Below, piece by piece: positions 1 through 64,000 of a stretch of 64,000 bases of DNA. A program made the position numbers and the translations under genes. Under the pieces are notes generated by a model. The model did not search any database. It worked only from the letters and a program-made list of their open reading frames with translations, and had not been told where the DNA came from. Numbering within the stretch: the first letter of the stretch is position 1; each line of letters starts with the position of its first letter. Source of the stretch: Sphaerisporangium sp. TRM90804 (GTDB taxonomy: Bacteria; Actinomycetota; Actinomycetes; Streptosporangiales; Streptosporangiaceae); assembly GCF_029846175.1 (NCBI RefSeq), contig NZ_JARWAC010000007.1, forward strand, positions 248,001 through 312,000, given 5' to 3'.

Positions 1-80
1 GCCGCGTCGTCCGCGGCCCACCGCACCGCGTCCGTCGCGGGGGCCGACCCGTCGACGGCCACCACGACGTGTCCGTTCAT
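1..80 (-). CDS. Universal stress protein (UspA fold), N-terminal fragment
   Basis: The gene runs off the left edge, leaving 26 residues from an ATG at 80. They read as the first beta strand and ATP-loop region of a UspA-type protein: a run of hydrophobic residues, then the VAVDGS signature, then DAVRWAADDA as the start of helix 1. An AAGGACGG ribosome site precedes the start. Such proteins bind ATP or act in stress and dormancy responses in the cytoplasm. The gene lies just downstream of an Rv1733c-like gene on the same strand, a pairing also seen among mycobacterial dormancy genes. The rest of the protein is not visible. Confidence 0.8.
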   Translation of the reverse strand, partial: MNGHVVVAVDGSAPATDAVRWAADDA

Positions 81-156
81 GCCCGTCCTTCCTCTCCGGG
101 GCCCGGCGGGCCGCGTCGCCCGCGTCGCCGAGCCGCCGGACACCCGGGCGGTCGCG

Positions 157-762
157 TCACGGCCGCCTCGGACCGCGCCATCGGTCGCGGATCGACGTCC
201 ACTCCTGCTCCCACTCGGCGTAGCGGCGGCGGTTCAGCATCCACCGGACGGCCGCCAGATTGAGGAACAGCACGGCGGCGGTGCCGGCGAAGACGCCGAA
301 TGCGGCCACCGTGGAGTCGGCGACCGTCTGCGCGTGCGTGCGCGGAGCGGACGCGGCGCGGCCGGTGGAGTCGACCCACATCTTCAAGGAGGATCCCGCA
401 CGCGCGTCCGCCGGCACCGACACCACGCCGATCCGCTCACGCCCGTCCGGGGTGTGCCACCTGGCCTTCGCCTGGACGCCGAGGATCGTGCCCTGCGCCG
501 CGGCCGTGCCGCCGCCGGCGGCGTCCTCCAGCAGGACCGCCGTCACCGAGTGCCGCGCGCCGGGGTCCGACCTCTCCATGGCGGCCCCGTGCCGGTAGAC
601 GGCCTGGCCCGCCAGCACGGCCGGCCAGACGCTCACCAGCACGGCGAGCAGGGTCGCCAGCAGGGCGACGGCCTCGATGCGGTCCGAGCGCCGGCGCAAG
701 GGATTGCGGTCGAACCGGTACCGGCGAACGCACCTCGTCGTCCACCTGACGAAGGCTCGCAT
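157..762 (-). CDS. Rv1733c-like two-helix membrane protein
   Basis: This 201-residue protein has an Arg-rich N terminus with the NPLRRRSDRIEA block typical of Rv1733c relatives. A first membrane helix lies near residues 29-55, a polar external domain of about 95 residues follows, and a second helix near 150-175 leads to a basic cytoplasmic tail. The ATG at 762 was chosen because GGGGAGGT sits just upstream; a longer reading exists but lacks a ribosome site. Function is unknown. In Mycobacterium tuberculosis Rv1733c belongs to the DosR dormancy regulon, and here the neighbour is a universal stress gene, so a hypoxia or stress role is inferred. Confidence 0.75.
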   Translation of the reverse strand: MRAFVRWTTRCVRRYRFDRNPLRRRSDRIEAVALLATLLAVLVSVWPAVLAGQAVYRHGAAMERSDPGARHSVTAVLLEDAAGGGTAAAQGTILGVQAKARWHTPDGRERIGVVSVPADARAGSSLKMWVDSTGRAASAPRTHAQTVADSTVAAFGVFAGTAAVLFLNLAAVRWMLNRRRYAEWEQEWTSIRDRWRGPRRP

Positions 763-1203
763 AGCGCACCTCCCCATCGGGGATTCTCCATCCAGACTCC
801 GGTACACCGGAGCCATAGGACAGGGTCTTGCGGCGCCTCGGAATGGGACCTTCGACCCTGCCTGACCTGCACTTTCACGCGTAGGGACGCCTACAACCAA
901 CGTACGGCCACCCGAGGCGGCGCGCATCCTCCCCCGGCTACCCGAGCCGCTTGCGTCACCGGCCGGGCGCGACTCGGCAAGCGCCGGTTAAAGCGGCGCG
1001 CGACCATCTCGAACGCGTGCAAAGACGGTTCGAGCGGGACCTCAGCCGGGAACGTGACAACGCCCTAAGCGCGATGGCGGCATGTTATGGATGTGGCCCA
1101 TGGGAGGATTACCAACCTTCGGGGAAACTGTGAAGTTTCCGGACATGCCGCTGTCGAACCTGCTAAGAAGATGCGCGGCAAGGTTATTACAGAGAGGGCC
1201 AGT
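763..1203. other. Intergenic region between divergent genes
   Basis: No credible gene is seen. The region should hold promoters for the Rv1733c-like gene and the acidic membrane protein. It contains a GGGAC/GACCC partial palindrome that may be a response-regulator site, listed separately. Confidence 0.6.
845..858. promoter_or_regulatory. Possible DevR/DosR-like box
   Basis: GGGACCTTCGACCC lies about 85 bases upstream of the Rv1733c-like start. It resembles the GGGAC-N4-GTCCC layout of actinobacterial DevR/DosR sites, but the right half is imperfect (GACCC rather than GTCCC). The link rests mainly on the gene context. Confidence 0.3.
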
Positions 1204-2130
1204 ATGGACCGCGACGGCATGCCGAGATCCCACGACGAGGATCCTCTGAAGCAGACCGGTCCCTTGGGGATTGAGTGGCACAACGAGCCCGAGCGCCCGG
1301 GCGGCGACGTGCTGTCCGACGGATGGACACCGGGGCAGGAGACCGCGCACACCCACAGCGACGACTCCCTGGAGTTCGAGCGTCCGGACTACGACCGGCC
1401 CGAGGACCACGACCGCCCCGAGGACTACGAGCACGAGGGCCGCCCGGGCGATCCGGACGACGACTACGAGGGCACCGTCACCCACGCCCGGCTCGACGAG
1501 GAGCCGTGGGACCCCGACGGCGAGCACGACCCCGAGACCGAGTCCGAGGCCCGCCGCGGCTTCCTGGGCTCGGGCTGGACGGGCGAGCAGGACGCCGAGG
1601 AGGAGAACAAGAGCCAGAACCGGCGGCTCATCCTCGCCATGGTCGCCATCGTCGTGCTGGCGGTCGCCGGAGGATGGATCGTCTCCTCCTCGGTCGGCTC
1701 CCAGCCCGAGGCCGCGTGCGCCACGCCCGGCGCCTGCGCCCCGACGAGCGGGCCCGAGCCCACCCTCTCCGACATCCCCACGGATGAGGAGCCCGCCACC
1801 GACCCGGCGCTCGACCCCACCCCCACGCCCGGGGCGACGACCGCCTCCCCCGCCGAGACGGCCGCCGCGGTGCCGGACGGATCGCGGTCGCGTGCGCCGG
1901 AGGACGAGCCCTCGGCCTCGGCCCAGCCGACGCGCACCCGGGAGCGCTCGCCGGAGCAGGACCCGCCGGCCGAGAACCGCCCGCGGCAGCAGGACCCGGA
2001 GTTCCAGGACGACCCCAGCTCGCCCCCGGCCCCGACGCCCACGACGGCCCCGCCGACGACGCAGCCTCCGCAGCCGACGCCGACCCAGACCCAGGAAGAC
2101 AACGGCGGCCTGCTCGACTGGCTCTTCTGA
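1204..2130 (+). CDS. Acidic membrane protein with Pro/Thr-rich external tail
   Basis: The product has 308 residues. The first 135 are very acidic and hydrophilic, rich in Asp, Glu, Pro and Arg with repeated RPEDHDRPEDY-like motifs. A single membrane helix lies near residues 142-163, followed by an external tail rich in Pro, Thr, Ser and Glu that ends in GGLLDWLF. The start at 1204 follows GAGAGGG; an earlier ATG at 1087 adds 39 unlikely residues. It has the look of a low-complexity cell-envelope protein with a disordered cytoplasmic part. No family is recognised. It converges on the CopD-CtaG gene 58 bases away. Confidence 0.7.
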   Translation: MDRDGMPRSHDEDPLKQTGPLGIEWHNEPERPGGDVLSDGWTPGQETAHTHSDDSLEFERPDYDRPEDHDRPEDYEHEGRPGDPDDDYEGTVTHARLDEEPWDPDGEHDPETESEARRGFLGSGWTGEQDAEEENKSQNRRLILAMVAIVVLAVAGGWIVSSSVGSQPEAACATPGACAPTSGPEPTLSDIPTDEEPATDPALDPTPTPGATTASPAETAAAVPDGSRSRAPEDEPSASAQPTRTRERSPEQDPPAENRPRQQDPEFQDDPSSPPAPTPTTAPPTTQPPQPTPTQTQEDNGGLLDWLF

Positions 2131-2188
2131 GCCGCACCCGGCCCACCCGGCCCGCCCGCCCGATCGAGGGCGCGGCGGGCCCTTCGGC

Positions 2189-4048
2189 CTAGTCGGTCAC
2201 GCTCGCGGGAGAGGGCGCGTCGGCGGGCGCCACGCGTTCGCTCCCGCGACGGGCCAGGGTGATCCCCAGCAGCACGGCGATCGTCACGGCGGCCGGGACC
2301 ACCCCGATCAGCACGCCGGTCCGCTGGTCGGGTACCCGGTCCGGAGCCCACGGGATCGCCAGGGCCTCGTACCAGCCCTGCCCCTGGATCGGGCCGAACA
2401 GGAGCACCAGGCCCACCCACACCTGGAGGGCCAGCGCCCCCAGCAGCATGCGGATCCGGGTGACCCGGCCGATCGCCACCGGCAGCGGGCCCAGGCCCAG
2501 CGCGACGCAGAAGAACCACGTCGCGGAGGCCACCAGCACGAGCTGGGCGACCAGTCGCACGGCCAGGCTCGACTGGGCCGGGTCGAACAGCGGGGCCACG
2601 TACAGCAGCAGGTAGGGCACCGCGTAGACGGCCAACGCCGCCGCCGGGTGCGCGAGCCTCGCCGTGACCGGGCCCGCGGCGAGCCGCCGGCTGAGCGGCA
2701 TCGCCTCGTGGAGGGGCGCCAGCGGGACGCCGAGGGCGAGCAGCGCGGGGCCGACCGCGCCGAGCAGCGTGTACTGCAGCGCCTGCACGGAGAACACCGC
2801 GGGCCCGTACGCCGCGACGCCTCCCGACGCGCCGTACAGAAGCACCAGCAGGCCCGCGAGGGCTGCGACCGTGCGCCCGACGGGCCACGTCTCGCCCCGC
2901 CGGGTCAGGCGCCGCACGCCCGTCAGGTACGCGGCCGCGACGCCGGCGACGGCCAGGACCGCGACGGGGTCGAGCCGGATCTCGGTCAGCACCCGCCACG
3001 GGGTCATGGCGGGCAGCGCGTAGCCGAGCAGCTCGTGCTGGCCGTGCACCTCCCCCGCGCGCGGGGGAGGTGTGCGCGACAGCGCGACGGCGAGCGCGAC
3101 CGTGCAGGTCATCACGCCGATCTCCACGGCGGCGAGCCGCAGGAAGGGCCGGGACGCAGTACCGGCCTCCAGAGCTGCGATGGTCGCGCGGCGGTGGCGG
3201 AGGCCGAACCAGCCCAGCGCGACCAGCGCGGCCATCTTGCCGAGCACCAGCAGCCCGTAGCGTGACTGCCAGAACTCCGGCAGGCCGCCGAGCCGGACCC
3301 AGGCGTTGACCAGCCCTGAGAAACCCACGGCGACGAAGCAGCACAGCGCGAGGGCGCTGAACCGGCGCACCGCGACGGTCAGGCCGGGCGCGCCGCGCAG
3401 CAGGGTCACCAGCCCGAACAGGCCGCCTGCCCACAGGGTCACCGCGGCGATGTGCACCATGAGACTGGAGACGGCGAGGTTGTGGTCCGCCGCCGACGCC
3501 GAGTGGCCGACGTACGCGGGCGGCAGCACCGCCAGCACCGCGACGACCAGCAGCAGCGCCCTGCCCCAGGTGCCCAGCGTGAGCGAGGTCGCGGCCGCCA
3601 CCAGCAGCGCGACCAGCGTCACCAGCAGGAACGCCTGCCCCTGCGGGACCTCCAGCCCGAAGGTGGTCAGGAACCCCGACGCCAGCGCCTCGTCCAGCGG
3701 CAGGCCGAGCAGGTCGGAGAGGGTCAGCAGCGCGGTGAGCACGGCGGCGCCCGCCCATCCGACCGCCCACAGGCCCGCGGCGCGGGTGACGCGGTGCCGG
3801 GTCTCGCCGTCGTCGGTCAGCACCACGGCGGTCAGCAGGATCCCGATCGTCACGACCGCGCAGACGTCGTGGAAGGCCCGGACCAGCGGGAGCCCGAGCG
3901 TGGTGAGGGTGCCGGCCGAGGGCAGGCCGGGGATCTCGGGCCTCGGCCATGCGCCGCCGAACCACATCGCTCCCACCAGCACGCCGAGCGCCACGACGAC
4001 GGTGAGGGTGACGTACACGGCGGGGCGTTGTCGTGGAGGGGTCGTCAT
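2189..4048 (-). CDS. CopD-CtaG fusion membrane protein (copper handling, cytochrome oxidase assembly)
   Basis: This 619-residue polytopic protein joins two domains. The first half, to about residue 330, resembles CopD, with about eight hydrophobic segments and the SASAADHNLA region. The second half resembles the caa3-type CtaG assembly factor, with APLHEAMPLSRRL and many membrane helices. CopD proteins move copper across the membrane and CtaG helps insert copper into cytochrome c oxidase. The fusion is known in actinomycetes. The ATG at 4048 follows GCAGGAGT. A SURF1 gene for the same oxidase pathway lies at 27.8 kb. Confidence 0.85.
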   Translation of the reverse strand: MTTPPRQRPAVYVTLTVVVALGVLVGAMWFGGAWPRPEIPGLPSAGTLTTLGLPLVRAFHDVCAVVTIGILLTAVVLTDDGETRHRVTRAAGLWAVGWAGAAVLTALLTLSDLLGLPLDEALASGFLTTFGLEVPQGQAFLLVTLVALLVAAATSLTLGTWGRALLLVVAVLAVLPPAYVGHSASAADHNLAVSSLMVHIAAVTLWAGGLFGLVTLLRGAPGLTVAVRRFSALALCCFVAVGFSGLVNAWVRLGGLPEFWQSRYGLLVLGKMAALVALGWFGLRHRRATIAALEAGTASRPFLRLAAVEIGVMTCTVALAVALSRTPPPRAGEVHGQHELLGYALPAMTPWRVLTEIRLDPVAVLAVAGVAAAYLTGVRRLTRRGETWPVGRTVAALAGLLVLLYGASGGVAAYGPAVFSVQALQYTLLGAVGPALLALGVPLAPLHEAMPLSRRLAAGPVTARLAHPAAALAVYAVPYLLLYVAPLFDPAQSSLAVRLVAQLVLVASATWFFCVALGLGPLPVAIGRVTRIRMLLGALALQVWVGLVLLFGPIQGQGWYEALAIPWAPDRVPDQRTGVLIGVVPAAVTIAVLLGITLARRGSERVAPADAPSPASVTD

Positions 4049-4360
4049 ACTCCTGCTTCCTCGCTTAGGACCGCACGGTGCCGAATTTCCCACCCTTGAT
4101 CAAGTATGTCGCTACATCCCGAAAGTGGCGAGATACCTCTTTTACCGAACCAGACTGCCGCAAGGTGACCCGGCTGACCGGAAACACCGGCTCCCGGCGG
4201 AGGCACAGGGGTGGCCCTCTCGGTCGACTTCGCGTACGGAACCCGCGTTTTAGCTGGTCATGGGCTGAACCCGGGCATCGGCAGGCTCCGCCGCGCGTTT
4301 ATCCGCCCCCGCACCGGACAGTGCCTTGAGTGAAAGAACCGCTCTGCGAAGGAGAGCATC
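4049..4360. other. Intergenic region upstream of csbD-like and copD-ctaG genes
   Basis: No gene is supported. The region is noticeably less GC-rich than the flanks around 4090-4160, as expected for divergent promoters. No operator could be identified with confidence. Confidence 0.5.
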
Positions 4361-4558
4361 ATGGGCGCGGACGACAAGGTTTCCAACAAGGCCGAAGAGC
4401 TCAAGGGCAAGGCCAAGCAGGGTGTGGGCGACCTGACCGACGACGACCGTCTCAGGGCCGAAGGCGAGGCCGACGAGTCGAAGGGCAAGCTCAAGCAGGC
4501 CGGCGAGCGGGTGAAGGACGCCGCCAAGAACGTCAAGGACGCCGTCACCAAGGACTAG
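4361..4558 (+). CDS. CsbD-family stress protein
   Basis: The 65-residue product is highly charged and Lys/Asp/Glu/Ala-rich, with the family pattern: NKAEELKGKAKQ early, DDRLRAEGEADE in the middle and a KQAGERVKDAAK repeat at the end. CsbD proteins are small helical cytoplasmic stress proteins, under SigB in Bacillus; their biochemical role is unknown. The start follows GCGAAGGAGAGC. A long perfect stem-loop directly downstream suggests a strong, single-gene transcript. Confidence 0.9.
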   Translation: MGADDKVSNKAEELKGKAKQGVGDLTDDDRLRAEGEADESKGKLKQAGERVKDAAKNVKDAVTKD

Positions 4559-4569
4559 GCATCCGGCGA

Positions 4570-4622
4570 AACGCCGTCGCGGCGGGCCCCTCTCCACTGA
4601 GGGGGCCCGCCGCGACGGCGTT
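4570..4622. terminator. Stem-loop terminator after csbD-like gene
   Basis: A perfect 21-bp inverted repeat (4570-4590 with 4602-4622) encloses an 11-base loop. It lies 11 bases after the CsbD stop and 17 bases from the end of the converging RraA-like gene, so it can serve both strands. There is no long T run, as is usual in high-GC actinomycetes. Confidence 0.85.
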
Positions 4623-4638
4623 CACACGTCCCCACCCG

Positions 4639-5304
4639 TCACGGGGCGCCGCGGTCCTCCTCGCCCGCCGGGCGGACGGACGCCGAACGCCGCAGCTTGG
4701 CGACCGTGTCGGCCTTGTGCCGGTAGGCCTCGGCGAGCGTGGCCCCCTCGCGCAGGGCCGTGACGACGTCCTCCTCGGCCTCCGCGTAGGCGTAGGAGTC
4801 GTCCAGCACGTCCGTGGACGGCAGGGCGACCACACCCGCGCCGTCCATGACGATGAACGTGTCCTCGTCCACGATCACGCCGGCGATCTCCACCGGGTCC
4901 CCCACGGAGGCGACGCGCACGGCGGCCCCCGGGCCGGCCGTCGCCTCGTACAGGGCCCAGACCGGCAGGCCGAGGTCACGGAAGGCGTTCACGTCCCGCA
5001 CCCCGCCCTCCACCAGCAGGCCGGCGGCGTGCCTGGCCAGTGCGGCACGGGTGAGGATCTCTCCCCACACCGCCCCGGCCGCCGCCTGGGCGCCCGCCAG
5101 GACGAGTACCCGGTCACGCAGGTCCTCGTCGAGCACGGCGCGCAGCGGCTCCAGATCGTCGTCCGGGCCCGGGGCGAGCCGCACGGTGCGCGCCCTCCCG
5201 ATGAGGCCCATCGTCGGATGTATGGGGCGCAGTGGGGGGCTGAGCCACCCGCTGAGCCCTCGTAGTTGCAGGACGTCCGCGATCGCGGTGGTAGGCGGAA
5301 CCAC
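4639..5304 (-). CDS. RraA-like protein
   Basis: The 221-residue protein has the RraA/demethylmenaquinone-methyltransferase-like fold: GRARTVRLAPG near the N terminus, GAVWGEILTRAALARHAAGLLVEGGVRD in the middle with the GG/RD motif of the active cleft, and VGDPVEIAGVIVDEDTFIV. Members include RNase E regulators and HMG or 4-oxaloacetate-type aldolases, which need the GGxxRD Arg/Asp pair, present here. The GTG at 5304 was chosen for the AAGAGGTG ribosome site. The actual substrate cannot be told. The C terminus is longer and more charged than in E. coli RraA. Confidence 0.75.
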   Translation of the reverse strand: MVPPTTAIADVLQLRGLSGWLSPPLRPIHPTMGLIGRARTVRLAPGPDDDLEPLRAVLDEDLRDRVLVLAGAQAAAGAVWGEILTRAALARHAAGLLVEGGVRDVNAFRDLGLPVWALYEATAGPGAAVRVASVGDPVEIAGVIVDEDTFIVMDGAGVVALPSTDVLDDSYAYAEAEEDVVTALREGATLAEAYRHKADTVAKLRRSASVRPAGEEDRGAP

Positions 5305-5611
5305 GGATCGATCACCTCTTAGAGAGATTTCTGGTCTTTCCCGACCAACCTGAGGACGGTGGCCCTCGGCTCGATCATCCGGGCCCGGCGCCGCCTTAGT
5401 AAACACGGCTACACGAGACGGCCGAACCGGAGGCCACGACCGGCGTACGCCGCCGACGGGCCCGGAGCGGCGACGGCCGACGGTGAGGGCACTTCACGGC
5501 GGCGGCCCGGATTCTGACGATCACCAAGGTGACACAGCACACCCGTCGCCTGCACGGAAACGGAGGAAAGCGACAGCCGCCCGGCGACCTCGCCGGCCGC
5601 GGAGCGGCGGG

Positions 5612-6064
5612 TCACTCGCTCCAGAGCGTGCGGACCTCCTCGAACACCCTCTGGTCGTGGGAGATCTCGACGACGTTGCCGTCGGGGTCCTTGAGCGCGC
5701 ACACGTACCCCACCGGCGGTGGCAGCTCCATCGGCTCCCAGTGCAGGCAGCCCAGCTCGCGGCCGCGCGCGGCGGCCGCGTCGACGTCCTCGCGGCTCGG
5801 CACCTCCATGCCCAGGTGGGCGAACGGGGCGAGCTGCGGCTGCCTGACGCCCCTGGCCTCGGCGAACTCGACCAGGACCAGCACGAAGGGGGTCTCCACC
5901 TGTTTGTCGTTGGACAACCAGGCGTTGCGCCCGTCCTTGTCGTGGTGGGTGGAGACCACCACCAGCGGCGTCAGGGTCGTGTAGAACTCGACGGCCGCGT
6001 CCAGGTCGGAGCTGGGCAGCGCGACGTGCGTCCAGCGCGCCTCCGTGAGCTTTCTGCCGAGCAT
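5612..6064 (-). CDS. VOC (glyoxalase-fold) family protein
   Basis: The 150-residue protein has one vicinal oxygen chelate unit. WTHVALPSSDLDAAVEFYTTL is the first beta-alpha module, HLGMEVPSREDVDAAAARG the second half and YVCALKDPDGNVVEISHDQ the terminal metal-ligand strand. His near the N terminus, the central His and the Glu of VVEIS are likely metal ligands. Such proteins include glyoxalase I, dioxygenases and fosfomycin or bleomycin resistance proteins; the substrate is unknown. The start at 6064 follows AGGGAGG. It is divergent from the acyltransferase. Confidence 0.85.
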   Translation of the reverse strand: MLGRKLTEARWTHVALPSSDLDAAVEFYTTLTPLVVVSTHHDKDGRNAWLSNDKQVETPFVLVLVEFAEARGVRQPQLAPFAHLGMEVPSREDVDAAAARGRELGCLHWEPMELPPPVGYVCALKDPDGNVVEISHDQRVFEEVRTLWSE

Positions 6065-6237
6065 CGAAGCCTCCCTGAGCCCTCGGCCGCCGCCCGCCGG
6101 TGCGCTCGGGCGCCCTTCCAGTCTGCGCCACGGCACCGCCTCCCGGCACCCGCCTCGACGGATGCGCAAAAGGGAGAAATCACCCTTAATGTGACTCGGT
6201 GCTAATAGATCCAGGGTTACGGGGTAGGGCGGGGCAA

Positions 6238-7560
6238 ATGTCCGTCGCGACCCGATCCGCCCCTCCGGCACCACCCGCGCTCGTCACCCGCCAGTCCTGG
6301 CTCGACGCGCTCCGCGGCGTCGCCGCCCTGGTGGTGGTGTTCGAGCACTCCCTGGACGCCCTCCTGCCGGAGGTCCGCGGCACGGTGAGCCCGTGGTTCG
6401 ACTTCGGCCAGTACGGCGTGCTGGTGTTCTTCCTGGTCAGCGGCTACGTCATCCCCATCTCGCTCGAAAGGCGCGGCGACGTCCGCGGCTTCTGGATCAC
6501 CCGGTTCTTCCGCCTGTACCCGCTGTGGGCGCTGGCCGCGGCGCTCGGCGTCGGCTTCGCCCTGGCCGGGGTCTACACCCCGCTCTCGGACCAGGCCGAG
6601 CGCGAACCGTGGGTGGCCGCCCTGGCCCACCTCACCATGCTCCAGGACCTGTTCCAGGTCCCCAGCGTCGTGAACGTCTTCTGGACCCTCTCGTACGAGA
6701 TGGCCTTCTACCTGCTGGTCACCGCGATGTTCCTGCTCGGCGCCCGCCGCGCCGGCACCGGGACCTCGGTGACGCTCGCCGGGTGCGCGCTGGTCGCCGG
6801 CGCGCTGGTGCCGGCCGGCCTGCTCTCCCGCTCGTTCGGCACCGGCCCGGTGGTGGTCGCCATGACGGTGACGATGGTGGCCGCCGGGATCGCCGCCGTC
6901 CTGGGCGCCGGCCGGCCCACGCGGGCGCGCGGCGCCGCGGTGCTCGCGGTGGCCGCGCTCGCGCTCGTCGTCCTCAACAGCAGGGTGGGGGCCTGGCAGA
7001 GCCTGATCATCCTGGCGACGATGTTCGGCGGCACCGCGATCCACCGCGTCGAGCGCTCGGCGGGAGGTGCGTGGGCGCTGTGGGCCATGCCGCTGGTGCC
7101 GGCCCTGTCGGTGGCCGCGGCCGTCCTGCACGGCCCGGGCTGGGGGATGACCGAGGCCGGGCAGCAGGCGTTCAAGTGGGGCTGGTCGACCGCCGTGGTC
7201 GCGGCCTGGCTGACCTTCGCCGCCGGGCTCGCGCTGCGCCACCGCGCCGTCTCGCCGGTGCTCGCCTGGCTGGGCCTGACGAGCTACTCCCTCTACCTGC
7301 TCCACCCCCTGGTGCTCCAGGTGATCAGGAGGGTCACCGGGGACGCGGCGCAGATGCCGCTCACCGGGCGACTGCTGTGGGAGGCGGTCTTCTTCGCGCT
7401 CGTGATCGGCGCCGCGGCGCTCGGGTACCGCTTCGTGGAACGCCCCGCGCAGCGCCTCGGCCGCCGCCTCGCGTCCCCGGCCCCGTCCCCTCACGCGCCT
7501 CCGGACGTGCGCCCGGACCCGCCGCGGGCCGAGCGATGGCGGGCACGCCACCCGTACTGA
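6238..7560 (+). CDS. Acyltransferase 3 family membrane protein
   Basis: The 440-residue protein begins with the family signature SWLDALRGVAALVVVFEHS, in which the Arg and the His are the conserved catalytic-type pair. GVLVFFLVSGYVI follows, then FWITRFFRLYPLW and about ten hydrophobic segments; it ends in YRFVERPAQRLGRRL. These enzymes move acyl groups onto cell-surface sugars, peptidoglycan, lipids or antibiotics. The start at 6238 follows GGGCGGGG; another ATG at 6199 would add 13 residues. The next gene is an LCP glycopolymer ligase, which suggests envelope work, though they may be separate units. Confidence 0.85.
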   Translation: MSVATRSAPPAPPALVTRQSWLDALRGVAALVVVFEHSLDALLPEVRGTVSPWFDFGQYGVLVFFLVSGYVIPISLERRGDVRGFWITRFFRLYPLWALAAALGVGFALAGVYTPLSDQAEREPWVAALAHLTMLQDLFQVPSVVNVFWTLSYEMAFYLLVTAMFLLGARRAGTGTSVTLAGCALVAGALVPAGLLSRSFGTGPVVVAMTVTMVAAGIAAVLGAGRPTRARGAAVLAVAALALVVLNSRVGAWQSLIILATMFGGTAIHRVERSAGGAWALWAMPLVPALSVAAAVLHGPGWGMTEAGQQAFKWGWSTAVVAAWLTFAAGLALRHRAVSPVLAWLGLTSYSLYLLHPLVLQVIRRVTGDAAQMPLTGRLLWEAVFFALVIGAAALGYRFVERPAQRLGRRLASPAPSPHAPPDVRPDPPRAERWRARHPY

Positions 7561-7564
7561 CCAC

Positions 7565-7581
7565 GGGAAATCCGGATTCCC
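7565..7581. promoter_or_regulatory. Near-perfect 17-base palindrome upstream of LCP gene
   Basis: GGGAAATCCGGATTCCC lies just after the acyltransferase stop and about 140 bases upstream of the LCP start. It is symmetric about ATCCGGAT with one extra A. A TAGACT -10-like hexamer follows at 7624. It could be an operator or a short stem; nothing identifies the protein. Confidence 0.3.
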
Positions 7582-7718
7582 TGTGAATAGTCCGACAGTA
7601 GGCCCCAAACTTCCCCGGCGTGGCTAGACTGGCTCGCGGCTTGCCGGGCGGGTGGATCCGGCGCCTGGAGTCGGCGCGTGGCCTCGGGTCACCAGCCCTG
7701 GCCATTTCCGTGGGGACG

Positions 7719-9152
7719 ATGAACGGCGGGCTCGTCGAGACGCGCACAGCCCGGCCCGTGGACGACGGATCCGCGGACCGGCCCAGCGCGGGCAGGTGGT
7801 GGAAGCCGTGGCTGTGGTGCCTGGTGGCCGCGGTCGCGGGCGTCGCGGTCGCGGGCGGCGGCACCCTCGTCGGCGCCTACGCCACGCTGAACAACAACAT
7901 CAAGCACATCGGCGTCGACGCCGATGACCTCGGAGCGCGCCCGGTCAAGACGACCAAGGCGCTGAACATCCTCATCGTGGGCTCCGACACCCGCGCCGGC
8001 GCGAACCTGAAGTACGGCCACCGCGAGCCGGGCGAGCGCACCGACACGATCATCCTCGCCCACCTGTCGCCGGGCAGCGACAACGCCCTGCTCATCAGCT
8101 TCCCGCGTGACTCACTCGTCCAGCTCCCCGCCTGCCCGCCCCGCCGGGGCAAGCCCGGGCAGCGCCCGCACACCGGCATGATCAACGAGTCGTTCAACTT
8201 CGGCGGCATCGGCTGCACCTGGAAGACCGTCGAGACACTCACCGGCATCCACATCGACCACTACGTCAAGATCGACTTCACCGGCTTCAAGAGCATGGTG
8301 AACGCGCTCGGCGGCGTCGAGATCTGCGTGCCGAAGGCGATCGACGACAAGAAGGCCCTGCTGCGGCTGCCCGCCGGCAGGCAGACCGTCAAGGGGGAGC
8401 AGGCGCTCGGCTACGTGCGCGCCCGCTACAGCCTCGGCGACGGCTCCGACATCGGGCGCATCCAGCGGCAGCAGATGTTCATCGCCTCGATGGCCAAGAA
8501 GGCGATGAGCGGCGCCACCCTCGCCGACCCCGCCCGGCTGTTCGGCTTCCTGGACGCGGCCACCAAGTCGGTGACCACCGACCCGCAGCTCACCGTGGGC
8601 GTGATGAAGGACCTGGCGACGAGCGCCCAGGGGCTGGCGGCCGGCGACATCCGGTTCGTCACCACCCCGTGGCGGTACTCCCTGACCTGGCCGGGTCGCG
8701 TCGAGTGGGTGCAGCCGCAGGCCAGGCGGCTGTTCCACCTCGTCGCGACCGACACCACCCTCAAGGGCTCGCAGATCAGGACCGGCCGCCAGGGCAAGGT
8801 GCCCAAGTCGACGGTGGAGGTCGTGGTCCAGAACGGCACCGCGCGGGCCGGGCTGGCGCGCCAGGTCGCCGCCGACCTGGAGCGGCGCGGCTACCACGTC
8901 GTCCACGTGGGCGACACCAAGCGCAAGCCGTACCCGAAGACGCTGGTCAGGTACTCGGCCAACGGCCAGGCGAAGGTCCCCACCCTGGCGGGCGACCTGC
9001 TGACCTCCCGCCCCAGCCTGGTCGCGAGCGCCACGACGCCCCGGCTGGTGCTGGTGATCGGATCCGACTGGAAGGGGCTCAAGCCCGCCCCGATGTCCGA
9101 CACCGACCTCAAGGGCATCGACGCCACCCAGGACTCCTGCTCGGGAAGCTGA
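7719..9152 (+). CDS. LytR-CpsA-Psr (LCP) family transferase with LytR_C domain
   Basis: The 477-residue protein has a membrane anchor near residues 25-50, then the LCP catalytic domain: NILIVGSDTRAG, RTDTIILAH, ISFPRDSLV with the conserved Arg and Asp that bind the polyprenyl-pyrophosphate substrate, INESFNFGG and YVRARYSLGDGSDIGRIQRQQ. A LytR_C domain begins near residue 365 (VEVVVQNGTARAGLA). LCP enzymes attach teichoic acid or arabinogalactan-like polymers to peptidoglycan outside the cell. The ATG at 7719 follows GTGGGGAC. Confidence 0.9.
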   Translation: MNGGLVETRTARPVDDGSADRPSAGRWWKPWLWCLVAAVAGVAVAGGGTLVGAYATLNNNIKHIGVDADDLGARPVKTTKALNILIVGSDTRAGANLKYGHREPGERTDTIILAHLSPGSDNALLISFPRDSLVQLPACPPRRGKPGQRPHTGMINESFNFGGIGCTWKTVETLTGIHIDHYVKIDFTGFKSMVNALGGVEICVPKAIDDKKALLRLPAGRQTVKGEQALGYVRARYSLGDGSDIGRIQRQQMFIASMAKKAMSGATLADPARLFGFLDAATKSVTTDPQLTVGVMKDLATSAQGLAAGDIRFVTTPWRYSLTWPGRVEWVQPQARRLFHLVATDTTLKGSQIRTGRQGKVPKSTVEVVVQNGTARAGLARQVAADLERRGYHVVHVGDTKRKPYPKTLVRYSANGQAKVPTLAGDLLTSRPSLVASATTPRLVLVIGSDWKGLKPAPMSDTDLKGIDATQDSCSGS

Positions 9153-9285
9153 CCCGCTTCAGTGCATTCCGGGCACTCCGGGGGTACGGAACCGGACATG
9201 CGTTACTTGCTTTCCGTTACCGGACGAGTACCGTACGCACTGCGTGCGGTCCGGGGGCAGGGGCGTCACACGAGGGCGGTGAACG

Positions 9286-9951
9286 ATGAGGCAGGGTGTG
9301 ATCTTCGACGTCGACGGCACTCTGGTCGACACGAACTACCTGCACGTGGTCGCGTGGTGGGAGGGGTTCCGGCGACGGGGCCGCGACGTGCCCATGGTCG
9401 ACATCCACGGAGCGGTCGGGCGCGCCGACCGCTCGCTGATCGACTACCTGGCGCCCGACCTGACGGAGGAGGACGCCCAGGCCGTCTCCGCCACGCACGC
9501 GGAGCTGTTCAAGCCCCGGCTGGCCGAGGTGCGGCCGCTGCCCGGGGCGGGGGAGCTGATGCACACGCTGGCCGCCCGGGGGCTGGTCATCGTCGTGGCG
9601 ACCAGCGCCCCCAAGGACGAGGCCGACCGCCTGATCGGCGTCACCGGCGCGGAGGACGCCGTGTCCGCCCTGGTGCACGCGGGAGACGTCGAGACGTCCA
9701 AGCCCGACCCCGAGCCGGTGCGCGAGGCCCTGGAGAAGTCGGGGCTCTCCCCCGACCAGGCGATCATGATCGGCGACACCGTGTGGGACGCGCTCTCGGC
9801 CCGCTCGGCGAAGGTGGGCGCCGTGGCGGTGCGGTCGGGCGGCATCGACACGGCCTCCCTGTTGGAGGCCGGCGCGGAGGCCGTCTACAAGGACTGCCAC
9901 GACCTGCTGCAGCGCCTGGACGACAGCCCGATCGGCCGCCTCCTCGGCTGA
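9286..9951 (+). CDS. HAD-superfamily hydrolase, beta-phosphoglucomutase-like
   Basis: The 221-residue protein has all four HAD motifs: FDVDGTLVDT with nucleophile Asp8 and acid/base Asp10, the TSAP motif with a Ser/Thr, Lys in ETSKPDPEPV, and the acidic GDTVWDALSA. A helical cap lies between residues 15 and 85. Members hydrolyse phosphoglycolate or sugar phosphates; the sequence does not settle the substrate. The next gene is 6-phosphogluconate dehydrogenase about 200 bases on, so a sugar-phosphate role is plausible. The start follows GGGCGGTGAACG. Confidence 0.85.
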   Translation: MRQGVIFDVDGTLVDTNYLHVVAWWEGFRRRGRDVPMVDIHGAVGRADRSLIDYLAPDLTEEDAQAVSATHAELFKPRLAEVRPLPGAGELMHTLAARGLVIVVATSAPKDEADRLIGVTGAEDAVSALVHAGDVETSKPDPEPVREALEKSGLSPDQAIMIGDTVWDALSARSAKVGAVAVRSGGIDTASLLEAGAEAVYKDCHDLLQRLDDSPIGRLLG

Positions 9952-10147
9952 GCCCCGCACCCTGCCGGCACCCGTTTCGCGACGCGCGCCTAGATTGTGA
10001 CGGGGAAGCGCCTCGGGCATCGGATCGGGGCCGGTCAGGCCCGCGTCCCCGCGTGCCGGCGCCGCCGGGCGCCCGCGTGGCGGCGCCGTCCTTCGAACCC
10101 GACGGCGCTCCCGGGCGTACTGCCAGATCAGAAGGAGAGTGATCGAT

Positions 10148-11581
10148 ATGGCACAGCAGGCGGTCATCGGCGTCACGGGCCTCGGGGTCATGGGCCGGAA
10201 CCTCGCACGTAACTTCGCCCGGCACGGCTACCCGACGGCCGTGCACAACCGCACGGAGGCGAAGACGAAGGCGCTGGTCGAGGAGTACGGCCACGAAGGG
10301 CTGTTCCTGCCCGGAGAGACCATGGAAGCCTTCGTGGCGTCGCTGGAACGCCCCCGCAAGATGGTGATCATGGTCAACGCGGGCAAGGCGACGGACGCGG
10401 TGATCGAGGAGCTCGTGCCGCTGCTCGACGCCGGCGACATCGTCATCGACGGCGGCAACGCCCACTTCGCCGACACCCGCCGCCGCGAGAAGGCGCTGCG
10501 CGAGCACGGCCTGCACTTCGTCGGCGCCGGCATCTCCGGCGGCGAGCAGGGCGCGCTGGAGGGCCCGAGCATCATGCCCGGCGGCTCACGGGAGGCCTAC
10601 GAGGCGATCGGGCCGATCCTGGAGGACATCTCCGCGAAGGTCGACGGCGTCCCCTGCTGCACCCACATCGGCCCCGACGGCGCCGGGCACTTCGTCAAGA
10701 TGGTGCACAACGGCATCGAGTACGCCGACATGCAGCTCATCGCCGAGGCCTACGACGTGCTGCGCCAGGGCACGGGGATGTCGCCCGCCGAGATCGCGCA
10801 GGTGTTCCGCACCTGGAACACCGGGCGGCTCGACTCCTATCTCATCGAGATCACCGCCGACGTGCTGTCGCACACGGACGCCGCCACGGGCAAGCCCTTC
10901 GTGGACGTCGTGCTCGACCAGGCCGAGCAGAAGGGCACCGGCCGCTGGACGGTGCAGGCCGCGCTCGACCTCGGCGTGCCCGTCACCGGCATCGCCGAGG
11001 CGGTCTTCGCCCGCTCGTTGTCGGGCCACGTCGAGATGCGCCAGGCGGCGCGCGAGCTGCCCGGCCCGTCGGTGGGCGGCCTGCCGGCGTCGTTCGGCGA
11101 CGACGTGGAGCAGGCGCTGTACGCGTCCAAGGTCGTGGCCTACGCCCAGGGCTTCAACGAGATCCAGGCCGGCAGCGCCGAGTACGGCTGGGACATCGAC
11201 CTCGGCGCGACCGCGACGATCTGGCGCGGCGGATGCATCATCAGGGCGCGGTTCCTCGACCGCATCCGGGCCGCCTACGAGGCCGACCCGAACGTGCCCA
11301 CGCTGCTGGCGGACGCCGACTTCGCGGCCGAGGTGGGCGCGGCCCAGGAGTCGTGGCGTGACGTCGTGGTGGCGGCGGTACGCGGCGGCGTCCCCGCGCC
11401 CGGCTTCGCCAGCTCGCTGTCGTACTACGACGCTCTGCGCGCCGAGCGGCTGCCGGCCGCGCTGATCCAGGCGCAGCGCGACTTCTTCGGCGCCCACACC
11501 TACCGCAGGTCCGACCGCGAGGGCGTCTACCACACCCTCTGGGAGCTCTCCGAGCGCCGCGAGGCCCGCGTCGACGTCTGA
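10148..11581 (+). CDS. gnd: 6-phosphogluconate dehydrogenase (decarboxylating)
   Basis: The 477-residue protein catalyses oxidative decarboxylation of 6-phosphogluconate to ribulose 5-phosphate with NADP, in the pentose phosphate pathway. Visible motifs are the Rossmann GLGVMGRNLARNFARHG, VIDGGNAHF, GISGGEQGALEGPSIMPGG, the catalytic KMVHNGIEYADMQLIAEAY block and WRGGCIIRA near the C terminus. Length matches the long NADP-type family. ATG at 10148 was chosen over an in-frame GTG nine bases earlier because AAGGAGAG would otherwise abut the start. Confidence 0.95.
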   Translation: MAQQAVIGVTGLGVMGRNLARNFARHGYPTAVHNRTEAKTKALVEEYGHEGLFLPGETMEAFVASLERPRKMVIMVNAGKATDAVIEELVPLLDAGDIVIDGGNAHFADTRRREKALREHGLHFVGAGISGGEQGALEGPSIMPGGSREAYEAIGPILEDISAKVDGVPCCTHIGPDGAGHFVKMVHNGIEYADMQLIAEAYDVLRQGTGMSPAEIAQVFRTWNTGRLDSYLIEITADVLSHTDAATGKPFVDVVLDQAEQKGTGRWTVQAALDLGVPVTGIAEAVFARSLSGHVEMRQAARELPGPSVGGLPASFGDDVEQALYASKVVAYAQGFNEIQAGSAEYGWDIDLGATATIWRGGCIIRARFLDRIRAAYEADPNVPTLLADADFAAEVGAAQESWRDVVVAAVRGGVPAPGFASSLSYYDALRAERLPAALIQAQRDFFGAHTYRRSDREGVYHTLWELSERREARVDV

Positions 11582-11617
11582 CCGGCCGGCCGCCCGACGG
11601 TGAGGGACCGATCTCCC

Positions 11618-11812
11618 TCAGGACGCCGACGTGGCGCGCTGCTCCTGCTCGGCGATGAGACGGGCGAGGGTGGTGGCGTCGTCGGCGTCCACGGTGCGCC
11701 AGACTCCGGCGGCCTCGGCGTCGTCGTCGAACCGGACGCGGGTCGCCCAGAAGCGGCCGGTGTCCGACCGGAAGACCGTCCACCCGGCTGTTTCGGGGGT
11801 CGAGAGCCTCAT
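11618..11812 (-). CDS. Small hypothetical protein
   Basis: The 64-residue product, MRLSTPETAGWTVFRSDTGR at its start, has an acidic middle (FDDDAEAAGVWRTVDADD) and a helical C terminus. The start follows GGAAGAGGG, a good ribosome site. It converges on gnd with the stop codons only about 36 bases apart, and a weak 7-bp hairpin overlaps its stop. It may be divergent from, and share a promoter region with, the XRE regulator at 12069. No family is recognised. Confidence 0.6.
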   Translation of the reverse strand: MRLSTPETAGWTVFRSDTGRFWATRVRFDDDAEAAGVWRTVDADDATTLARLIAEQEQRATSAS

Positions 11813-12068
11813 CGTTTACCCTCTTCCCTGCTCGGGGAGAACGCTTGTGGACTAATACATATATGTCGCATTTCTCGCACCGAACCTAACTCGGACCACG
11901 CAGCAAAAGCACCCAGAGGCACAGGAATCACCCTTCAGGGTTTCGCCATTTCGCCGTCATCGAACTGTGCGCCTGACATCCGCGCTACCGTCATTGTGAG
12001 TATCCGATAACGGCGTGTCACCGTTGCACCGGTGCCGCACCGTCGTTGCCGCAACACGGGGAGTTACC

Positions 12069-13304
12069 ATGACGACCGGTGCCGATCTGCGCGCCGCCCG
12101 CACCCGCGCGGGTCTCAGCCTCGGTCAGCTCTCCGCCCGGACCGGCGTCTCACCAGGTCACCTCAGCAGAGTGGAGCGTGGTGACCGTGAGGTCACCCCC
12201 GCGCTCCTGCACCGTTACGAGCTCGCGCTGGGCCCGATCCCGGTTCCCGATCCGGCGACGAGAACACCGGATGCAGACGGCCCTTCAACGGGTACCTTCG
12301 ATGACATGAAGCGTCGGGGCCTACTCTCAGTCATCGCGGCCGCGTCCGTCGGTGTGGCCGCGGGCGAACCCTTGACAAGCTTGTTAGACGGACTGGCGGC
12401 CGGTTTACCGGCCCGTGTCGGTTTATCCGAAGTGCAGGCCGTCGAGGCGGCGGCCGATCTCTACATGCGCATGGATCTCGCGCGCGGCGGCAACGGCGCC
12501 ATGGCCATGGCGCGCGGCGCGCTCGAATGGGCGGTCAGGCTCCAGGGCCAGCCGATGAGCGACGCCACCCGCGAGCGGCTGGCCTCCGCCATCGGGCTGC
12601 TCGCCGACCGCCTGGGCTGGGCCACGTACGACCAGGGCCAGATCGAGCCCGCCACCAAGATCCTCACCTTCGCCCTCGACTGCAGCGCGCGGGGCGCCGA
12701 CCGCGACCTCCGGGCGCACACCATGCTCGACCTGTCGGTGTCCTTCGCCGACATCGGCCGGCCGCACGACGGCGTCGAGATCCTCCGCCTGGCCCTGGGC
12801 GACGAACGCATCTCCAGCGCCGAGCGGGCCAACGTCCACGCCGTGGCGGCCCGCCACTGCGCGGCGGCGGGCGACCGCCAGGCCGGCGTGCGGCACATCG
12901 GCCTGGCGCAGGAGGCCCTGGCCCGCGCCGAGCCCGCCGTCGCGCCCGACTGGGCCCGCCACATCACCGTCTCCCCCGGCCACCACGACAGCGCGCTCGG
13001 CCTGGCTCTGTACGAGCTCGGCGACCACACCCGCGCGCACGAACGCCTGGCCGCCGCGCTCGAACGGCTCGGCGAGGGCCGCACGCGCACCGGCCTGCGC
13101 TGCCTCACCCGCGTCGCGGTGCTGCGCATGCGCGAGGGCGACCTCGAAGGCGGCGCGTCCCAGGCCCGACGGGCGGTCGCCCAGTCCTCCGGCGTCCGCT
13201 CCACCCGCGTCGCCCGAGACCTCCAGATGATGATCGACGGCGTCCGGCGCTGCGGCATGGCCGACCTCGCCCGCGAACTGGAGCAGTCCATCGTCGCCGC
13301 CTGA
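12069..13304 (+). CDS. XRE-family regulator with TPR-like domain and embedded Tat-like segment
   Basis: The 411-residue protein starts with a helix-turn-helix (LSLGQLSARTGVSPGHLSRV) for DNA binding. From about residue 80 is a segment MKRRGLLSVIAAASVGVAAG that looks like a twin-arginine signal but lies inside the protein. The rest is helical with TPR-like pairs such as ALYELGDHTRAHERLAAALERL. This layout recurs in actinomycete regulators whose ligands are mostly unknown. The start follows ACGGGGAG. It precedes uppP but with about 240 bases between. Confidence 0.8.
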   Translation: MTTGADLRAARTRAGLSLGQLSARTGVSPGHLSRVERGDREVTPALLHRYELALGPIPVPDPATRTPDADGPSTGTFDDMKRRGLLSVIAAASVGVAAGEPLTSLLDGLAAGLPARVGLSEVQAVEAAADLYMRMDLARGGNGAMAMARGALEWAVRLQGQPMSDATRERLASAIGLLADRLGWATYDQGQIEPATKILTFALDCSARGADRDLRAHTMLDLSVSFADIGRPHDGVEILRLALGDERISSAERANVHAVAARHCAAAGDRQAGVRHIGLAQEALARAEPAVAPDWARHITVSPGHHDSALGLALYELGDHTRAHERLAAALERLGEGRTRTGLRCLTRVAVLRMREGDLEGGASQARRAVAQSSGVRSTRVARDLQMMIDGVRRCGMADLARELEQSIVAA

Positions 13305-13542
13305 CCGCGGCGGCGACGACGTCGCGGCGGAGGCGGCGCGGGCCGCGTCCCGAGACGGGCGAGCGCGCCCCGGCCGTCTCGGCGTGGCCGGGGTGGACCT
13401 TCGCCGGCGGAGGAGATCGGCCGTTCGGCCGACACCGGCGGGCCCCGGGTGCACTAGCCTCACCTGGGTTCCCCGCTTCGCGCGGCCCGCACGGCCCGGA
13501 TGGTCCGCCGTGCCCCGCGGCCCTCCCCGGAAGGTGTGTTCA

Positions 13543-14370
13543 TTGATCGGCTGGTTTGAGGCGCTCGTGCTCGGCCTGGTGCAGGGACTGACGGAGTTCC
13601 TGCCCATCTCGTCCAGCGCCCACATCAGAGTCGTCTCGGCGTTCTTCGGCTGGCGCGACCCGGGGGCCGCGTTCACCGCCGTCATCCAGCTCGGCACCGA
13701 GACCGCCGTGCTGATCTACTTCCGCAAGCGCATCTGGGACATCATCACCACCTGGACGCGCTCACTGTGGACCCCCGAGCTGCGGCAGGACTCCGCGGCC
13801 CGCATGGGCTGGTACGTCATCGCGGGCAGCATCCCGATCGGCGTCCTGGGGCTGACCTTCAAGGAGCAGATCGAGACGACCGTGCGCGACCTGCGCCTGG
13901 TGGGCGCCTGCCTGATCGTCTTCGGCCTGCTGCTGGCGGTGGCCGACCGCATGGCGCGCAACGAGCTGACCCTCGACAAGCACCTGAACCTCCCGCACGC
14001 CCTGACCTACGGCTTCGCCCAGGCGCTGGCCCTCGTGCCCGGCGTCTCGCGCTCCGGCGGCACCACGGGGGCCGGGCTGCTGCTCGGCTACCGGCGCGAG
14101 GAGGCGGCGGAGTACTCCTTCCTGCTCGCCATCCCCGCCGTGCTCATGTCGGGCGCGCTGGAGCTGCTGGAGATCGGCGAGGGCCACGCCCCCGCGTGGG
14201 GCCCGACGATCCTCGCCACCATCGTGTCGTTCGCGGTCGGCTACGCGGCCATCGCCTGGTTCCTCAGGTACATCAGCACCCACCGCTTCACTCCTTTCAT
14301 CATCTACCGGGTGGTCCTCGGCCTGCTGGTGATCGCCGCGGTGAGCTTCGACCTGATCCCGGCCATCTGA
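13543..14370 (+). CDS. uppP: Undecaprenyl-diphosphatase
   Basis: The 275-residue membrane enzyme removes a phosphate from undecaprenyl pyrophosphate to recycle the lipid carrier for peptidoglycan; it also confers bacitracin tolerance. Both signature motifs are present: QGLTEFLPISSSAH near the N terminus, with the catalytic Glu and Ser residues, and PGVSRSGGT in the middle. About eight membrane helices are visible. The TTG at 13543 is chosen for GGAAGG upstream; a GTG at 13534 is possible. Length is typical. Confidence 0.92.
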   Translation: MIGWFEALVLGLVQGLTEFLPISSSAHIRVVSAFFGWRDPGAAFTAVIQLGTETAVLIYFRKRIWDIITTWTRSLWTPELRQDSAARMGWYVIAGSIPIGVLGLTFKEQIETTVRDLRLVGACLIVFGLLLAVADRMARNELTLDKHLNLPHALTYGFAQALALVPGVSRSGGTTGAGLLLGYRREEAAEYSFLLAIPAVLMSGALELLEIGEGHAPAWGPTILATIVSFAVGYAAIAWFLRYISTHRFTPFIIYRVVLGLLVIAAVSFDLIPAI

Positions 14371-14469
14371 GCACCGCGCCGCCGCTGAGCGTGTCTCGAC
14401 AGAGTCAGTAACATTTTCTGATTCATCCCGTTAAGATCTGTTTTGATCATCATTTCTGAGCGGGGAGCG

Positions 14470-16905
14470 ATGCTGACGCTGTGGTACGACCGTCCCGCGG
14501 CGGGGCCGGATGAGCACGACGCCTGGCAGCGCCCCGCCCTGCCCATCGGCAACGGCCGGCTCGGGGCGATGGTCTTCGGCGGCGTCCGCGACGAGCGCCT
14601 CGTTCTGAACGAGAGCACCCTGTGGACGGGCGGCCCGGGGTCGCGGCACGCCGGGCCGGGCTCCTACCAGCCGCTCGCCGACCTTTCGCTCACCGTCGAG
14701 ACGCCGGGCGCCGTCTGCGGCTACCGGCGGGAGCTCGACCCGCGGACGGCCGTAGCGTCGGTGCGCTACACGGCCGGCGGCGTCGTCTTCGTCCGCGAGC
14801 ACTTCGCCAGCCACCCCGCCCAGGTCGTGGTCGTGCGGCTGACCGCCGGCCGTCCCGGCGGCGTCACGCTCGTCGTCCGGCTGACCGGCACGGCCCCGTG
14901 TCACACCGGGGGCGTCCGCGTCGCCGGGGCCGGCCTCCTGACCCTGCGGGGGGCGCTGGAGGACAACGGGCTCCGGTTCGAGTGCCAGGTCCGCGTACTG
15001 AACGAAGGCGGCGACCGCGCGGACGCGGAGGGCGCCGTCACCGTGACCGCCGCCGACGCCGTCACCCTCGTGGTCGGCGCGGGGACCGACTACGCCGCCG
15101 CGCACCCCGCCTACCGGGGCCACGACCCGCACGAGCCGGTCACCGCGCGCATGGACGCGGCCGGCGCGCGCGGCTACGCCGCGCTGCGCGCCGAGCACGT
15201 CGCCGACCACCGCCGCCTGTTCGACCGGGTGCGGCTCGACCTCGGGCAGGGCGCCCCCCTGCACGCGGCGGGTCCGGCCGGCCGGGAACCCGCCCTCCCG
15301 GGAGCCCACGCGGCGGCGTTCCCCGACGGCCCGGAGACGGCACGATCGGGCGGCCCGGCGACCGCACCGGCGGGTGGCCAAGGGAGGGCACCGGCGGGTG
15401 GCCGGGAGCCGGCACCGGCGGGTGGCCCGCGGACGGCGCCGGCGGACCAGCCGGCGGTCGCGCCCCTGGATCGGGCGCTCGCCGCGTACGGCGGCGGGGG
15501 GCCGGGCGACCGGGCTCTGGAGGCGCTGCTGTTCTCCTACGGGCGTTACCTGCTCATCGCGTCGGCCCGCGAGGGGTCGCCGGCGCCGGCCGGGCTGCGC
15601 GGCGGCCTGTGGCGGGACGGGGCGGGCCCGCCGTGGACCGCCGCCGGGCATCCGGCGCTCACGATGCCGATGAGCCACTGGCCCGCCGAGGTCACCGGGC
15701 TCGGCGAGTGCGCGGAGCCGCTGTCGCGCCACCTCGGCGCGCTGCGTCCCCCGGGCCGGGCCGCCGCCGAGGCGTCCGGCGGAACCGGCTGGCTGACGCA
15801 CGCCGTCACCGACCCGTTCGGCTTCACCGGCCCCGCCGAGGGGACGGGTGGCACGCGCGCGATCACCGGCCCGTTCGGCCTCACCGGCCCGGGCGCGGGG
15901 ACGAGTGGCACGCGCACGGTCACCGGCCCGTTCGGGCCCACCGGCCCCGGCGCGGGGACGGGCCCCCGGTTCCCCGAGGGGGGCGCCTGGCTCGCCCAGC
16001 ACGCCTACGAGCGGTTCCTGTTCGGCGGGGACGCCGCCTACCTGCGTGACCACGCCTACCCCCTGCTCAGGGAGGCGGCGGAGTTCTGGCTCGACCGGCT
16101 GGCCGGCGACGGCGGCCTGCTCGGCCCGTCGTCGGACGGCGCGGCGAGCGCGCAGCAGATCGTGTGGGACCTGGTGGCCAACACCGTCGAGGCCGCGGAG
16201 TTCCTGGGGCTCGACCCCGGCTACCGCCTGCTGCGAGCCCTCGGCGAGCTCGACGAGGGCCTGCGGGTCGGCGCGGCCGGCCAGCTCCAGGAGTGGCGGG
16301 ACGACCGGGAGGACCCGTGGGCCGCCGACCCGGGCGTCCTGCACCTGTTCGCGCTGCATCCGGGCCGCAGGATCCGCCCCTGCACCCCGCTCGGCGAGGC
16401 CGCGCGGGTGACGCTCGAACGGCGCGGCGACGGCGGGCCGTGCTGGAGCCGGGCCTGGAAGATCAGCCTGTGGGCCCGCCTGCTCGACGGCGACCGGGCG
16501 CACCGCCTGCTCGCCGGGCAGATCGCCGACGCCGCCCGCCCCGGCCCGCGCGACGATCCGCCCTTCCAGGCGGCCGGGGTGCTCGGGACCACGGCCGGGA
16601 TCGCCGAGATGCTGGTGCAGAGCCACGCCGGGGTGGTCGACGTGCTGCCCGCGCCGCCGTCCGCGTGGCCGCACGGCTCCTTCGACGGGCTGCGCGCCCG
16701 CGGCGGCCACACCGTGGGGGCCACCTGGGTGAACGGCGAGGTGGCCGAGGTCCGCCTGACCGCCGGACACGACGGCGAGGTCCGGGTGCGCAACGTGGCC
16801 TTCCTCGGCGGGTGCGGCGCGAGCGTGCCGTGCGCGGTGGAGGCCGACACCGCCGTCGTCCCGGCCAGGGCGGGGCACACCTACCGGCTCACGCCCGTCC
16901 GGTGA
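14470..16905 (+). CDS. GH95-like protein, probable pseudoenzyme with repeat insertions
   Basis: The 811-residue protein follows glycoside hydrolase family 95 (alpha-L-fucosidase and relatives). The N-terminal beta domain has ALPIGNGRLGAMVFGG and LNESTLWTGGPG. The (alpha/alpha)6 barrel keeps SHWPAEVTGLGECAEPL, CWSRAWKISLWARLLDGDRAH and GTTAGIAEMLVQSH. Known catalytic positions are changed: the family NINxEMNYWP block reads HPALTMPMSHWP near residue 394, the SPEN-type Glu segment reads GPSSDGAAS near 552, and QIDGNFG reads QAAGVLG near 699. Two runs of tandem repeats are inserted in frame. The start follows GCGGGGAG. It has no signal peptide. A binding or degraded function is inferred. Confidence 0.8.
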   Translation: MLTLWYDRPAAGPDEHDAWQRPALPIGNGRLGAMVFGGVRDERLVLNESTLWTGGPGSRHAGPGSYQPLADLSLTVETPGAVCGYRRELDPRTAVASVRYTAGGVVFVREHFASHPAQVVVVRLTAGRPGGVTLVVRLTGTAPCHTGGVRVAGAGLLTLRGALEDNGLRFECQVRVLNEGGDRADAEGAVTVTAADAVTLVVGAGTDYAAAHPAYRGHDPHEPVTARMDAAGARGYAALRAEHVADHRRLFDRVRLDLGQGAPLHAAGPAGREPALPGAHAAAFPDGPETARSGGPATAPAGGQGRAPAGGREPAPAGGPRTAPADQPAVAPLDRALAAYGGGGPGDRALEALLFSYGRYLLIASAREGSPAPAGLRGGLWRDGAGPPWTAAGHPALTMPMSHWPAEVTGLGECAEPLSRHLGALRPPGRAAAEASGGTGWLTHAVTDPFGFTGPAEGTGGTRAITGPFGLTGPGAGTSGTRTVTGPFGPTGPGAGTGPRFPEGGAWLAQHAYERFLFGGDAAYLRDHAYPLLREAAEFWLDRLAGDGGLLGPSSDGAASAQQIVWDLVANTVEAAEFLGLDPGYRLLRALGELDEGLRVGAAGQLQEWRDDREDPWAADPGVLHLFALHPGRRIRPCTPLGEAARVTLERRGDGGPCWSRAWKISLWARLLDGDRAHRLLAGQIADAARPGPRDDPPFQAAGVLGTTAGIAEMLVQSHAGVVDVLPAPPSAWPHGSFDGLRARGGHTVGATWVNGEVAEVRLTAGHDGEVRVRNVAFLGGCGASVPCAVEADTAVVPARAGHTYRLTPVR
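15340..15459 (+). repeat. 24-bp tandem repeat inside GH95-like gene
   Basis: About five copies of a 24-base unit, strongest from 15364 (starts at 15364, 15388, 15412), encode an 8-residue unit such as APAGGREP. The reading frame stays open through the array, and it lies in a loop before the barrel's conserved region. Confidence 0.8.
15805..15962 (+). repeat. 57-bp tandem repeat inside GH95-like gene
   Basis: Nearly three copies begin at 15805, 15862 and 15919. Each encodes a 19-residue unit of the type ITGPFGLTGPGAGTSGTRT. The period is a multiple of three and the frame is kept. Confidence 0.85.
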
Positions 16906-17014
16906 CCCCGCGCCGCCCGGCGCGAAGCATCCCCCCGGCCATGGCCGAACGGCCACAGGTGACACCGCGCCACGCGGCGCGAAGCATTCCCGGCCATGGG
17001 GCGGAACGGCCACA
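16902..17014. repeat. Two-copy imperfect direct repeat after GH95-like gene
   Basis: A unit of about 57 bases occurs at 16902-16958 and again at 16959-17014. The copies share GGCGCGAAGCAT, CGGCCATGG and GAACGGCCACA. The first copy contains the stop codon of the GH95-like gene. The kinase gene starts 100 bases later. Confidence 0.7.
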
Positions 17015-17114
17015 ATCGCATGCCGGTAGGGCGATGCGAGCCGCCGGGCGAGGCGACTGTGGGAGACTGCCGATTTGCTGACTTGTTGGGCTATCGCCTG
17101 CGGAGGGCTTTGCG

Positions 17115-18599
17115 ATGGGGACTCCAGGCCAGCTCGTCGTCAAGCGGTACCGGCTCGTGCGGGCGCTGGGCCAGGGCGGCATGGGCATGGTCTGGGAGGG
17201 GCACGACACGCTCCTCGACCGGCCGGTCGCGGTCAAGGAAGTGCTCATGCCGCCCCGGCTCGACTCCCGGCGCCAGCTCGACCTGATCCACCAGACCTCC
17301 CGCGAGGCCCGCACCGCCGCCAAGCTCAACCACCGCAGCATCGTCCGGGTCTTCGACGTCGCCGACGAGGACGGCCGGCCCTGGATCATCATGGAGCTCG
17401 TCCCCTCGCGCTCGCTCGACCGGGTGATCGGCAGCGAGGGGCCGCTGTCGGTGGCACGCGCCGCCGTCATCGGCAGCGGCGTGCTCACCGCCCTGTCGGT
17501 CGCGCACGCCGCGGGCGTGGTGCACCGCGACGTCAAGCCGGCCAACATCCTCATCGGCTACGACGGGCGCATCGTGCTCAGCGACTTCGGCATCGCGACG
17601 ACGCTCAACGACCCGAACGCGCACCGCGGCGGCGCCACCGGCTCGCCCGGCTTCCTCGCGCCCGAACGCGTCCAGGGATCACCCGCCGCGCCGGCGTCCG
17701 ACCTGTGGTCGCTCGGCGCGACCCTCTACGCCACGGTGGTCGGCAGGCCGCCGTTCGGCAGCGGCAGGGGGCCGCTCGCCTCGCTGCTCACGCTGGACAC
17801 CGAGGTCGCCAAGGCCCCGGCCGAGCTGCGCCCGGTGCTGGCCGGCCTGCTCGTCGCCGACCCCGTCAAGCGCATGGGCGCCGAGGAGGCCAAGCGGCTC
17901 CTGGACGCCGTCGTCACCCCGCCCGCGCCCGTCACCGTGCGCATGGGGGACGCCGCCCGCACCAAGCTCCTCGCGGGGGTGGCGGCGGCCGTGGTGGTCG
18001 CGGGGACGGTCGGCGGCTGGGCCGTGCTGCGCCCCTCCGGCGCCGCCGGCGCCGAGCCCGGCGCCTCGTCCCCCTTCGCCGCGCCGACCACGGCTCCCAC
18101 CACCACCCCCACGACCGCCGCCCCCTCGCCGACGGCCGGGCTGCCGCCGCTGCGGTGGTACGACGCCGGGCAGGGCTGGCGGGCTCGGGTGCCGCGGGGC
18201 TGGCGGCTCACCAAACGGCAGGGCTCCTTCACGTGGGCCGCCAGCACGGGCACCGCCTACCTCGGGCTCCAGGTGTTCGACCGGCGCGGGCGCGACGCGC
18301 TGACGCTGCTGCGCGAGACCGAGACGTCGCTGTCCGGCGCCGTGCGCGAGTACCGGCGGATCCGCCTGGAGAAGGCTCCGGGGCGTGACACGGCGGAGTG
18401 GGAGAGCACCTGGACGGGCCCTGGCCACCACCCCTGGGCGGTGTCGGGCGTGGACTACCACGAGGTGCGGCGCGTGGTCGTCAGCGGCGACCGGGTCAGC
18501 GTCATCGACTTCGCGGCCGTCCGGTCGGAGTGGGAGCGCCTGCGGCCGACCATGCGGGCGGTGCTGAAGTACTACCGCCCCCCGGCCCCCGGAGGCTGA
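17115..18599 (+). CDS. Membrane Ser/Thr protein kinase (PknB-type)
   Basis: The 494-residue protein has a full kinase domain in residues 10-270: glycine loop LGQGGMGMVWEG, VAVKEV lysine, catalytic HRDVKPANIL, metal-binding SDFG and TGSPGFLAPE of the activation segment. A membrane helix lies near residues 283-305. The external part starts with a Thr/Pro linker and ends in a compact domain of about 140 residues without PASTA repeats. Such kinases regulate growth, cell wall and development. The start follows GCGGAGGG. The ligand-sensing domain is not recognised. Confidence 0.92.
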   Translation: MGTPGQLVVKRYRLVRALGQGGMGMVWEGHDTLLDRPVAVKEVLMPPRLDSRRQLDLIHQTSREARTAAKLNHRSIVRVFDVADEDGRPWIIMELVPSRSLDRVIGSEGPLSVARAAVIGSGVLTALSVAHAAGVVHRDVKPANILIGYDGRIVLSDFGIATTLNDPNAHRGGATGSPGFLAPERVQGSPAAPASDLWSLGATLYATVVGRPPFGSGRGPLASLLTLDTEVAKAPAELRPVLAGLLVADPVKRMGAEEAKRLLDAVVTPPAPVTVRMGDAARTKLLAGVAAAVVVAGTVGGWAVLRPSGAAGAEPGASSPFAAPTTAPTTTPTTAAPSPTAGLPPLRWYDAGQGWRARVPRGWRLTKRQGSFTWAASTGTAYLGLQVFDRRGRDALTLLRETETSLSGAVREYRRIRLEKAPGRDTAEWESTWTGPGHHPWAVSGVDYHEVRRVVVSGDRVSVIDFAAVRSEWERLRPTMRAVLKYYRPPAPGG

Positions 18600-18659
18600 A
18601 AGCGCGCCCCGGCCCCGGAGGCCGACGCGCCCCGGTCCCCGGAGGCCGGCGGCGCGCCC
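18579..18659. repeat. Short GC-rich direct repeats after kinase gene
   Basis: Three copies of a GCGCCCCGG-CCCCGGAGGC type unit, spaced by about 25-29 bases, begin in the last codons of the kinase gene and continue past its stop. Their role is unclear; they may form stems that help termination. Confidence 0.5.
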
Positions 18660-18753
18660 CACCGCACCGCCGGGCGGGCGGAAAGTCCTCCGGTGCGGCG
18701 TCTGACGGGCGGCGTCCCCGCGACATGACCGGCTGACGACGCTCGGTAGTTGC

Positions 18754-18770
18754 AATGGTTTTCATAATCA
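18754..18770. promoter_or_regulatory. Possible Fur/Zur-family box upstream of CooC-like gene
   Basis: AATGGTTTTCATAATCA is an AT-rich island in high-GC surroundings, 17 bases before the ATG of the ATPase gene. It resembles zinc-regulator (Zur) boxes of actinomycetes in its right half, while the left half is weaker. The bases TTGCAA just upstream also recall half a Nur (nickel) site. Metal control would suit a CooC-like ATPase. Confidence 0.35.
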
Positions 18771-18786
18771 TGTTGGATCCGTGCTT

Positions 18787-19740
18787 ATGAGAGTTGCCTT
18801 CGTGGGCAAGGGCGGAAGCGGCAAGACCACCCTGTCCTCCCTCTTCGCCCGGTACGCGGCCCGTCAAGGGCACCCGCTCGTGGCCGTCGACGCCGACATC
18901 AACCAGCACCTGGGGCTGGCCCTGGGCCTCGGCCCCGCCGACCTGCCCGCACCGCTGGGCGCCGCCATCACCGAGATCAAGGACTACCTGCGCGGGGACA
19001 ACCCCCGGGTGCCCTCCGCGGCCACCATGGTGAAGACCACCCCGCCCGGCCGGGGCTCGCGCCTGGTCGGCATCGACGACGCCTTCTTCGCGGAGCGGCA
19101 CACGACCCGCGTCCAGGGCTTCGGGCTGATGGTCACCGGGCCCTTCGAGGAGGACGACCTCGGCGTCGCGTGCTACCACTCCAAGGTCGGCGCGGTCGAG
19201 CTCTTCCTCAACCACCTGGTCGAGGGCCCCGACGAGTTCGTCGTCGTCGACATGACCGCCGGGGGCGACTCCTTCGCCTCGGGCCTGTTCACCCGGTTCG
19301 ACATGACGTTCCTGGTCGCCGAGCCCACCCGGCAGGGGGTGGGCGTCTACCGCCAGTACCGCGACCACGCCCGCGACTTCGACGTGCCCATCGCGGTGGT
19401 CGGCAACAAGGTGCACTCGGAGGCCGACGTCGCCTTCCTGCGCGAGCACGTGGGTGACGACCTGCTGGTGTGCTTCGAGCACTCCCCGGCGGTCCGCGCG
19501 ATGGAGCAGGGCAGGGCCCTCACCCTCGACGACCTCGAACCGGCCAACGAGGAGGCCCTCGCGGTGCTCCTCGGCCGGGTGCGCACCCAGGAGAAGGACT
19601 GGGAGAAGTTCGGCCGCCAGACGATCGAGTTCCACACCCGCAACGCCAGGGCGTGGGCCAACCGCGCCACCGGGGAGGACCTCATCGGCCAGATCGACCC
19701 CGGCTTCGTCTTCGGGCGCCGTCCCGCCGTCATGGCCTGA
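18787..19740 (+). CDS. CooC-like P-loop ATPase (MinD/ArsA class)
   Basis: The 317-residue protein starts with a deviant Walker A motif, GKGGSGKTT, with the signature Lys, followed by VAVDADINQHLGLALG (A' Asp) and EFVVVDMTAGGDS, a Walker B equivalent. This class includes CooC, which loads nickel into CO dehydrogenase, and other metallocentre or scaffold ATPases. No CODH or hydrogenase gene is near. The conserved Cys pair of CooC (a CxC dimer site) is not evident, so the client may differ. ATG at 18787 is used; an in-frame GTG lies at 18781. The SCO5389-like gene follows 126 bases on. Confidence 0.8.
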   Translation: MRVAFVGKGGSGKTTLSSLFARYAARQGHPLVAVDADINQHLGLALGLGPADLPAPLGAAITEIKDYLRGDNPRVPSAATMVKTTPPGRGSRLVGIDDAFFAERHTTRVQGFGLMVTGPFEEDDLGVACYHSKVGAVELFLNHLVEGPDEFVVVDMTAGGDSFASGLFTRFDMTFLVAEPTRQGVGVYRQYRDHARDFDVPIAVVGNKVHSEADVAFLREHVGDDLLVCFEHSPAVRAMEQGRALTLDDLEPANEEALAVLLGRVRTQEKDWEKFGRQTIEFHTRNARAWANRATGEDLIGQIDPGFVFGRRPAVMA

Positions 19741-19866
19741 CGACGACCTTGACCGCCATCTTGACGAAGTGGTCGGCGCCCACGTGACTGTCCCCCTCGC
19801 GCCACCTGCTGTACAGCCGACGTGACGCCTAACGTCGGATTCGTCCTTCCGAGAGGAGAACACAGC

Positions 19867-20253
19867 ATGTCGCTCACCGTTCCCAACGAGCTACTCGACC
19901 AGGCCAGGGCCGGCGACGTCGACGACGAGTCGTTCCTCGCCTGTGTCCGCGACTCCCTGCCCTACGCTTGGGCGCTGGTCACCGAACTGGTCCAGCGACG
20001 CCAGGAGACCGGTGCCGAGTTCGCCGACAACGAGGTCCCGCCACCTGACGAGGCGGCTCGCGGCCAGTTGCTGCGCTGCCTGGCCAGCGACGCCATGCGC
20101 GGCGCCCTCGAACGTCACTTCGGCGTGCGTCTCGCCTTCCAGAACTGCCACCGCGTCGCGGTCTTCGACCCCGCGGCCGAGAAGGCGCTCGCCGAGTTCA
20201 CCACCGCACGCGCCCAGATCCTCAACCAGCGTCCCGACCTCGTCGACTGCTGA
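19867..20253 (+). CDS. SCO5389-family conserved actinobacterial protein
   Basis: The 128-residue cytoplasmic protein has the pattern MSLTVPNELL at the start, CVRDSLPYAWALVTELVQRR, a DNEVPPPDE turn, RGQLLRCLASDAMRGALERHFG and FQNCHRVAVF. It corresponds to a family I recall from Streptomyces as SCO5389; its biochemical function is unknown. It appears all helical, with two Cys in conserved-looking contexts. The start follows GAGAGGAG. It follows the CooC-like ATPase on the same strand, possibly as an operon. Confidence 0.8.
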   Translation: MSLTVPNELLDQARAGDVDDESFLACVRDSLPYAWALVTELVQRRQETGAEFADNEVPPPDEAARGQLLRCLASDAMRGALERHFGVRLAFQNCHRVAVFDPAAEKALAEFTTARAQILNQRPDLVDC

Positions 20254-20312
20254 GGCGCGCTCCCGGGCGACCGCAGGCTCCCGCGGCCTCACCCGCGCCA
20301 CGGGAGCCGTGC

Positions 20313-20344
20313 GGCGGCCGGCGCGGTCGCCCGCGCCGGCCGCC
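20313..20344. terminator. Terminator stem-loop between converging genes
   Basis: A perfect 14-bp stem (20313-20326 with 20331-20344) with a TCGC loop lies 60 bases after the SCO5389-like gene and before the converging secreted-protein gene. It is probably bidirectional. Confidence 0.75.
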
Positions 20345-20345
20345 T

Positions 20346-20440
20346 CTCACCCCGTTCCCCGCCGGAAAACCTGGTGCCCCTGGTCACCCCGTTCCCCCCG
20401 GAACGTTCGGCGCCCCGTGCTCACCCCGTCCCCGTCGACG
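20346..20440. repeat. Direct repeats of a TCACCCCGTTCCCC unit
   Basis: Near-copies begin near 20346, 20382 and 20420, spaced by about 37 bases, between the terminator and the end of the secreted-protein gene. The third lacks one T. The role is unknown. Confidence 0.55.
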
Positions 20441-20483
20441 TCCCCGTCCCCGTGGTCGTGCCGTGGGCCGCGCGTGCGAGCGG

Positions 20484-20972
20484 TCAGCTCTCCTCGGTCT
20501 CGTAGATGTAGTTCCAGCGGCCGCAGGACTTCTTCTTGTCGAACTTGTCGTTGTAGTAGCACACCCGGACCTGGATGCTGTCGACGTCGTGCTCGTAGAA
20601 GTGGAAGTAGCGGGCGCCGTGGGACCCGCACTTCTTGGCGAAGTAGGTCGACTCCTCGCCGTCCTCGTCCTCGAACTTCACCTGCGTGTAGCCGCACAGC
20701 CACCACGGGGAGTGCTTGTCGTACAGCTTGCCGTCGACGTGCATCCGGCCCTTCTTGTCCTCCCAGACGTGGCCCTTGGCCTTGGCGCGCGAGCCGTTGT
20801 AGTACTTCGAGTAGTAGGAGCCCCAGGAGTCCTCCCAGCCGAACCCGGAGGCTGTGGTGGGAGCGGTCGCGGGGGTCGTCACGGCACTGGCCGAGGCGGC
20901 GGCGGGCACACCCACCGCGATGACGGCGGTGACGGCGGCGAGGCCGAGCGTGGTGCGGAGCGAGCGGCGCAT
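20484..20972 (-). CDS. Secreted aromatic-rich protein with four Cys
   Basis: The 162-residue precursor has a Sec signal: MRRSLRTTLG, a hydrophobic core to about residue 28, and an ASASA cleavage region. The mature part is rich in Trp, Tyr, Lys, Asp and His (GWEDSWGSYYSKYYNG, RYFHFYEHDVDS), with four Cys that may form two disulfides. No family is recognised. The gene is monocistronic, with a good CAGGAG ribosome site, a terminator on one side and the SARP gene divergent on the other. Confidence 0.75.
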   Translation of the reverse strand: MRRSLRTTLGLAAVTAVIAVGVPAAASASAVTTPATAPTTASGFGWEDSWGSYYSKYYNGSRAKAKGHVWEDKKGRMHVDGKLYDKHSPWWLCGYTQVKFEDEDGEESTYFAKKCGSHGARYFHFYEHDVDSIQVRVCYYNDKFDKKKSCGRWNYIYETEES

Positions 20973-21328
20973 GTGGTTCTCCTGAAGCTGAGGGTTCCCG
21001 GTTCTTCTGCTCACCGGGGCTTGTGCTCTAGTGATAGAGCCCTCCGCCTGCAGGCCGCTTACAGCGGGCTTATGTCCGCCTGCAAGGCACTTGAGGCGGC
21101 CCGCCGGATCCGGCCGGAATGCCGAATCCGGGTCGATAGCCGCATATCGCACGTGACCGCCCCCGCGAGGGGCCGCGCCCGATTGCCCCCAGCCTGACCT
21201 CGAATGCTCAACGTGAGATTGAAGAGCAATCAACACGCGGCTTAACGGGAGGCGTTCGCATAGGGATATACCAACGGGGGATCTATCATTTGCCCAAGAA
21301 ACCGCGCAAAGGCTGGAGATTTCGAAGA
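20973..21328. other. Divergent promoter region, secreted protein / SARP regulator
   Basis: No gene is supported. A perfect 6-bp hairpin GCTCTA-GTGA-TAGAGC lies at 21025-21040, about 53 bases upstream of the secreted-protein start, and is a possible operator. A TTAACG...TATACC pair near 21243-21273 is a candidate promoter for the SARP gene. Confidence 0.4.
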
Positions 21329-24300
21329 ATGGCTGGTCAGGGAGGACAGGCTGGCCTGAGCTTCGCCGTGCTCGGGCCGGTGCGCGCCTGGCTGGACGGC
21401 CGGGAACTGGAGCTGGGCACGCCCCTCCAGCGCTCCATCCTCGCCATGCTGCTGCTGCGCGAGGGCCGCGCGGTCACCCCCATGGAGATGATCGACGCCG
21501 TCTGGGGCGAGGACGCGCCGCCGCGCGCGCTCGGGGCGCTGCGCACCTACGTGTCCCGGCTGCGCGCCGTCCTGGAACCCGACCGGTCGCCGCGCACCCG
21601 CCCGGAGCTGCTCACCTCGGTCGGACGCGGCTACGCCCTGCGCCTGGAGCCCAACGCCCTCGACCTGGCCCTCTTCGAGCACCGCGTCACCGCGGCCGAG
21701 GCCGAGCGCCGGGCCGGCGACCTCGCCGGCGCCGCCGAGACCGTGCGCGGGGCGCTCGCCCTGTGGTCGGGCGAGCCGCTCGCGGGCGCCGTCGGCCCGT
21801 ACGTCGAGAACCAGCGCGGCAGGCTCGTCGAGCGCCGGATCGGCGTGGTGGAGACCCTGATGGAGCTCGACCTCGAACTGGGCAGGCACGCCGCCGTCAT
21901 CCCCGAGCTGATCGCCCTGACGGCCGAGCACCCGCTGAGGGAGCGGCTGCGCGGGCAGCTCATGCTGGCCTACTACCGCTGCGGGCGCCAGGCCGACGCG
22001 CTGGCGGTCTTCACCGACACCCGGCACGCCCTGGTCGAGGAGCTCGGCATCGACCCCGGCCGCGAGCTGGCCTCCCTCCACCAGCGCATGCTCGCCGCGG
22101 ACGCCCGCCTCGGCTGGGAGGAGGCCACCGGCCCGGCGCGCGCCGACGGGGGGCGCGCTCCCGCCGCCCCGGGCACGGCCGGCCCGGGGCCCGGCGACCA
22201 CACACACGAGGCGGCGGGCGGGCAGGCCGAGGCCGGCAAGCCCGAGGAGGAGCACCCGGCGCCACCGGAGATGCCGCGCCCGGCGCAGCTGCCCGCCGCG
22301 GTGAGCGACTTCACCGGGCGCAAGCAGGTCGTCAACCGGATGCGCACGCTGCTGACCAGCGCCACCGGCAGCGACGGCATGCCGGTCGTCGCCGTCTGCG
22401 GGATCGGCGGCGTCGGCAAGACGGCGCTCGCCGTGCACGTCGCCCACTCCCTGCACGAGGTCTTCCCCGACGGCCAGCTCTACGCCGACCTGCGGGGGCA
22501 CGGCGACGAGCCGCCCGCGCCGGAGTCGGTGCTGGCCGCGTTCCTGCGCGCCCTCGGCACGCCCGTCGACGTCATCCCCGACGGACTGGCCGAACGCGCC
22601 GCCCTGTTCCGCTCGCAGCTCGCCGAACGGCGCATGCTCGTGCTGCTGGACAACGCCCGCCACGCCGAGCAGGTCGAGCACCTGCTCCCGGGCACGGCCG
22701 GGTGCGCGGCGATCATCACCAGCCGAGCGAAGCTCGCCGACCTCCCCTCGGCCCGGCTGCTCGACCTTGAGGTCATGGAGCCGGAGGAGGCGCTCGGGCT
22801 GTTCTCGGCCGTCGCCGGCCCCGAGCGCGTCGCCGTCGAGCGTGCCGCGGCCATGGACGTCGTCGCCATCTGCGGCTTCCTGCCGCTGGCCGTCCGCATC
22901 GTCGCCGCCCGCCTGGCGGCACGGCCCGCCTGGACGGTCGCCTCGCTGGTGCCGCGGCTGGCCGACGAGCACCGCCGCCTGGACGAGATGCGCGTCGGTC
23001 ACCTCGCGGTGAACGCCACCTTCTCGCTGGGGTACGGTCACCTGGAGCCGGGCCAGGCCCGCGCGTTCCGGCTGCTGTCCCTGCCGAACGGCCCCGACAT
23101 CTCCCTCCAGGCCGCCGCCGCCGTGCTGTCCATGAGCGTCATCGAGACCGAGGACATGCTGGAGTCCCTGGTGGACGTCAGCCTGCTGGAGGCCCCGGCT
23201 CCCGGCCGCTACCGCTACCACGACCTGCTCAAGCTCTTCGCCCGCAGGCAGGCCGAGGTGAGCGAGGACCCCGCGGCGTGCGCGCTCGCGCTGCGCCGGC
23301 TGCTCGGCTTCTACCTGGCGTCCGCGCAGGCCGCGCACCGCCTCGCCTACGAGGGCAGCGTGATCGCCGACCACCTGGCCGTGACCGGCGCGTACGGGCG
23401 CGCCTTCGTCGGCGCGGAGGAGGCCGTCGCCTGGCTCACGGCCGAGGCAGAGACCCTGTTCGGGGCGATCGGCCAGACGGCCGAGTCCGGCCCCACGCCG
23501 CAGACGCTGCTGCCCGCCGCCGACCTGCTCCTGGCCATGGAGCCGCTGCTGGAGTCCGGGGCCTACGTCAGGGAGTTCGCCGGCCGGACCGCCGTCGTGC
23601 TGGCCGCCGCGCGCGCCATCGGCGACCGGGCGAGCGAGCTGCGCTGCCGGTACGTGCACGGCCGGGTGCTGTTCGGGGCCAACCAGCTCGCCGCCGCCGA
23701 CGAGCAGTTCCGGGCGGCCCTGGAGCTGGCGGCCGCCACCGGCGACCGGATCGTCACCGGGGAGCTGCAGAACGGGCGCGCGGTCGTCGCAGGCCGGCAG
23801 CGCCGCCACGAGGACGCGCTGGTGCTGTTCGACTCCGCGCTCAAGGCGTACCGGGAGATCGGCGCGGCGGCGGGGGAGGCGCTGGTGGCCAGCTACTCCG
23901 CCCGTGACCATCTGGCGCTCGGCCACCCGGAGGACGCCATCGCCGCCGCCGAACGCGGCCTGGCCATCTTCACCGAGCTGGGCAGCGGCGCGGGCATGGC
24001 CCGGGCCCGATACCACCTCGGCATCGTCCTGTCCCGGGTCGGCCGGCTGACCGAGGCGGTCGTGCACCACGCCGAGTGCCTCGACTTCTTCCGCGCCGGC
24101 GACCAGAAGGTGTGGGAGCAGCGCGTGTGCTGCCGTCTCGCGGAGACCTTCATCGCCGCCGAGCGGTACAAGGACGCCGCCCGGCACGCCGAGCAGGCGC
24201 TCACGCTCAGCAGGGAGATGGGCCACCCATACGGCGAGGCGCTGTCGCTGACGGTGCTAGGCCGGGCGCTGGCGGGGCTCGGCAGCGTCCGGCGCAGCGG

Positions 24301-24400
24301 CGACTGCCTGAGGCGCGCCTTCGAGATCTTCACCCGGCTCGGCTCCCCCGAGGCCGACGATTTGCGCGCCCTTCTGAAGCTCGACCAGCTCAGCGATTAG
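21329..24400 (+). CDS. AfsR/SARP-type transcriptional activator with NB-ARC and TPR domains
   Basis: The 1023-residue protein is an OmpR-like SARP DNA-binding domain (residues 5-95, FAVLGPVRAWLDGRELELG) followed by a bacterial transcriptional-activator (BTAD) domain to about 250. A Pro/Ala linker leads to an NB-ARC ATPase with Walker A GIGGVGKT near residue 358 and LVLLDNARHAEQVEHLLPG. TPR repeats fill residues 640-1010. AfsR-type proteins integrate signals, often from Ser/Thr kinases, to switch on secondary metabolism. A kinase gene lies 2.7 kb upstream. The start follows GGAGATTT; a TTG at 21290 is possible. No biosynthetic cluster is seen nearby. Confidence 0.93.
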   Translation: MAGQGGQAGLSFAVLGPVRAWLDGRELELGTPLQRSILAMLLLREGRAVTPMEMIDAVWGEDAPPRALGALRTYVSRLRAVLEPDRSPRTRPELLTSVGRGYALRLEPNALDLALFEHRVTAAEAERRAGDLAGAAETVRGALALWSGEPLAGAVGPYVENQRGRLVERRIGVVETLMELDLELGRHAAVIPELIALTAEHPLRERLRGQLMLAYYRCGRQADALAVFTDTRHALVEELGIDPGRELASLHQRMLAADARLGWEEATGPARADGGRAPAAPGTAGPGPGDHTHEAAGGQAEAGKPEEEHPAPPEMPRPAQLPAAVSDFTGRKQVVNRMRTLLTSATGSDGMPVVAVCGIGGVGKTALAVHVAHSLHEVFPDGQLYADLRGHGDEPPAPESVLAAFLRALGTPVDVIPDGLAERAALFRSQLAERRMLVLLDNARHAEQVEHLLPGTAGCAAIITSRAKLADLPSARLLDLEVMEPEEALGLFSAVAGPERVAVERAAAMDVVAICGFLPLAVRIVAARLAARPAWTVASLVPRLADEHRRLDEMRVGHLAVNATFSLGYGHLEPGQARAFRLLSLPNGPDISLQAAAAVLSMSVIETEDMLESLVDVSLLEAPAPGRYRYHDLLKLFARRQAEVSEDPAACALALRRLLGFYLASAQAAHRLAYEGSVIADHLAVTGAYGRAFVGAEEAVAWLTAEAETLFGAIGQTAESGPTPQTLLPAADLLLAMEPLLESGAYVREFAGRTAVVLAAARAIGDRASELRCRYVHGRVLFGANQLAAADEQFRAALELAAATGDRIVTGELQNGRAVVAGRQRRHEDALVLFDSALKAYREIGAAAGEALVASYSARDHLALGHPEDAIAAAERGLAIFTELGSGAGMARARYHLGIVLSRVGRLTEAVVHHAECLDFFRAGDQKVWEQRVCCRLAETFIAAERYKDAARHAEQALTLSREMGHPYGEALSLTVLGRALAGLGSVRRSGDCLRRAFEIFTRLGSPEADDLRALLKLDQLSD

Positions 24401-24838
24401 GTCGCGCACCGTGCCGCTGAAGGGGTCGTCGTCCAGCCGCGTCATCCACACGTGGTTGATCACCTGTTGGCTCACCAAGTTCCGTCGAGGTCGTCGTCCG
24501 GGAGTCGTGGGTGCCCGGCCGGCCGTCCGCCGCCGCGTCGACGCCAGGGGGCCCGGTACCTTCAGGAGGCGTCCCGCGGCGGCACGGCCGCCTCACGAAA
24601 ACGACGACGACCGGCCGGGCGTGGCACGGAGTTCGAACCCCTCAACCTCCGTGCCCACGACACCAGCGTGCTCGGGGCGGTTCAACGTCGGATCAACAGC
24701 CGATGAACACCCCCGGCCAAGCGCTCCGACCAGCCGGGACGCCGGGCGGGCAAGCGGCTCGCAAGTGCCGGTCAAGGGTGCGCGGGTATCAACGGGGTGT
24801 AAGAAGCCCGCACCGGCTCTACAAGGAGCGGATCCTCG
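24401..24838. other. Intergenic region after SARP gene
   Basis: About 440 bases without a convincing gene on either strand. A short reverse-strand frame near 24260-24478 has protein-like composition but is antisense to the SARP end and has no clear ribosome site. No RNA gene or operator was recognised. Confidence 0.5.
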
Positions 24839-25141
24839 ATGCTGATCCCCTGTTTCGCGTGTGAGTCCAGGTTCCGGCCGGACGAGTACTTCCTCGCCTG
24901 CCACGACTACAACCGCGGCATGGATCTGGTGGCGTGGACCTGCCCCCGGTGCGGCAACCGGGACGACCTGCGGGTGCTGCCCGGCGCCCTGGGCTTCGGC
25001 TACCCGCGCAGCGGCCGGTTCGACGTCCACGACCGCTTCCACGTCCCCGGCCTGCGCCGCCAACGCGGCGACCTTCGGCTGGACATCTCCCTGGACAAGG
25101 AGGTCTGGCGCGTCCCCACCCGCCTCCGTCAGGCCGCCTGA
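24839..25141 (+). CDS. Small zinc-ribbon-like protein
   Basis: The 100-residue protein has two CxxC pairs, CFAC at residues 5-8 and CPRC at 35-38, spaced as in a zinc ribbon, then a basic C-terminal half (RFHVPGLRRQRGD). It is probably cytoplasmic. AAGGAG lies about 10 bases before the ATG. It converges closely on the TetR gene. No named family is recognised; nucleic-acid binding is an inference from the zinc ribbon and basic tail. Confidence 0.65.
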   Translation: MLIPCFACESRFRPDEYFLACHDYNRGMDLVAWTCPRCGNRDDLRVLPGALGFGYPRSGRFDVHDRFHVPGLRRQRGDLRLDISLDKEVWRVPTRLRQAA

Positions 25142-25159
25142 CCGGCCCCGCGGGCGGGC

Positions 25160-25750
25160 TCAGGGAAGCCGCAGGCTGTTCCAGGCGGCCTCGCACAGGG
25201 CCCGGATCTCCTCCTCGGTGGGCTGGTGGGCGCCGGAGAACCACAGGCGGCACATCTCGGTCGCCGGGCCGAGCCACAGCACGTAACACATCGTCGGGTG
25301 CACCGGGCGCAGCACGCCGTCCTTCATGTGCGGGCGCCACCAGTCGGAGACCTGGCGGAAGAACGCCCTGCGCGACTCGGCGACCTCCGAGCCGCCCGGC
25401 TCCTCGCGGCGCGGCGGCCGCTCGCTGAGCAGGATGCGCGCCCGCTCCGGGTGCTCGCCGCACCATGCCATGTGCATGGCGACGATCGCCTCGATGCCGC
25501 CGCGCGCGGTCTCGTGCCGGCACAGCTCGTCGACGAAGACCCCCTGGTAGAGGTTCTGGATCTCGGAGTACAGCACCCCGAAGACGTGTTCCTTGCTGGC
25601 GAAGTGGTGGTAGAAGCTGCCGACGCTGACGCCGCTCTCCTCGCGGAGGCTGGCGAGGGTCGTGGCCGAGACACCGTCCTGGCTGAAGCGGCGCAGCGCG
25701 CCGTCGATGATGCGGGTGCGGCCGTCTCGCCCGTTCTTCGCGCTCTTCAC
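25160..25750 (-). CDS. TetR-family transcriptional regulator
   Basis: The 196-residue protein has an N-terminal helix-turn-helix (RIIDGALRRFSQDGVSATTLASLREESGVSVGSFYHHFASKE) and a helical ligand domain with WWRPHMKDGVLRPVHPT. The start is GTG at 25750, whose GTGA overlaps the stop of the upstream GNAT gene, so translation is coupled. It probably represses a nearby promoter, perhaps that of the GNAT-tetR pair. No ligand is evident. Confidence 0.9.
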   Translation of the reverse strand: MKSAKNGRDGRTRIIDGALRRFSQDGVSATTLASLREESGVSVGSFYHHFASKEHVFGVLYSEIQNLYQGVFVDELCRHETARGGIEAIVAMHMAWCGEHPERARILLSERPPRREEPGGSEVAESRRAFFRQVSDWWRPHMKDGVLRPVHPTMCYVLWLGPATEMCRLWFSGAHQPTEEEIRALCEAAWNSLRLP

Positions 25751-26355
25751 AGAGTCAATGGTGACTCAACAGAACCTTGTTCTGCAAACGTCGGGGGCGG
25801 GCACCATGTTAGCGGGCGCTCCGGCCGGGTGACGGCGGGCTCGGGAACGCCGGGCGCGCGGGCCGGCGCGATCGCGGCGACGACCTCCACGGTTCCCGAC
25901 TCGATCCGCGTCCGGGCGTCCGGCCACCAGTGCCTGATGATCTGGAGCGCCCTGCGGTTCTCCCCCATGACGTCCATGCCGACGTTCCGCGCCCCCCGCT
26001 CGGCGGCCCGCCTGAGCAGCGTCCGCACCAGGCGGGAGCCGACGCCCATCCCCTGCCACCCGTCGGCGACGACCACCGCGATCTCGGTCGTGTCGTCCCG
26101 CAGGAAGCCCATCGCGTGGCCGACCACGCGACTGTCGCCGTCCACGGCCAGCAGGACGTCGCGGCGGTCGTCGACCGCGACGAGGGCGCGCGCCGTCCGC
26201 CGGTCGACGCGCGGCATGCCGGTGAAGAAGCGCAGGGTGCGGCTGCGCGGGGACAGCCCGGCGACGAACGCCGTCACCCGCTCCTCGTCGTCCGGCCGGG
26301 CGGCCAGGACCGCGACCAGGGCCGGAGGAGCGGGCGCCACCTGAGTTCGATTCAC
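25747..26355 (-). CDS. GNAT-family N-acetyltransferase
   Basis: The 202-residue protein has the acetyl-CoA-binding signature VVADGWQGMGVGSRLVRTLLRRA, in the position of the R/Q-x-x-G-x-G/A loop, preceded by EIAVVVAD and followed by MDVMGENRRALQIIRHW. The acceptor is unknown. GTG at 26355 is proposed; a TTG at 26391 would place the inverted repeat inside the gene and sits on a TTGACA -35-like hexamer. It is coupled to the TetR gene and divergent from an HxlR gene. Confidence 0.8.
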   Translation of the reverse strand: MNRTQVAPAPPALVAVLAARPDDEERVTAFVAGLSPRSRTLRFFTGMPRVDRRTARALVAVDDRRDVLLAVDGDSRVVGHAMGFLRDDTTEIAVVVADGWQGMGVGSRLVRTLLRRAAERGARNVGMDVMGENRRALQIIRHWWPDARTRIESGTVEVVAAIAPARAPGVPEPAVTRPERPLTWCPPPTFAEQGSVESPLTL

Positions 26356-26388
26356 AGACTCAGAGTCGCGTACGACCTCTGAGTCTGT
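26354..26388. promoter_or_regulatory. 12-bp inverted-repeat operator between GNAT and HxlR genes
   Basis: ACAGACTCAGAG (26354-26365) and its exact complement CTCTGAGTCTGT (26377-26388) flank an 11-base spacer. The right arm lies in the likely -35/-10 spacer of the HxlR promoter (TAGACT at 26393), and the left arm overlaps the GNAT start. A regulator bound here would control both genes; the HxlR or TetR product is the obvious candidate. Confidence 0.7.
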
Positions 26389-26423
26389 CAACTAGACTTA
26401 GCTGTCGTTGGGAAGTGAGGGAT

Positions 26424-26918
26424 ATGACGTCCTACGATGCCTCCATGACCGCGCCGAACCACTTCCGCGTGGAGAACTGCTCCATCGAACGCACGCTGGC
26501 GATCCTGGGCGAGAAGTGGACCTTTCTCGTCCTGCGCGAGGCGTTCAACGGGGTGCGCAGGTTCGCCGACATGCAGGCCGGCACCGGAGCCCCCCGCCAG
26601 GTGCTCAGCGCCCGGCTGGCCAAGCTGGTCGAGGAGGGCCTGCTGCGCAAGGTGCCCTACCGCGAGCCCGGCAGCCGCCGGCGCGACGAGTACCGCCTCA
26701 CCGAGAAGGGCCTCGACCTCTACCCGATCATGGTGAGCCTGATGCAGTGGGGCGACCGCTACCTCACCGACTCCGACGGCCCGCCGGTGATCCTCAGCCA
26801 CCGCGACTGCGGCTCGCCCATCGGGGTGCACCTGCGCTGCGCCGACGGCCACGACGTGCCCTCGGCGCGCGCCGTCACCCCCGAGCCGGGGCCCGGCGCC
26901 CGCAGGCTGGCCAGCTAG
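26424..26918 (+). CDS. HxlR-family (MarR-like) transcriptional regulator
   Basis: The 164-residue protein has the HxlR winged helix: CSIERTLAILGEKWTFLVLRE, the FNGVRRFADMQ block and RLAKLVEEGLLRKVPYREPG, with an N-terminal Cys at about residue 20 that in some relatives senses electrophiles. The start at 26424 follows GTGAGGG; ATG at 26445 is possible. Its stop overlaps the stop of the converging membrane gene by CTAG. It probably binds the inverted repeat upstream. Confidence 0.9.
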   Translation: MTSYDASMTAPNHFRVENCSIERTLAILGEKWTFLVLREAFNGVRRFADMQAGTGAPRQVLSARLAKLVEEGLLRKVPYREPGSRRRDEYRLTEKGLDLYPIMVSLMQWGDRYLTDSDGPPVILSHRDCGSPIGVHLRCADGHDVPSARAVTPEPGPGARRLAS

Positions 26919-27565
26919 GCCCGCTGCACCGCCCGCAGCACCCGCTTGAACGCGAACACCGACGCCAGCGCGGCGACGGTCATCAGCACCGCCACCGCGG
27001 CGGTGCGCACGACCAGGTAGGTCTCGATCGACCGGCTCAGCAGCAGCCACAGGCTGAGCGACCCGTTGGCGAGCTGCACGGTGCCCCACAGCAGCGACAG
27101 GTGGACGAAGAGCCTGCGCATGAGGGGGTGCCCGACCAGATGCTCGGGCAGCGGCACGAGGTCGGTCGTCACCCGCTGGATCAGCGGGCGGCGCGAGGCC
27201 GCGGTGCCGAGGAAGGCCAGGCTGGCGCAGAACACGCCGAGGGTCGGCTGCAGGAAGTAGATCACCACGTTGCCGGTGACCAGCGCCAGCGCCCCGCGCA
27301 CGGTGATCGCCAGCATCGCGAGCAGGACGGTGCCGGGAACCGGCTTGCCGCGGGCCATGCGGAGCGCCGCCCCGCCGTACACCCACGCGACGGCGGCGAC
27401 CAGCCCGACGGTGACCCCGCCGGCGAGCATCCCCGCGTAGAACACCGCGACCGGGATGATCATGCCTTCGAGCACACGGGGGACGGCGTGCCGGACCAGG
27501 GCCGAGATCCTCGGCACCGCGGGCAGTTCGGGTGCGGACGGCAACGCGAGAGTGGACGCTGTCAT
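26915..27565 (-). CDS. VC0807-like polytopic membrane protein
   Basis: The 216-residue protein has about five to six hydrophobic segments. It includes GMIIPVAVFYAGMLAGG, AMLAITVRGALALVTGN, the conserved VIYFLQPTLGVF and WGTVQLANGSLSLWLLL. The pattern suits the VC0807-type family of unknown function. ATG at 27565 has GGGAG about 12 bases upstream. It ends in a 4-bp overlap with hxlR. Its role is unknown. Confidence 0.65.
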   Translation of the reverse strand: MTASTLALPSAPELPAVPRISALVRHAVPRVLEGMIIPVAVFYAGMLAGGVTVGLVAAVAWVYGGAALRMARGKPVPGTVLLAMLAITVRGALALVTGNVVIYFLQPTLGVFCASLAFLGTAASRRPLIQRVTTDLVPLPEHLVGHPLMRRLFVHLSLLWGTVQLANGSLSLWLLLSRSIETYLVVRTAAVAVLMTVAALASVFAFKRVLRAVQRA

Positions 27566-27808
27566 CTTCGAGGAGGCTCCCGAGTGCCTGAGCGACGTGC
27601 CGTGGACGGACAACCTCACCGACCGTACGGCATGCCCCCGGCGTTCGCGAGCGAATCGGAGAGATCATGATCCACCGGTGGCCGGCCCTTCACCGTGCCG
27701 GGAAAGCGGCCGCGTCCGGCCGTCGCCGGAGGGCTACGTGGCCGGTCAGCGCCGCACGCGGGCGTGGGCGGGTCACGGACCGCCCAGCAGGCTGCCTAGG
27801 CTGATGAC

Positions 27809-28783
27809 GTGTACCGGTTCCTGCTCACGCCCCGCTGGCTGGCCTTCCACGCGCTGGTCCTGCTGGTCATCCCCGCCTTCCTCCTGCTGGGGCAGTGGCA
27901 GTTCGGGCGGTTCGAGGAGCGCTCGGCCGCGAGCGAGCGCACCACCGCCAACCTGGCCGCCGCGCCCGTGCCGATCACCACGCTCGACCGGCCGGGCGCC
28001 GCCGTCCCCGAGTCGGTGAAGTACCGCTCGGTCACCGTCGCCGGACGCTACGACCAGGCCAATGAGCTGCTGGTACGCCGCCGTCCCCACACCGGGCGCC
28101 CCGGCTACAACGTGCTCACCCCGCTCGTGACGGCCGACGGCGCGGCGGTGCTCGTCAACCGCGGCTGGGTCGCGATGGGCGCGACCGCCGACACCCCTCC
28201 CACGGTGCCTCCCGCTCCCTCGGGTGAGGTGAATGTCACCGGACGGCTACGCCCGGCCGAGACAGAGGAGAGCACCGGCCTCTCCGACCGCGCAGGCCTC
28301 CCGGCCCGCCAGGTGCTGCTGATCAACACCCCCTCGATCGCCGCGAGAGTGCCGTACAAGCTGTTCGGCGGCTACGTCGAGCTCACCGAGCAGCGGCCGG
28401 AGGTCACCCCGGCCCCCGAGCCGGTGACCGAGCCCGACGTCGGGGGCGGCGGCGGCCTCAACCTCGCCTACGGCGTCCAGTGGTGGCTGTTCATCGGCAT
28501 CGCCGTCGGCGGGTGGTTCATGCTGATCCGCCGCGAGGCCCGCGACCTCCGCGAGCAGCGCGACGCGCCCGCGGGACCCCCGGAGAACGCCGCCGCGCTC
28601 AGCGGCCGCGGAACGGAGACGGACACCGGCCCCGCCGGGCACGGCGGCCCCGGGGCGGGCACGGACGACACGCCTGGTGCGGCGCGGAATCCGGCTTCCG
28701 GCGGCACCCCCGATCCGGGCCCGCGCCCGGCGGCCGACCCGGCCTCGCGTTCGGGCACGGACGTCCCCACCCGGCGGTCATGA
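27809..28783 (+). CDS. SURF1-family cytochrome oxidase assembly protein
   Basis: The 324-residue protein has an N-terminal helix (LAFHALVLLVIPAFLLLGQWQFGR), the external SURF1 domain with YRSVTVAGRYDQANELLVRRR and VLVNRGWV, and a second helix at VQWWLFIGIAVGGWFML. SURF1 helps insert haem a into cytochrome oxidase. The tail after residue 260 is Pro/Gly-rich and probably disordered. The GTG start is leaderless: TAGGCT at 27797-27802 ends 6 bases before it. It links functionally to the CopD-CtaG fusion. Confidence 0.9.
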   Translation: MYRFLLTPRWLAFHALVLLVIPAFLLLGQWQFGRFEERSAASERTTANLAAAPVPITTLDRPGAAVPESVKYRSVTVAGRYDQANELLVRRRPHTGRPGYNVLTPLVTADGAAVLVNRGWVAMGATADTPPTVPPAPSGEVNVTGRLRPAETEESTGLSDRAGLPARQVLLINTPSIAARVPYKLFGGYVELTEQRPEVTPAPEPVTEPDVGGGGGLNLAYGVQWWLFIGIAVGGWFMLIRREARDLREQRDAPAGPPENAAALSGRGTETDTGPAGHGGPGAGTDDTPGAARNPASGGTPDPGPRPAADPASRSGTDVPTRRS

Positions 28784-28917
28784 CAGGCTGACGGGGTAAT
28801 TCGTCATGATTACGGTAAGTCCGATAACCACGCCGAGCACCGCTCCGGGTGCGAACGGATACCAACCGGAGACCTCCCAGCTTGTCTCGTGTTATTCCTG
28901 CGGCATACGGTTTCCTC

Positions 28918-30114
28918 GTGAACACATCGCTGCCCCCTGACCCCGAGCCAAGGCGGCGCGACTACGTCATCATGAGCGTCGACGACCACCTGATCGAGCC
29001 CCCCGACCTGTTCGAAGGCCGTCTGCAGGAGAAGTACGCCGATGCGGCCCCCAAGGTCGTCGAGACCGAGTCGGGGCACCAGGTGTGGCGGTACAACGGC
29101 ACCACCTACTCCTGCGCCGGCATCGACGCCGGCGCCGGTCTCCCGCGCGAGCAGTGGACCCTCGACCCCGTGCGCTTCGACGAGATGCGTCCCGGCTGCC
29201 ACGACATCGAGGCCCGCATCCAGGACATGGACGCCGCCGGCATCTGGGCCGCGCTCAACTTCCCCGGCATGCTCGCCGTCCAGTCGGGCATGGCCTTCGC
29301 CAAGACCCGCGACCAGGACCTCGGGCTGGCCCTGACGCGCGCCTGGAACGACTGGCACGTCGACGTCTGGGCCGGCACCTACCCCGAGCGCATCATCGCC
29401 CTGCAGCTGCCCTGGCTGCCCGATCCCGAGGTCGCCGCCAAGGAGATCCGCGCCAACGCGGCGCGCGGCTTCAAGGCCGTGGCGTTCCCGGAGTTCCCCA
29501 CCCGCCTGCGGCTGCCGTCCCTGCACACCGGCCACTGGGATCCCTTCTTCGCCGCCTGCGAGGAGACCGGCACCGTGGTGTGCCTGCACACCGGCGCCTC
29601 GTCGTGGGCCCCGGTGCCCTCGCCGGACACCCCCATCGAGGCCATCACCACCATGATCCCGGCGAGCGCCATGTTCGCCTGCGCCGACTGGCTGTGGTCG
29701 GGCGTGCCGCTGCGCTTCCCCAAGCTGCGCATCCTCATCGTCGAGGGCGGCGTCGGCTGGCTCCCCATGCTGTCGGCCCGCGCCGACTACGCGCTCGACC
29801 ACCCCGTCGCGGGCGAGGCCACCTGGGAGGGCGGCCTCAAGCCCAGCGAGGTCCTGCGCCGCAACTTCTTCTTCGGCACCCTCGACGACTACGCCCTCTC
29901 AGGCGTCCGCCTGGCCATAGGCCTGGAACACGTCCTGCTCGAGACCGGCTACCCCCGCTCGGAGTCCACCTGGCCCGACGTCCAGCAGTCCCTGGCCCGC
30001 AACCTCGGCAGCCTCCCCCCGGCCGACATAGCCCGAGTCGCCTACGGCAACGCCGCCCGCCTCTTCGGCCACCCCCTCCCCTCCCGAGCCTGGCTCCTCA
30101 TGGAGCAGCTCTAA
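28918..30114 (+). CDS. Amidohydrolase family 2 protein with altered catalytic motif
   Basis: The 398-residue protein has the family layout: VDDHLIEPPDLF near the start, WTLDPVRFDEMRPGCHDIEARIQDMD, PWLPDP, HTGAS and EGGVGWLP. In related proteins a VDYPHxDSTWP block carries a catalytic Asp; here it reads ETGYPRSESTWP, with Gly in place of Asp and Arg in place of His. It may therefore be inactive or use a changed site. The start GTG at 28918 seems leaderless, with TTGTCT and TACGGT upstream. Substrate unknown. Confidence 0.85.
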   Translation: MNTSLPPDPEPRRRDYVIMSVDDHLIEPPDLFEGRLQEKYADAAPKVVETESGHQVWRYNGTTYSCAGIDAGAGLPREQWTLDPVRFDEMRPGCHDIEARIQDMDAAGIWAALNFPGMLAVQSGMAFAKTRDQDLGLALTRAWNDWHVDVWAGTYPERIIALQLPWLPDPEVAAKEIRANAARGFKAVAFPEFPTRLRLPSLHTGHWDPFFAACEETGTVVCLHTGASSWAPVPSPDTPIEAITTMIPASAMFACADWLWSGVPLRFPKLRILIVEGGVGWLPMLSARADYALDHPVAGEATWEGGLKPSEVLRRNFFFGTLDDYALSGVRLAIGLEHVLLETGYPRSESTWPDVQQSLARNLGSLPPADIARVAYGNAARLFGHPLPSRAWLLMEQL

Positions 30115-30146
30115 CCCCCCTGGACGACGCCGGTACGGCGGAAGGC

Positions 30147-30332
30147 CCGGCGAACCCGGCACCGCCGTGCGGCGACCCGCCGGCGAGCCCGCGCGACCAG
30201 GGCAACGCCCCCCTGACGCACCCACGCCCCCACCGACGCACGCCGAACCCCCACCCGCCTCCGTGTCCGCCCCATCCCCGGCGCCGACACGGCGAGACGA
30301 GGACCGGCGAACCCGGCGCCGCCGTGCGGCGG
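30147..30332. repeat. 28-bp direct repeat between converging genes
   Basis: A 28-base GC-rich unit occurs at 30147-30174 and again at 30305-30332 with one mismatch. The copies bracket the gap between the amidohydrolase and the DUF1232 gene. Each can fold as a short stem. Confidence 0.55.
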
Positions 30333-30365
30333 CGCGCCGGTGGGTCTGTACGGCCGAGGCGGCCG

Positions 30366-30704
30366 TCAGAGGATCTCGCCCTGGATCCTTCGGCGCTCCC
30401 AGTCGACGTAGCGGCCGCTTTCGCCGAGGACGGAGGCGGTGAGCCACAGCAGGACGCCGAAGTCGTCGGTCACGCCTATCAGGGGGAGGAACTCGGGGAT
30501 CGCGTCGATGGGCGAGACGATGTAGAGCAGACCCATGCCCATGAGCGCGAGCTTGCCCTTGCCCAGTTCGCGGTAGTCGCCGCGCAGGGTGCCGGCGATC
30601 ATCTTCGGCACGGCCTTGACGCGGGACATCAGGCTCGGCGACCCCTCACGGGTCACCTCGCGGTAGACCCGCCACGACGCCATCGCACGTCCAGCCTTGA
30701 CCAT
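30366..30704 (-). CDS. YkvA/DUF1232 small membrane protein
   Basis: The 112-residue protein has the DUF1232 core: MGLLYIVSPIDAIPEFLPLIGVTDD, with a membrane-embedded SPID-IPEF motif. The family is small and of unknown role. ATG at 30704 follows GGAGGGG. It is downstream of the LLM oxidoreductase on the same strand with about 140 bases between. Confidence 0.85.
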   Translation of the reverse strand: MVKAGRAMASWRVYREVTREGSPSLMSRVKAVPKMIAGTLRGDYRELGKGKLALMGMGLLYIVSPIDAIPEFLPLIGVTDDFGVLLWLTASVLGESGRYVDWERRRIQGEIL

Positions 30705-30842
30705 GGTGGCCACCCCTCCGTCTGTGCACGCGGTGCGCGCACGGTGGGAACGTCCGACTCTCGCCACTACCCCGCCGTGCTTCCCGTTAACGCCCGGCCC
30801 TTCGGGCGGAGTTCCCGCCTGGGATCGGACGGGGTTCCCGCC

Positions 30843-31802
30843 CTAGGGGGCGCCCGGGGCGAGGTCGCGGACGGCCTGCGGTATCGGGACCTCCCCGCCG
30901 GGGATCGGGGCCAGCACGGGCGTCGTGAGCCCGTTGGCGACGTACTCCCGGACACGCGCCCGGCAGGTGGCCGCGTCACCGTGGACGATCAGCTCGTCCA
31001 CGACCTCGTCGGGTATGGCCTTGAGCGCCGCCCGGCGGTCGCCCGCCGCCCACGCGTCCCACATCGGGCGCAGCACCTCGCCGCGCCCCAGCCACTCGTG
31101 GAACGCCGCGTACACCGGCACCGTCAGGTAGGCGGCCAGCATGCGCCTGCCCAGCTCCCGCACCTTCTCGGCGTCCTCGCTGACGCACACGAACAGGCGC
31201 GCGATCAGCTCGGTCTCCGGCCCGATCTCGGCCCTGACCTGCCGCACGTCCTGCGGGGACAGCCAGTTGGTGATGGCCCCGTCGGACTCCTCGGCGGCCA
31301 GGTGGAGCATGCGGGGACGCAGCGCGGCCAGCACGATCTTGGGCGGCACCTTGGGGGCGCGGTCGAGGCGGAAGCCCTTCACCTCGAACGTCTCATACCG
31401 CTCGGTGACCTTCTCGCCCGTCATCGCGCGCTTGAGGAACCGCAGGGTGTCGCGGGTCCTGCCGTACGGCTTGGTGAACTCGCCGGCGTTCCAGCGCTCC
31501 ACGATGGCCGGGGACGACGCGCCGATGCCGAGCACGAAACGCTCCGGCGCGAGGTCGGCGAGCGTCGCGGCCGACATCGCCAGCAGGCCCGGCCCACGCG
31601 TCGACACCGGGACGATCGCGGTGCCGAGCCGCAGCTCGGGCGCCCACTCGGCCGCGAGCGCGAGCGGGACGAACCCGTCGTTGCCGCTCACCTCGGCCGA
31701 CCAGGCATCGGTGTATCCAAGATCGGAAAGCTCGGCGACCAGCTCCCTGGACTCCGCGAGCGAGCGGTCGTACAGCGGGATCGTCATACCCCAGCGATTC
31801 AC
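30843..31802 (-). CDS. LLM-class F420-dependent oxidoreductase
   Basis: The 319-residue protein has the luciferase-like TIM barrel: MTIPLYDRSLAESRELVAEL, WSAEVSGNDGFVPLALAAEW, RLGTAIVPVSTRGP with the conserved Gly bulge and FVLGIGASSPAIVERW. Such enzymes use reduced F420 or FMN and act on sugars, antibiotics or steroids; the exact substrate is not evident. GTG at 31802 follows AAGGAGGTG. A TetR-type palindrome lies upstream and the TetR gene is the next one, so repression by it is likely. Confidence 0.85.
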   Translation of the reverse strand: MNRWGMTIPLYDRSLAESRELVAELSDLGYTDAWSAEVSGNDGFVPLALAAEWAPELRLGTAIVPVSTRGPGLLAMSAATLADLAPERFVLGIGASSPAIVERWNAGEFTKPYGRTRDTLRFLKRAMTGEKVTERYETFEVKGFRLDRAPKVPPKIVLAALRPRMLHLAAEESDGAITNWLSPQDVRQVRAEIGPETELIARLFVCVSEDAEKVRELGRRMLAAYLTVPVYAAFHEWLGRGEVLRPMWDAWAAGDRRAALKAIPDEVVDELIVHGDAATCRARVREYVANGLTTPVLAPIPGGEVPIPQAVRDLAPGAP

Positions 31803-31824
31803 CGTCCACCTCCTTCCGCCGACC

Positions 31825-31842
31825 ATACCAACCGGACGGTAT
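31825..31842. promoter_or_regulatory. TetR-type operator upstream of LLM oxidoreductase
   Basis: ATACCAACCGGACGGTAT is an 18-base palindrome with seven of nine pairs matched, shaped like TetR-family sites. It lies 23 bases upstream of the oxidoreductase start and downstream of the TetR gene that probably binds it. Confidence 0.7.
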
Positions 31843-31878
31843 GTCCGCGAGATCGTGCTCGGATCCGCCTCGGCGGGC

Positions 31879-32553
31879 CTACGACCTGAGCTCCCGCATC
31901 GCCGTGATGAAGTCCTTGGCCACTCCTCGCAGCCCCGGGAGATGCGAGAGCCCCACCAGGCGGTCGATGAGCGGCACCATCACGTCGATCAGCCGGTAGG
32001 TGCGCTCGCACCCCGGCGAGGTGTCGTGCACCCAGTACAGCACCACGCCCATCGAGGACAGCCAGAGCAGCTCGGGAAGCTCGGCGCGAAGGTCGGGGTC
32101 GATGCGGTCGGCCGAGCCCTCGACCACCTGCCGGTAGATCGCGATGGCCGCCTCGCGGGCGGGCGCCGTCTCCCCGCTGAAAGGGCTGAGCGGATTGCCC
32201 GGCTCCGAGGCGTGTTTGTAGAACTTCACCGCGAACGCGTGGTACGGCTCGGACACCCGCACCCAGGCCCGCAGCACCCCGTCGAGCCGCCCGGCGAACC
32301 GCCGCTCGGACGCCAGGACGGCCCGGCAGGCGACCTCGTGCTCCGCGTGCGCACGGTCGTAGTACGCCTGGACGAGCTGCTCTTTCGACGCAAAGTAGTA
32401 GTAAGCAGTGCCCACGGACACGTCGGCCTCCGCCGCGATGGCACGCATGGTCGTCGCCTCGTACCCCCGCTCCCGAAAGAGGCGAAGGGCCGTCTCGACG
32501 ATGACCTCCCTGGTCCTTTCTCCCCCACGCCCTCTCGGCGTCGCGTCGACCAC
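31879..32553 (-). CDS. TetR-family transcriptional regulator
   Basis: The 224-residue protein has a helix-turn-helix (TREVIVETALRLFRERGYEATTMRAIAAEADVSVGTAYYYF) and a long helical ligand domain with YHAFAVKFYKHASEP and LLWLSSMGVVLYWVHD, resembling TetR proteins that sense hydrophobic compounds. GTG at 32553 is chosen; a TACAGT -10-like hexamer close upstream suggests a short or absent leader. It probably controls the LLM gene just downstream. Confidence 0.9.
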   Translation of the reverse strand: MVDATPRGRGGERTREVIVETALRLFRERGYEATTMRAIAAEADVSVGTAYYYFASKEQLVQAYYDRAHAEHEVACRAVLASERRFAGRLDGVLRAWVRVSEPYHAFAVKFYKHASEPGNPLSPFSGETAPAREAAIAIYRQVVEGSADRIDPDLRAELPELLWLSSMGVVLYWVHDTSPGCERTYRLIDVMVPLIDRLVGLSHLPGLRGVAKDFITAMRELRS

Positions 32554-32704
32554 GGGGCAACTGTACGACCGGAAGCCAAGCAAGGTCACAGACGCACAGC
32601 ATGACCACCATTTTCCTGCCAAAACACGCAGAGTAGTGGAGTCACCACTTTCTACGGGTGGCATAGATCTTCTGTCGGAGGGGCGCCCGAAACAGAGGAT
32701 CCAT

Positions 32705-34393
32705 ATGGTTTCGCATCCCTGCACTCGGGGGCCCGCGCGGCTTGGTGCCGGCGCGTTGCTCGCCATGCAGATCACGGTGACGGCATTCGGCCCAGCGGTA
32801 CCGGCCTCGGCGGCCACCCCACAGTCGCCCGGGGCCGCCGTGTCGCGGGCCGTCGCCCGTCATGCCCACCACCAGGCCGGAACGCTCGGCGGCGTCCACA
32901 GCGCACGCGCGCACGCGCTGAGGTACTCGCTCCCCGCCCTGGAGTCGGGGCAGGCCGCGAGGAGCTGGCACGCCGCCGGCCCCGGGGAGGGCGCCCCGAC
33001 GGGCGCGGTGGCCCGCCCGGGGCACGTGGTCCCGGCGCGAAGGACGGCCCCGCGGGCGTCGCGGAAGGGACGGCTTCTCAAGGGGGCGGCTCCCACGCGC
33101 CGGACCCACGCGCGGGCCGCCCGCGCGAGGTGGGGCACCCTTCCGGCGTCCCTGAGCGGGAAGGCGCGGCGGCCGTCCCTCACCGCCACGCATGCCCGCA
33201 GGACGCCCGACACGGCGAAGGCGGCCCGTGCCCTCCGGCGGGCGACCCCGCGAGTGGCGCACGCGCCCAGGATCACGGCGGCGCCGGTGAGTGGGGCCAC
33301 CGCCGCGCAGGCGCCCGAGATCGCGGCGGCACCCGTGGTGGCGGCCGCCCAGGCCGCCGCGGCCCCGCAGACGGCGGCGGCGCAGGCAGCCGCCCCCGAG
33401 GCTGCGGCTCAGGCGCCCGAGGCGGTCGCCGTACCGAAGAAGGCCGTGCCCGAGGCACCGAAGACCGCCACCACACCGAAGAAGGCCGTGGCGCGGGCAC
33501 CCAGGGCGGCCGTCGCACCGAAGAAGGCCGTGCCCAAGGCGTTGAAGAAGGCCACCGCACCGAACAAGACGGCGGCACAGGCACCCGAGGCGGCCGTCGC
33601 ACCGAAGAAGGCGGCGGCACCCAGGGCGGCCGTCGCACCGGAGAAGGCCGTACTCAAGGCGCCGAAGGCCGTCACCGCACCGAAGAAGGCCCCGGCACAG
33701 GCACCCGAGGCGGTCATCGCGCCGAAGGCGGTCACCGCACCCGAGAAGGCTGCGGCCAAGGCCGTCGTCGTGCCCGAGACGGCCGTGGCCCGGACGCCGA
33801 AGACCGCGGCGCGGGCGAGGGCCGGCGCGGCGCGGGCCTTCAAGAGGGCCACGGCGGCCGGCGTCGCGCTCGCGGGGTCGGCGCCCGCGATCGGCAAGGC
33901 GAAGGCGCCCGCCGCCGTCGCGGTCAAGGCGCCCGGCGTGGCCCAGCCGGCCAGCGCCGCGATGTGGCGGCAGCACCGCCGGTTCCGCGACTTCCGGGTG
34001 AGTCACACGCAGGCGCACCAGCGGCTCCGGCAGGCCGGGCTGCGGTGGCGCTCATCGGGTAAGTGCGCCAGCCGCCACAGGTCCACCTGCACGTCGCTCG
34101 ACACCGTGCGGCTCGGCACGCTGTGGGGGCTGGTGAACCTCAAGCGCCGCAGCGGTTGCGACATCGTGGTCACCGGCGGCACCGAGATCGGCCACGCCCC
34201 CGGCCCGCACAGCCACGGCAACGGCTACAAGATCGACGTCGTGCACAACCGGTGCATCGACCGGTTCATCAGGAGCAAGCACCGCGGCCAGATGCGCGGG
34301 GACGGCGCCCGGCTGTTCTACGAGAACCGCCCCCAGGGCGGGGAGACGGTCTACGCGAACGAGCCCAGCCACTGGGACATCACCTTCAGATGA
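32705..34393 (+). CDS. Secreted M15-like peptidase domain with long Ala/Lys/Pro linker
   Basis: The 562-residue precursor has a Sec signal ending near VPASA. Residues 40-400 are Ala, Lys, Pro and Arg-rich, with repeats such as APKKAV, histone H1-like, and no predicted fold. The C-terminal domain of about 130 residues has TGGTEIGHAPGPHSHGNGYKIDVV, with His504 and Asp511 in an SHxxGxxxD motif, and EPSHWDITF with His556. This is the zinc-ligand layout of LAS/M15 peptidases, so peptidoglycan cleavage is likely. The start follows AGAGGAT. The linker probably binds anionic wall polymers. Confidence 0.75.
   Translation: MVSHPCTRGPARLGAGALLAMQITVTAFGPAVPASAATPQSPGAAVSRAVARHAHHQAGTLGGVHSARAHALRYSLPALESGQAARSWHAAGPGEGAPTGAVARPGHVVPARRTAPRASRKGRLLKGAAPTRRTHARAARARWGTLPASLSGKARRPSLTATHARRTPDTAKAARALRRATPRVAHAPRITAAPVSGATAAQAPEIAAAPVVAAAQAAAAPQTAAAQAAAPEAAAQAPEAVAVPKKAVPEAPKTATTPKKAVARAPRAAVAPKKAVPKALKKATAPNKTAAQAPEAAVAPKKAAAPRAAVAPEKAVLKAPKAVTAPKKAPAQAPEAVIAPKAVTAPEKAAAKAVVVPETAVARTPKTAARARAGAARAFKRATAAGVALAGSAPAIGKAKAPAAVAVKAPGVAQPASAAMWRQHRRFRDFRVSHTQAHQRLRQAGLRWRSSGKCASRHRSTCTSLDTVRLGTLWGLVNLKRRSGCDIVVTGGTEIGHAPGPHSHGNGYKIDVVHNRCIDRFIRSKHRGQMRGDGARLFYENRPQGGETVYANEPSHWDITFR
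33400..33840 (+). repeat. Degenerate Ala/Lys/Pro-coding repeats
   Basis: Near-copies of GCACCGAAGAAGGCC and related units recur, encoding APKKA and APEAV motifs. Spacing is irregular, so this is degenerate expansion within the linker rather than a clean tandem array. Confidence 0.65.
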
Positions 34394-34400
34394 GCCCGCG

Positions 34401-34439
34401 GCGCGGCGGGCGGGGGCATGACGCCACCGCCCGCCGCGC
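34401..34439. terminator. Bidirectional terminator between peptidase and asd genes
   Basis: A perfect 13-bp stem (34401-34413 with 34427-34439) lies between two converging genes, with a 13-base loop. Confidence 0.7.
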
Positions 34440-34474
34440 CCGGTGCCGGGGCCGCCTGCGAGCCCGGCGGGCCG

Positions 34475-35544
34475 CTACGCCGTGAACTCGGCGGCGAGCA
34501 GCTCGGCGATCTCGGCGGTGTTGAGGGCCGCGCCCTTGCGCAGGTTGTCGCCGCACACGAACATGTCGAGCGTGTTGGGGAAGTCCAGCGCCTGGCGGAT
34601 GCGGCCGACATAGGTGGGGTCGGTGCCGACGACGTCGGCCGGGGTCGGGAACACGCCGTTCGCCGGGTCGTCCAGCACGACCACCGTGGGCGCCGCCTCC
34701 AGCACCGCGCGGGCGTCCGCCACCGTCACCGGGCCGTCGAAGGTGGCGTGCACCGCCAGCGAGTGCGTGGTGACGACGGGCACCCGCACGCAGGTCGCCG
34801 AGACCTTGAGGTCGGGGATGCCGAGGATCTTGCGCGACTCGTTGCGCACCTTGAGCTCCTCGGAGAACCAGCCGTCCTCCTTGAGCGAGCCCGCGGCCGG
34901 CACCACGTTGAGGGCGAGCGGCGCGGGGAACGGCGAGGCCAGCAGGTCGGGAACGGCCTTGCGGACGTCGCCCGCGACGGTGCCGAGCGTGCGGTTGCCC
35001 GCGACCGCCTCGATCTCGTCGTACAGCCGCTCGGGCCCCGCGACGCCCATGCCGGAGACGGCCTGGTAGGACGCGACCACCAGCTCGCGCAGGCCGTACG
35101 CCCGGTGCAGGGCGCCGAGGGCGGCCATCATCGACAGCGTCGTGCAGTTGGGGTTGGCGATGATGCCTCTGGGCCGCTCGCGCACCTTCTCGGGGTTGCA
35201 CTCGGGCACCACGAGCGGCACGTCGGGGTCCATGCGGAAGGCGCCGGAGTTGTCGACCGCGACCGCGCCGCGCGAGGCGGCGATCGGGGCCCATTCGGCG
35301 GACACCTCGTCGGGGACGTCGAACATGGCGACGTCGACCCCGTCGAAGGCCTCCGGTGACAGCGCGACGACCTCGACCTCGCGGCCGCGGACCACGAGCC
35401 GCTTGCCCGCCGAGCGCGCCGAGGCGATGAGGCGGATCTCGCCCCAGACGTCGGGACGACCGGAGAGGATCTCCAGCATCACCGTGCCCACGGCGCCGGT
35501 GGCGCCGACGACGGCCAGGGTGGGCTTGGCGGTGTTCTGGTCGC

Positions 35545-35548
<4 letters not shown>
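34475..35548 (-). CDS. asd: Aspartate-semialdehyde dehydrogenase
   Basis: The 357-residue enzyme makes aspartate semialdehyde from aspartyl phosphate with NADPH, for lysine, diaminopimelate, threonine and methionine. The [14 protein letters not shown] nucleotide fold, the [14 protein letters not shown] catalytic Cys block and [12 protein letters not shown] are visible. Its ATG overlaps the lysC stop by ATGA, so the two are co-translated. Length is typical. Its end lies near a shared terminator. Confidence 0.95.
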
Positions 35549-36819
<1,271 letters not shown>

Positions 36820-36907
36820 GGGCTGTCTCCCCAAGGTTCAGTCTGCGGAGCTCACAGTCTACTGGGGGCCTCGTGACACCCTGCTGAGTTGGCCAGTATG
36901 TGGACAA

Positions 36908-37441
36908 TCAGGCGATCGTGGTCTCTTCCACCACATCAAGGCGTGCGTGCGCGACGAGCGCCTGCAGGGCCCGCAGCGCGGCGCCGGCGTGGTTGCCCCA
37001 GGTGTTGAAGTAGGAGAACTGCCACCACCACAGCGCCTCCAGCGGGCGCCCGTTGCGGTAGTGCCCGAGGCCGTGGATCAGGTCGGCCGCGACGGCCGTG
37101 AGGTCGTCCGACAGCCGGTACGGCGTCACGCCGGTGTCCTTGTAGGGGTCGAACACCTCGGCGTAGTCGTCGACGTCGCCGAGGCGCGTGGCCAGGGCCG
37201 TGCGCACCCCGTCGAGGTCGGGGTCGGGACTGATCGCGGGCTCGAAGTTGCCCTGCAGGATCACGTCCTCGGCCGCGCCGAGCTGCGCGCCCGCCAGGCT
37301 CACCTGGGAGACCTCGACGAGCAGCAGGGGAAGCAGGATGGCGTCACCGCCCTCGCCGCCCGCGAGCCTGGTCAGGCCGTCGAGGTAGTTCTGCGCGTGC
37401 ACGGCGACGCGGTCCGCGAGAGCGGCCCATCCGTCAGACAT
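36908..37441 (-). CDS. DUF5063 conserved actinobacterial protein
   Basis: The 177-residue protein is helical, with [41 protein letters not shown] and the [22 protein letters not shown] block typical of DUF5063. Function is unknown; the family is commonly beside recR in actinomycetes. It overlaps the end of recR by 8 bases and precedes lysC, so it is part of the same transcription block. Confidence 0.85.
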
Positions 37442-38033
37442 CCAGCAGCCTCCGTCCTTCGAAAGCGCGGCCCAGAGTGACCTCGTCGGCGTACTCGAGG
37501 TCGCCGCCGACCGGCAGACCGCTGGCCAATCGTGTCACTTTCAGCCCCATGCTTTTGACGAGCCTGGCGAGGTACGTGGCGGTCGCCTCGCCCTCCAGGT
37601 TGGGGTCGGTCGCGAGGATGAGCTCGGTGACCCGGCCGTCCGCCAGCCGCACCATCAGCTCCCGGATGCGCAGGTCGTCGGGGCCGATGCCCTCGATCGG
37701 GCTGATCGCCCCGCCCAGCACGTGGTAGCGGCCGCGGAACTCGCGGGTCCTCTCGATGGCGACGACGTCCTTGGACTCCTCCACCACGCAGATGACCTGG
37801 GGGTCTCGCCGGGTGTCGCGGCAGATGCGGCATTCCTCCTCGGCCGCGACGTTCCCGCAGACGCGGCAGAACCGGACCTTCTCCTTGACCTCCAGCAGCG
37901 TGTGCGCGAGCCGCCTGACGTCGGCGGGGTCCGCGGAGAGCAGGTGGAAGGCGATGCGCTGCGCGCTCTTGGGACCGACGCCGGGCAGCAGCCCCAGCTC
38001 GTCGATCAGGTTCTGGACGACCCCCTCGTACAT
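37434..38033 (-). CDS. recR: Recombination mediator RecR
   Basis: The 199-residue protein acts with RecO and RecF to load RecA at gaps. It has the N-terminal helix-hairpin-helix ([20 protein letters not shown]), a zinc finger CRVCGN...CRIC, and a Toprim domain ([14 protein letters not shown] with [19 protein letters not shown]). Length is normal. ATG at 38033 lies four bases after the ybaB stop; the ribosome site is weak, so coupling with ybaB is likely. Confidence 0.95.
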
Positions 38034-38037
38034 GTGG

Positions 38038-38385
38038 CTAGAGCCCCGGAAGCTGGAATCCGCCTCCGCCGAGGCCCTGCGCCAGCGGGCCGAGCTTCTC
38101 CTGCTGGAGGTCGGCCGCCGCACGGACGGCGTCCCGCACGGCCGCCAGCACCAGGTCGGCGATCGTGTCGGCCGTGTCCTGCGGGTCGCCGGCGTCGACG
38201 GCCTTGGGGCTGATCTTGAGCTCCAGCAGCTCCCCGCTGCCGTTGACGGTGGCGACCACGAGACCGCCACCGGCGGTGCCCTCGACCTGCGCCTCGGTCA
38301 GCTCCTGCTGTGCCGTCGCGAGCTGCTGCTGCATGAGCTGCGCCTGCTCCAGCAACTGCTGAAGATTGACATCACCTGGATTCAC
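38038..38385 (-). CDS. YbaB/EbfC-family DNA-binding protein
   Basis: The 115-residue protein has the conserved [12 protein letters not shown] helix, a beta meander with [23 protein letters not shown], and a helical tail. YbaB proteins bind DNA as dimers and are nucleoid-associated. The GTG start follows GAGGAG. It sits between dnaX and recR, as in most bacteria, with a Gly-rich C terminus. Confidence 0.92.
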
Positions 38386-38535
38386 GATCGTGCGCTCCTC
38401 ATGACTTCGCGTGTGGCACGAGCCTACGGGGTTTGCCATGCATGTTGCACTGGCGCCCATCGGTGTTCCTCCCGGCGATGACAAAAGTCATTTCGGGGGA
38501 GCTTCTTCGCATCGCTCCGCATCGCGGCCGGACGG

Positions 38536-40752
38536 CTACGAGTGGTCGATCTCCTCGATGATCTTGCCGCCGAGTTCGCGCTCCACCAGGGCCATGCCGC
38601 TCAGGGCATCGGAGTCGGCGTCGGCGTCGTTGACGGGGTCGACCTCGTCGGCCTCGGACGCCGACCGCGAGGGACGTCCGGGAACGGTGTCGGGCCAGGC
38701 GGGGGAGCCCGCCTGGCGCGGACCGGCCTGCGCCGCCGCCTGGGCCGCCGAACGCGCCGCGTTCAGGCCCCGGACGGGGCCGGGGCCCTCGTCGTCCTGC
38801 GGGGCTTCCGGCCAGGGCTCGTCCGCCGGCGGGGGCGCCTCCTGCGCCGCGCGGGGCGCGGCCTGCTGCCGGCCCTGCGGCGCGCCCTGCGCCGGGGCCG
38901 CCGGCCGCCGCGCCGGGGGCGGGGCGTCGGGCGCCGGGGCGCCGGGACGCGCGGTCGCCGGCCTGGCGGCGGGGCCGTTGCGGCCTGCCTGAGGCTGGCC
39001 CGCCTGGGGCTGGGCGGACGGGGCGGTGGGGCCGCCGGAGTTGCCGACCACGGCCTCCACGCGCCAGGTGCCGCCCATGACCTCGCCGATCACGGCCGCG
39101 ACCAGGCTGTCCTTGCCGCCGTTGACGAAGTTGCGCATGGCGCCGACCTGGCTGAAGCCGAGCGTGACGATGTCGCCCTCGACCCCGATGAGCTGTGAGT
39201 TGGTCTTGACGTTCGCCCAGACGGCGGGGGAGCGCTGTCTGAGCATGTCGACGATCTGCGGCCACGCCTGCTGGAACGCGCCGCCCACCTGCGCGGGGGC
39301 CTGCGCGGCCGCCGGAGCGTTCTCCGCCTGGCGCGGCGCCTGCGCCCCACCGGCCCGGGCGGGGGCCGGCCAGTCGTCCGCCGGACGTCGCGCGGCCTTG
39401 GACGCCTCACCCGGCTGCGTGTCCCGCGCCGGCGGCCCGGACGGCGCGGCGGGCGCGGGCGGCACGGACGGCGCGGACGCCGGTCGCGGCGCGGCGGCCT
39501 CCGCGGCGGGGGCGGCGGGAGCGGGATAGACGGCGGCGGGCTGGGGCGCGACGGACGGCGGCGGCCCCGGCACCACGGCGCCCGCCGTGGCGGCGGCCCC
39601 GCCGCGCTCCAGGCGCTCCAGGCGTGCGACCAGCGCGGCCTCGCCCTGGTCGGCCGCCGGGAGCAGCACCCTGGCGCACATCAGCTCCAGCAGCAGCCGG
39701 GGCGAGGTGGCGCCGCGCATCTCGGTCAGCCCGGCGTTGAACACCTCCGCCGCCCTGGTGAGCTCGGCGGGCCCCATCGAGGCGGCCTGCGCGGCGAGCC
39801 GCTCCAGCTCGTCGGCGGGACGGTCGAGCAGGCCGCTCGTCACGGCGTCGGGCACGTTGGCGAGCACGACCAGGTCGCGGAAGCGCTCCAGCACGTCCAT
39901 GGCGAAGCGGCGCGGATCGTGCCCGCCCTCGACCACACGGTTCACGGCCTGGAAGACCTGCGCGCCGTCGCGCCGCGCGAACGCCGTGATGATCTCGTCG
40001 AGCAGGCCGCCGTCGGTGTACCCCAGCAGCGACACCGCGCGGGCGTAGGTGATGCCGGACTCGCCGGCCCCCGACAGCAACTGGTCGAGGACCGACAGCG
40101 AGTCGCGGGCGGACCCCGCCCCCGCCCGCACGACGAGCGGCAGCGCGGTGGCCTCGTACGGCACCGCCTCCGACTCCAGGATGTCCACCAGGAGCTGGCG
40201 CAGCGTGGCGGGCGGCATCAGCCGGAAGGGATAGTGGTGGGTGCGGGACTTGATCGTCCCGATGACCTTCTCGGGCTCGGTGGTCGCGAAGACGAACTTC
40301 AGGTGCGGCGGGGGCTCCTCGACGAGCTTGAGCAGCGCGTTGAACCCCTCCCGCGTCACCATGTGCGCCTCGTCGATGATGTAGATCTTGAAGCGCGCCG
40401 ACACCGGGGCGAAGAAGGCCCGCTCGCGCAGGTCGCGGGCGTCGTCCACACCACCGTGCGAGGCGGCGTCGATCTCGATGACGTCGAGGTGCCCCGGCCC
40501 GGTGGGCGCGAGCGCCACACACGACTCGCAGACGCCGCAGGGATCGGGCGTCGGGCCCTTCTCGCAGTTCAGGGAACGGGCCAGGATGCGCGCGCTGGAG
40601 GTCTTGCCGCACCCGCGCGGCCCGCTGAACAGGTAGGCGTGGTTGACCCGCCCGTTGCTGAGCGCCTGGCGCAGCGGCTCGGTGACGTGATCCTGACCCT
40701 TGACCTCGGCGAACGTCTCAGGCCGGTACTTGCGGTAGAGGGCGAGACTCAT
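38536..40752 (-). CDS. dnaX: DNA polymerase III subunit gamma/tau
   Basis: The 738-residue clamp-loader ATPase has MSLALYRKYRPETF, Walker A SGPRGCGKTSSA, the four-Cys zinc module CEKGPTPDPCGVCESC, DEAH in a Walker B region and SRTHHYPFRL. After about residue 370 the sequence is a Pro/Ala/Gln-rich linker with a final domain of about 200 residues, as in actinobacterial tau. The start follows GAGGAG. SRP RNA is encoded just upstream on the same strand. Whether a gamma form arises by frameshift is not evident. Confidence 0.95.
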   Translation of the reverse strand: MSLALYRKYRPETFAEVKGQDHVTEPLRQALSNGRVNHAYLFSGPRGCGKTSSARILARSLNCEKGPTPDPCGVCESCVALAPTGPGHLDVIEIDAASHGGVDDARDLRERAFFAPVSARFKIYIIDEAHMVTREGFNALLKLVEEPPPHLKFVFATTEPEKVIGTIKSRTHHYPFRLMPPATLRQLLVDILESEAVPYEATALPLVVRAGAGSARDSLSVLDQLLSGAGESGITYARAVSLLGYTDGGLLDEIITAFARRDGAQVFQAVNRVVEGGHDPRRFAMDVLERFRDLVVLANVPDAVTSGLLDRPADELERLAAQAASMGPAELTRAAEVFNAGLTEMRGATSPRLLLELMCARVLLPAADQGEAALVARLERLERGGAAATAGAVVPGPPPSVAPQPAAVYPAPAAPAAEAAAPRPASAPSVPPAPAAPSGPPARDTQPGEASKAARRPADDWPAPARAGGAQAPRQAENAPAAAQAPAQVGGAFQQAWPQIVDMLRQRSPAVWANVKTNSQLIGVEGDIVTLGFSQVGAMRNFVNGGKDSLVAAVIGEVMGGTWRVEAVVGNSGGPTAPSAQPQAGQPQAGRNGPAARPATARPGAPAPDAPPPARRPAAPAQGAPQGRQQAAPRAAQEAPPPADEPWPEAPQDDEGPGPVRGLNAARSAAQAAAQAGPRQAGSPAWPDTVPGRPSRSASEADEVDPVNDADADSDALSGMALVERELGGKIIEEIDHS

Positions 40753-40850
40753 GCCGTCTCCTCGCCTAGGGGGCCGGAGTGCGATACGCCGAAGGGCCGG
40801 CGCGACCATGCGCCCGTTCGAGTGACGACCCGCCCCGGACCCCAGCGAAA

Positions 40851-40942
40851 GAGACCCCTCGCACACCCGACAGAGCCCGCTTATCCTTGCTGCCTTCCGG
40901 CCCTGGGGAGGTTCACAGGATGACGCCATGCGAGGGGTCCTG
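40851..40942 (-). ncRNA. ffs: Signal recognition particle RNA (small bacterial type)
   Basis: On the minus strand the helix 8 core reads GTGAACC, CCAGGGCCGGAAGGCAGCAA, with the GGAA tetraloop and the symmetric and asymmetric internal loops that bind Ffh. A perfect 11-bp terminal stem (40853-40863 with 40929-40939) closes the molecule. The RNA is about 90 bases, like actinobacterial 4.5S RNA. It lies about 100 bases upstream of dnaX, a known linkage. Confidence 0.93.
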
Positions 40943-41059
40943 GGACAGTCTAGCCGCGCCCGGCAGTACTCGGGGCCGCATGCCGCACCCGACACCGAGA
41001 CCGTTTCGTGGTCACTCGCGTGGTCCGCACGCCCACCGAAGTCAGGTAAGCTTCTCGGC

Positions 41060-41145
41060 GGAGGATTCGCCTAGTTGGCCTAGGGCGCACGCTTGGAAAG
41101 CGTGTTGGGGGCAACCCCTCAGGAGTTCGAATCTCCTATCCTCCG
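41060..41145 (+). tRNA. tRNA-Ser (anticodon GGA)
   Basis: 86 bases with acceptor pairs GGAGGAT/ATCCTCC and discriminator G. The anticodon GGA is at 41095-41097 in a TTGGAAA loop. The long variable arm (TTGGGGGCAACCCCTC) and TTCGAAT T-loop confirm a class II serine tRNA. CCA is not encoded. Confidence 0.97.
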
Positions 41146-41165
41146 CGCCTGGTTGAGGCACAAGT

Positions 41166-41202
41166 CACGAGGGGCCCGGTCGATACAACCGGGCCCCTCG
41201 TG
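41166..41202 (+). terminator. Terminator after tRNA-Ser(GGA)
   Basis: A perfect 15-bp stem (41166-41180 with 41188-41202) with a 7-base loop begins 21 bases after the tRNA. Confidence 0.85.
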
Positions 41203-41437
41203 CTGTCCGGGGTCTCGCTACGGGTCTCAGTCGGTGCCCGACCTGTCGCACCCGCCCCCGCCGGATCAGGTTCGCCCCCGCCCTGCCGTCGCTCTGCGTA
41301 GCCGGGTCTGCGCGCGGCGGCCGAGCGGCGGAACTCGCGTGGGAAATCTTCCGGCATGGTGTCGAATCCGGGGCCGGTCGTTCGTACAACAGGCGAGAGG
41401 CGGTCGCGGGAGGCCGCCGGAACAAGGGAGTCATGGC

Positions 41438-41809
41438 ATGACCCAGTACTTGATCTCGTTCAACGACGGCGCGATGGACCACATCCCCGGCGAGGACTGG
41501 GCCGACGTGGGCAAGGCTTCGCACGCGGTGGTCCGGGAGGCCGTCGAAGCCGGCGTGTGGGTGTTCGGCGGCGGGCTGGAGAGGCAGCGGGCGAGCATCG
41601 TGGCCACGGACGGGACGGTCACCGACGGCCCCTACCCGGAGACCAAGGAGGTCATCGGGGGGTTCTGTGTCGTCGAGGTGGCCTCACGCGAGGAGGCGCT
41701 GGAGTGGGCCGCCAAGACCGCCGTCGCCTGCCGCTGCGCGCAGGAGGTCCGGGAGCTCCTGCCCGACCCCGAGACGGACGAGCTGCTCCGCCAGATCGGC
41801 AGGCGATGA
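41438..41809 (+). CDS. YCII-related (DGPF) domain protein
   Basis: The 123-residue protein has MTQYLISFNDGAMD, VFGGGL, VTDGPYPETKEVIGGFCVVEV and EEALEWAAK, the dimeric ferredoxin-like YCII pattern including the DGPF-like DGPY motif. Family members are small enzymes or partners often near extracytoplasmic sigma factors; none is near here. A second ATG at 41433 is out of frame. AAGGGAG is the ribosome site. Confidence 0.88.
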   Translation: MTQYLISFNDGAMDHIPGEDWADVGKASHAVVREAVEAGVWVFGGGLERQRASIVATDGTVTDGPYPETKEVIGGFCVVEVASREEALEWAAKTAVACRCAQEVRELLPDPETDELLRQIGRR

Positions 41810-41922
41810 CGACATCCCGGCGACGTCTGATCGGGGAGCACCCACCACGTTGAGGCCGGCGGGGTCCGAGGGCGCCCCGCCGTCTTCGTCCGCCGCTCCA
41901 CGGTGAGGTCACCCCCGCCCTC

Positions 41923-42159
41923 TCACGGGCCGGGCGGGGGCGGGACGCGGTGCGGGATGTGGCCCGGGTGGGACGGCGCCGGGGCGGGCGGCGCACAGGG
42001 GGGACGCAGGCCGATGGCCATGCCCGCGCCGGCGGCCATGGCGAGGATCATCGCGGCGGCCAGGGGCCCCCGGGAGACGATCATCAGCTTGATCCAGGCC
42101 CGCAGCGGCATCACCGGGAGGCTTCGGACGAAGTAGGCGGGGGGCGGCAGGTCGGGACG
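41923..42159 (-). CDS. Small single-helix membrane protein
   Basis: The 78-residue protein begins MRPDLPPPAYFVRSLPVMPL, has a hydrophobic segment LIV...AAAMILAMAAGAGMAIG and a Pro-rich tail. ATG at 42159 follows GGGGGTGATC; a GTG five codons earlier is possible. No family is recognised. It is convergent with the YCII gene. The probability that it is real rests on the ribosome site and residue composition. Confidence 0.5.
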   Translation of the reverse strand, partial: RPDLPPPAYFVRSLPVMPLRAWIKLMIVSRGPLAAAMILAMAAGAGMAIGLRPPCAPPAPAPSHPGHIPHRVPPPPGP

Positions 42160-42410
42160 CATCAGCGAGATCACCCCCGTCTCACGAGTATCGCTCGATC
42201 AGCAGCGACAGTACCCAGACCCGGGCGGCCCGCCATGATCACGCGCCCGAGACCGGCCGATCACGACCTTCCCTTTACCCGCGTTTTGCCGGTAGCCGAC
42301 CTTCGCCAGTTTTCTGACCTGCGGGGACGGTGCGACGTGCATGATCGTTTACTTCCGGGGCAGCGGAGGGGTCACGAGTTCTCACCGCCGAGACGAAGGA
42401 AATCGGTCCC

Positions 42411-43289
42411 ATGGACTTCAGGGATAACGTCGGCCTGGACAGCTCACAGGTCGAGAACCGTGGCAGCGGCGGAAGACGGGGCGGCGGGCTGGCGATCGGC
42501 GGCGGCGCCGCCGGCATCATCGCGCTCATCGCCGCCTTGATCTTCGGCATCAACCCGGGCGACATCACCGGCGGCGGCGGCGGGGACACCACCGCGGTGC
42601 AGCCGTCGTCCGACCTCAGCCAGGAGTGCAAGACGGGGGCGGACGCCGACCAGTCCGAGAACTGCCGGGTGGTCGGCGTGGTGAACAGCATCCAGGCCTA
42701 CTGGACCGACTCCTTCGGCCAGGGTGAGCAGGGCCAGTACAGCCCGGCCAAGACCGTCCTGTTCTCCCAGGCGGTGAGCACCGACTGCGGCGAGGCGACC
42801 TCCCAGGTGGGGCCCTTCTACTGCCCGGCCGACCGGCAGGTCTACCTCGACCTGACCTTCTTCGACGACCTCCAGAGCAAGTTCGGCGCCAAGGGCGGCC
42901 CGTTCGCGCAGGCGTACGTCATCGCCCACGAGTACGGCCACCACGTGCAGAACCTGCTCGGCACCATGGACCGCGTCCGCGGCCAGAGCCAGGGCGCCGA
43001 GAGCGACTCCGTCCGGCTGGAGCTTCAGGCCGACTGTTACGCGGGCATCTGGTCCAAGAACGCCGTGGAGACCGGCTTCTACGAGCGGGCCTTCACCGAA
43101 GCGGAGATCCAGGAGGCGCTCGACGCCGCGGCCGCCGTCGGCGACGACCGCATCCAGGAGAAGTCGCAGGGCCGCGTCGACCAGGACGCCTTCACCCACG
43201 GCTCGTCCGCCCAGCGCATGAAGTGGTTCAACACCGGCTACAAGTCCGGCGAGCCCCGCCAGTGCGACACCTTCACCGGATCGGTGTGA
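42411..43289 (+). CDS. Neutral zinc metallopeptidase (YpfJ family)
   Basis: The 292-residue protein has one membrane helix near residues 25-50 after a short Gly/Arg-rich cytoplasmic part, then an external domain. HEYGHH (HExxH) at residues 173-178 and a downstream LELQADCYAGIW supply the zinc ligands and active Glu. It is of the YpfJ type, once called neutral zinc metallopeptidase; substrates are unknown. The start follows AGGAAATC. Length is typical. Confidence 0.92.
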   Translation: MDFRDNVGLDSSQVENRGSGGRRGGGLAIGGGAAGIIALIAALIFGINPGDITGGGGGDTTAVQPSSDLSQECKTGADADQSENCRVVGVVNSIQAYWTDSFGQGEQGQYSPAKTVLFSQAVSTDCGEATSQVGPFYCPADRQVYLDLTFFDDLQSKFGAKGGPFAQAYVIAHEYGHHVQNLLGTMDRVRGQSQGAESDSVRLELQADCYAGIWSKNAVETGFYERAFTEAEIQEALDAAAAVGDDRIQEKSQGRVDQDAFTHGSSAQRMKWFNTGYKSGEPRQCDTFTGSV

Positions 43290-43356
43290 CCAGGCCGCCC
43301 GTCGCGCGCCCGCCACGGCAGCGGCGAAGCTCGAAAACTCTCCTAAACTACATAGC

Positions 43357-43668
43357 GTGATCTTTAAGTCAGTCGGCGAAGGACGGCCGTACCCAGAGCA
43401 CGGGCTGTCGCACCGCGAATGGGCCCGCATACCGCCCCGGCAGGTCAGGCTCGAGACGCTGATCACCACCAAGGCGGTCCTCGACCTGCACTCCCTCCTG
43501 TCGAAGGACTCGACCTTCTACGGAGACCTGTTCCCGCACGTCGTCCAGTGGCAGGGTGAGCTCTACCTGGAGGACGGGCTGCACCGGGCGCTGCGCGCGG
43601 CCCTGCACCAGCGGTCGGTCCTGCACGCCCGCGTCCTGGAGGTCGACGCCGCGCCGCCGTCCGAGTGA
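43357..43668 (+). CDS. Conserved actinobacterial protein (annotated VapB-like)
   Basis: The 103-residue protein has the strongly conserved pattern VGEGRPYPEHG, RPVRLETL-type ITTKAVLDLHSLLSKDSTFYGDLFPHVV, WQGELYLEDGLHRALRAAL. Homologues are often labelled type II antitoxin-like, but no toxin lies here and its role is unproven. The GTG start is leaderless: TAAACT at 43343-43348 ends eight bases before it. Confidence 0.75.
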   Translation: MIFKSVGEGRPYPEHGLSHREWARIPPRQVRLETLITTKAVLDLHSLLSKDSTFYGDLFPHVVQWQGELYLEDGLHRALRAALHQRSVLHARVLEVDAAPPSE

Positions 43669-43779
43669 CCCCGGCCCGGCCCACGGGTGCGAAGGAGCCA
43701 GGTAAAAGAGTGTCCGTCCGCCTGATCCGCCGGGGCCGCGCTTCCTAAGCTGCGACAGTCGCAGGGGGCGACACGGCTC

Positions 43780-44694
43780 ATGCCGCGGGAACGCAACGTC
43801 AGGCGGGCACCGATGCGAGATGTCACACAGATCGTGGCGCAGGTACGTGAGGAACTCGCCGCGGAGCTTCGCGAGCGCGTACGGATCCGCCTTGGCGAGC
43901 AGTCCCCCGAGTGGCTGGTCGACCAGTTGATGGCGCTGGTGCTGCGCGCCGACGAGGCCCCGTACACCATCCCCCGGCAGGTGCCCCGGGGCCCGGCCGG
44001 CGAGGGCCTGTACCTCCCGCCGCCCCGCGACGCCGAGGGCGGCCACGACCACGCGGCGAGGAACGGCGGGGACTCCGGCCGCGAGCCCGGTCCCGGCGGT
44101 TCCTCCGGGGAGGCCGCGACCGGCTGGGCCGAGGACGACCGGGCGGCGCGGGCGGCCCGGGTGCGCCGCCTGGGCCTCGACCGCGACTCCCTGCCGGGCT
44201 ACGTCGAGCGCTACCGGTCGCTGGGCCGCGAGGTGCTCGAAGCCGAGGGCTACCTGGTCGATCCGCCGGGCAAGGGCGGTCCGCTCATCGCCCCCCGCCA
44301 TCGCACGCCCCGCGGCGAGTCCTTGCTGGCGGAGGCCAAGGACGTCCTGCACGCCTTGCTGTTCGGCGGCGAAGAGCACGGCGTCCGGCTCGACCGCGCC
44401 GAGCGCGAGCTGCTGACCCTCACGGTGCCGCGGGGCAAGGCGCACGCGGTGGCCTCGTTCCTGCGCGCCGCCACCGCGTTCGCGGCCGAGGGCGCCTGGC
44501 GCGACCCACGCCGGGCGGGGGGCGACGACCCCTCGCCGAACGTCGTGCTCCAGGTCGAGTACGGCGAGGCCCGCGACGAGCTGGTGGGCAAGGCCGTCAT
44601 GGCCGCCCTGCGCCTGATCAACGACCTGGAGATCAACGAGCGGGTGCTCTACGGGCGCATGGAGGACATCGAGGAGAGCACGCTCGACCCCTGA
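43780..44694 (+). CDS. Conserved hypothetical cytoplasmic protein
   Basis: The 304-residue protein is helical at both ends with a Gly/Glu-rich linker near residues 70-120. The N-terminal half has TQIVAQVREELAAELRERVRIRLG and WLVDQLMALVLRAD; the C-terminal half has VVLQVEYGEARDELVGKAVMAALRLINDLEI. No domain is recognised. Starts at 43780 (AGGGGGCG upstream) or 43813 are both possible. It is followed by a terminator and a converging secreted-protein gene. Confidence 0.65.
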   Translation: MPRERNVRRAPMRDVTQIVAQVREELAAELRERVRIRLGEQSPEWLVDQLMALVLRADEAPYTIPRQVPRGPAGEGLYLPPPRDAEGGHDHAARNGGDSGREPGPGGSSGEAATGWAEDDRAARAARVRRLGLDRDSLPGYVERYRSLGREVLEAEGYLVDPPGKGGPLIAPRHRTPRGESLLAEAKDVLHALLFGGEEHGVRLDRAERELLTLTVPRGKAHAVASFLRAATAFAAEGAWRDPRRAGGDDPSPNVVLQVEYGEARDELVGKAVMAALRLINDLEINERVLYGRMEDIEESTLDP

Positions 44695-44715
44695 CCGGCC
44701 GCGTCCCGCACGGGA

Positions 44716-44747
44716 GTCGCCCCGCGAGGAGGTCCTCCCGGGGCGAC
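44716..44747. terminator. Stem-loop between converging genes
   Basis: A 9-bp stem GTCGCCCCG/CGGGGCGAC, with a 14-base loop rich in complementary GGAGG/CCTCC pairs, lies 22 bases after the hypothetical gene and before the converging repeat-protein gene. Confidence 0.7.
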
Positions 44748-44766
44748 CGAAGCGGGCATGACCGCG

Positions 44767-45081
44767 CTAGCGGCGGCTGTGCTTCCTGTGCTTCGAACTC
44801 CCGTGCTTCTTGTTCTTCTTGTGCTTCGAGCTGCCGTGTTTCTTGTTCTTCTTGTGCTTCGAGCTACCGTGTTTCTTGTTCTTCTTGTGCTTCTTTTCGC
44901 CGCGCTTGGTCTTGCACCGCTTTCCCCTGCACTGGTTCTGCAGGTCCGCGCCCGGGCTCGTGGGCGCCGCGGACACCGAGGCGGGGGCGGAGGCCGCCGC
45001 GCCGGCCGGCGTCGTGAGCGCACCGGGGATGACAAGGGCGGAAGCCACCAGAACACCGGTGGCGAGAGCGTGTCTGAGCAT
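44767..45081 (-). CDS. Secreted Lys/His-repeat protein
   Basis: The 104-residue precursor has a Sec signal (MLRHALATGVLVASALVIPG to AGAAA), a short linker, a CRGKRC pair and a C terminus of three exact KHKKNKKHGSS units (residues 64-96) plus KHRKHSRR. The mature chain is extremely basic. Possible roles are binding of metals, wall polymers or nucleic acid, or antimicrobial action; none is shown. The start follows GGAGTGATC. No neighbour gives a function. Confidence 0.75.
   Translation of the reverse strand: MLRHALATGVLVASALVIPGALTTPAGAAASAPASVSAAPTSPGADLQNQCRGKRCKTKRGEKKHKKNKKHGSSKHKKNKKHGSSKHKKNKKHGSSKHRKHSRR
44794..44892 (-). repeat. 33-bp tandem repeat, three copies
   Basis: Three 33-base units encode the 11-residue KHKKNKKHGSS motif. 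The DNA copies are nearly identical, including synonymous sites, so expansion looks recent. The array is much less GC-rich than its surroundings. Confidence 0.92.
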
Positions 45082-45439
45082 GAGATCACTCCGAATCGAG
45101 TGGCCGACGCCTGGGGTGTTGCCCTGGCGGGTCGAGCGCCGCGGAGGCCGGGTTTACTCGGGACACCGCAAAACGGCGCGAAACTACAAAGTTCACCCTA
45201 ACCGGGCGGAATGCAGCGAGCAGCCGTGAAGAGGCAAAGCCTTGGTTGCGGCATTCGGAGGGTCTTGGAGGTTTATAGGCTGATTCACAGCGCATTGTCG
45301 TGAATCAGGAGAATGGCCATTCAGCCGGGTTCCCCGGCCGCCGCGAACGACCCGCCACCCCGCTCGGCCCACGCGTCGATCCGCTGGTCCTCAGGTTTAT
45401 TCGGTTGACGAGGCGGTCCCGGGTGGGAACCCTGAGCGG
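45082..45439. other. Intergenic region, divergent promoters
   Basis: No gene is supported. It contains AT-richer patches at 45170-45200 and 45270-45310, and TTGACG at 45406 is a candidate -35 for the GNAT gene. No operator was identified. Confidence 0.45.
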
Positions 45440-45961
45440 GTGTTGATAAGACGTGAGTCGCCGGCGGACATTTCGTCGATCCATGAGGTCCACACCGCCG
45501 CCTTCGGCAAGCCCGGCACGCCCGGCGACCCCCCTGCCGAGGCGGGCCTGGTGGACGCCCTGCGTGCCTGCGACGCCTGGCTGCCGGCACTGTCGCTGGT
45601 CGCCACGACGCCCGACGGCGCGGTCGCCGGTCACGTCGTCTGCACCCGGGCAACGGCCGGGTCCACCCCCGTGCTCGGTCTCGGCCCGCTAGGCGTCCTG
45701 CCCGCCCACCAGGGGCGCGGCGTCGGCCACGCTCTCATGCACGCCGTCCTCGGAGCCGCCGACGCGTTGGACGAGCCCCTCGTCATCCTCCTCGGCCACC
45801 GCGACTACTACCCGCGCTTCGGGTTCCGCCCCGCCGAGGACTACGGCATCACCCCCCCGGTACCAGAGTGGGGCCCGTCCTTCATGGCACGCCCCCTGAC
45901 GTCCTACACCCCCACGATCCGCGGCGCCTTCGCCTACGCCGCCCCGTTCGACGACCTCTGA
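45440..45961 (+). CDS. GNAT-family N-acetyltransferase
   Basis: The 173-residue protein has the acetyl-CoA motif LGVLPAHQGRGVGHALMHAVL (QGRGVG), LVILLGHRDYYPRFGF and a typical beta strand of YjhQ-type acetyltransferases, GLGPLGV. The acceptor is unknown. The GTG start at 45440 has a weak ribosome site, so a later start cannot be excluded. It converges on the Cys-rich secreted gene with a shared terminator. Confidence 0.85.
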   Translation: MLIRRESPADISSIHEVHTAAFGKPGTPGDPPAEAGLVDALRACDAWLPALSLVATTPDGAVAGHVVCTRATAGSTPVLGLGPLGVLPAHQGRGVGHALMHAVLGAADALDEPLVILLGHRDYYPRFGFRPAEDYGITPPVPEWGPSFMARPLTSYTPTIRGAFAYAAPFDDL

Positions 45962-45965
45962 CGCC

Positions 45966-46003
45966 GTGAACGCCGGACCGCCCTCGTGCGATCCGGCGTT
46001 CAC
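45966..46003. terminator. Bidirectional terminator between GNAT and secreted-protein genes
   Basis: A perfect 12-bp stem (45966-45977 with 45992-46003) lies directly between the two converging stop codons. Confidence 0.8.
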
Positions 46004-46011
46004 GCTTCGGG

Positions 46012-46467
46012 TCAGGGGCAGGAGCCGTACTTCTGCGCGCGGACGAAGGCCGTGCCGTAGTTCTCGACCTTGACGTAGACCGGGGTGGACATGCCCGACC
46101 GGTTGAAGTTCACCGTCCAGTCCTTCCCCGGAACCGTGAACCGGACCTTGTAGCAGTAGCCCGCGTCGACGCGGAACGCGTCCCAGTCCTCGCCGTCGTT
46201 GGTCCGGTAACCGGGGTTGATCCATTCGGTGACGCCGAGGCTGACACATCCTGTGCTGGCGGTCCCCGTGGTACCGCTTGAGCAGGTCCAGTTGCGGATC
46301 GCAAGCACGCCGAGGGTGCTCTGGTTCCGGGTCTGGGAACAGTAGATCCCGGCGGTGCAGCTCGGCCCCGCGTGGGAGGCCGGAGCGGGCAGCACCACCG
46401 CGATGGCCGCGGCGGACGCGCCCAGCGCGGCCAGCCTGCCCACCGTGGACATGATCGTCTTAATCAC
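46012..46467 (-). CDS. Secreted Cys-rich protein
   Basis: The 151-residue precursor has a Sec signal (LAALGASAAAIAVVLPAPASHA). The mature part has six Cys (SCTAGIYC, WTCSSGT, TGCVSLG, YCYKVR, GSCP), enough for three disulfides, and a beta-rich pattern. It resembles the general pattern of small secreted actinomycete proteins, but no family is certain. GTG at 46467 follows GGAGGATA; an ATG at 46452 is possible. Confidence 0.75.
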   Translation of the reverse strand: MIKTIMSTVGRLAALGASAAAIAVVLPAPASHAGPSCTAGIYCSQTRNQSTLGVLAIRNWTCSSGTTGTASTGCVSLGVTEWINPGYRTNDGEDWDAFRVDAGYCYKVRFTVPGKDWTVNFNRSGMSTPVYVKVENYGTAFVRAQKYGSCP

Positions 46468-46782
46468 TCGTATCCTCCAGTTGCCCTCCGCCGGCCTTCC
46501 TGGCCGGCGTTCAGGCAGGCCCAACGCTGGCGAAGCCCCCGCCCACCGGCAACGATTCCGCGCCAGCTGGGACGCTGGGACGCCTTCCCCCCCGGCAACA
46601 GCCCCGTTCCCCGCCCCCTGGGACGGGGGTGGGACGCCTCCCGGAACGCTCGGGCGCTAGCGCCATCGCCGGTGTCGCGATCGGAGAGGACGGACGATGC
46701 GGCGGAGCCAGGCCCGCCCCCGCTCGGCCGGGGCGAGCTCCAGGCCCCGGCAGCGGAGAGCGCGCCGCCATGATCTTGACAT
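46468..46782. other. Intergenic region without recognised gene
   Basis: No coding frame has a ribosome site and plausible composition. The region includes GGACGC/CCTTCC-rich tracts. It ends at the terminator of tRNA-Ser(CGA). Confidence 0.5.
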
Positions 46783-46826
46783 GCCAAGGGCCTCCGACCT
46801 TTTTCGCGGGTCGGAGGCCCTTGGCA
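46782..46826 (-). terminator. Terminator downstream of tRNA-Ser(CGA)
   Basis: A perfect 18-bp stem (46782-46799 with 46809-46826) lies directly after the tRNA 3' end on its strand, with a 9-base loop. Confidence 0.85.
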
Positions 46827-46830
46827 GTGG

Positions 46831-46917
46831 CGGTGGAGGTGGGATTTGAACCCACGGATAGGTTGCCCCATCACACGCTTTCGAGGCGTGCGCCCTCGGC
46901 CACTAGGCGACTCCACC
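46831..46917 (-). tRNA. tRNA-Ser (anticodon CGA)
   Basis: 87 bases on the minus strand with acceptor GGTGGAG/CTCCACC, discriminator G, a long variable arm and GGTTCAAATCC T-arm. The anticodon CGA is complementary to 46881-46883. It lies about 70 bases downstream of tadA. Confidence 0.96.
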
Positions 46918-46988
46918 GCCGAGCAGCCTACCGGATGCGCGCCCTCGTTCGCGCACGGCTTGTGCCTGATATGCGGAGAAATGGGTAA

Positions 46989-47456
46989 TCACCGGCGGCG
47001 GTCGGCGAAGAAGTCTCTCAGTACGGCGGCGCAGTCGGCCGCCAGGACGCCCATGACCACCTCGGGGCGGTGGTTGAGCCGGCGGTCGCGCAGTACGTCC
47101 CAGAGGGAGCCGGCCGCGCCTGCCTTCTCGTCTACCGCGCCGTAGACGACGCGGTCGACGCGGGCGAGGACTGCGGCGCCCGCGCACATCGTGCAGGGCT
47201 CCAGGGTGACCACCAGCGTGCAGCCGGCCAGGCGCCAGCCGCCGCGGGCGCGGGCCGCCGTGCGCAGTGCCAGCACCTCGGCGTGCGCGGTGGGGTCGGC
47301 GGCGCCCTCGCGGTCGTTGCCGGCCTCGGCCAGGACGTCGCCCTCGGGGCCGACGACGACCGCGCCGACCGGGACCTCCCCGCGTTCGCCCGCCCGCGCG
47401 GCCTGCGCCAGGGCCAGCCGCATCGGGCCCTCGTACGGCGAGGCGCCGGAGGTCAT
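46989..47456 (-). CDS. tadA: tRNA-specific adenosine deaminase
   Basis: The 155-residue enzyme converts the wobble adenosine of tRNA-Arg(ACG) to inosine. It has the cytidine-deaminase fold with HAEV (His58, catalytic Glu60) and PCTMC (Cys88, Cys91) as zinc ligands, and EVPVGAVVV early. The start is ATG at 47456, one codon after a GTG. Two genes upstream on the strand encode tadA-associated proteins. Length is normal. Confidence 0.95.
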   Translation of the reverse strand: MTSGASPYEGPMRLALAQAARAGERGEVPVGAVVVGPEGDVLAEAGNDREGAADPTAHAEVLALRTAARARGGWRLAGCTLVVTLEPCTMCAGAAVLARVDRVVYGAVDEKAGAAGSLWDVLRDRRLNHRPEVVMGVLAADCAAVLRDFFADRRR

Positions 47457-47513
47457 CACCGGCCTGCGAGGGGCGGGGTGCCCGCGGAGGACGGGGTGCG
47501 GGCGGGCATGGCT

Positions 47514-48005
47514 TCAGCGCAGACGGTCGAGTTCGTCGGCGAAGGAGAGCTTCTCGCCGATCACCGAGAGCGTGTCTGCCGGCAGGACGCCTTCCTCCAT
47601 GCTGAGCTCCAGCAGTTCCTCAGGGCTCACGCCGAGGTCGCCGAGCAGCTCGAAGTCGCCGGCCGGGCGCACCCCGAGCTCTGCCTCCTTCTCGGGGACC
47701 ACCACCGCGGCCAGCTCGTTGAACAGCTCGCCGAGCGGGTCGCCGGCCGCCGCGTGCGCGTCGGACAGGAACGCCCGCGGCTCGACGGCGTCCTCGTAGC
47801 GGACGATCGCGAACCACTCGTCCTCGACCTCCACGCAGAGCAGGACCAGTTCGTCCCCCCCGAGGCCGAGGGCCTCCTGCACGGCGTCGCCGAGGTCGTC
47901 GGCGATCTCGGCTTCGGTGAGGTCGACCTCCGCGCCCCGCCACCCGTCGGGTGTGCGGACGAAGCCCGCGGCGAACAGGGCGCTGCGTGATGGTCTGGAG
48001 GGCAT
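47514..48005 (-). CDS. tRNA adenosine deaminase-associated protein, copy 1
   Basis: The 163-residue acidic protein has an alpha/beta pattern: LVLLCVEVEDEWFAIVRYED, PLGELFNELAAVVVPEKEAELG and a C-terminal DFELLGDLGVSPEELLELSMEEGVLPADTL block. The name comes from linkage with tadA in actinomycetes; its activity is unknown. It lies 16 bases from the second copy and about 60 bases from tadA. A GGGAG site precedes the ATG. Confidence 0.85.
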   Translation of the reverse strand: MPSRPSRSALFAAGFVRTPDGWRGAEVDLTEAEIADDLGDAVQEALGLGGDELVLLCVEVEDEWFAIVRYEDAVEPRAFLSDAHAAAGDPLGELFNELAAVVVPEKEAELGVRPAGDFELLGDLGVSPEELLELSMEEGVLPADTLSVIGEKLSFADELDRLR

Positions 48006-48021
48006 GATCGGGCTCCCGATG

Positions 48022-48510
48022 TCAGCCTAGGGCTGCGTCGACGGCACGTTCAAACGGCTGGGAGAAGCCCAGCCGGGCGGCGATGCTGGAAAGCACCTCG
48101 TCGGGAAGGAGTTCGAGGTCGCCCGAGAGGGCGCCGAGCTCCATCTCGTCGAGACCCAGGTCGGAGAAGATCGACAGGTCTCCCGCGGGGAGCACCATGT
48201 CGAGCTCCTCCTCCTCGGGCACGGGGACTTCAAGGAGTTCGAGGACCTGCTGGGCCAGCGGCCAGTCCCACGCCGCGGTGATGTCGGAGAGGAAGAGGTC
48301 GACACGGTCGCCGAACACCCGTAATGCCACGAAGAAGTCATCCCCAACGGCGACCAGGCCAATCGTGGCACTCATGCTGGGCTGTTGGCGCAGAGCGTGG
48401 ATGAGGCCGTGCAGGTCGGCGGTCAGGCCGACCGGCAGCATCTCGGCTTCCCACTGGTCATCCTCGCGGTAGACCACGATGGCGAAGTCGAGAGCGTCAA
48501 CGTCTGTCAT
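48022..48510 (-). CDS. tRNA adenosine deaminase-associated protein, copy 2
   Basis: The 162-residue acidic protein parallels its neighbour: FAIVVYREDDQWEAEML, VGDDFFVALRVFGDRVDLFLSD, PLAQQVLELLEVPVP and DLSIFSDLGLDEMELGALSGDLELLPDEVL. It lacks the N-terminal extension of copy 1. The two are clearly paralogues with shared ends and differ inside. GGTGGAG precedes ATG 48510. It is the first gene of the tadA unit and divergent from upp. Confidence 0.85.
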   Translation of the reverse strand: MTDVDALDFAIVVYREDDQWEAEMLPVGLTADLHGLIHALRQQPSMSATIGLVAVGDDFFVALRVFGDRVDLFLSDITAAWDWPLAQQVLELLEVPVPEEEELDMVLPAGDLSIFSDLGLDEMELGALSGDLELLPDEVLSSIAARLGFSQPFERAVDAALG

Positions 48511-48688
48511 CTTCACTCCACCGACGCGGTTTTCACAGGTGGCAATGCTCCCAGAATCCCTAGGTCCTCGTACGCCGCTCGGGCAAATTGTGATCAAAAA
48601 CGGGTGTGCCCGCCCAGCTTAGAGCCTGGTGGTCGTTACCACCCCGCTCGTACCGTTTACCAGGTCAGACGAGATACCGTTGACCTTC

Positions 48689-49327
48689 ATGAAGACCCTC
48701 GTCGTCGATCATCCGCTGGTCGCCCACAAGCTCACCGCGCTGAGGGACGAGCGCACGGACTCCCCGACGTTCCGCCGCCTCGCGGACGAGCTCGTGACCC
48801 TGCTGGCCTACGAGGCGACCAGGGATGTGCGGGTCGTCGAGGCGACGGTCTCGACGCCGGTGGCCCAGGCGCACGGGGTGCGGCTGGCGCGGCCGGCCCC
48901 GCTGGTGGTGCCGATCCTGCGCGCGGGGCTCGGCATGCTCGACGGCATGACCCGCCTGCTGCCCACGGCCGAGGTCGGCTTCCTGGGCATGATCCGCGAC
49001 GAGGGCACGCTGACGGCGCAGACGTACGCCACCCGGCTGCCCGAAGACCTCTCGGGCCGCCAGTGCTACGTCCTGGACCCCATGCTGGCGACCGGCGGCA
49101 CGCTGGCGGCGGCCGTCGAACTGCTCTTCCGGCGCGGCGCCGAGGACGTCACCGCCATCTGCCTGCTCGCGGCGCCCGAGGGCCTGGCCCACATGGAGAC
49201 CGTGTTCGCGGACTTCACCAACCCCGTGAGGGTGGTCACCGCCGCCCTCGACGAGCGCCTGAACGAGCACGGCTACATCGTGCCGGGGCTCGGTGACGCC
49301 GGGGATCGCCTGTACGGCGTGGTCTGA
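48689..49327 (+). CDS. upp: Uracil phosphoribosyltransferase
   Basis: The 212-residue enzyme makes UMP from uracil and PRPP in pyrimidine salvage. It has [13 protein letters not shown], the PRPP-binding [15 protein letters not shown] and the uracil-binding [14 protein letters not shown] terminus. ATG at 48689 lacks a strong ribosome site; a longer reading from TTG 48680 is possible. It is divergent from the tadA group, as in other actinomycetes. Confidence 0.95.
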
Positions 49328-49459
49328 TCCTTTTCCTTCGTTCTCCCTGGTGATGACATTCACTTCGTTACAGAGCGTGCTTCCTTGGGTACTCTGAGTG
49401 AGGAAGATGTCATCTGTGTCCCGGGTCCGACAGACCGGGGACGCATACCTGGGAGAGCA

Positions 49460-49675
49460 ATGAATCAGCCGGACACTGACACCTACACACAGGTCGAGAC
49501 CGCGCTGAGGGTCGAGTTCGCCGGGGTCCACCCCGCCGCCACGGTGACGCGGTGCATCGAGGCCGCTCACCACGGGGCGATGGAGGTCACCGGTTTCGCG
49601 TACCCGAGTCTGGTGGAGCGCATCGCGCGAAAGCACCTGCAGGTGCTGGCCGCGGTCGCGACCGAGCAAGGGTGA
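49460..49675 (+). CDS. Small conserved helical protein
   Basis: The 71-residue product, start MNQPDTDTYTQVETALRVEF, looks like a three-helix bundle, with VTRCIEAAHHGAMEVTGF and LVERIARKHLQVLAAVA. GGGAGAGC precedes the ATG. It lies between upp and the micropeptide/PH-domain pair. No family is recognised; it may be a regulator or a partner of an unlinked protein. Confidence 0.7.
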   Translation: MNQPDTDTYTQVETALRVEFAGVHPAATVTRCIEAAHHGAMEVTGFAYPSLVERIARKHLQVLAAVATEQG

Positions 49676-49794
49676 CGCGACGGACATCCGGACCCCATAA
49701 GTCTGACTGTGGGGTCTCGATGCGCTTTACCCGGCCACCCGGCTGGGTAATGTATACGGTGGGTGCAGTGGGTGAGTGGTAATCGGAGGCGGCA

Positions 49795-49953
49795 GTGCAG
49801 GTCAAGAAGGTTCTAACGTACGCGGCCATCGCTTTTGTGGCTTTCTACCTGTTCACCAGACCGGCTGACGCGGCCAGCGCGGTCCAGGGAGCGATGAACA
49901 CCGTGGTCAACGCGGCGGATTCGCTGGCGGTATTCTTCACGAGACTCACATGA
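49795..49953 (+). CDS. 52-residue membrane micropeptide coupled to PH-domain gene
   Basis: The peptide starts VQVKKVLTYAAIAFVAFYLF (GTG start) and has one membrane helix near residues 6-20, then an Ala-rich amphipathic stretch (DAASAVQGAMNTVVNAADSL). CGGAGG lies 6 bases before the GTG. Its stop overlaps the ATG of the PH-domain gene by ATGA. A TTTACC-16-TAATGT promoter is likely at 49730-49757. It is probably a partner subunit of the PH-domain protein; its function is unknown. Confidence 0.7.
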   Translation: MQVKKVLTYAAIAFVAFYLFTRPADAASAVQGAMNTVVNAADSLAVFFTRLT

Positions 49954-50477
49954 GGCTTGTGACCCACGGGGACTCCGCTCCGTCGTCGGTCAACCGCTAC
50001 CTTCTCCCCCACGAACACCAGGTCATCATGGTGCGGCGCCACCCGGCCGTGCTGTTACGGCCGGTCGCCGAGGTTTTCGGCGGCCTGATCCTGGCCGGAT
50101 TGCTGAGCAGGTGGCTCGGTGCGAACCAGGGCTCCCAAGCCCTGGTCATCGTCTGGTGGGCCTGGCTGCTGCTATTGATCCGTTTCGTGTGGAAAGTGGC
50201 GGAGTGGTCGGTCGACTACTTCGTGGTGACCTCCAAGCGCATGATCCTGACGACAGGGCTGATCACCCGCCGGGTCGACATGATGCCCCTCGGCAAGGTC
50301 ACCGACATGAGCTTCCAGCGTTCCCTGCTCGGCCGTGTTCTCGGCTACGGCGAGTTCGTGCTGGAGTCGGCCGGCCAAGACCAGGCCCTGTCGACGGTCC
50401 CCTACATTCCTTATCCCGAGACCCTGTACCTCGAGGTCTGCCAGATGCTCTTTCCGGGATCTGACGACGACGATTAG
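49950..50477 (+). CDS. PH-domain membrane protein
   Basis: The 175-residue protein has two membrane helices (LRPVAEVFGGLILAGLLSRWLG and ALVIVWWAWLLLLIRFVW) and a C-terminal bacterial pleckstrin-homology-like domain (DYFVVTSKRMILTTGLITRRVDMMPLGKVTDMSF). The family often has the FVVTSKRM signature seen here. Roles are membrane stress or lipid binding. It overlaps the 52-residue peptide. A terminator follows. Confidence 0.85.
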   Translation: MRLVTHGDSAPSSVNRYLLPHEHQVIMVRRHPAVLLRPVAEVFGGLILAGLLSRWLGANQGSQALVIVWWAWLLLLIRFVWKVAEWSVDYFVVTSKRMILTTGLITRRVDMMPLGKVTDMSFQRSLLGRVLGYGEFVLESAGQDQALSTVPYIPYPETLYLEVCQMLFPGSDDDD

Positions 50478-50489
50478 TCACATTCGTCC

Positions 50490-50530
50490 AGAATCCCGAG
50501 GGGTGAGACACAGTTTCCCTTCGGGATTCT
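50490..50530 (+). terminator. Terminator after PH-domain gene
   Basis: A 14-bp stem with one G-T pair (50490-50503 with 50517-50530) begins 13 bases after the stop. Confidence 0.75.
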
Positions 50531-50609
50531 TGACGTGGGTATACCCGATTCGGCTGCTTCGTGCCATCATGGCGAGACCATTGACCACTTCCCCGCCTTA
50601 AGAGATCAC

Positions 50610-51947
50610 ATGCCGAGTCAGGGAACCATCGGTGACCGCGTCCGCGGACTGCGACTGAGTAGGCGCATGTCTCAGGCTCAGTTGGCCGGACCAGACCTCT
50701 CCGACAGTTATGTCTCACTCATCGAGTCCGGCAAACGCACGCCGACGCCGGTGGTCGCCCGCCTGCTCGCGGAGCGCCTAGGCTGCACCACCGAGTTCCT
50801 CCTGCACGGGATCGAGCCGCGCCAGCGCATCGACACCGAGCTCGGGTTGCGGCACGCCGAGTTGGAGCTCTACCACGGAGACCCGGCGCTCGCCGCCGAC
50901 CGCTTCGGCGACATCGTCAAAGCGGCGGGCGAGGACAACGCGCTGCTCGCGGCGCACGCCCGGCTCGGGCGCGCGCGAGCCCTGGAGGCCCAGGGCAAGA
51001 TCGGCAGCGCCGTCGAGGCGTACGAGCGGCTGCGCCGCGAGGCCGCCGCGCATCCCGAGCGGCTCGCCGACATCCCGCTGATCGTGGCGCTGTGCCGCTG
51101 CTACCAGCGGGCCGGCGACACGCTCCGCGCTCGCGACCTCGGAGCCGGTGCTCTCGAGCACATCTCCGAGCTGTCGGTGGTCCACGGCGACGTCGCGGTC
51201 GACCTGGCCGCCGCGCTGGCGGAGGCCGAGATCGGCCTGCCGTACGTCGAGGAGGTGCTCGCCTCCACCGGCGTCCCGGTGCCCGCCGACCGCACCACGG
51301 AGATCCTCTCCCTGTGGCAGGCCAGCGTCACGGCGGCCGAAGGCGAGGACTCCGCGCTCGCGGTGCGCTTCGCCGACGACGCCCTGTCCGCCGGCCGGCC
51401 CGCGCGGATCGCCGTCCGAATGGCGCGCATCGCGATGCGCTGGGCCGAGATCTCCGTGCCTCTGCGTGGGAACGATCCCGAGCGGGTGGGCGACCTCGTC
51501 TCCCGCGCGACCCAGGTCTTCTCCCTCGTGCCGGCCGACGCGGTCGACCACGCGCGAAGCCTGCTCGTGCTGGCTCACCTACGCCTGAAGTCCGGCGACC
51601 ACGCCGGCGCCGAGACGTTCGGCAGGAACGCGCTCGACGTGCTCCCCGACGGCTCGACGTCCGTCGCGGCCTCGGCGCACCTGGTGCTGGCCGAGGCGGG
51701 GCTGGCACGGTCTGACTCCGACCAGTCGCTCACGCTGCGGCGTGCCGGCGCGCTGCTGGCGACGGCCCCGCGCAACGGGGCGCTGCGCGACCGCGAGGTC
51801 GCCCGCGTCTGGCGCGAGCTGGGCGATCTGTGGGGCAGGGCCGGTCGTCGCGACGAGCAGACGGGGGCGTATCGTAAGGCACTCGAAGCGGTCGGGGTCA
51901 GGTCGACCGTCGCCGGTGCCGTGACCTCCGCGGTGGTCGCTCGGTAG
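50610..51947 (+). CDS. XRE-family regulator with TPR-like domain
   Basis: The 445-residue protein starts with a helix-turn-helix (RMSQAQLAGPDLSDSYVSLIESGKRTPTP) and then contains helical repeat pairs (ARLGRARALEAQGKIGSAVEAYERL, LVLAHLRLKSGDHAGAETFGR). It belongs to a wide actinomycete group with unknown ligands. ATG at 50610 has AAGAGATC upstream. A GntR gene follows about 100 bases on, separated by an inverted repeat. Confidence 0.85.
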   Translation: MPSQGTIGDRVRGLRLSRRMSQAQLAGPDLSDSYVSLIESGKRTPTPVVARLLAERLGCTTEFLLHGIEPRQRIDTELGLRHAELELYHGDPALAADRFGDIVKAAGEDNALLAAHARLGRARALEAQGKIGSAVEAYERLRREAAAHPERLADIPLIVALCRCYQRAGDTLRARDLGAGALEHISELSVVHGDVAVDLAAALAEAEIGLPYVEEVLASTGVPVPADRTTEILSLWQASVTAAEGEDSALAVRFADDALSAGRPARIAVRMARIAMRWAEISVPLRGNDPERVGDLVSRATQVFSLVPADAVDHARSLLVLAHLRLKSGDHAGAETFGRNALDVLPDGSTSVAASAHLVLAEAGLARSDSDQSLTLRRAGALLATAPRNGALRDREVARVWRELGDLWGRAGRRDEQTGAYRKALEAVGVRSTVAGAVTSAVVAR

Positions 51948-52002
51948 GCCTCCATCCCGGCGGCTCCGGATTTGGCGCGGAGGCACGGGAATAACTAAGG
52001 TC

Positions 52003-52033
52003 AACCAGTCATTGACTCGTAGGATGATTGGTT
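52003..52033. promoter_or_regulatory. Inverted repeat upstream of the FadR-type gene
   Basis: AACCAGTCAT and ATGATTGGTT match as inverted arms at nine of ten positions with an 11-base gap. They lie 20 bases before the GntR start, so autoregulation is likely. Confidence 0.5.
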
Positions 52034-52052
52034 ACCTCGGAGGAGGCAGACG

Positions 52053-52742
52053 GTGAGTCTGCGTACGGCGCAGCGGGCTTCCCTCGTCGACCAGGTGATC
52101 GAGCAGTTGAAGGAGCAGATCACCTCCGGGTCCTGGCGCATGCATGCCAAGATCCCCACAGAGACCGTGCTGGCCGAGCATCTCGGGGTGGGCCGCAACA
52201 CCGTCCGTGAGGCCGTGCGCGCGCTCACCCACGCCGGTCTGCTGGAGTGCCGCCAGGGCGACGGCACATACGTGCGCGCCACGAGCGAGCTCTCCGGGGC
52301 GATGGCGCGCCGTCTGCGCGCCGCCGAGCACCTGGAGATCCTCGAGGTGCGGCGGGCGCTCGAGGTCGAGGCCGCCAAGCTGGCGGCCGTACGCCGCACC
52401 GAGGGCGACATCGAGCTGATCGAGGCGGCCCTGCGCCGCCGCGAGCAGGCATGGATCGAGGCGGAGGTCGACGCCTTCGTCGAGGCCGACCTGGCCTTCC
52501 ACATCGCGGTCGTGGAAGCCACCCACAACCGGGTGCTGATCGAGCTCTACAAGGACTTCTCGGCCGCGTTGCGCGCCAGCATCGCCGCCGCCGGCGCGCC
52601 CCTGGAGAACGGCCACATCCCCCACGACTCCATCGCGCGCGCCATCGCCTCCGGCGACGCCGCCGCGGCCGAGCGGGCCGGCCACGCGTGCATGGAGCAC
52701 ATCGCCATCGCGCTCTCCGACAGCCAGGCCATTCTCGACTGA
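52053..52742 (+). CDS. FadR-subfamily GntR transcriptional regulator
   Basis: The 229-residue protein has a winged helix (ERITS-type KIPTETVLAEHLGVGRNTVREAVRAL) with the GLLECRQGDGTYVRA wing and an all-helical FCD-type ligand domain (RLRAAEHLEILEVRRALEVEAAKLAAVRR). Metal-binding Asp/His residues of that domain are plausible in AFHIAVVEATHN. GTG at 52053 follows AGGAGG. It is likely to bind the inverted repeat upstream. The dnaN-like gene converges on it. Confidence 0.9.
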   Translation: MSLRTAQRASLVDQVIEQLKEQITSGSWRMHAKIPTETVLAEHLGVGRNTVREAVRALTHAGLLECRQGDGTYVRATSELSGAMARRLRAAEHLEILEVRRALEVEAAKLAAVRRTEGDIELIEAALRRREQAWIEAEVDAFVEADLAFHIAVVEATHNRVLIELYKDFSAALRASIAAAGAPLENGHIPHDSIARAIASGDAAAAERAGHACMEHIAIALSDSQAILD

Positions 52743-52776
52743 CGGGCCCCGCCCGGCCGGGCGGGCCACGCGAGGG

Positions 52777-53871
52777 TCAGTTGAGGCGCAGCGACATCAC
52801 CAGGTAGCGGAACGCCGGGTCGGCGGCGTCGTCGGTGACCAGCACGGGCCGGGTTGGCGAGGCCATGTTCAGGCAGGCCGTCTCGGTCTCCACGCCCGCG
52901 AGGCCGTCGAGCAGGTAGTGCGGCTGGAAGGCGATCTGGATGTCGCCCCCCTCAAGCTCGGCGGCCAGCGCCTCGGCGCCGCGGCCGATGACGCCGCCGC
53001 CCGCCTGCACCAGCACCTGCCCCTGGGTGAACGACAGCCGGATCGCGGTGTTGCGCTCGGCGACCAGCGCCACCCGCTTCACGGCCTCCACGAACGGCGC
53101 GACCTGGACCCCGGCGCGGATCGGCCAGTCGTCCACCAGCCGCGAGCGGTAGTCGATGAACTGGTCGTCGAGCAGGCGCACCGTCGTGGCCCGCCCCGCG
53201 CACATGAACCCGGCGATGCCGTCGCCGAAGCCGATCGACACCTCGCCCGCGCGCAGGGAACGCGCCACCTCGGCCATCACCCGCGCCGGCACCATCACGC
53301 CGGCCTTGAGACCCTCGTTCTCGGGGTGCCAGAGGAAGTCGCGCGCGGCGATGCGGTAGCGGTCGGTGGCGGCCATGGAGACGTTGACGCCGTCGATGTC
53401 CATGCGCACGCCGGTGAGCATCGGCAGCGCCTCGTCGCGGCTCGCCGCCGGGGCCACCTGACCGACGGCCGAGGCGAAGACGCCCCCGCCGACCGCGCCG
53501 GCCGTCGCCGGCAGGGCGGGCAGGGTGGGGAAGTCGGCGACCGGCATGGTGAGCAGACCGAACTCGGCGCTTCCGCAGGTGAGGACGGCCTCGGAGTCGG
53601 ACGTGACGATCTCGACCGGCTCGGCGGGCAGGCTCTTGGTGATCTCGGCGAGCAGGCGGCCCGGGATGAGCGCCTTGCCCGGCTCGGCGACGTCGGCGTC
53701 GACCGTGGCGCGGGCGGAGACGTCGTAGTCGAACACCGACAGCACAAGGCTGTCGTCGAGCGCCTCCAGCAGGATGCCGCTGAGAGCGGGCACCGCGGGA
53801 CGGCCCGGGAGCGCCCGCGCGCTCCACGCCACCGCGTCGGCCAGGACATCGCGGTTCACCTGGAACTTCAC
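52777..53871 (-). CDS. dnaN: Beta sliding clamp (DnaN), likely a second copy
   Basis: The 364-residue protein has the three-domain clamp pattern: MKFQVNRDVLADAVAW, SARATVDADV, MLTGVRMDIDGVNVSMAATDRYRIA, AVKRVALVAERNTAIRLSF and C-terminal FRYLVMSLRLN. The clamp ring tethers polymerase and partners to DNA. It lacks the MPVR-type C-terminal peptide common to housekeeping DnaN, and no dnaA or recF is near, so it is probably a paralogue. The GTG start follows AAGGGG. Whether the main dnaN lies elsewhere cannot be seen. Confidence 0.85.
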   Translation of the reverse strand: MKFQVNRDVLADAVAWSARALPGRPAVPALSGILLEALDDSLVLSVFDYDVSARATVDADVAEPGKALIPGRLLAEITKSLPAEPVEIVTSDSEAVLTCGSAEFGLLTMPVADFPTLPALPATAGAVGGGVFASAVGQVAPAASRDEALPMLTGVRMDIDGVNVSMAATDRYRIAARDFLWHPENEGLKAGVMVPARVMAEVARSLRAGEVSIGFGDGIAGFMCAGRATTVRLLDDQFIDYRSRLVDDWPIRAGVQVAPFVEAVKRVALVAERNTAIRLSFTQGQVLVQAGGGVIGRGAEALAAELEGGDIQIAFQPHYLLDGLAGVETETACLNMASPTRPVLVTDDAADPAFRYLVMSLRLN

Positions 53872-53975
53872 GCTGATCCATCCCCTTCGAAACGTCCGTC
53901 CCCAGAAAGGTAACGCGTGGGTGGGACATTTGGCGGCCCGGCGCGGACGGGGAGGGGTTCGCGGGCGGCGAACCG

Positions 53976-54629
53976 CTAGGCCCGGGTGCCGTTCAGGTAG
54001 GCGAGCACGGCGAGCACGCGGCGGTTGTCGTCGTCGGAGACCGCCAGGTCGAGCTTGGCGAAGATGCCGGCCGTGTGCTTGGCCACGGCGCTCTCGCTCA
54101 GGTACAGGCGCTGTGCGATGGCGGCGTTGGACCTGCCCTCGGCCATCAGCTCCAGCACCTCGCGCTCGCGCGGCGTCAGCCTGCCGAGCGGCTCGCTGCG
54201 GGCGTTGCTGGCCAGCAGCTTGGCGATGACGTCGGGATCCATGGCCGTGCCGCCCGCCGCCACCCGGCGCACGGCGTCGACGAACTGGCCGGAGTTGAGC
54301 ACACGGTCCTTGAGCAGGTAGCCGACCCCGCCGGTGCCGTCGGCGAGCAGTTCCCTGGCGTAGAGCTGCTCCACGTGCTGGGAGAGGACCAGCACCGGCA
54401 GCCCGGGGACGGCGCGCCGGGCCGTCAGCGCCGCCTGCAGCCCCTCGTCGGTGAACGTGGGCGGCAGGCGCACGTCCACGACCGCCACCTCGGGGCGTTC
54501 GCCGAGCAGCGCGGCGAGCAGCTCGGGCCCCGACTCGACCGCCGCGACGATCTCGAACCCGTGCGCGCGGAGCAGGTGCACCAGGCCGTCGCGCAGCAGG
54601 TAGAGATCCTCGGCGAGCACCACCCTCAT
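53976..54629 (-). CDS. NarL/LuxR-family response regulator
   Basis: The 217-residue protein has a receiver domain with Asp52 in VAVVDVRLPP as the phosphorylation site and a C-terminal HTH (LTPREREVLELMAEGRSNAAIAQRLYLSESAVAKHT). The receiver has GFEIVAAVESGPELL and LLKDRV (Lys switch). Its ATG overlaps the histidine-kinase stop by ATGA. The divergent ABC exporter is the probable target. Confidence 0.95.
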   Translation of the reverse strand: MRVVLAEDLYLLRDGLVHLLRAHGFEIVAAVESGPELLAALLGERPEVAVVDVRLPPTFTDEGLQAALTARRAVPGLPVLVLSQHVEQLYARELLADGTGGVGYLLKDRVLNSGQFVDAVRRVAAGGTAMDPDVIAKLLASNARSEPLGRLTPREREVLELMAEGRSNAAIAQRLYLSESAVAKHTAGIFAKLDLAVSDDDNRRVLAVLAYLNGTRA

Positions 54630-56128
54630 CGGGCGGGCCTCAGGCCGTGCCCGTGCCGGTTGCGGTGGACGTAGAGGCCGGTGCCCAGCATGCCGAGACC
54701 GAGCGTGATCATGCCGATGATCACCGGCCACTGGTAGGGCCCCGGCACGTGCATGCCGAGGAACCAGCTCCGCTCGCCGCCGGTGACCTTGACGACCGCG
54801 GTGACCAGCCCCTGCGGGAACAGCGGGAGCCAGCACAGCGACCAGCAGACGGTGGTCACCGTCTTCTTCCACGGCGGCACGTCCTCTTCCAGGCGCTCGC
54901 CCGCGCCGGGCAGGGCGTCCGGGATCTCGATCGTCGCCGTGGTCGGCCCGCCGGGCGGGCTGTTCAGCGCGAGGACGCCGTCGAAAGCCGCCAGCCGCCG
55001 TTCGATGCCGCGCAGCCCGGTGCCCCGCGTGGGGTCGGCCCCGCCCCGGCCGTCGTCGACGACGGTGACGCGCAGGGCCTTGCCCCGTCGGCTGAGATCC
55101 ACCGTGACGTGCTGGGCGTCTCCGTGCCTGGCCGCGTTCGCCAGCAGCTCGCTGACGGCGAAGTACGTGGCGGACTCGACCGGGGCGTCGGCGCGGCCTT
55201 CCAGGTCGACGGCGACCTCCACCCGCAACGGGCTGTCGAGCGCGAGCGCCCGGACGGCGTCACCGAGCCCGCGCTCGGCCAGCAACGGGGGGTGGATCCC
55301 GCGCACGAGCCTGCGCAGCTCGACCAGCGACTCGGCCGACGCCTCGCGCACCTTGGCGAGCAGGGCCTTCGCCGCCTTCGGGTCGCTCTCCATGAGCTCC
55401 TCCGCCGCGCCCAGGGTCATGCCCATGGCCACCAGCCGCGCCTGCGCGCCGTCGTGCAGGTCGCGCTCGATGCGCCGCAGCTCCGCCGCCTGGGCGTCGT
55501 TGGCGTCCATGCGCGACCTGGTGAGGTGGCGGACCTCGTTGGTCAGCCGCGCCCGGTGCGTGGGGGCGAGCAGCAGGCTCGTCCACATGGCGTGGACGCG
55601 CACCGCCCAGGGCGCCAGCAGCATACCGGCGACCATCAACAGAACACCGGCCGCCATCAGCAGCGGATGCCAGCTCGCCACCAGCACCGCGCCGCCGCCC
55701 ACCATGGCCGGCGGCGCCGCGGCGATCACGCCGCCGATCACCGGGTCGGCGAGCAGCCACAGCAGGTCGCGCCAGGTGGCGGGGTCTTTGATCATCCAGC
55801 TGAGGTTCTGGTTGTGGAGCGGGACCAGCGCCGTGCGGTAGCGCTGCCCCGCGTGGTGGTACCAGCCGTCCCGGCCGGGCAGCGGCATGGGCGGCTCGGG
55901 CCGGTACGGCGGCGGGATCTCCACCCCCGTCCACCCGAGGGCCAGCAGCCGGGCCCGCTGGGCGTGCCCTCGGGTCATGCGGACGGCCGACGGGAACAGG
56001 AAGACCGCGCCGAGACCGAAGCTGAGCGCGATCATCGTCACCACCGGCAGGGCCGTGAGCAGTCCCAGCACCGCCATCCCGAGCAGCGCGAGACACCGGG
56101 CGAGACCGATGAGCGTCCTGGAAGCCAT
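54626..56128 (-). CDS. Sensor histidine kinase with C-terminal membrane segments
   Basis: The 500-residue protein starts with membrane segments near residues 5-45 and 125-175. A HisKA_3 domain has RRIERDLHDGAQARL with His225 as phospho-acceptor, and HATPase motifs ELLANAARHGDA, DDGRGG and GTGLRGIERRL. Unusually, after the ATPase domain (end near 405) come about 75 residues with two hydrophobic segments (LCWLPLFPQGLVTAVV and VIIGMITLGLGMLGTGLYV). It pairs with the overlapping NarL gene. Confidence 0.92.
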   Translation of the reverse strand: MASRTLIGLARCLALLGMAVLGLLTALPVVTMIALSFGLGAVFLFPSAVRMTRGHAQRARLLALGWTGVEIPPPYRPEPPMPLPGRDGWYHHAGQRYRTALVPLHNQNLSWMIKDPATWRDLLWLLADPVIGGVIAAAPPAMVGGGAVLVASWHPLLMAAGVLLMVAGMLLAPWAVRVHAMWTSLLLAPTHRARLTNEVRHLTRSRMDANDAQAAELRRIERDLHDGAQARLVAMGMTLGAAEELMESDPKAAKALLAKVREASAESLVELRRLVRGIHPPLLAERGLGDAVRALALDSPLRVEVAVDLEGRADAPVESATYFAVSELLANAARHGDAQHVTVDLSRRGKALRVTVVDDGRGGADPTRGTGLRGIERRLAAFDGVLALNSPPGGPTTATIEIPDALPGAGERLEEDVPPWKKTVTTVCWSLCWLPLFPQGLVTAVVKVTGGERSWFLGMHVPGPYQWPVIIGMITLGLGMLGTGLYVHRNRHGHGLRPAR

Positions 56129-56261
56129 ACCGCTCAGTCTGGAGCACCCGGGCGGCGCTCGGAATGGCCGTATCTGCCGGGCGGGAGGTGTACTCAGGTA
56201 CACCTCCGGTGGGCAACCAGCCTCATTCCCGAGCCACCACCCCGTTCCTACCGTGATGGTC

Positions 56262-57188
56262 ATGGAAATCATCGAAGTCACCGGGCTGCGCAAGCGGTAC
56301 GGCACCCAGGTGGCGGTCGAGGACGTGTCGTTCAGCGTGCGAGAGGGCGAGATCTTCGGGATCGTCGGCCGCAACGGCGCCGGCAAGACCACGACGGTCG
56401 AATGCGTCTCCGGCATGCGGACCGCCGACGGCGGCGCGATCACCATCACGGGCCTCGACCCGCGTAAGGACCGCGAGCGCATACGTGAGCGGGTGGGCGT
56501 GCAGCTCCAGGACTGCACCCTGCCCGACAAGATGAAGGCCGGGGAGGCGCTGGAACTCTACGCGTCGTTCTACGAGCGGCCGGCCGACTGGCGGGCGCTG
56601 CTGGAGGAGGTCGGCCTCGGCCCCAAGCGCGACACCCCCTTCGCCAAGCTCTCCGGCGGCCAGCGCCAGCGGCTGTCGATCGCCCTCGCGCTCGTCGGCT
56701 CGCCGCGCGTCGCGATCCTGGACGAACTGACCACGGGGCTGGACCCGCAGGCGCGCCGCGACACCTGGGAGCTGGTGGAGCTGGTCAAGGCGCGCGGCGT
56801 CACGATCGTCCTGGTCACCCACTTCATGGAGGAGGCCGAGCGGCTGTGCGACCGGGTCGCCGTGATCCACCGGGGACGCGTGGCGGCGATCGACTCGCCG
56901 GCCGGCCTGGTCGCCCGCGTCGACGACGAGCAGCGGTTGACCTTCCGCGCCGCGCCCGAGGCCGACGGGGTCCTCCGGTCCCTTCCCGAGGTGCGCACGG
57001 TGACCCACGAGGCCGGTCACTTCACCGTCACCGGCACCGACGGCGTCCTGCTCGCCGTGGTCACCGCCCTGGCCGCCCGCCGGATCACGCCCCTCGGGCT
57101 CCGGACGGAGCAGGCCACGCTGGACGACGCGTTCCTCGCCCTGACCGGCCCCCCGGCCGGCGACGCCCCCCTGGAGCACACCCGATGA
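56262..57188 (+). CDS. ABC exporter ATP-binding protein
   Basis: The 308-residue protein has Walker A GRNGAGKT, signature LSGGQRQRLS and Walker B RVAILDELTTGLD with a C-terminal domain of the drug-export type. ATG at 56262 is chosen with a TACCGT -10-like hexamer just upstream and probably no leader. It overlaps the permease gene by ATGA and is divergent from the histidine kinase. Drug or lipid export is likely. Confidence 0.93.
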   Translation: MEIIEVTGLRKRYGTQVAVEDVSFSVREGEIFGIVGRNGAGKTTTVECVSGMRTADGGAITITGLDPRKDRERIRERVGVQLQDCTLPDKMKAGEALELYASFYERPADWRALLEEVGLGPKRDTPFAKLSGGQRQRLSIALALVGSPRVAILDELTTGLDPQARRDTWELVELVKARGVTIVLVTHFMEEAERLCDRVAVIHRGRVAAIDSPAGLVARVDDEQRLTFRAAPEADGVLRSLPEVRTVTHEAGHFTVTGTDGVLLAVVTALAARRITPLGLRTEQATLDDAFLALTGPPAGDAPLEHTR

Positions 57189-57982
57189 CGACGACAGACA
57201 CCTCGCCCGCGACCCCCCGCGTCGCCGGAGGCCGGTGGGCGGGCACGCGCAAGCTGACGCTCATGGAGTTCAAGCTGTACCTGCGGGAGCCGGCGGCGTT
57301 GTTCTTCACGATCCTGCTGCCGGTCGGCCTGCTGCTCATCCTGGGCAGCGCGATCCCCGGCTTCCAGGAGCCCGACCCCGCGCGCGGCGGCGAGCGGGTG
57401 GTGGACAGCCACCTGCCCGCCATGATGATCCTGCTCTCGGTGGGGACGTCGGCGTTCAGCGCGATCCCGGCGGCGCTGGCGACGTACCGCGAGCGCGGCA
57501 TCCTGCGCAGGCTGTCGGCGACCCCGCTGTCCCCCGTCCGGCTGCTGGCCGCCCAGCTCCTGGTCAACCTGACCACGGCGGTCGTGGCCGTGGTGGTCAC
57601 CATCGGGCTGGGCAACCTGGTGCTCGGCACGCGGGTGCCCGAACGGCCGGTGTGGTTCGCCGTGGCGTTCACGCTGGGCGTGTGCGCGCTGTTCGTCCTC
57701 GGCCTGTGCGTGGCGGCGGTGGTGCCCAACAGCCGCGTGGCGGGCGGGATCGGGGCCGCCGTGCTGTTCCCGCTGCTGTTCTTCGCCGGCATGTGGCTGC
57801 CGCGGGAGCTGATGCCCGAGGCTCTGCGCACGGTGAGCGACTTCACCCCGACCGGGGCGTTCGGGCAGGCCATGCGGGACGCCTGGTTGGGCGGCACCCC
57901 GCAGGTGCTCCACCTCGCGGTCCTGGTGGCGTGGACGGCGGTGGCGGCCCTCGTCGCGGCCCGGCTGTTCCGCTGGGAGTGA
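57185..57982 (+). CDS. ABC-2 type permease
   Basis: The 265-residue membrane protein has six hydrophobic segments and the ABC-2 pattern: YLREPAALFFTILLPVGLLL early and FFAGMWLPRELMPEALRTVSDFTPTGAF near the C terminus. It forms the exporter with the preceding ATPase. The ATGA overlap gives translational coupling. Control by the divergent two-component system is likely. Confidence 0.93.
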   Translation: MTTTDTSPATPRVAGGRWAGTRKLTLMEFKLYLREPAALFFTILLPVGLLLILGSAIPGFQEPDPARGGERVVDSHLPAMMILLSVGTSAFSAIPAALATYRERGILRRLSATPLSPVRLLAAQLLVNLTTAVVAVVVTIGLGNLVLGTRVPERPVWFAVAFTLGVCALFVLGLCVAAVVPNSRVAGGIGAAVLFPLLFFAGMWLPRELMPEALRTVSDFTPTGAFGQAMRDAWLGGTPQVLHLAVLVAWTAVAALVAARLFRWE

Positions 57983-58120
57983 GCCGGTACGGGCCGGCGC
58001 GATCCGCGGGGGCGGTCGCACCCGGCCCGCCGGGGCGGGCGTTCGCTACCCGGCGGGGAGCACGCCCGCCTACCTCCGGCGTAATCGCCGTGCGCCCGGC
58101 CGCCGAATAGCCTCAGACCC

Positions 58121-59014
58121 ATGACGACCACGGCGCTTCCCCGCCGGCCGGTGGGCGAACTCCTGCGGCGGTGGCGCGAGCAGCGGCGCATCAGCCAGCT
58201 CGACCTCGCCATCCAGGCCGACATCTCCGCGCGTCACCTCAGCTTCCTGGAGACCGGCCGCTCCAACCCCAGCCGGGAGATGGTGCTACGCCTGGCCGAG
58301 CAGCTCCGGCTGCCGCTGCGCGAGCGCAACCGCCTGCTCCTGGCCGCCGGATACGCGCCGGTGTACCCCGAGAGCACCCTGGACGCCCCGGCGATGGCGG
58401 CCGTGCGCGGGGCGCTCCGCCAGGTGCTCACCGGGCACGACCCGTACCCGGCGCTCGTCGTGGACGGGCACTGGAACCTGGTGGACGCCAACGCCAGCCT
58501 GTCGCTGTTCACCGGGCTCGTCGACCCGAGCCTGCTCGCGGCGCCGGTCAACGTCCTGCGGGCCGGCCTGCACCCCCGAGGGCTGGCGCCGCACATCGTC
58601 AACCTCGGCGAGTGGCGCGGGCACCTGCTGGCGCGGCTGCGCCGCCAGATCGCGTTCACCGCCGACGCCGGGCTGGAGGCGCTGGAGGAGGAGCTGCGCT
58701 CCTACCCGTGCGAGCAGCCCGAGCCGCACGTCGACCTCCCCGGGCCCGGGGAGATCGCGGTGCCGCTACGCCTGCGGTACGAAGGGCGGGAGCTGGCCTT
58801 CCTCAGTACGATCGCGACGTTCGGCACGCCGCTGGACGTCACGCTGGCCGAGCTGGCCATCGAGTCGTTCCTCCCCGCCGACCGCCGCACCGCCGAGATC
58901 CTCACCGCCGCCGGCCAGGGCCGGAGCGCACCGCCGGCGGGGGCCGATCAGGCTTCGGCGGGCACGCCGCCGCGGCAGCCGGCGGGCACCGCCGCGCCGT
59001 CCCCGGACGGCTGA
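58121..59014 (+). CDS. MmyB-type XRE transcriptional regulator
   Basis: The 297-residue protein has an N-terminal HTH (RRISQLDLAIQADISARHLSFLETGRSNPS) and the MmyB-like ligand domain (DPYPALVVDGHWNLVDANASLSLFTG), a PAS-like pocket that may bind fatty acids. It probably lacks a leader: TAGCCT lies just before the ATG. Its 3' end overlaps the end of soxR on the other strand by 67 bases. Confidence 0.9.
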   Translation: MTTTALPRRPVGELLRRWREQRRISQLDLAIQADISARHLSFLETGRSNPSREMVLRLAEQLRLPLRERNRLLLAAGYAPVYPESTLDAPAMAAVRGALRQVLTGHDPYPALVVDGHWNLVDANASLSLFTGLVDPSLLAAPVNVLRAGLHPRGLAPHIVNLGEWRGHLLARLRRQIAFTADAGLEALEEELRSYPCEQPEPHVDLPGPGEIAVPLRLRYEGRELAFLSTIATFGTPLDVTLAELAIESFLPADRRTAEILTAAGQGRSAPPAGADQASAGTPPRQPAGTAAPSPDG

Positions 59015-59517
59015 CCGCAGACGTCCGGCTCACGCGCGCCGGCCTCGCCGGTGGCCGGCCGGCCGGAGCCGACCAGGCGGCGGGGGCCGGGGCCCTGCCT
59101 GCCCAGCACGTCGCCGGGGTTGATCAGCGGGCAGCGGTCGATCGACATGCACCCGCACCCGATGCAGTCGGTGAACTCGTCGCGGATCTGCTGGAGCCGC
59201 CGGATGCGCTCGTCGAGCTCCTTGCGCCAGCACTCCGACATGCGCTGCCAGTCGGCGCGCGTGGGCACGTGGTCGGGCGGGAAGAGCGCGAGGACCGCGC
59301 CGACGTCGGCCAGCGGGATGCCGACCCGCTGCGCCATGCGGATCAGCGCCACCCGCCGCAGCATGTCGCGGCGGTAGCGCCGCTGGTTGCCCGCGGTGCG
59401 GCGACTGCTGATGAGGCCCTGCCGCTCGTAGAAGTGCAGCGCCGACACCGACACGCCGCTGCGCTCGGCGAGCTCTCCGACACTCAGCTCCATCGCCCCG
59501 CGAAAGGTCTGGTCCAT
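58948..59517 (-). CDS. soxR: Redox-sensing MerR-family regulator SoxR
   Basis: The 189-residue protein has a MerR helix-turn-helix (LSVGELAERSGVSVSALHFYERQGLI) and the [2Fe-2S] cluster cysteines at 118, 121, 123 and 129 in CIGCGC...C. Actinobacterial SoxR senses redox-active metabolites rather than superoxide and acts on exporters. Starts at 59526 and 59517 are both possible; 59517 has better ribosome spacing. The C-terminal tail of about 45 residues is low-complexity and overlaps the MmyB gene. Confidence 0.95.
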   Translation of the reverse strand: MDQTFRGAMELSVGELAERSGVSVSALHFYERQGLISSRRTAGNQRRYRRDMLRRVALIRMAQRVGIPLADVGAVLALFPPDHVPTRADWQRMSECWRKELDERIRRLQQIRDEFTDCIGCGCMSIDRCPLINPGDVLGRQGPGPRRLVGSGRPATGEAGAREPDVCGQPSGDGAAVPAGCRGGVPAEA

Positions 59518-59547
59518 CGCCGGCATGCCCCCGTCTCGTCGCGTTGA

Positions 59548-59565
59548 CCTCAACATTACTTGAGG
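59548..59565. promoter_or_regulatory. SoxR box
   Basis: CCTCAACATTACTTGAGG is close to the CCTCAAG-N4-CTTGAGG SoxR consensus, with perfect 6-base outer arms. It lies 31 bases before the soxR start, so autoregulation is likely. No other gene starts within 250 bases on the other side. Confidence 0.88.
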
Positions 59566-59815
59566 CCGCGATGCGGGCGCCGGCATGCCGGGTGCTTATC
59601 GGCCGGCACCACAGGGCAGGGCGCGGGATGGGAGCGAGTTCGTGTGCTGATCCACGGACAAGCCATGCGGCTCAGCGAAGCTGATGCACGCAGAAGTCAT
59701 CGGGGTCAGCCGAGATGACGGGATTCCGGCCGTGAGCGGATCTTGAACTCTCTGACCCGCGCAAATATGGAGGTACCGAGCCCCTTCGTGGGCTCGCGCC
59801 AGCCGCCCGTCAGGA

Positions 59816-60841
59816 TCACCGGTGCCCGCCGGCGGTCGCGAGTGACCGGAGCCTCCCGCCGTTGGCGTCGAGCCAGCGGGTCGTGTCCTCCAGCTTACGG
59901 ATCCGGTCGGCGACCTCGCCGAGCTCTGCCTTCCCGTTCAGCCAGCGGCCCCCTCGCGACAGAGCGCTACCGACGGCCCGGGCGAGGAGCAACCGGGGCA
60001 GCGCGTCGGCCTCGGCGGCGTCCAGCGGGCGGACCGAGGCGTACCCCCGGAGAAACGCCGCCGTGCGGAGTCGCCAGTCGCGCGTCTCCAAGGCCCCGCT
60101 GTAGAACAGCGCCGCCGTCACGTCCTGGACCAGGAAGCCGACCCCGGCGAACTCGAAGTCAAGCAGCCCGCTCACCTCTCCGGTGTCCTCGTCGACCAGC
60201 ACGTTCGAGGCCGCCAGGTCACCGTGGATGACCTGGGTCGGCAGCGCGCCGCCGCCCGCGAGCCACTCCTGCTCGACGCGGCGCGCCCCGGCGTCGAGAC
60301 GGGCGACCCGCTCCGCGCTGATCCCGGCGGCGCGCAGCCGACGGCAGAGGGCGCCAACGTGCGGCACGGCCGGGTGCGTCAGAGGATTACCGCGCCAGTG
60401 CCCCAGCCCGTCTTCTGGCGGCACGCCCAGCATCGCCTCGCCGAGCAGCCCGGCCGCCCGGCCGAAGCGCTCGAGTGCCGTCTGGCCCGTGAGGTCGGGC
60501 CGCACGCCGGGGATCCACCGGCAGACGGTCGCGGGCCCGGCCGCGGTCTCGATCACCGTGTCCCCGCTGAGCGTGGCGACTGGCTCAGGCACCCGGAAGG
60601 GAAGTCCGGCCTGCCGTAGCCACCGCAAGATCCGGTGCTCGGCGTCCACCTGCGCGGCGGACAGGGACCGGCTGACCTGGAGCACGAATCGGAGGTCCGC
60701 CTGGCGGAGCATGAACGTCTGGTTGTTGGTTCCCTGCTCGGCTCGGATGATCGTCGTGCCCGGGGGGAAACCCCACGCTGCAAGCAGCCGTGGCAGGAAC
60801 TCGCGATCGGCGGGCGCGCTCACGCGCAATTCTGGCGGCAT
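59816..60841 (-). CDS. Aminoglycoside phosphotransferase-fold protein
   Basis: The 341-residue kinase-like protein has TNNQTFMLRQADLRFVLQVS, the Brenner motif VIHGDLAASNVLVDE with catalytic Asp, and LLDFEFAGVG as the DFG equivalent. Members phosphorylate aminoglycosides, homoserine or other small molecules; the real substrate is unknown. ATG at 60841 is used; a TTG at 60859 just after a TATAAC hexamer would be an alternative. It follows dnaB on the strand. Confidence 0.85.
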   Translation of the reverse strand: MPPELRVSAPADREFLPRLLAAWGFPPGTTIIRAEQGTNNQTFMLRQADLRFVLQVSRSLSAAQVDAEHRILRWLRQAGLPFRVPEPVATLSGDTVIETAAGPATVCRWIPGVRPDLTGQTALERFGRAAGLLGEAMLGVPPEDGLGHWRGNPLTHPAVPHVGALCRRLRAAGISAERVARLDAGARRVEQEWLAGGGALPTQVIHGDLAASNVLVDEDTGEVSGLLDFEFAGVGFLVQDVTAALFYSGALETRDWRLRTAAFLRGYASVRPLDAAEADALPRLLLARAVGSALSRGGRWLNGKAELGEVADRIRKLEDTTRWLDANGGRLRSLATAGGHR

Positions 60842-60905
60842 GCCCAGACCGGCGCGCAACCGGTTATAGGCGCATCAAAGCGCGGACCCCACACGAACGT
60901 CCGGC

Positions 60906-62261
60906 TCAGTGCGGGGCCATGTCGACGAAGCGGCTGTAGTGGCCCTGGAAGGCGACGGTCACCGTGGCGGTAGGGCCGTTGCGGTGCTTGGCCACGATGA
61001 GGTCGGCCTCACCCGCCCGGGGCGACTCCCGCTCGTAGGCGTCCTCCCTGTGCAGGAGGATCACGACGTCGGCGTCCTGCTCGATCGACCCGGACTCCCG
61101 AAGGTCGGACACCTGGGGGCGCTTGTCGGTGCGCTGCTCGGGGCCGCGGTTGAGCTGGGAGATCGCGATGACCGGCACCTCCAGCTCCTTGGCCAGCAGC
61201 TTGAGCGCCCGGGAGATCTCGGAGACCTCCTGCTGGCGGCTCTCGGTGCGCTTGGGGGAGCTCATGAGCTGCAGGTAGTCGACGATGACGAACCGCAGGT
61301 CGTGCCGCTGCTTCAGCCGGCGGCACTTGGCGCGGATCTCCATCATCGACATGTTGGGCGAGTCGTCGATGAACAGCGGCGCCTCCGCCACCTCGCTCAT
61401 GCGCCGCGCCAGGCGGGTCCAGTCTTCGTCGTTCATCGTGCCCGACCGCATGGTGTGCAGGGCCACCCGCGCCTCGGCCGAGAGCAGCCGCATCGTGATC
61501 TCGTTGCGCGACATCTCCAGCGAGAACACGACGGTCGTCATATGGTTCTTAATCGCCGCAGACCTGGCGAAATCCAACCCAAGGGTGCTTTTTCCAATGG
61601 CCGGGCGGGCGGCGACGACGATCATCTGGCCGGGGTGGAGGCCGTTCATCAGGGCGTCCAGGTCTTGGAAGCCGGTGGGGACGCCGACCATCTGGCCGCT
61701 GCGGCTGCCGATCGCCTCGATCTCGTCGAGGGCGCCGGGCATGATCTCCGACAGGGGGCGGTAGTCCTCGCTGGTGCGGCGCTCGGTGACCGCGTAGATC
61801 TCGGCCTGGGCGCGGTCGACCAGCTCGTCGACCTCTTCGTTCTGGCCGCCGTATCCGTAGGAGACGATGCGCGTGCCGGCCTCGATGAGACGCCGCAGGA
61901 TGGCCTGCTCGCGCACGATCTTGGCGTAGTAACCGGCGTTGGCGGCGGTGGGGACGACGGCGGTCAGGGTGTGGACGTAGGCGCCGCCGCCGACGCGGGC
62001 GATCTCGCCGCGCTTGGACAGCTCGCCGAAGATGGTGACGGCGTCGGCCGGCTCGCCCCTGCCGTAGAGATCGAGGATGGCGTCGTAGATGATCTGGTGC
62101 GCGGGCCGGTAGAAGTCGTCGGCGCGCACCACCTCGACGACGTCGGCGATGGCGTCCTTGGACAGCAGCATGCCGCCCAGCACCGACTGCTCGGCCTCGA
62201 TGTTGGAGGGCGGGGTGCGCTCGAACGGGGCTTCGAAGGCCGGGGCCACTTCGCTGCTCAC
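60906..62261 (-). CDS. dnaB: Replicative DNA helicase
   Basis: The 451-residue helicase unwinds DNA at the fork. It has the N-terminal domain (PSNIEAEQSVLGGMLLSKDAI), Walker A ARPAIGKSTLGLDFARSAA, Walker B FVIVDYLQLM, ISQLNRGPEQRTDKRPQ and SGSIEQDADVV. No intein is present. The GTG at 62261 follows GAGAGGGG. The flanking cluster of DnaA boxes and the MATE gene are on the other side. Confidence 0.96.
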   Translation of the reverse strand: MSSEVAPAFEAPFERTPPSNIEAEQSVLGGMLLSKDAIADVVEVVRADDFYRPAHQIIYDAILDLYGRGEPADAVTIFGELSKRGEIARVGGGAYVHTLTAVVPTAANAGYYAKIVREQAILRRLIEAGTRIVSYGYGGQNEEVDELVDRAQAEIYAVTERRTSEDYRPLSEIMPGALDEIEAIGSRSGQMVGVPTGFQDLDALMNGLHPGQMIVVAARPAIGKSTLGLDFARSAAIKNHMTTVVFSLEMSRNEITMRLLSAEARVALHTMRSGTMNDEDWTRLARRMSEVAEAPLFIDDSPNMSMMEIRAKCRRLKQRHDLRFVIVDYLQLMSSPKRTESRQQEVSEISRALKLLAKELEVPVIAISQLNRGPEQRTDKRPQVSDLRESGSIEQDADVVILLHREDAYERESPRAGEADLIVAKHRNGPTATVTVAFQGHYSRFVDMAPH

Positions 62262-62562
62262 CGTGGCCCCTCTCTCCCCATGCGCCCACCCCCGCGGTGG
62301 CCGGGGTGACAGTCTCGCCGGTTCTGAACGAACCGGCAACGTGCCCTGTCGACAACGTTGTGGATAACGTGTGCAGTTCTCGCCCCGGCATGTGGGAACG
62401 CTGGGGACAACACTGTGGATAACCTGTACCGGTATCCACACAGCCCCTACTGAGCAGGGGAAACGACATCCACTGCCTGTGGAGGAAAGAAAGTCGACGT
62501 GACACGCGCGACACGGCCGCGGCCCGGCGTCCACAGGGCCGCGTAATGCCCAAAATGGACAA
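62262..62562. other. Intergenic region dnaB/MATE with DnaA boxes
   Basis: About 300 bases without a gene. It is AT-richer than its surroundings and contains several 9-mers similar to DnaA boxes. It should contain both divergent promoters. Confidence 0.7.
62359..62440. promoter_or_regulatory. Cluster of DnaA-box-like 9-mers
   Basis: Two perfect TTATCCACA boxes occur on the minus strand (62359-62367, 62414-62422) and a one-mismatch GTATCCACA lies at 62432-62440 on the plus strand. A weaker GCGTCCACA lies at 62527-62535. Confidence 0.75.
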
Positions 62563-63873
62563 GTGACTCTTACGTCCCGCGTCGGCAGCCGGGAGATCCT
62601 CCGCCTCGCCGTGCCCGCGTTCGGCGCGCTGGTGGCCGAGCCGCTCTTCATCCTGGTGGACTACGCCATCGTCGGACGCCTGGGCACCTCCTCCGTCGGC
62701 GCGCTGGGCGTCGCCGGCGCCGCGCTCACCACCGTGGTGAACATCTGCGTCTTCCTCGCCTACGGCACGACGGCGGCCGTGGCGCGCCAGGCGGGGGCCG
62801 GCGACCTGGCCCGGGCGGTGAAACAGGGTGTCGACGGGCTGTGGCTGGCCCTCGGGCTCGGCGTCGCGCTCATCGCGGTCTGCTGGCCGCTCGCGCCGGG
62901 CATCGTCGAGCTGTTCGGCGCCTCGCCGGACGTCGCGGACCAGGCCGTCACCTACCTGCGCATCAGCCTGCTGGGCCTGCCCGCCCTGCTGGTCATCCTG
63001 GCCGGGACGGGCATCCTGCGCGGGCTGCAGGACACGGTGACGCCCCTGGTGGTGTCCATCGGCTCCTTCGCGCTCAACGCCGTGCTGAACTACCTGTTCG
63101 TCCTGGTCGCGGGGTGGGGCATCGCCGGATCCGCGTGGGGCACCGTCATCGCCCAGGGGCTGGGCGCCGCGGTCTACCTGCTCGTGGCCTACCGGGCCGC
63201 CCGGAAGCACCGGGTGCCGATACGGCCCGACCCGGCGGGCGTCAAGGCGTCCGGCACGGCCGGCTTCGCCCTGCTGGTCCGGACGATCTGCCTGCGCGTC
63301 GTGCTCCTGGTCGCGACCGTCGCCGCCACCCGCATGGGCGTCGCCCAGTTGGCCGCGCACGCGATCGCCACCCAGATCTGGACCCTGATGGCCTTCGCCC
63401 TGGACGCGATCGCCATCGCCGGGCAGGCGATCACCGGGCACGCGCTCGGCGCCGGCGACGTCCGGCGCACCCGTGCCGCCACCAGGACGATGGTCGTCTG
63501 GGGCGTCGGGTACGGCATCGTGCTGGGCGCGGCGCTCCTGCTGCTGCGGCCGGTCGTGCCCGGCCTGTTCGGCGCCGATCCCGTGGTGGGCGCGCACCTC
63601 ACGTCGGTGCTGTTGGTGGTCGCGCTGCTACAGCCCCTGGCGGGCGTGGTCTTCGTCCTGGACGGCGTGCTGATCGGGGCGGGCGACCGGCGCTACCTCG
63701 CCTGGGCCTCCGCCCTGACGACGGTCGTGTACCTGCCCGCCGCGCTGCTCGCCGTCCACCTCGGCGGCGGCCTGGTGGCGCTGTGGTGGGCGCTCGGCGT
63801 GTGGATGGCCGCCCGGTTCGTCACCCTCGGCCTGCGGGCCCACGGACGCGCCTGGCTCGTGACCGGCGGCTGA
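62563..63873 (+). CDS. MATE-family efflux transporter
   Basis: The 436-residue protein has twelve hydrophobic segments and MATE features: LAVPAFGALVAEPLFILVDYAIVGRLG, and the second half repeats it with LDAIAIAGQAITGHALGAGD. It exports cationic drugs or lipids using Na+ or H+. GTG at 62563 is the start, without a strong ribosome site. The gene is divergent from dnaB, a linkage also known in other actinomycetes, though in Streptomyces the order and strand differ. Confidence 0.92.
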   Translation: MTLTSRVGSREILRLAVPAFGALVAEPLFILVDYAIVGRLGTSSVGALGVAGAALTTVVNICVFLAYGTTAAVARQAGAGDLARAVKQGVDGLWLALGLGVALIAVCWPLAPGIVELFGASPDVADQAVTYLRISLLGLPALLVILAGTGILRGLQDTVTPLVVSIGSFALNAVLNYLFVLVAGWGIAGSAWGTVIAQGLGAAVYLLVAYRAARKHRVPIRPDPAGVKASGTAGFALLVRTICLRVVLLVATVAATRMGVAQLAAHAIATQIWTLMAFALDAIAIAGQAITGHALGAGDVRRTRAATRTMVVWGVGYGIVLGAALLLLRPVVPGLFGADPVVGAHLTSVLLVVALLQPLAGVVFVLDGVLIGAGDRRYLAWASALTTVVYLPAALLAVHLGGGLVALWWALGVWMAARFVTLGLRAHGRAWLVTGG

Positions 63874-63938
63874 GCGCGCCGGGCCGCGCGAGAGGGGCGC
63901 CGGGCCCGCGCGCCCGGCGGGCCTGTGCCGGGAAGACG

Positions 63939-63972
63939 AAGGGCCCCTTCCCCGCCGGGGGAAGGGGCCCTT
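63939..63972. terminator. Terminator after MATE gene
   Basis: A perfect 15-bp stem (63939-63953 with 63958-63972) with a GCCG loop lies 66 bases after the stop. It probably also serves a gene entering from the right edge on the minus strand, of which only about 28 bases are visible. Confidence 0.85.
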
Positions 63973-64000
63973 GTCAGCCGTCGTGCGGGACGTCAGGAAC

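Follow-up and report, generated by a model that had tools for sequence, protein, structure and literature searches.

A GH95 α-L-fucosidase homologue without its four catalytic residues: a candidate pseudoenzyme in Sphaerisporangium sp. TRM90804

The window, a stretch of 64,000 nucleotides from Sphaerisporangium sp. TRM90804 (contig NZ_JARWAC010000007.1, positions 248,001 to 312,000), contains a long reading frame that had been predicted, from the letters alone, to encode a GH95-like protein. This identification is borne out by the coordinates of the frame (Table 1), by its domains and by its best solved matches. Three Pfam domains, Glyco_hydro_95_cat (E-value 1e-84), Glyco_hyd_65N_2 (6.7e-52) and Glyco_hydro_95_C (2.4e-17), all clear the curated cut-offs and place the 811-residue protein in the GH95 sequence family, and the closest solved structures are GH95 enzymes (alignment to FucOB, 7zo0/7znz, and XacAfc95, 7kmq). 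Compared with the solved GH95s (BbAfcA, 2EAB; FucOB, 7ZNZ; XacAfc95, 7KMQ; BACOVA_03438, 4UFC), the protein can be aligned in several stretches over most of its length, but it lacks the four catalytic residues, several pocket residues and the acid segment, and it differs further by a 51-residue deletion on the N-terminal side and by two inserts born from tandem repeats. The DNA of the locus is ~74% GC, and the host genome is 8.3 Mb in size.

Table 1. Features of the GH95 locus, in positions of the window.
Feature	Positions	Strand	Basis or detail
uppP-like upstream neighbour (presumed name)	13384..14370	+	Neighbour comparison; near the GH95 gene also in G007 and G010
Promoter/ribosome-site region common to orthologues	14404..14469	+	Alignment; TAAGAT, and CGGGGAG before the ATG
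GH95-like gene	14470..16905	+	ATG at 14470, stop ending at 16905, 811 aa
Junction of the 51-residue in-frame deletion	14658..14659	+	Alignment with five full-length orthologues
Window-only in-frame insert, about residues 263–325	15256..15444	+	Mostly a 24-bp tandem repeat (15328–15445, 4.9 copies)
W389 and H394, retained pocket residues (FucOB W378, H383)	15634..15651	+	Alignment
A396-L397-T398, replacing the catalytic Asn-x-Asn (BbAfcA N421/N423)	15655..15663	+	Alignments
Window-only in-frame insert, residues 460–496, FucOB loop 28 region	15847..15957	+	Within a 57-bp tandem repeat (15806–15962, 2.8 copies)
Junction of the nine-residue deletion removing the general-acid Glu segment	16122..16123	+	Alignments
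D620-P621-G622-V623-L624, replacing the invariant HRHxS motif	16327..16341	+	Alignments
W659, retained pocket Trp (FucOB W655)	16444..16446	+	Alignment
D696 (His elsewhere; FucOB H693) and Q700-A-A702-G-V704-L-G, replacing QIDGN[L/F]G	16555..16587	+	Alignments; A702 at the catalytic Asp position
Ser/Thr kinase, downstream neighbour	17115..18599	+	Pfam; downstream of GH95 also in G002, G005, G006, G007 and G010

Pieced together from the relatives, the gene order around this place reads HTH regulator, uppP-like gene, P450, GH95 gene, NMT1-type ABC transporter genes, Ser/Thr kinase, ParA-like ATPase and AfsR-like regulator, a composite that no single relative's fetched stretch shows in full. The names of the P450, ABC, kinase, HTH and ATPase genes have a basis in Pfam, and those of uppP and AfsR are identities that we presume. 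In five of the six same-genus genomes with an orthologue the kinase follows the GH95 gene, so the locus is equivalent. The exception, G003, has the P450, the ABC genes and a ParA-like fragment, with no kinase in its stretch; the stretch from G002 has the HTH gene and no uppP match. The P450 and NMT1-type ABC genes, which adjoin the GH95 place in most relatives, are missing from the window locus, and the ABC binding protein had no match in the window's own genome at 1e-20, in a search run without a positive control. In G007 the ABC genes are likewise not next to the GH95 gene, though its motifs are intact, and in G009, G004 and G001 the P450 and ABC genes are adjacent with no GH95 gene between them. 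In a tree of the neighbour proteins, with G003 excluded, the window's lineage is placed within the genus with weak support (60–81 at key nodes). Gain of the gene from elsewhere was rejected as unlikely, since its neighbours match those of the orthologue loci in five of six genomes; the GH95 gene is probably vertically inherited.

For the catalytic positions, the FucOB and XacAfc95 chains were numbered by counting in the alignment, with offsets that match the residue names in the respective papers, and BbAfcA numbers were carried over through the FucOB paper (PMC10063614) rather than taken from a direct residue alignment. In that paper, FucOB N385, N387, E541 and D699 are equivalent to BbAfcA N421, N423, E566 and D766, and W378, H383, H613, W655 and H693 are reported as essential; the XacAfc95 paper (PMC8245568) gives N397/N399 and D690 as the counterparts there. 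Our alignment places A396 at the first Asn of the pair (BbAfcA N421/FucOB N385/XacAfc95 N397), T398 at the second (N423/N387/N399) and A702 at the catalytic Asp (D766/D699/D690), and the general acid Glu (E566/E541) falls in a nine-residue deletion between residues 551 and 552. The water-activating Asn pair, the general acid and the catalytic Asp that mark an active GH95 α-L-fucosidase are absent, just as the original prediction had it for residues 421, 423, 566 and 766. Its report of QAAGVLG in place of QIDGNFG was also right, and its claim that the acid segment had become GPSSDGAAS was right about the loss and wrong about the form: the segment is deleted, and the GPSSDGAAS stretch comes after it. 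FucOB H613 and H693 have been lost as well, to G622 and D696, and only W378, H383 and W655 have surviving counterparts among the nine catalytic or essential residues of FucOB (N385, N387, E541, D699, W378, H383, H613, W655 and H693). On the strength of these positions, the window protein is almost certainly unable to hydrolyse fucosides, that is, hydrolytically dead.

Is this loss shared by relatives? Our search of 11 genomes of the genus found GH95 orthologues in six besides the window (G002, G003, G005, G006, G007 and G010), and the NIN/NVN, SPE, HRH and QIDGN motifs are intact in all six, as they are in the other full GH95s of the same alignment. No orthologue was found in four of the 11, two of which have other GH95s only (G001, G008) and two no match at 1e-20 (G004, G009), which suggests that the gene is dispensable. 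A scan of contigs from close relatives, which reaches near relatives only, may omit records near the window's own genome and leaves locus L049 outside the count, gave 16 GH95 loci, and the catalytic residues are kept in 15 of them (14 in alignment A2, described below, plus L035). At 1e-75, GH95 matches occur in 30 of 150 family genomes, a sample drawn from a larger group; this search gave 44 places, 30 of them read as loci (one being the window's) and 14 outside the count, and all 29 other loci, five of which overlap the genus genomes, keep the seven motif positions checked. Within what was searched, the loss of catalytic residues thus appears confined to one species, represented by one genome. 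The window gene shares with its same-genus orthologues the start site and a recognisable promoter region, but unlike it they have kept the catalytic motifs; it is 69–71% identical to them across 627 clean columns, reduced to 549 in the G010 gene, which is cut by a contig end, and they are 74–87% identical to one another. Intact catalytic residues in the relatives, whose activity is read from motifs, and their absence from the window protein make up the pattern of a pseudoglycosidase. They also offer a matched pair for the study of enzyme death, with complete loss in one species set against motif-intact orthologues of the same genus. In our search of the open-licence literature, neither a GH95 pseudoenzyme nor a study of the present gene turned up. 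Two other clear GH95s in the host genome have intact motifs and are only 52% and 44% identical to the window protein in the best C-terminal stretches, and on these grounds we rejected the idea that the window gene is a surplus duplicate within one subfamily; a further weak match in this genome is 31% identical over about 90 residues (5e-5).

With its very high GC and its internal repeats, the gene might be suspected of carrying sequencing or assembly errors, or frameshifts that compensate one another. Alignment of the DNA in register (offset 0, or +3 at a codon deletion) was best in nine of nine segments, which rejects a compensated frameshift or sequencing artefact. The GC content of third codon positions (0.957) lies within that of the orthologues (0.919–0.974), the changes are scattered codon substitutions, and the locus is internal to a contig of 569 kb. 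An artefact is therefore extremely unlikely.

To describe the pattern of change we used alignment A2, which has 31 GH95 sequences (the window protein and 30 others); excluded from it and from alignment A1 were L049, with one internal stop, the fragments L057 and L068, and L035, a duplicate of the locus L052. Of the 69 columns that are invariant across the 30 others, 50 are kept in the window protein; the residues that the others have at the 19 broken columns are S, Q, N, N, N, N, Y, S, P, E, H, R, H, S, G, N, H, D and N. The breaks fall in 17 of 28 polar columns vs. two of 41 non-polar ones (Fisher p 4e-7). When columns of Gly, Ala, Pro and Arg, which have GC-rich codons, are left out, they fall in 16 of 24 polar columns vs. 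none of 18 with Leu, Trp, Met or Phe (p 4.5e-6); none of the ten Trp among the 69 columns is lost. When each of the 31 sequences is left out in turn, the window protein departs from 19 of 80 columns, 16 by substitution and three by deletion, compared with zero to five substitutions in each of the other 30, and the sole other gapped sequence (11) is a contig-cut fragment. The losses at invariant columns are more than chance.

The three retained residues bear on one of the roles that had originally been proposed, the binding of fucosylated sugars. Glycan-binding pseudoglycosidases are a precedent (PMC7828330), and the retention of W389, H394 and W659 speaks for a lectin-like protein whose former pocket still binds a sugar carrying fucose or galactose; in the docked FucOB model (PMC10063614), W378 and H383 are reported to contact galactose and W655 to contact fucose. 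The same paper has N387 and H693 as docked fucose contacts, H613 as essential by mutation and R612 as a glycerol contact, and the counterparts of all of these are lost. There is also a repeat insert in the loop 28 region, and the retention of every invariant Trp means that the pocket Trp may be structural. Because several residues of the fucose pocket have been lost too, fucose binding there is unlikely; with three of nine FucOB catalytic or essential residues represented, the proposed role is not supported, and we consider a lectin of this kind improbable.

At a finer scale, 68 of 450 orthologue-invariant columns are substituted in the window protein and 32 are gapped. The substitutions cluster (variance/mean 2.10, reached by none of 10,000 shuffles, and by three of 10,000 without the Gly, Ala, Pro and Arg columns). 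Hot bins lie at the catalytic Asn pair (8 of 15 columns changed), in the loop 28 region, in the residues that follow the deleted acid segment, and at HRH and QIDGN. A lesser one is found in the N-terminal domain (residues 89–112, 4 of 15 changed), and seven of 28 bins have no change at all (residues 196–220, 254–351, 510–540, 585–606, 629–649 and 737–793). Some non-polar columns of this orthologue set are also altered (Leu 7/56, Trp 3/19, Phe 3/16, Met 1/5), compared with 8 of 12 Asn. Such a concentration of changes around active-site stretches is what re-tooling would give, and the replacement residues might form a new catalytic site with a different activity. The residues gained are mainly Ala (15 of 68), Gly (10), Pro (8), Arg (6), Ser (6) and Val (6), however, with few acidic residues or His (Asp 5, Glu 1, His 2), and the acid segment is deleted, so that we hold a new site to be very improbable. 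GC at the first and second codon positions is 0.805 and 0.612 in the window gene vs. 0.715–0.756 and 0.518–0.538 in the orthologues. Our reading of these patterns is that the polar residues of the pocket were probably freed from constraint and changed under a mutation bias toward GC, with the scaffold remaining constrained.

Over 627 clean codons, dN/dS (ω) on the window branch is 0.145 vs. 0.072 elsewhere (2ΔlnL 11.2 against one ratio), and ω=1 on this branch is rejected (2ΔlnL 58.6); a second topology gives 0.149 (2ΔlnL 12.1 and 51.1). On the six other tip branches ω is 0.057–0.087, with that of G003 slightly below the common value (0.057, 2ΔlnL 4.2), and the G010 gene entered the codon tests with its main fragment alone. 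Two control genes on the window branch, the kinase and the uppP-like gene, have ω of 0.092 and 0.021. Constraint on the window gene has loosened and is not gone. These values are rough, because four-fold sites are 57–63% identical to the window and near saturation, and the window ω is a mean over one long branch that cannot separate long mild relaxation from a short neutral end: by arithmetic, the branch has ~190 amino-acid and 196 silent changes, ~95 of the former in excess, and neutrality over its last ~8% gives the same mean. A recent neutral phase may therefore be compatible with the data. Beyond ±12 residues from the catalytic positions ω is also raised, at 0.147 vs. 0.081 (2ΔlnL 7.1), and in the 80 columns inside it is 0.064 vs. 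0.026, which is not significant (2ΔlnL 0.3). The rate test thus does not localise the change, and localisation around the active site comes from the clustering and invariant-column tests only.

Compared with the orthologues, the window protein has deletions of 51, 9, 1 and 1 residues and insertions of 1, about 61 and 37 residues. With two neighbouring insert rows taken as a single indel and an extra C-terminal residue set aside, all seven internal indels keep the frame, for which the chance is ~(1/3)^7 = 5e-4 if lengths are random, the repeat units of 24 and 57 being multiples of three already. No further copy of the 57-bp repeat was found in the host genome at E 0.001. The 51-residue deletion and the two repeat-born inserts look like products of loosened constraint. 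In the region before the ATG, bases identical to the window number 49/65 in G002, 47/65 in G003 and G010, 47/60 in G007, 45/65 in G006 and 33/65 in G005, to be read against a baseline of 57–63% at four-fold sites, with GC-rich third positions agreeing about half the time by chance. To judge from this region, the window gene is probably still transcribed.

Could the gene simply be in early decay? A useless enzyme would then have been released from constraint and lost its pocket first, with its frame and fold as mere remnants. The doubled ω, the large deletion with the repeat inserts, the P450 and ABC genes gone from the locus with the ABC binding protein unmatched, the orthologue not found in four of 11 genus genomes, the gains mostly of GC-coded residues and the two motif-intact GH95s that remain in the genome all fit this account. 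It sits less well with the uneven losses in the 69-column set (Arg left out), where the Leu, Trp, Met and Phe columns are untouched, and with the clustering of changes, the in-frame indels and the recognisable promoter region. The last four observations reject uniform neutral evolution as an account of every change, and we regard early decay as possible, at clearly less than even chances. The length and intactness of the reading frame had been taken as a sign of selection, which is weak on its own at such a GC content: in simulated neutral bursts of 95 amino-acid changes the mean number of stops was 1.1 to 3.0, and the probability of no stop was 0.055–0.35 depending on mutation bias. The wider claim, selection for a non-catalytic role, survives in part, as ω, clustering, in-frame indels and promoter are signs that the folded protein was constrained along some of the branch at least, and the absence of stops adds little.

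The explanation that we favour, with somewhat better than even confidence, is that the protein is a pseudoenzyme, a GH95 α-L-fucosidase that would have lost hydrolysis in this lineage, with its fold held while the pocket drifted. On this view the polar Asn, His, Asp and Tyr residues of a pocket that had fallen out of use would have drifted, for the most part to Ala, Gly, Pro and Arg, whose codons are rich in GC, and selection would have kept the β-sandwich and the (α/α)6 barrel folded. We are evenly divided on whether selection for a non-catalytic role still acts on the fold. If part of the protein is retained for use, that part is most likely a non-catalytic intracellular surface, making dimer or partner contacts, rather than a lectin that binds fucose in the former pocket. 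More tentatively, the lineage might have repurposed this pseudoenzyme as an intracellular scaffold or regulator, with the inserts of 24-bp and 57-bp repeat units as new contact segments. Natural pseudoglycosidases do exist, and a review (PMC7828330) names YKL-39, klotho and CyRPA, which have a glycosidase fold with activity lost, as the window protein probably does. For these three a ligand or partner is known or has been proposed, whereas the window protein is a bacterial GH95 that has lost much of its sugar pocket. Should it be kept for a purpose, GH95 would become a further family in which pseudoglycosidases occur naturally. The case is also a warning for annotation, since a label assigned from domain matches would make this protein an α-L-fucosidase.

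The window protein has no signal peptide, which had originally been seen as an oddity. The orthologues start at the same LWYDRPA strand, by eye, and three of 15 characterised GH95 enzymes in a published table have no signal peptide either (PMC10154630), so its absence is not odd. The protein is probably cytoplasmic. The two GH95 paralogues in the host genome have N-termini that look signal-like by eye, and they carry additional Laminin_G_3 or ricin-type lectin domains.

P450 and NMT1-type ABC transporter genes, which lie near the equivalent place in most relatives, are absent from the intervals flanking the GH95-like gene in the window (14370-14470 and 16905-17115), and a search of the window's own genome at 1e-20 returned no match to the ABC binding protein. 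Three of the six same-genus orthologue loci (L052, L053 and L054) contain a stretch that resembles the LytR-like protein of the window weakly, at 28-30%. The 57-bp tandem repeat 3' of the GH95-like gene shares its unit length with the repeat inside the gene but differs from it in sequence, and no further copy of the 3' repeat was found in a search of its own genome.

Features of the window and of three orthologue loci
Feature	Location	Strand	Remark
57-bp tandem repeat, 2 copies	window 16901-17014		directly 3' of GH95 stop codon
661-aa ORF	window 32408-34393	+	Ala/Pro/Lys-rich repeat array inside
104-aa ORF	window 44767-45081	-	N-terminus signal-like (by eye)
LytR-like stretch (weak similarity)	L052 8635-9393		between P450 and GH95 gene
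LytR-like stretch (weak similarity)	L053 5360-6112		between P450 and GH95 gene
LytR-like stretch (weak similarity)	L054 8531-8938		between P450 and GH95 gene

Two other ORFs in the window also carry repeats. In the 661-aa ORF, the long Ala/Pro/Lys-rich array (33399-33741) is followed by a C-terminal part of a different kind. The 104-aa ORF contains approximately three Lys/His-rich repeats of 11 residues, encoded by a 33-bp tandem array. At contig-scan locus L049 (6001-8109), from a Devosia MAG, the sequence matching GH95 has one internal stop within the stretch retrieved.
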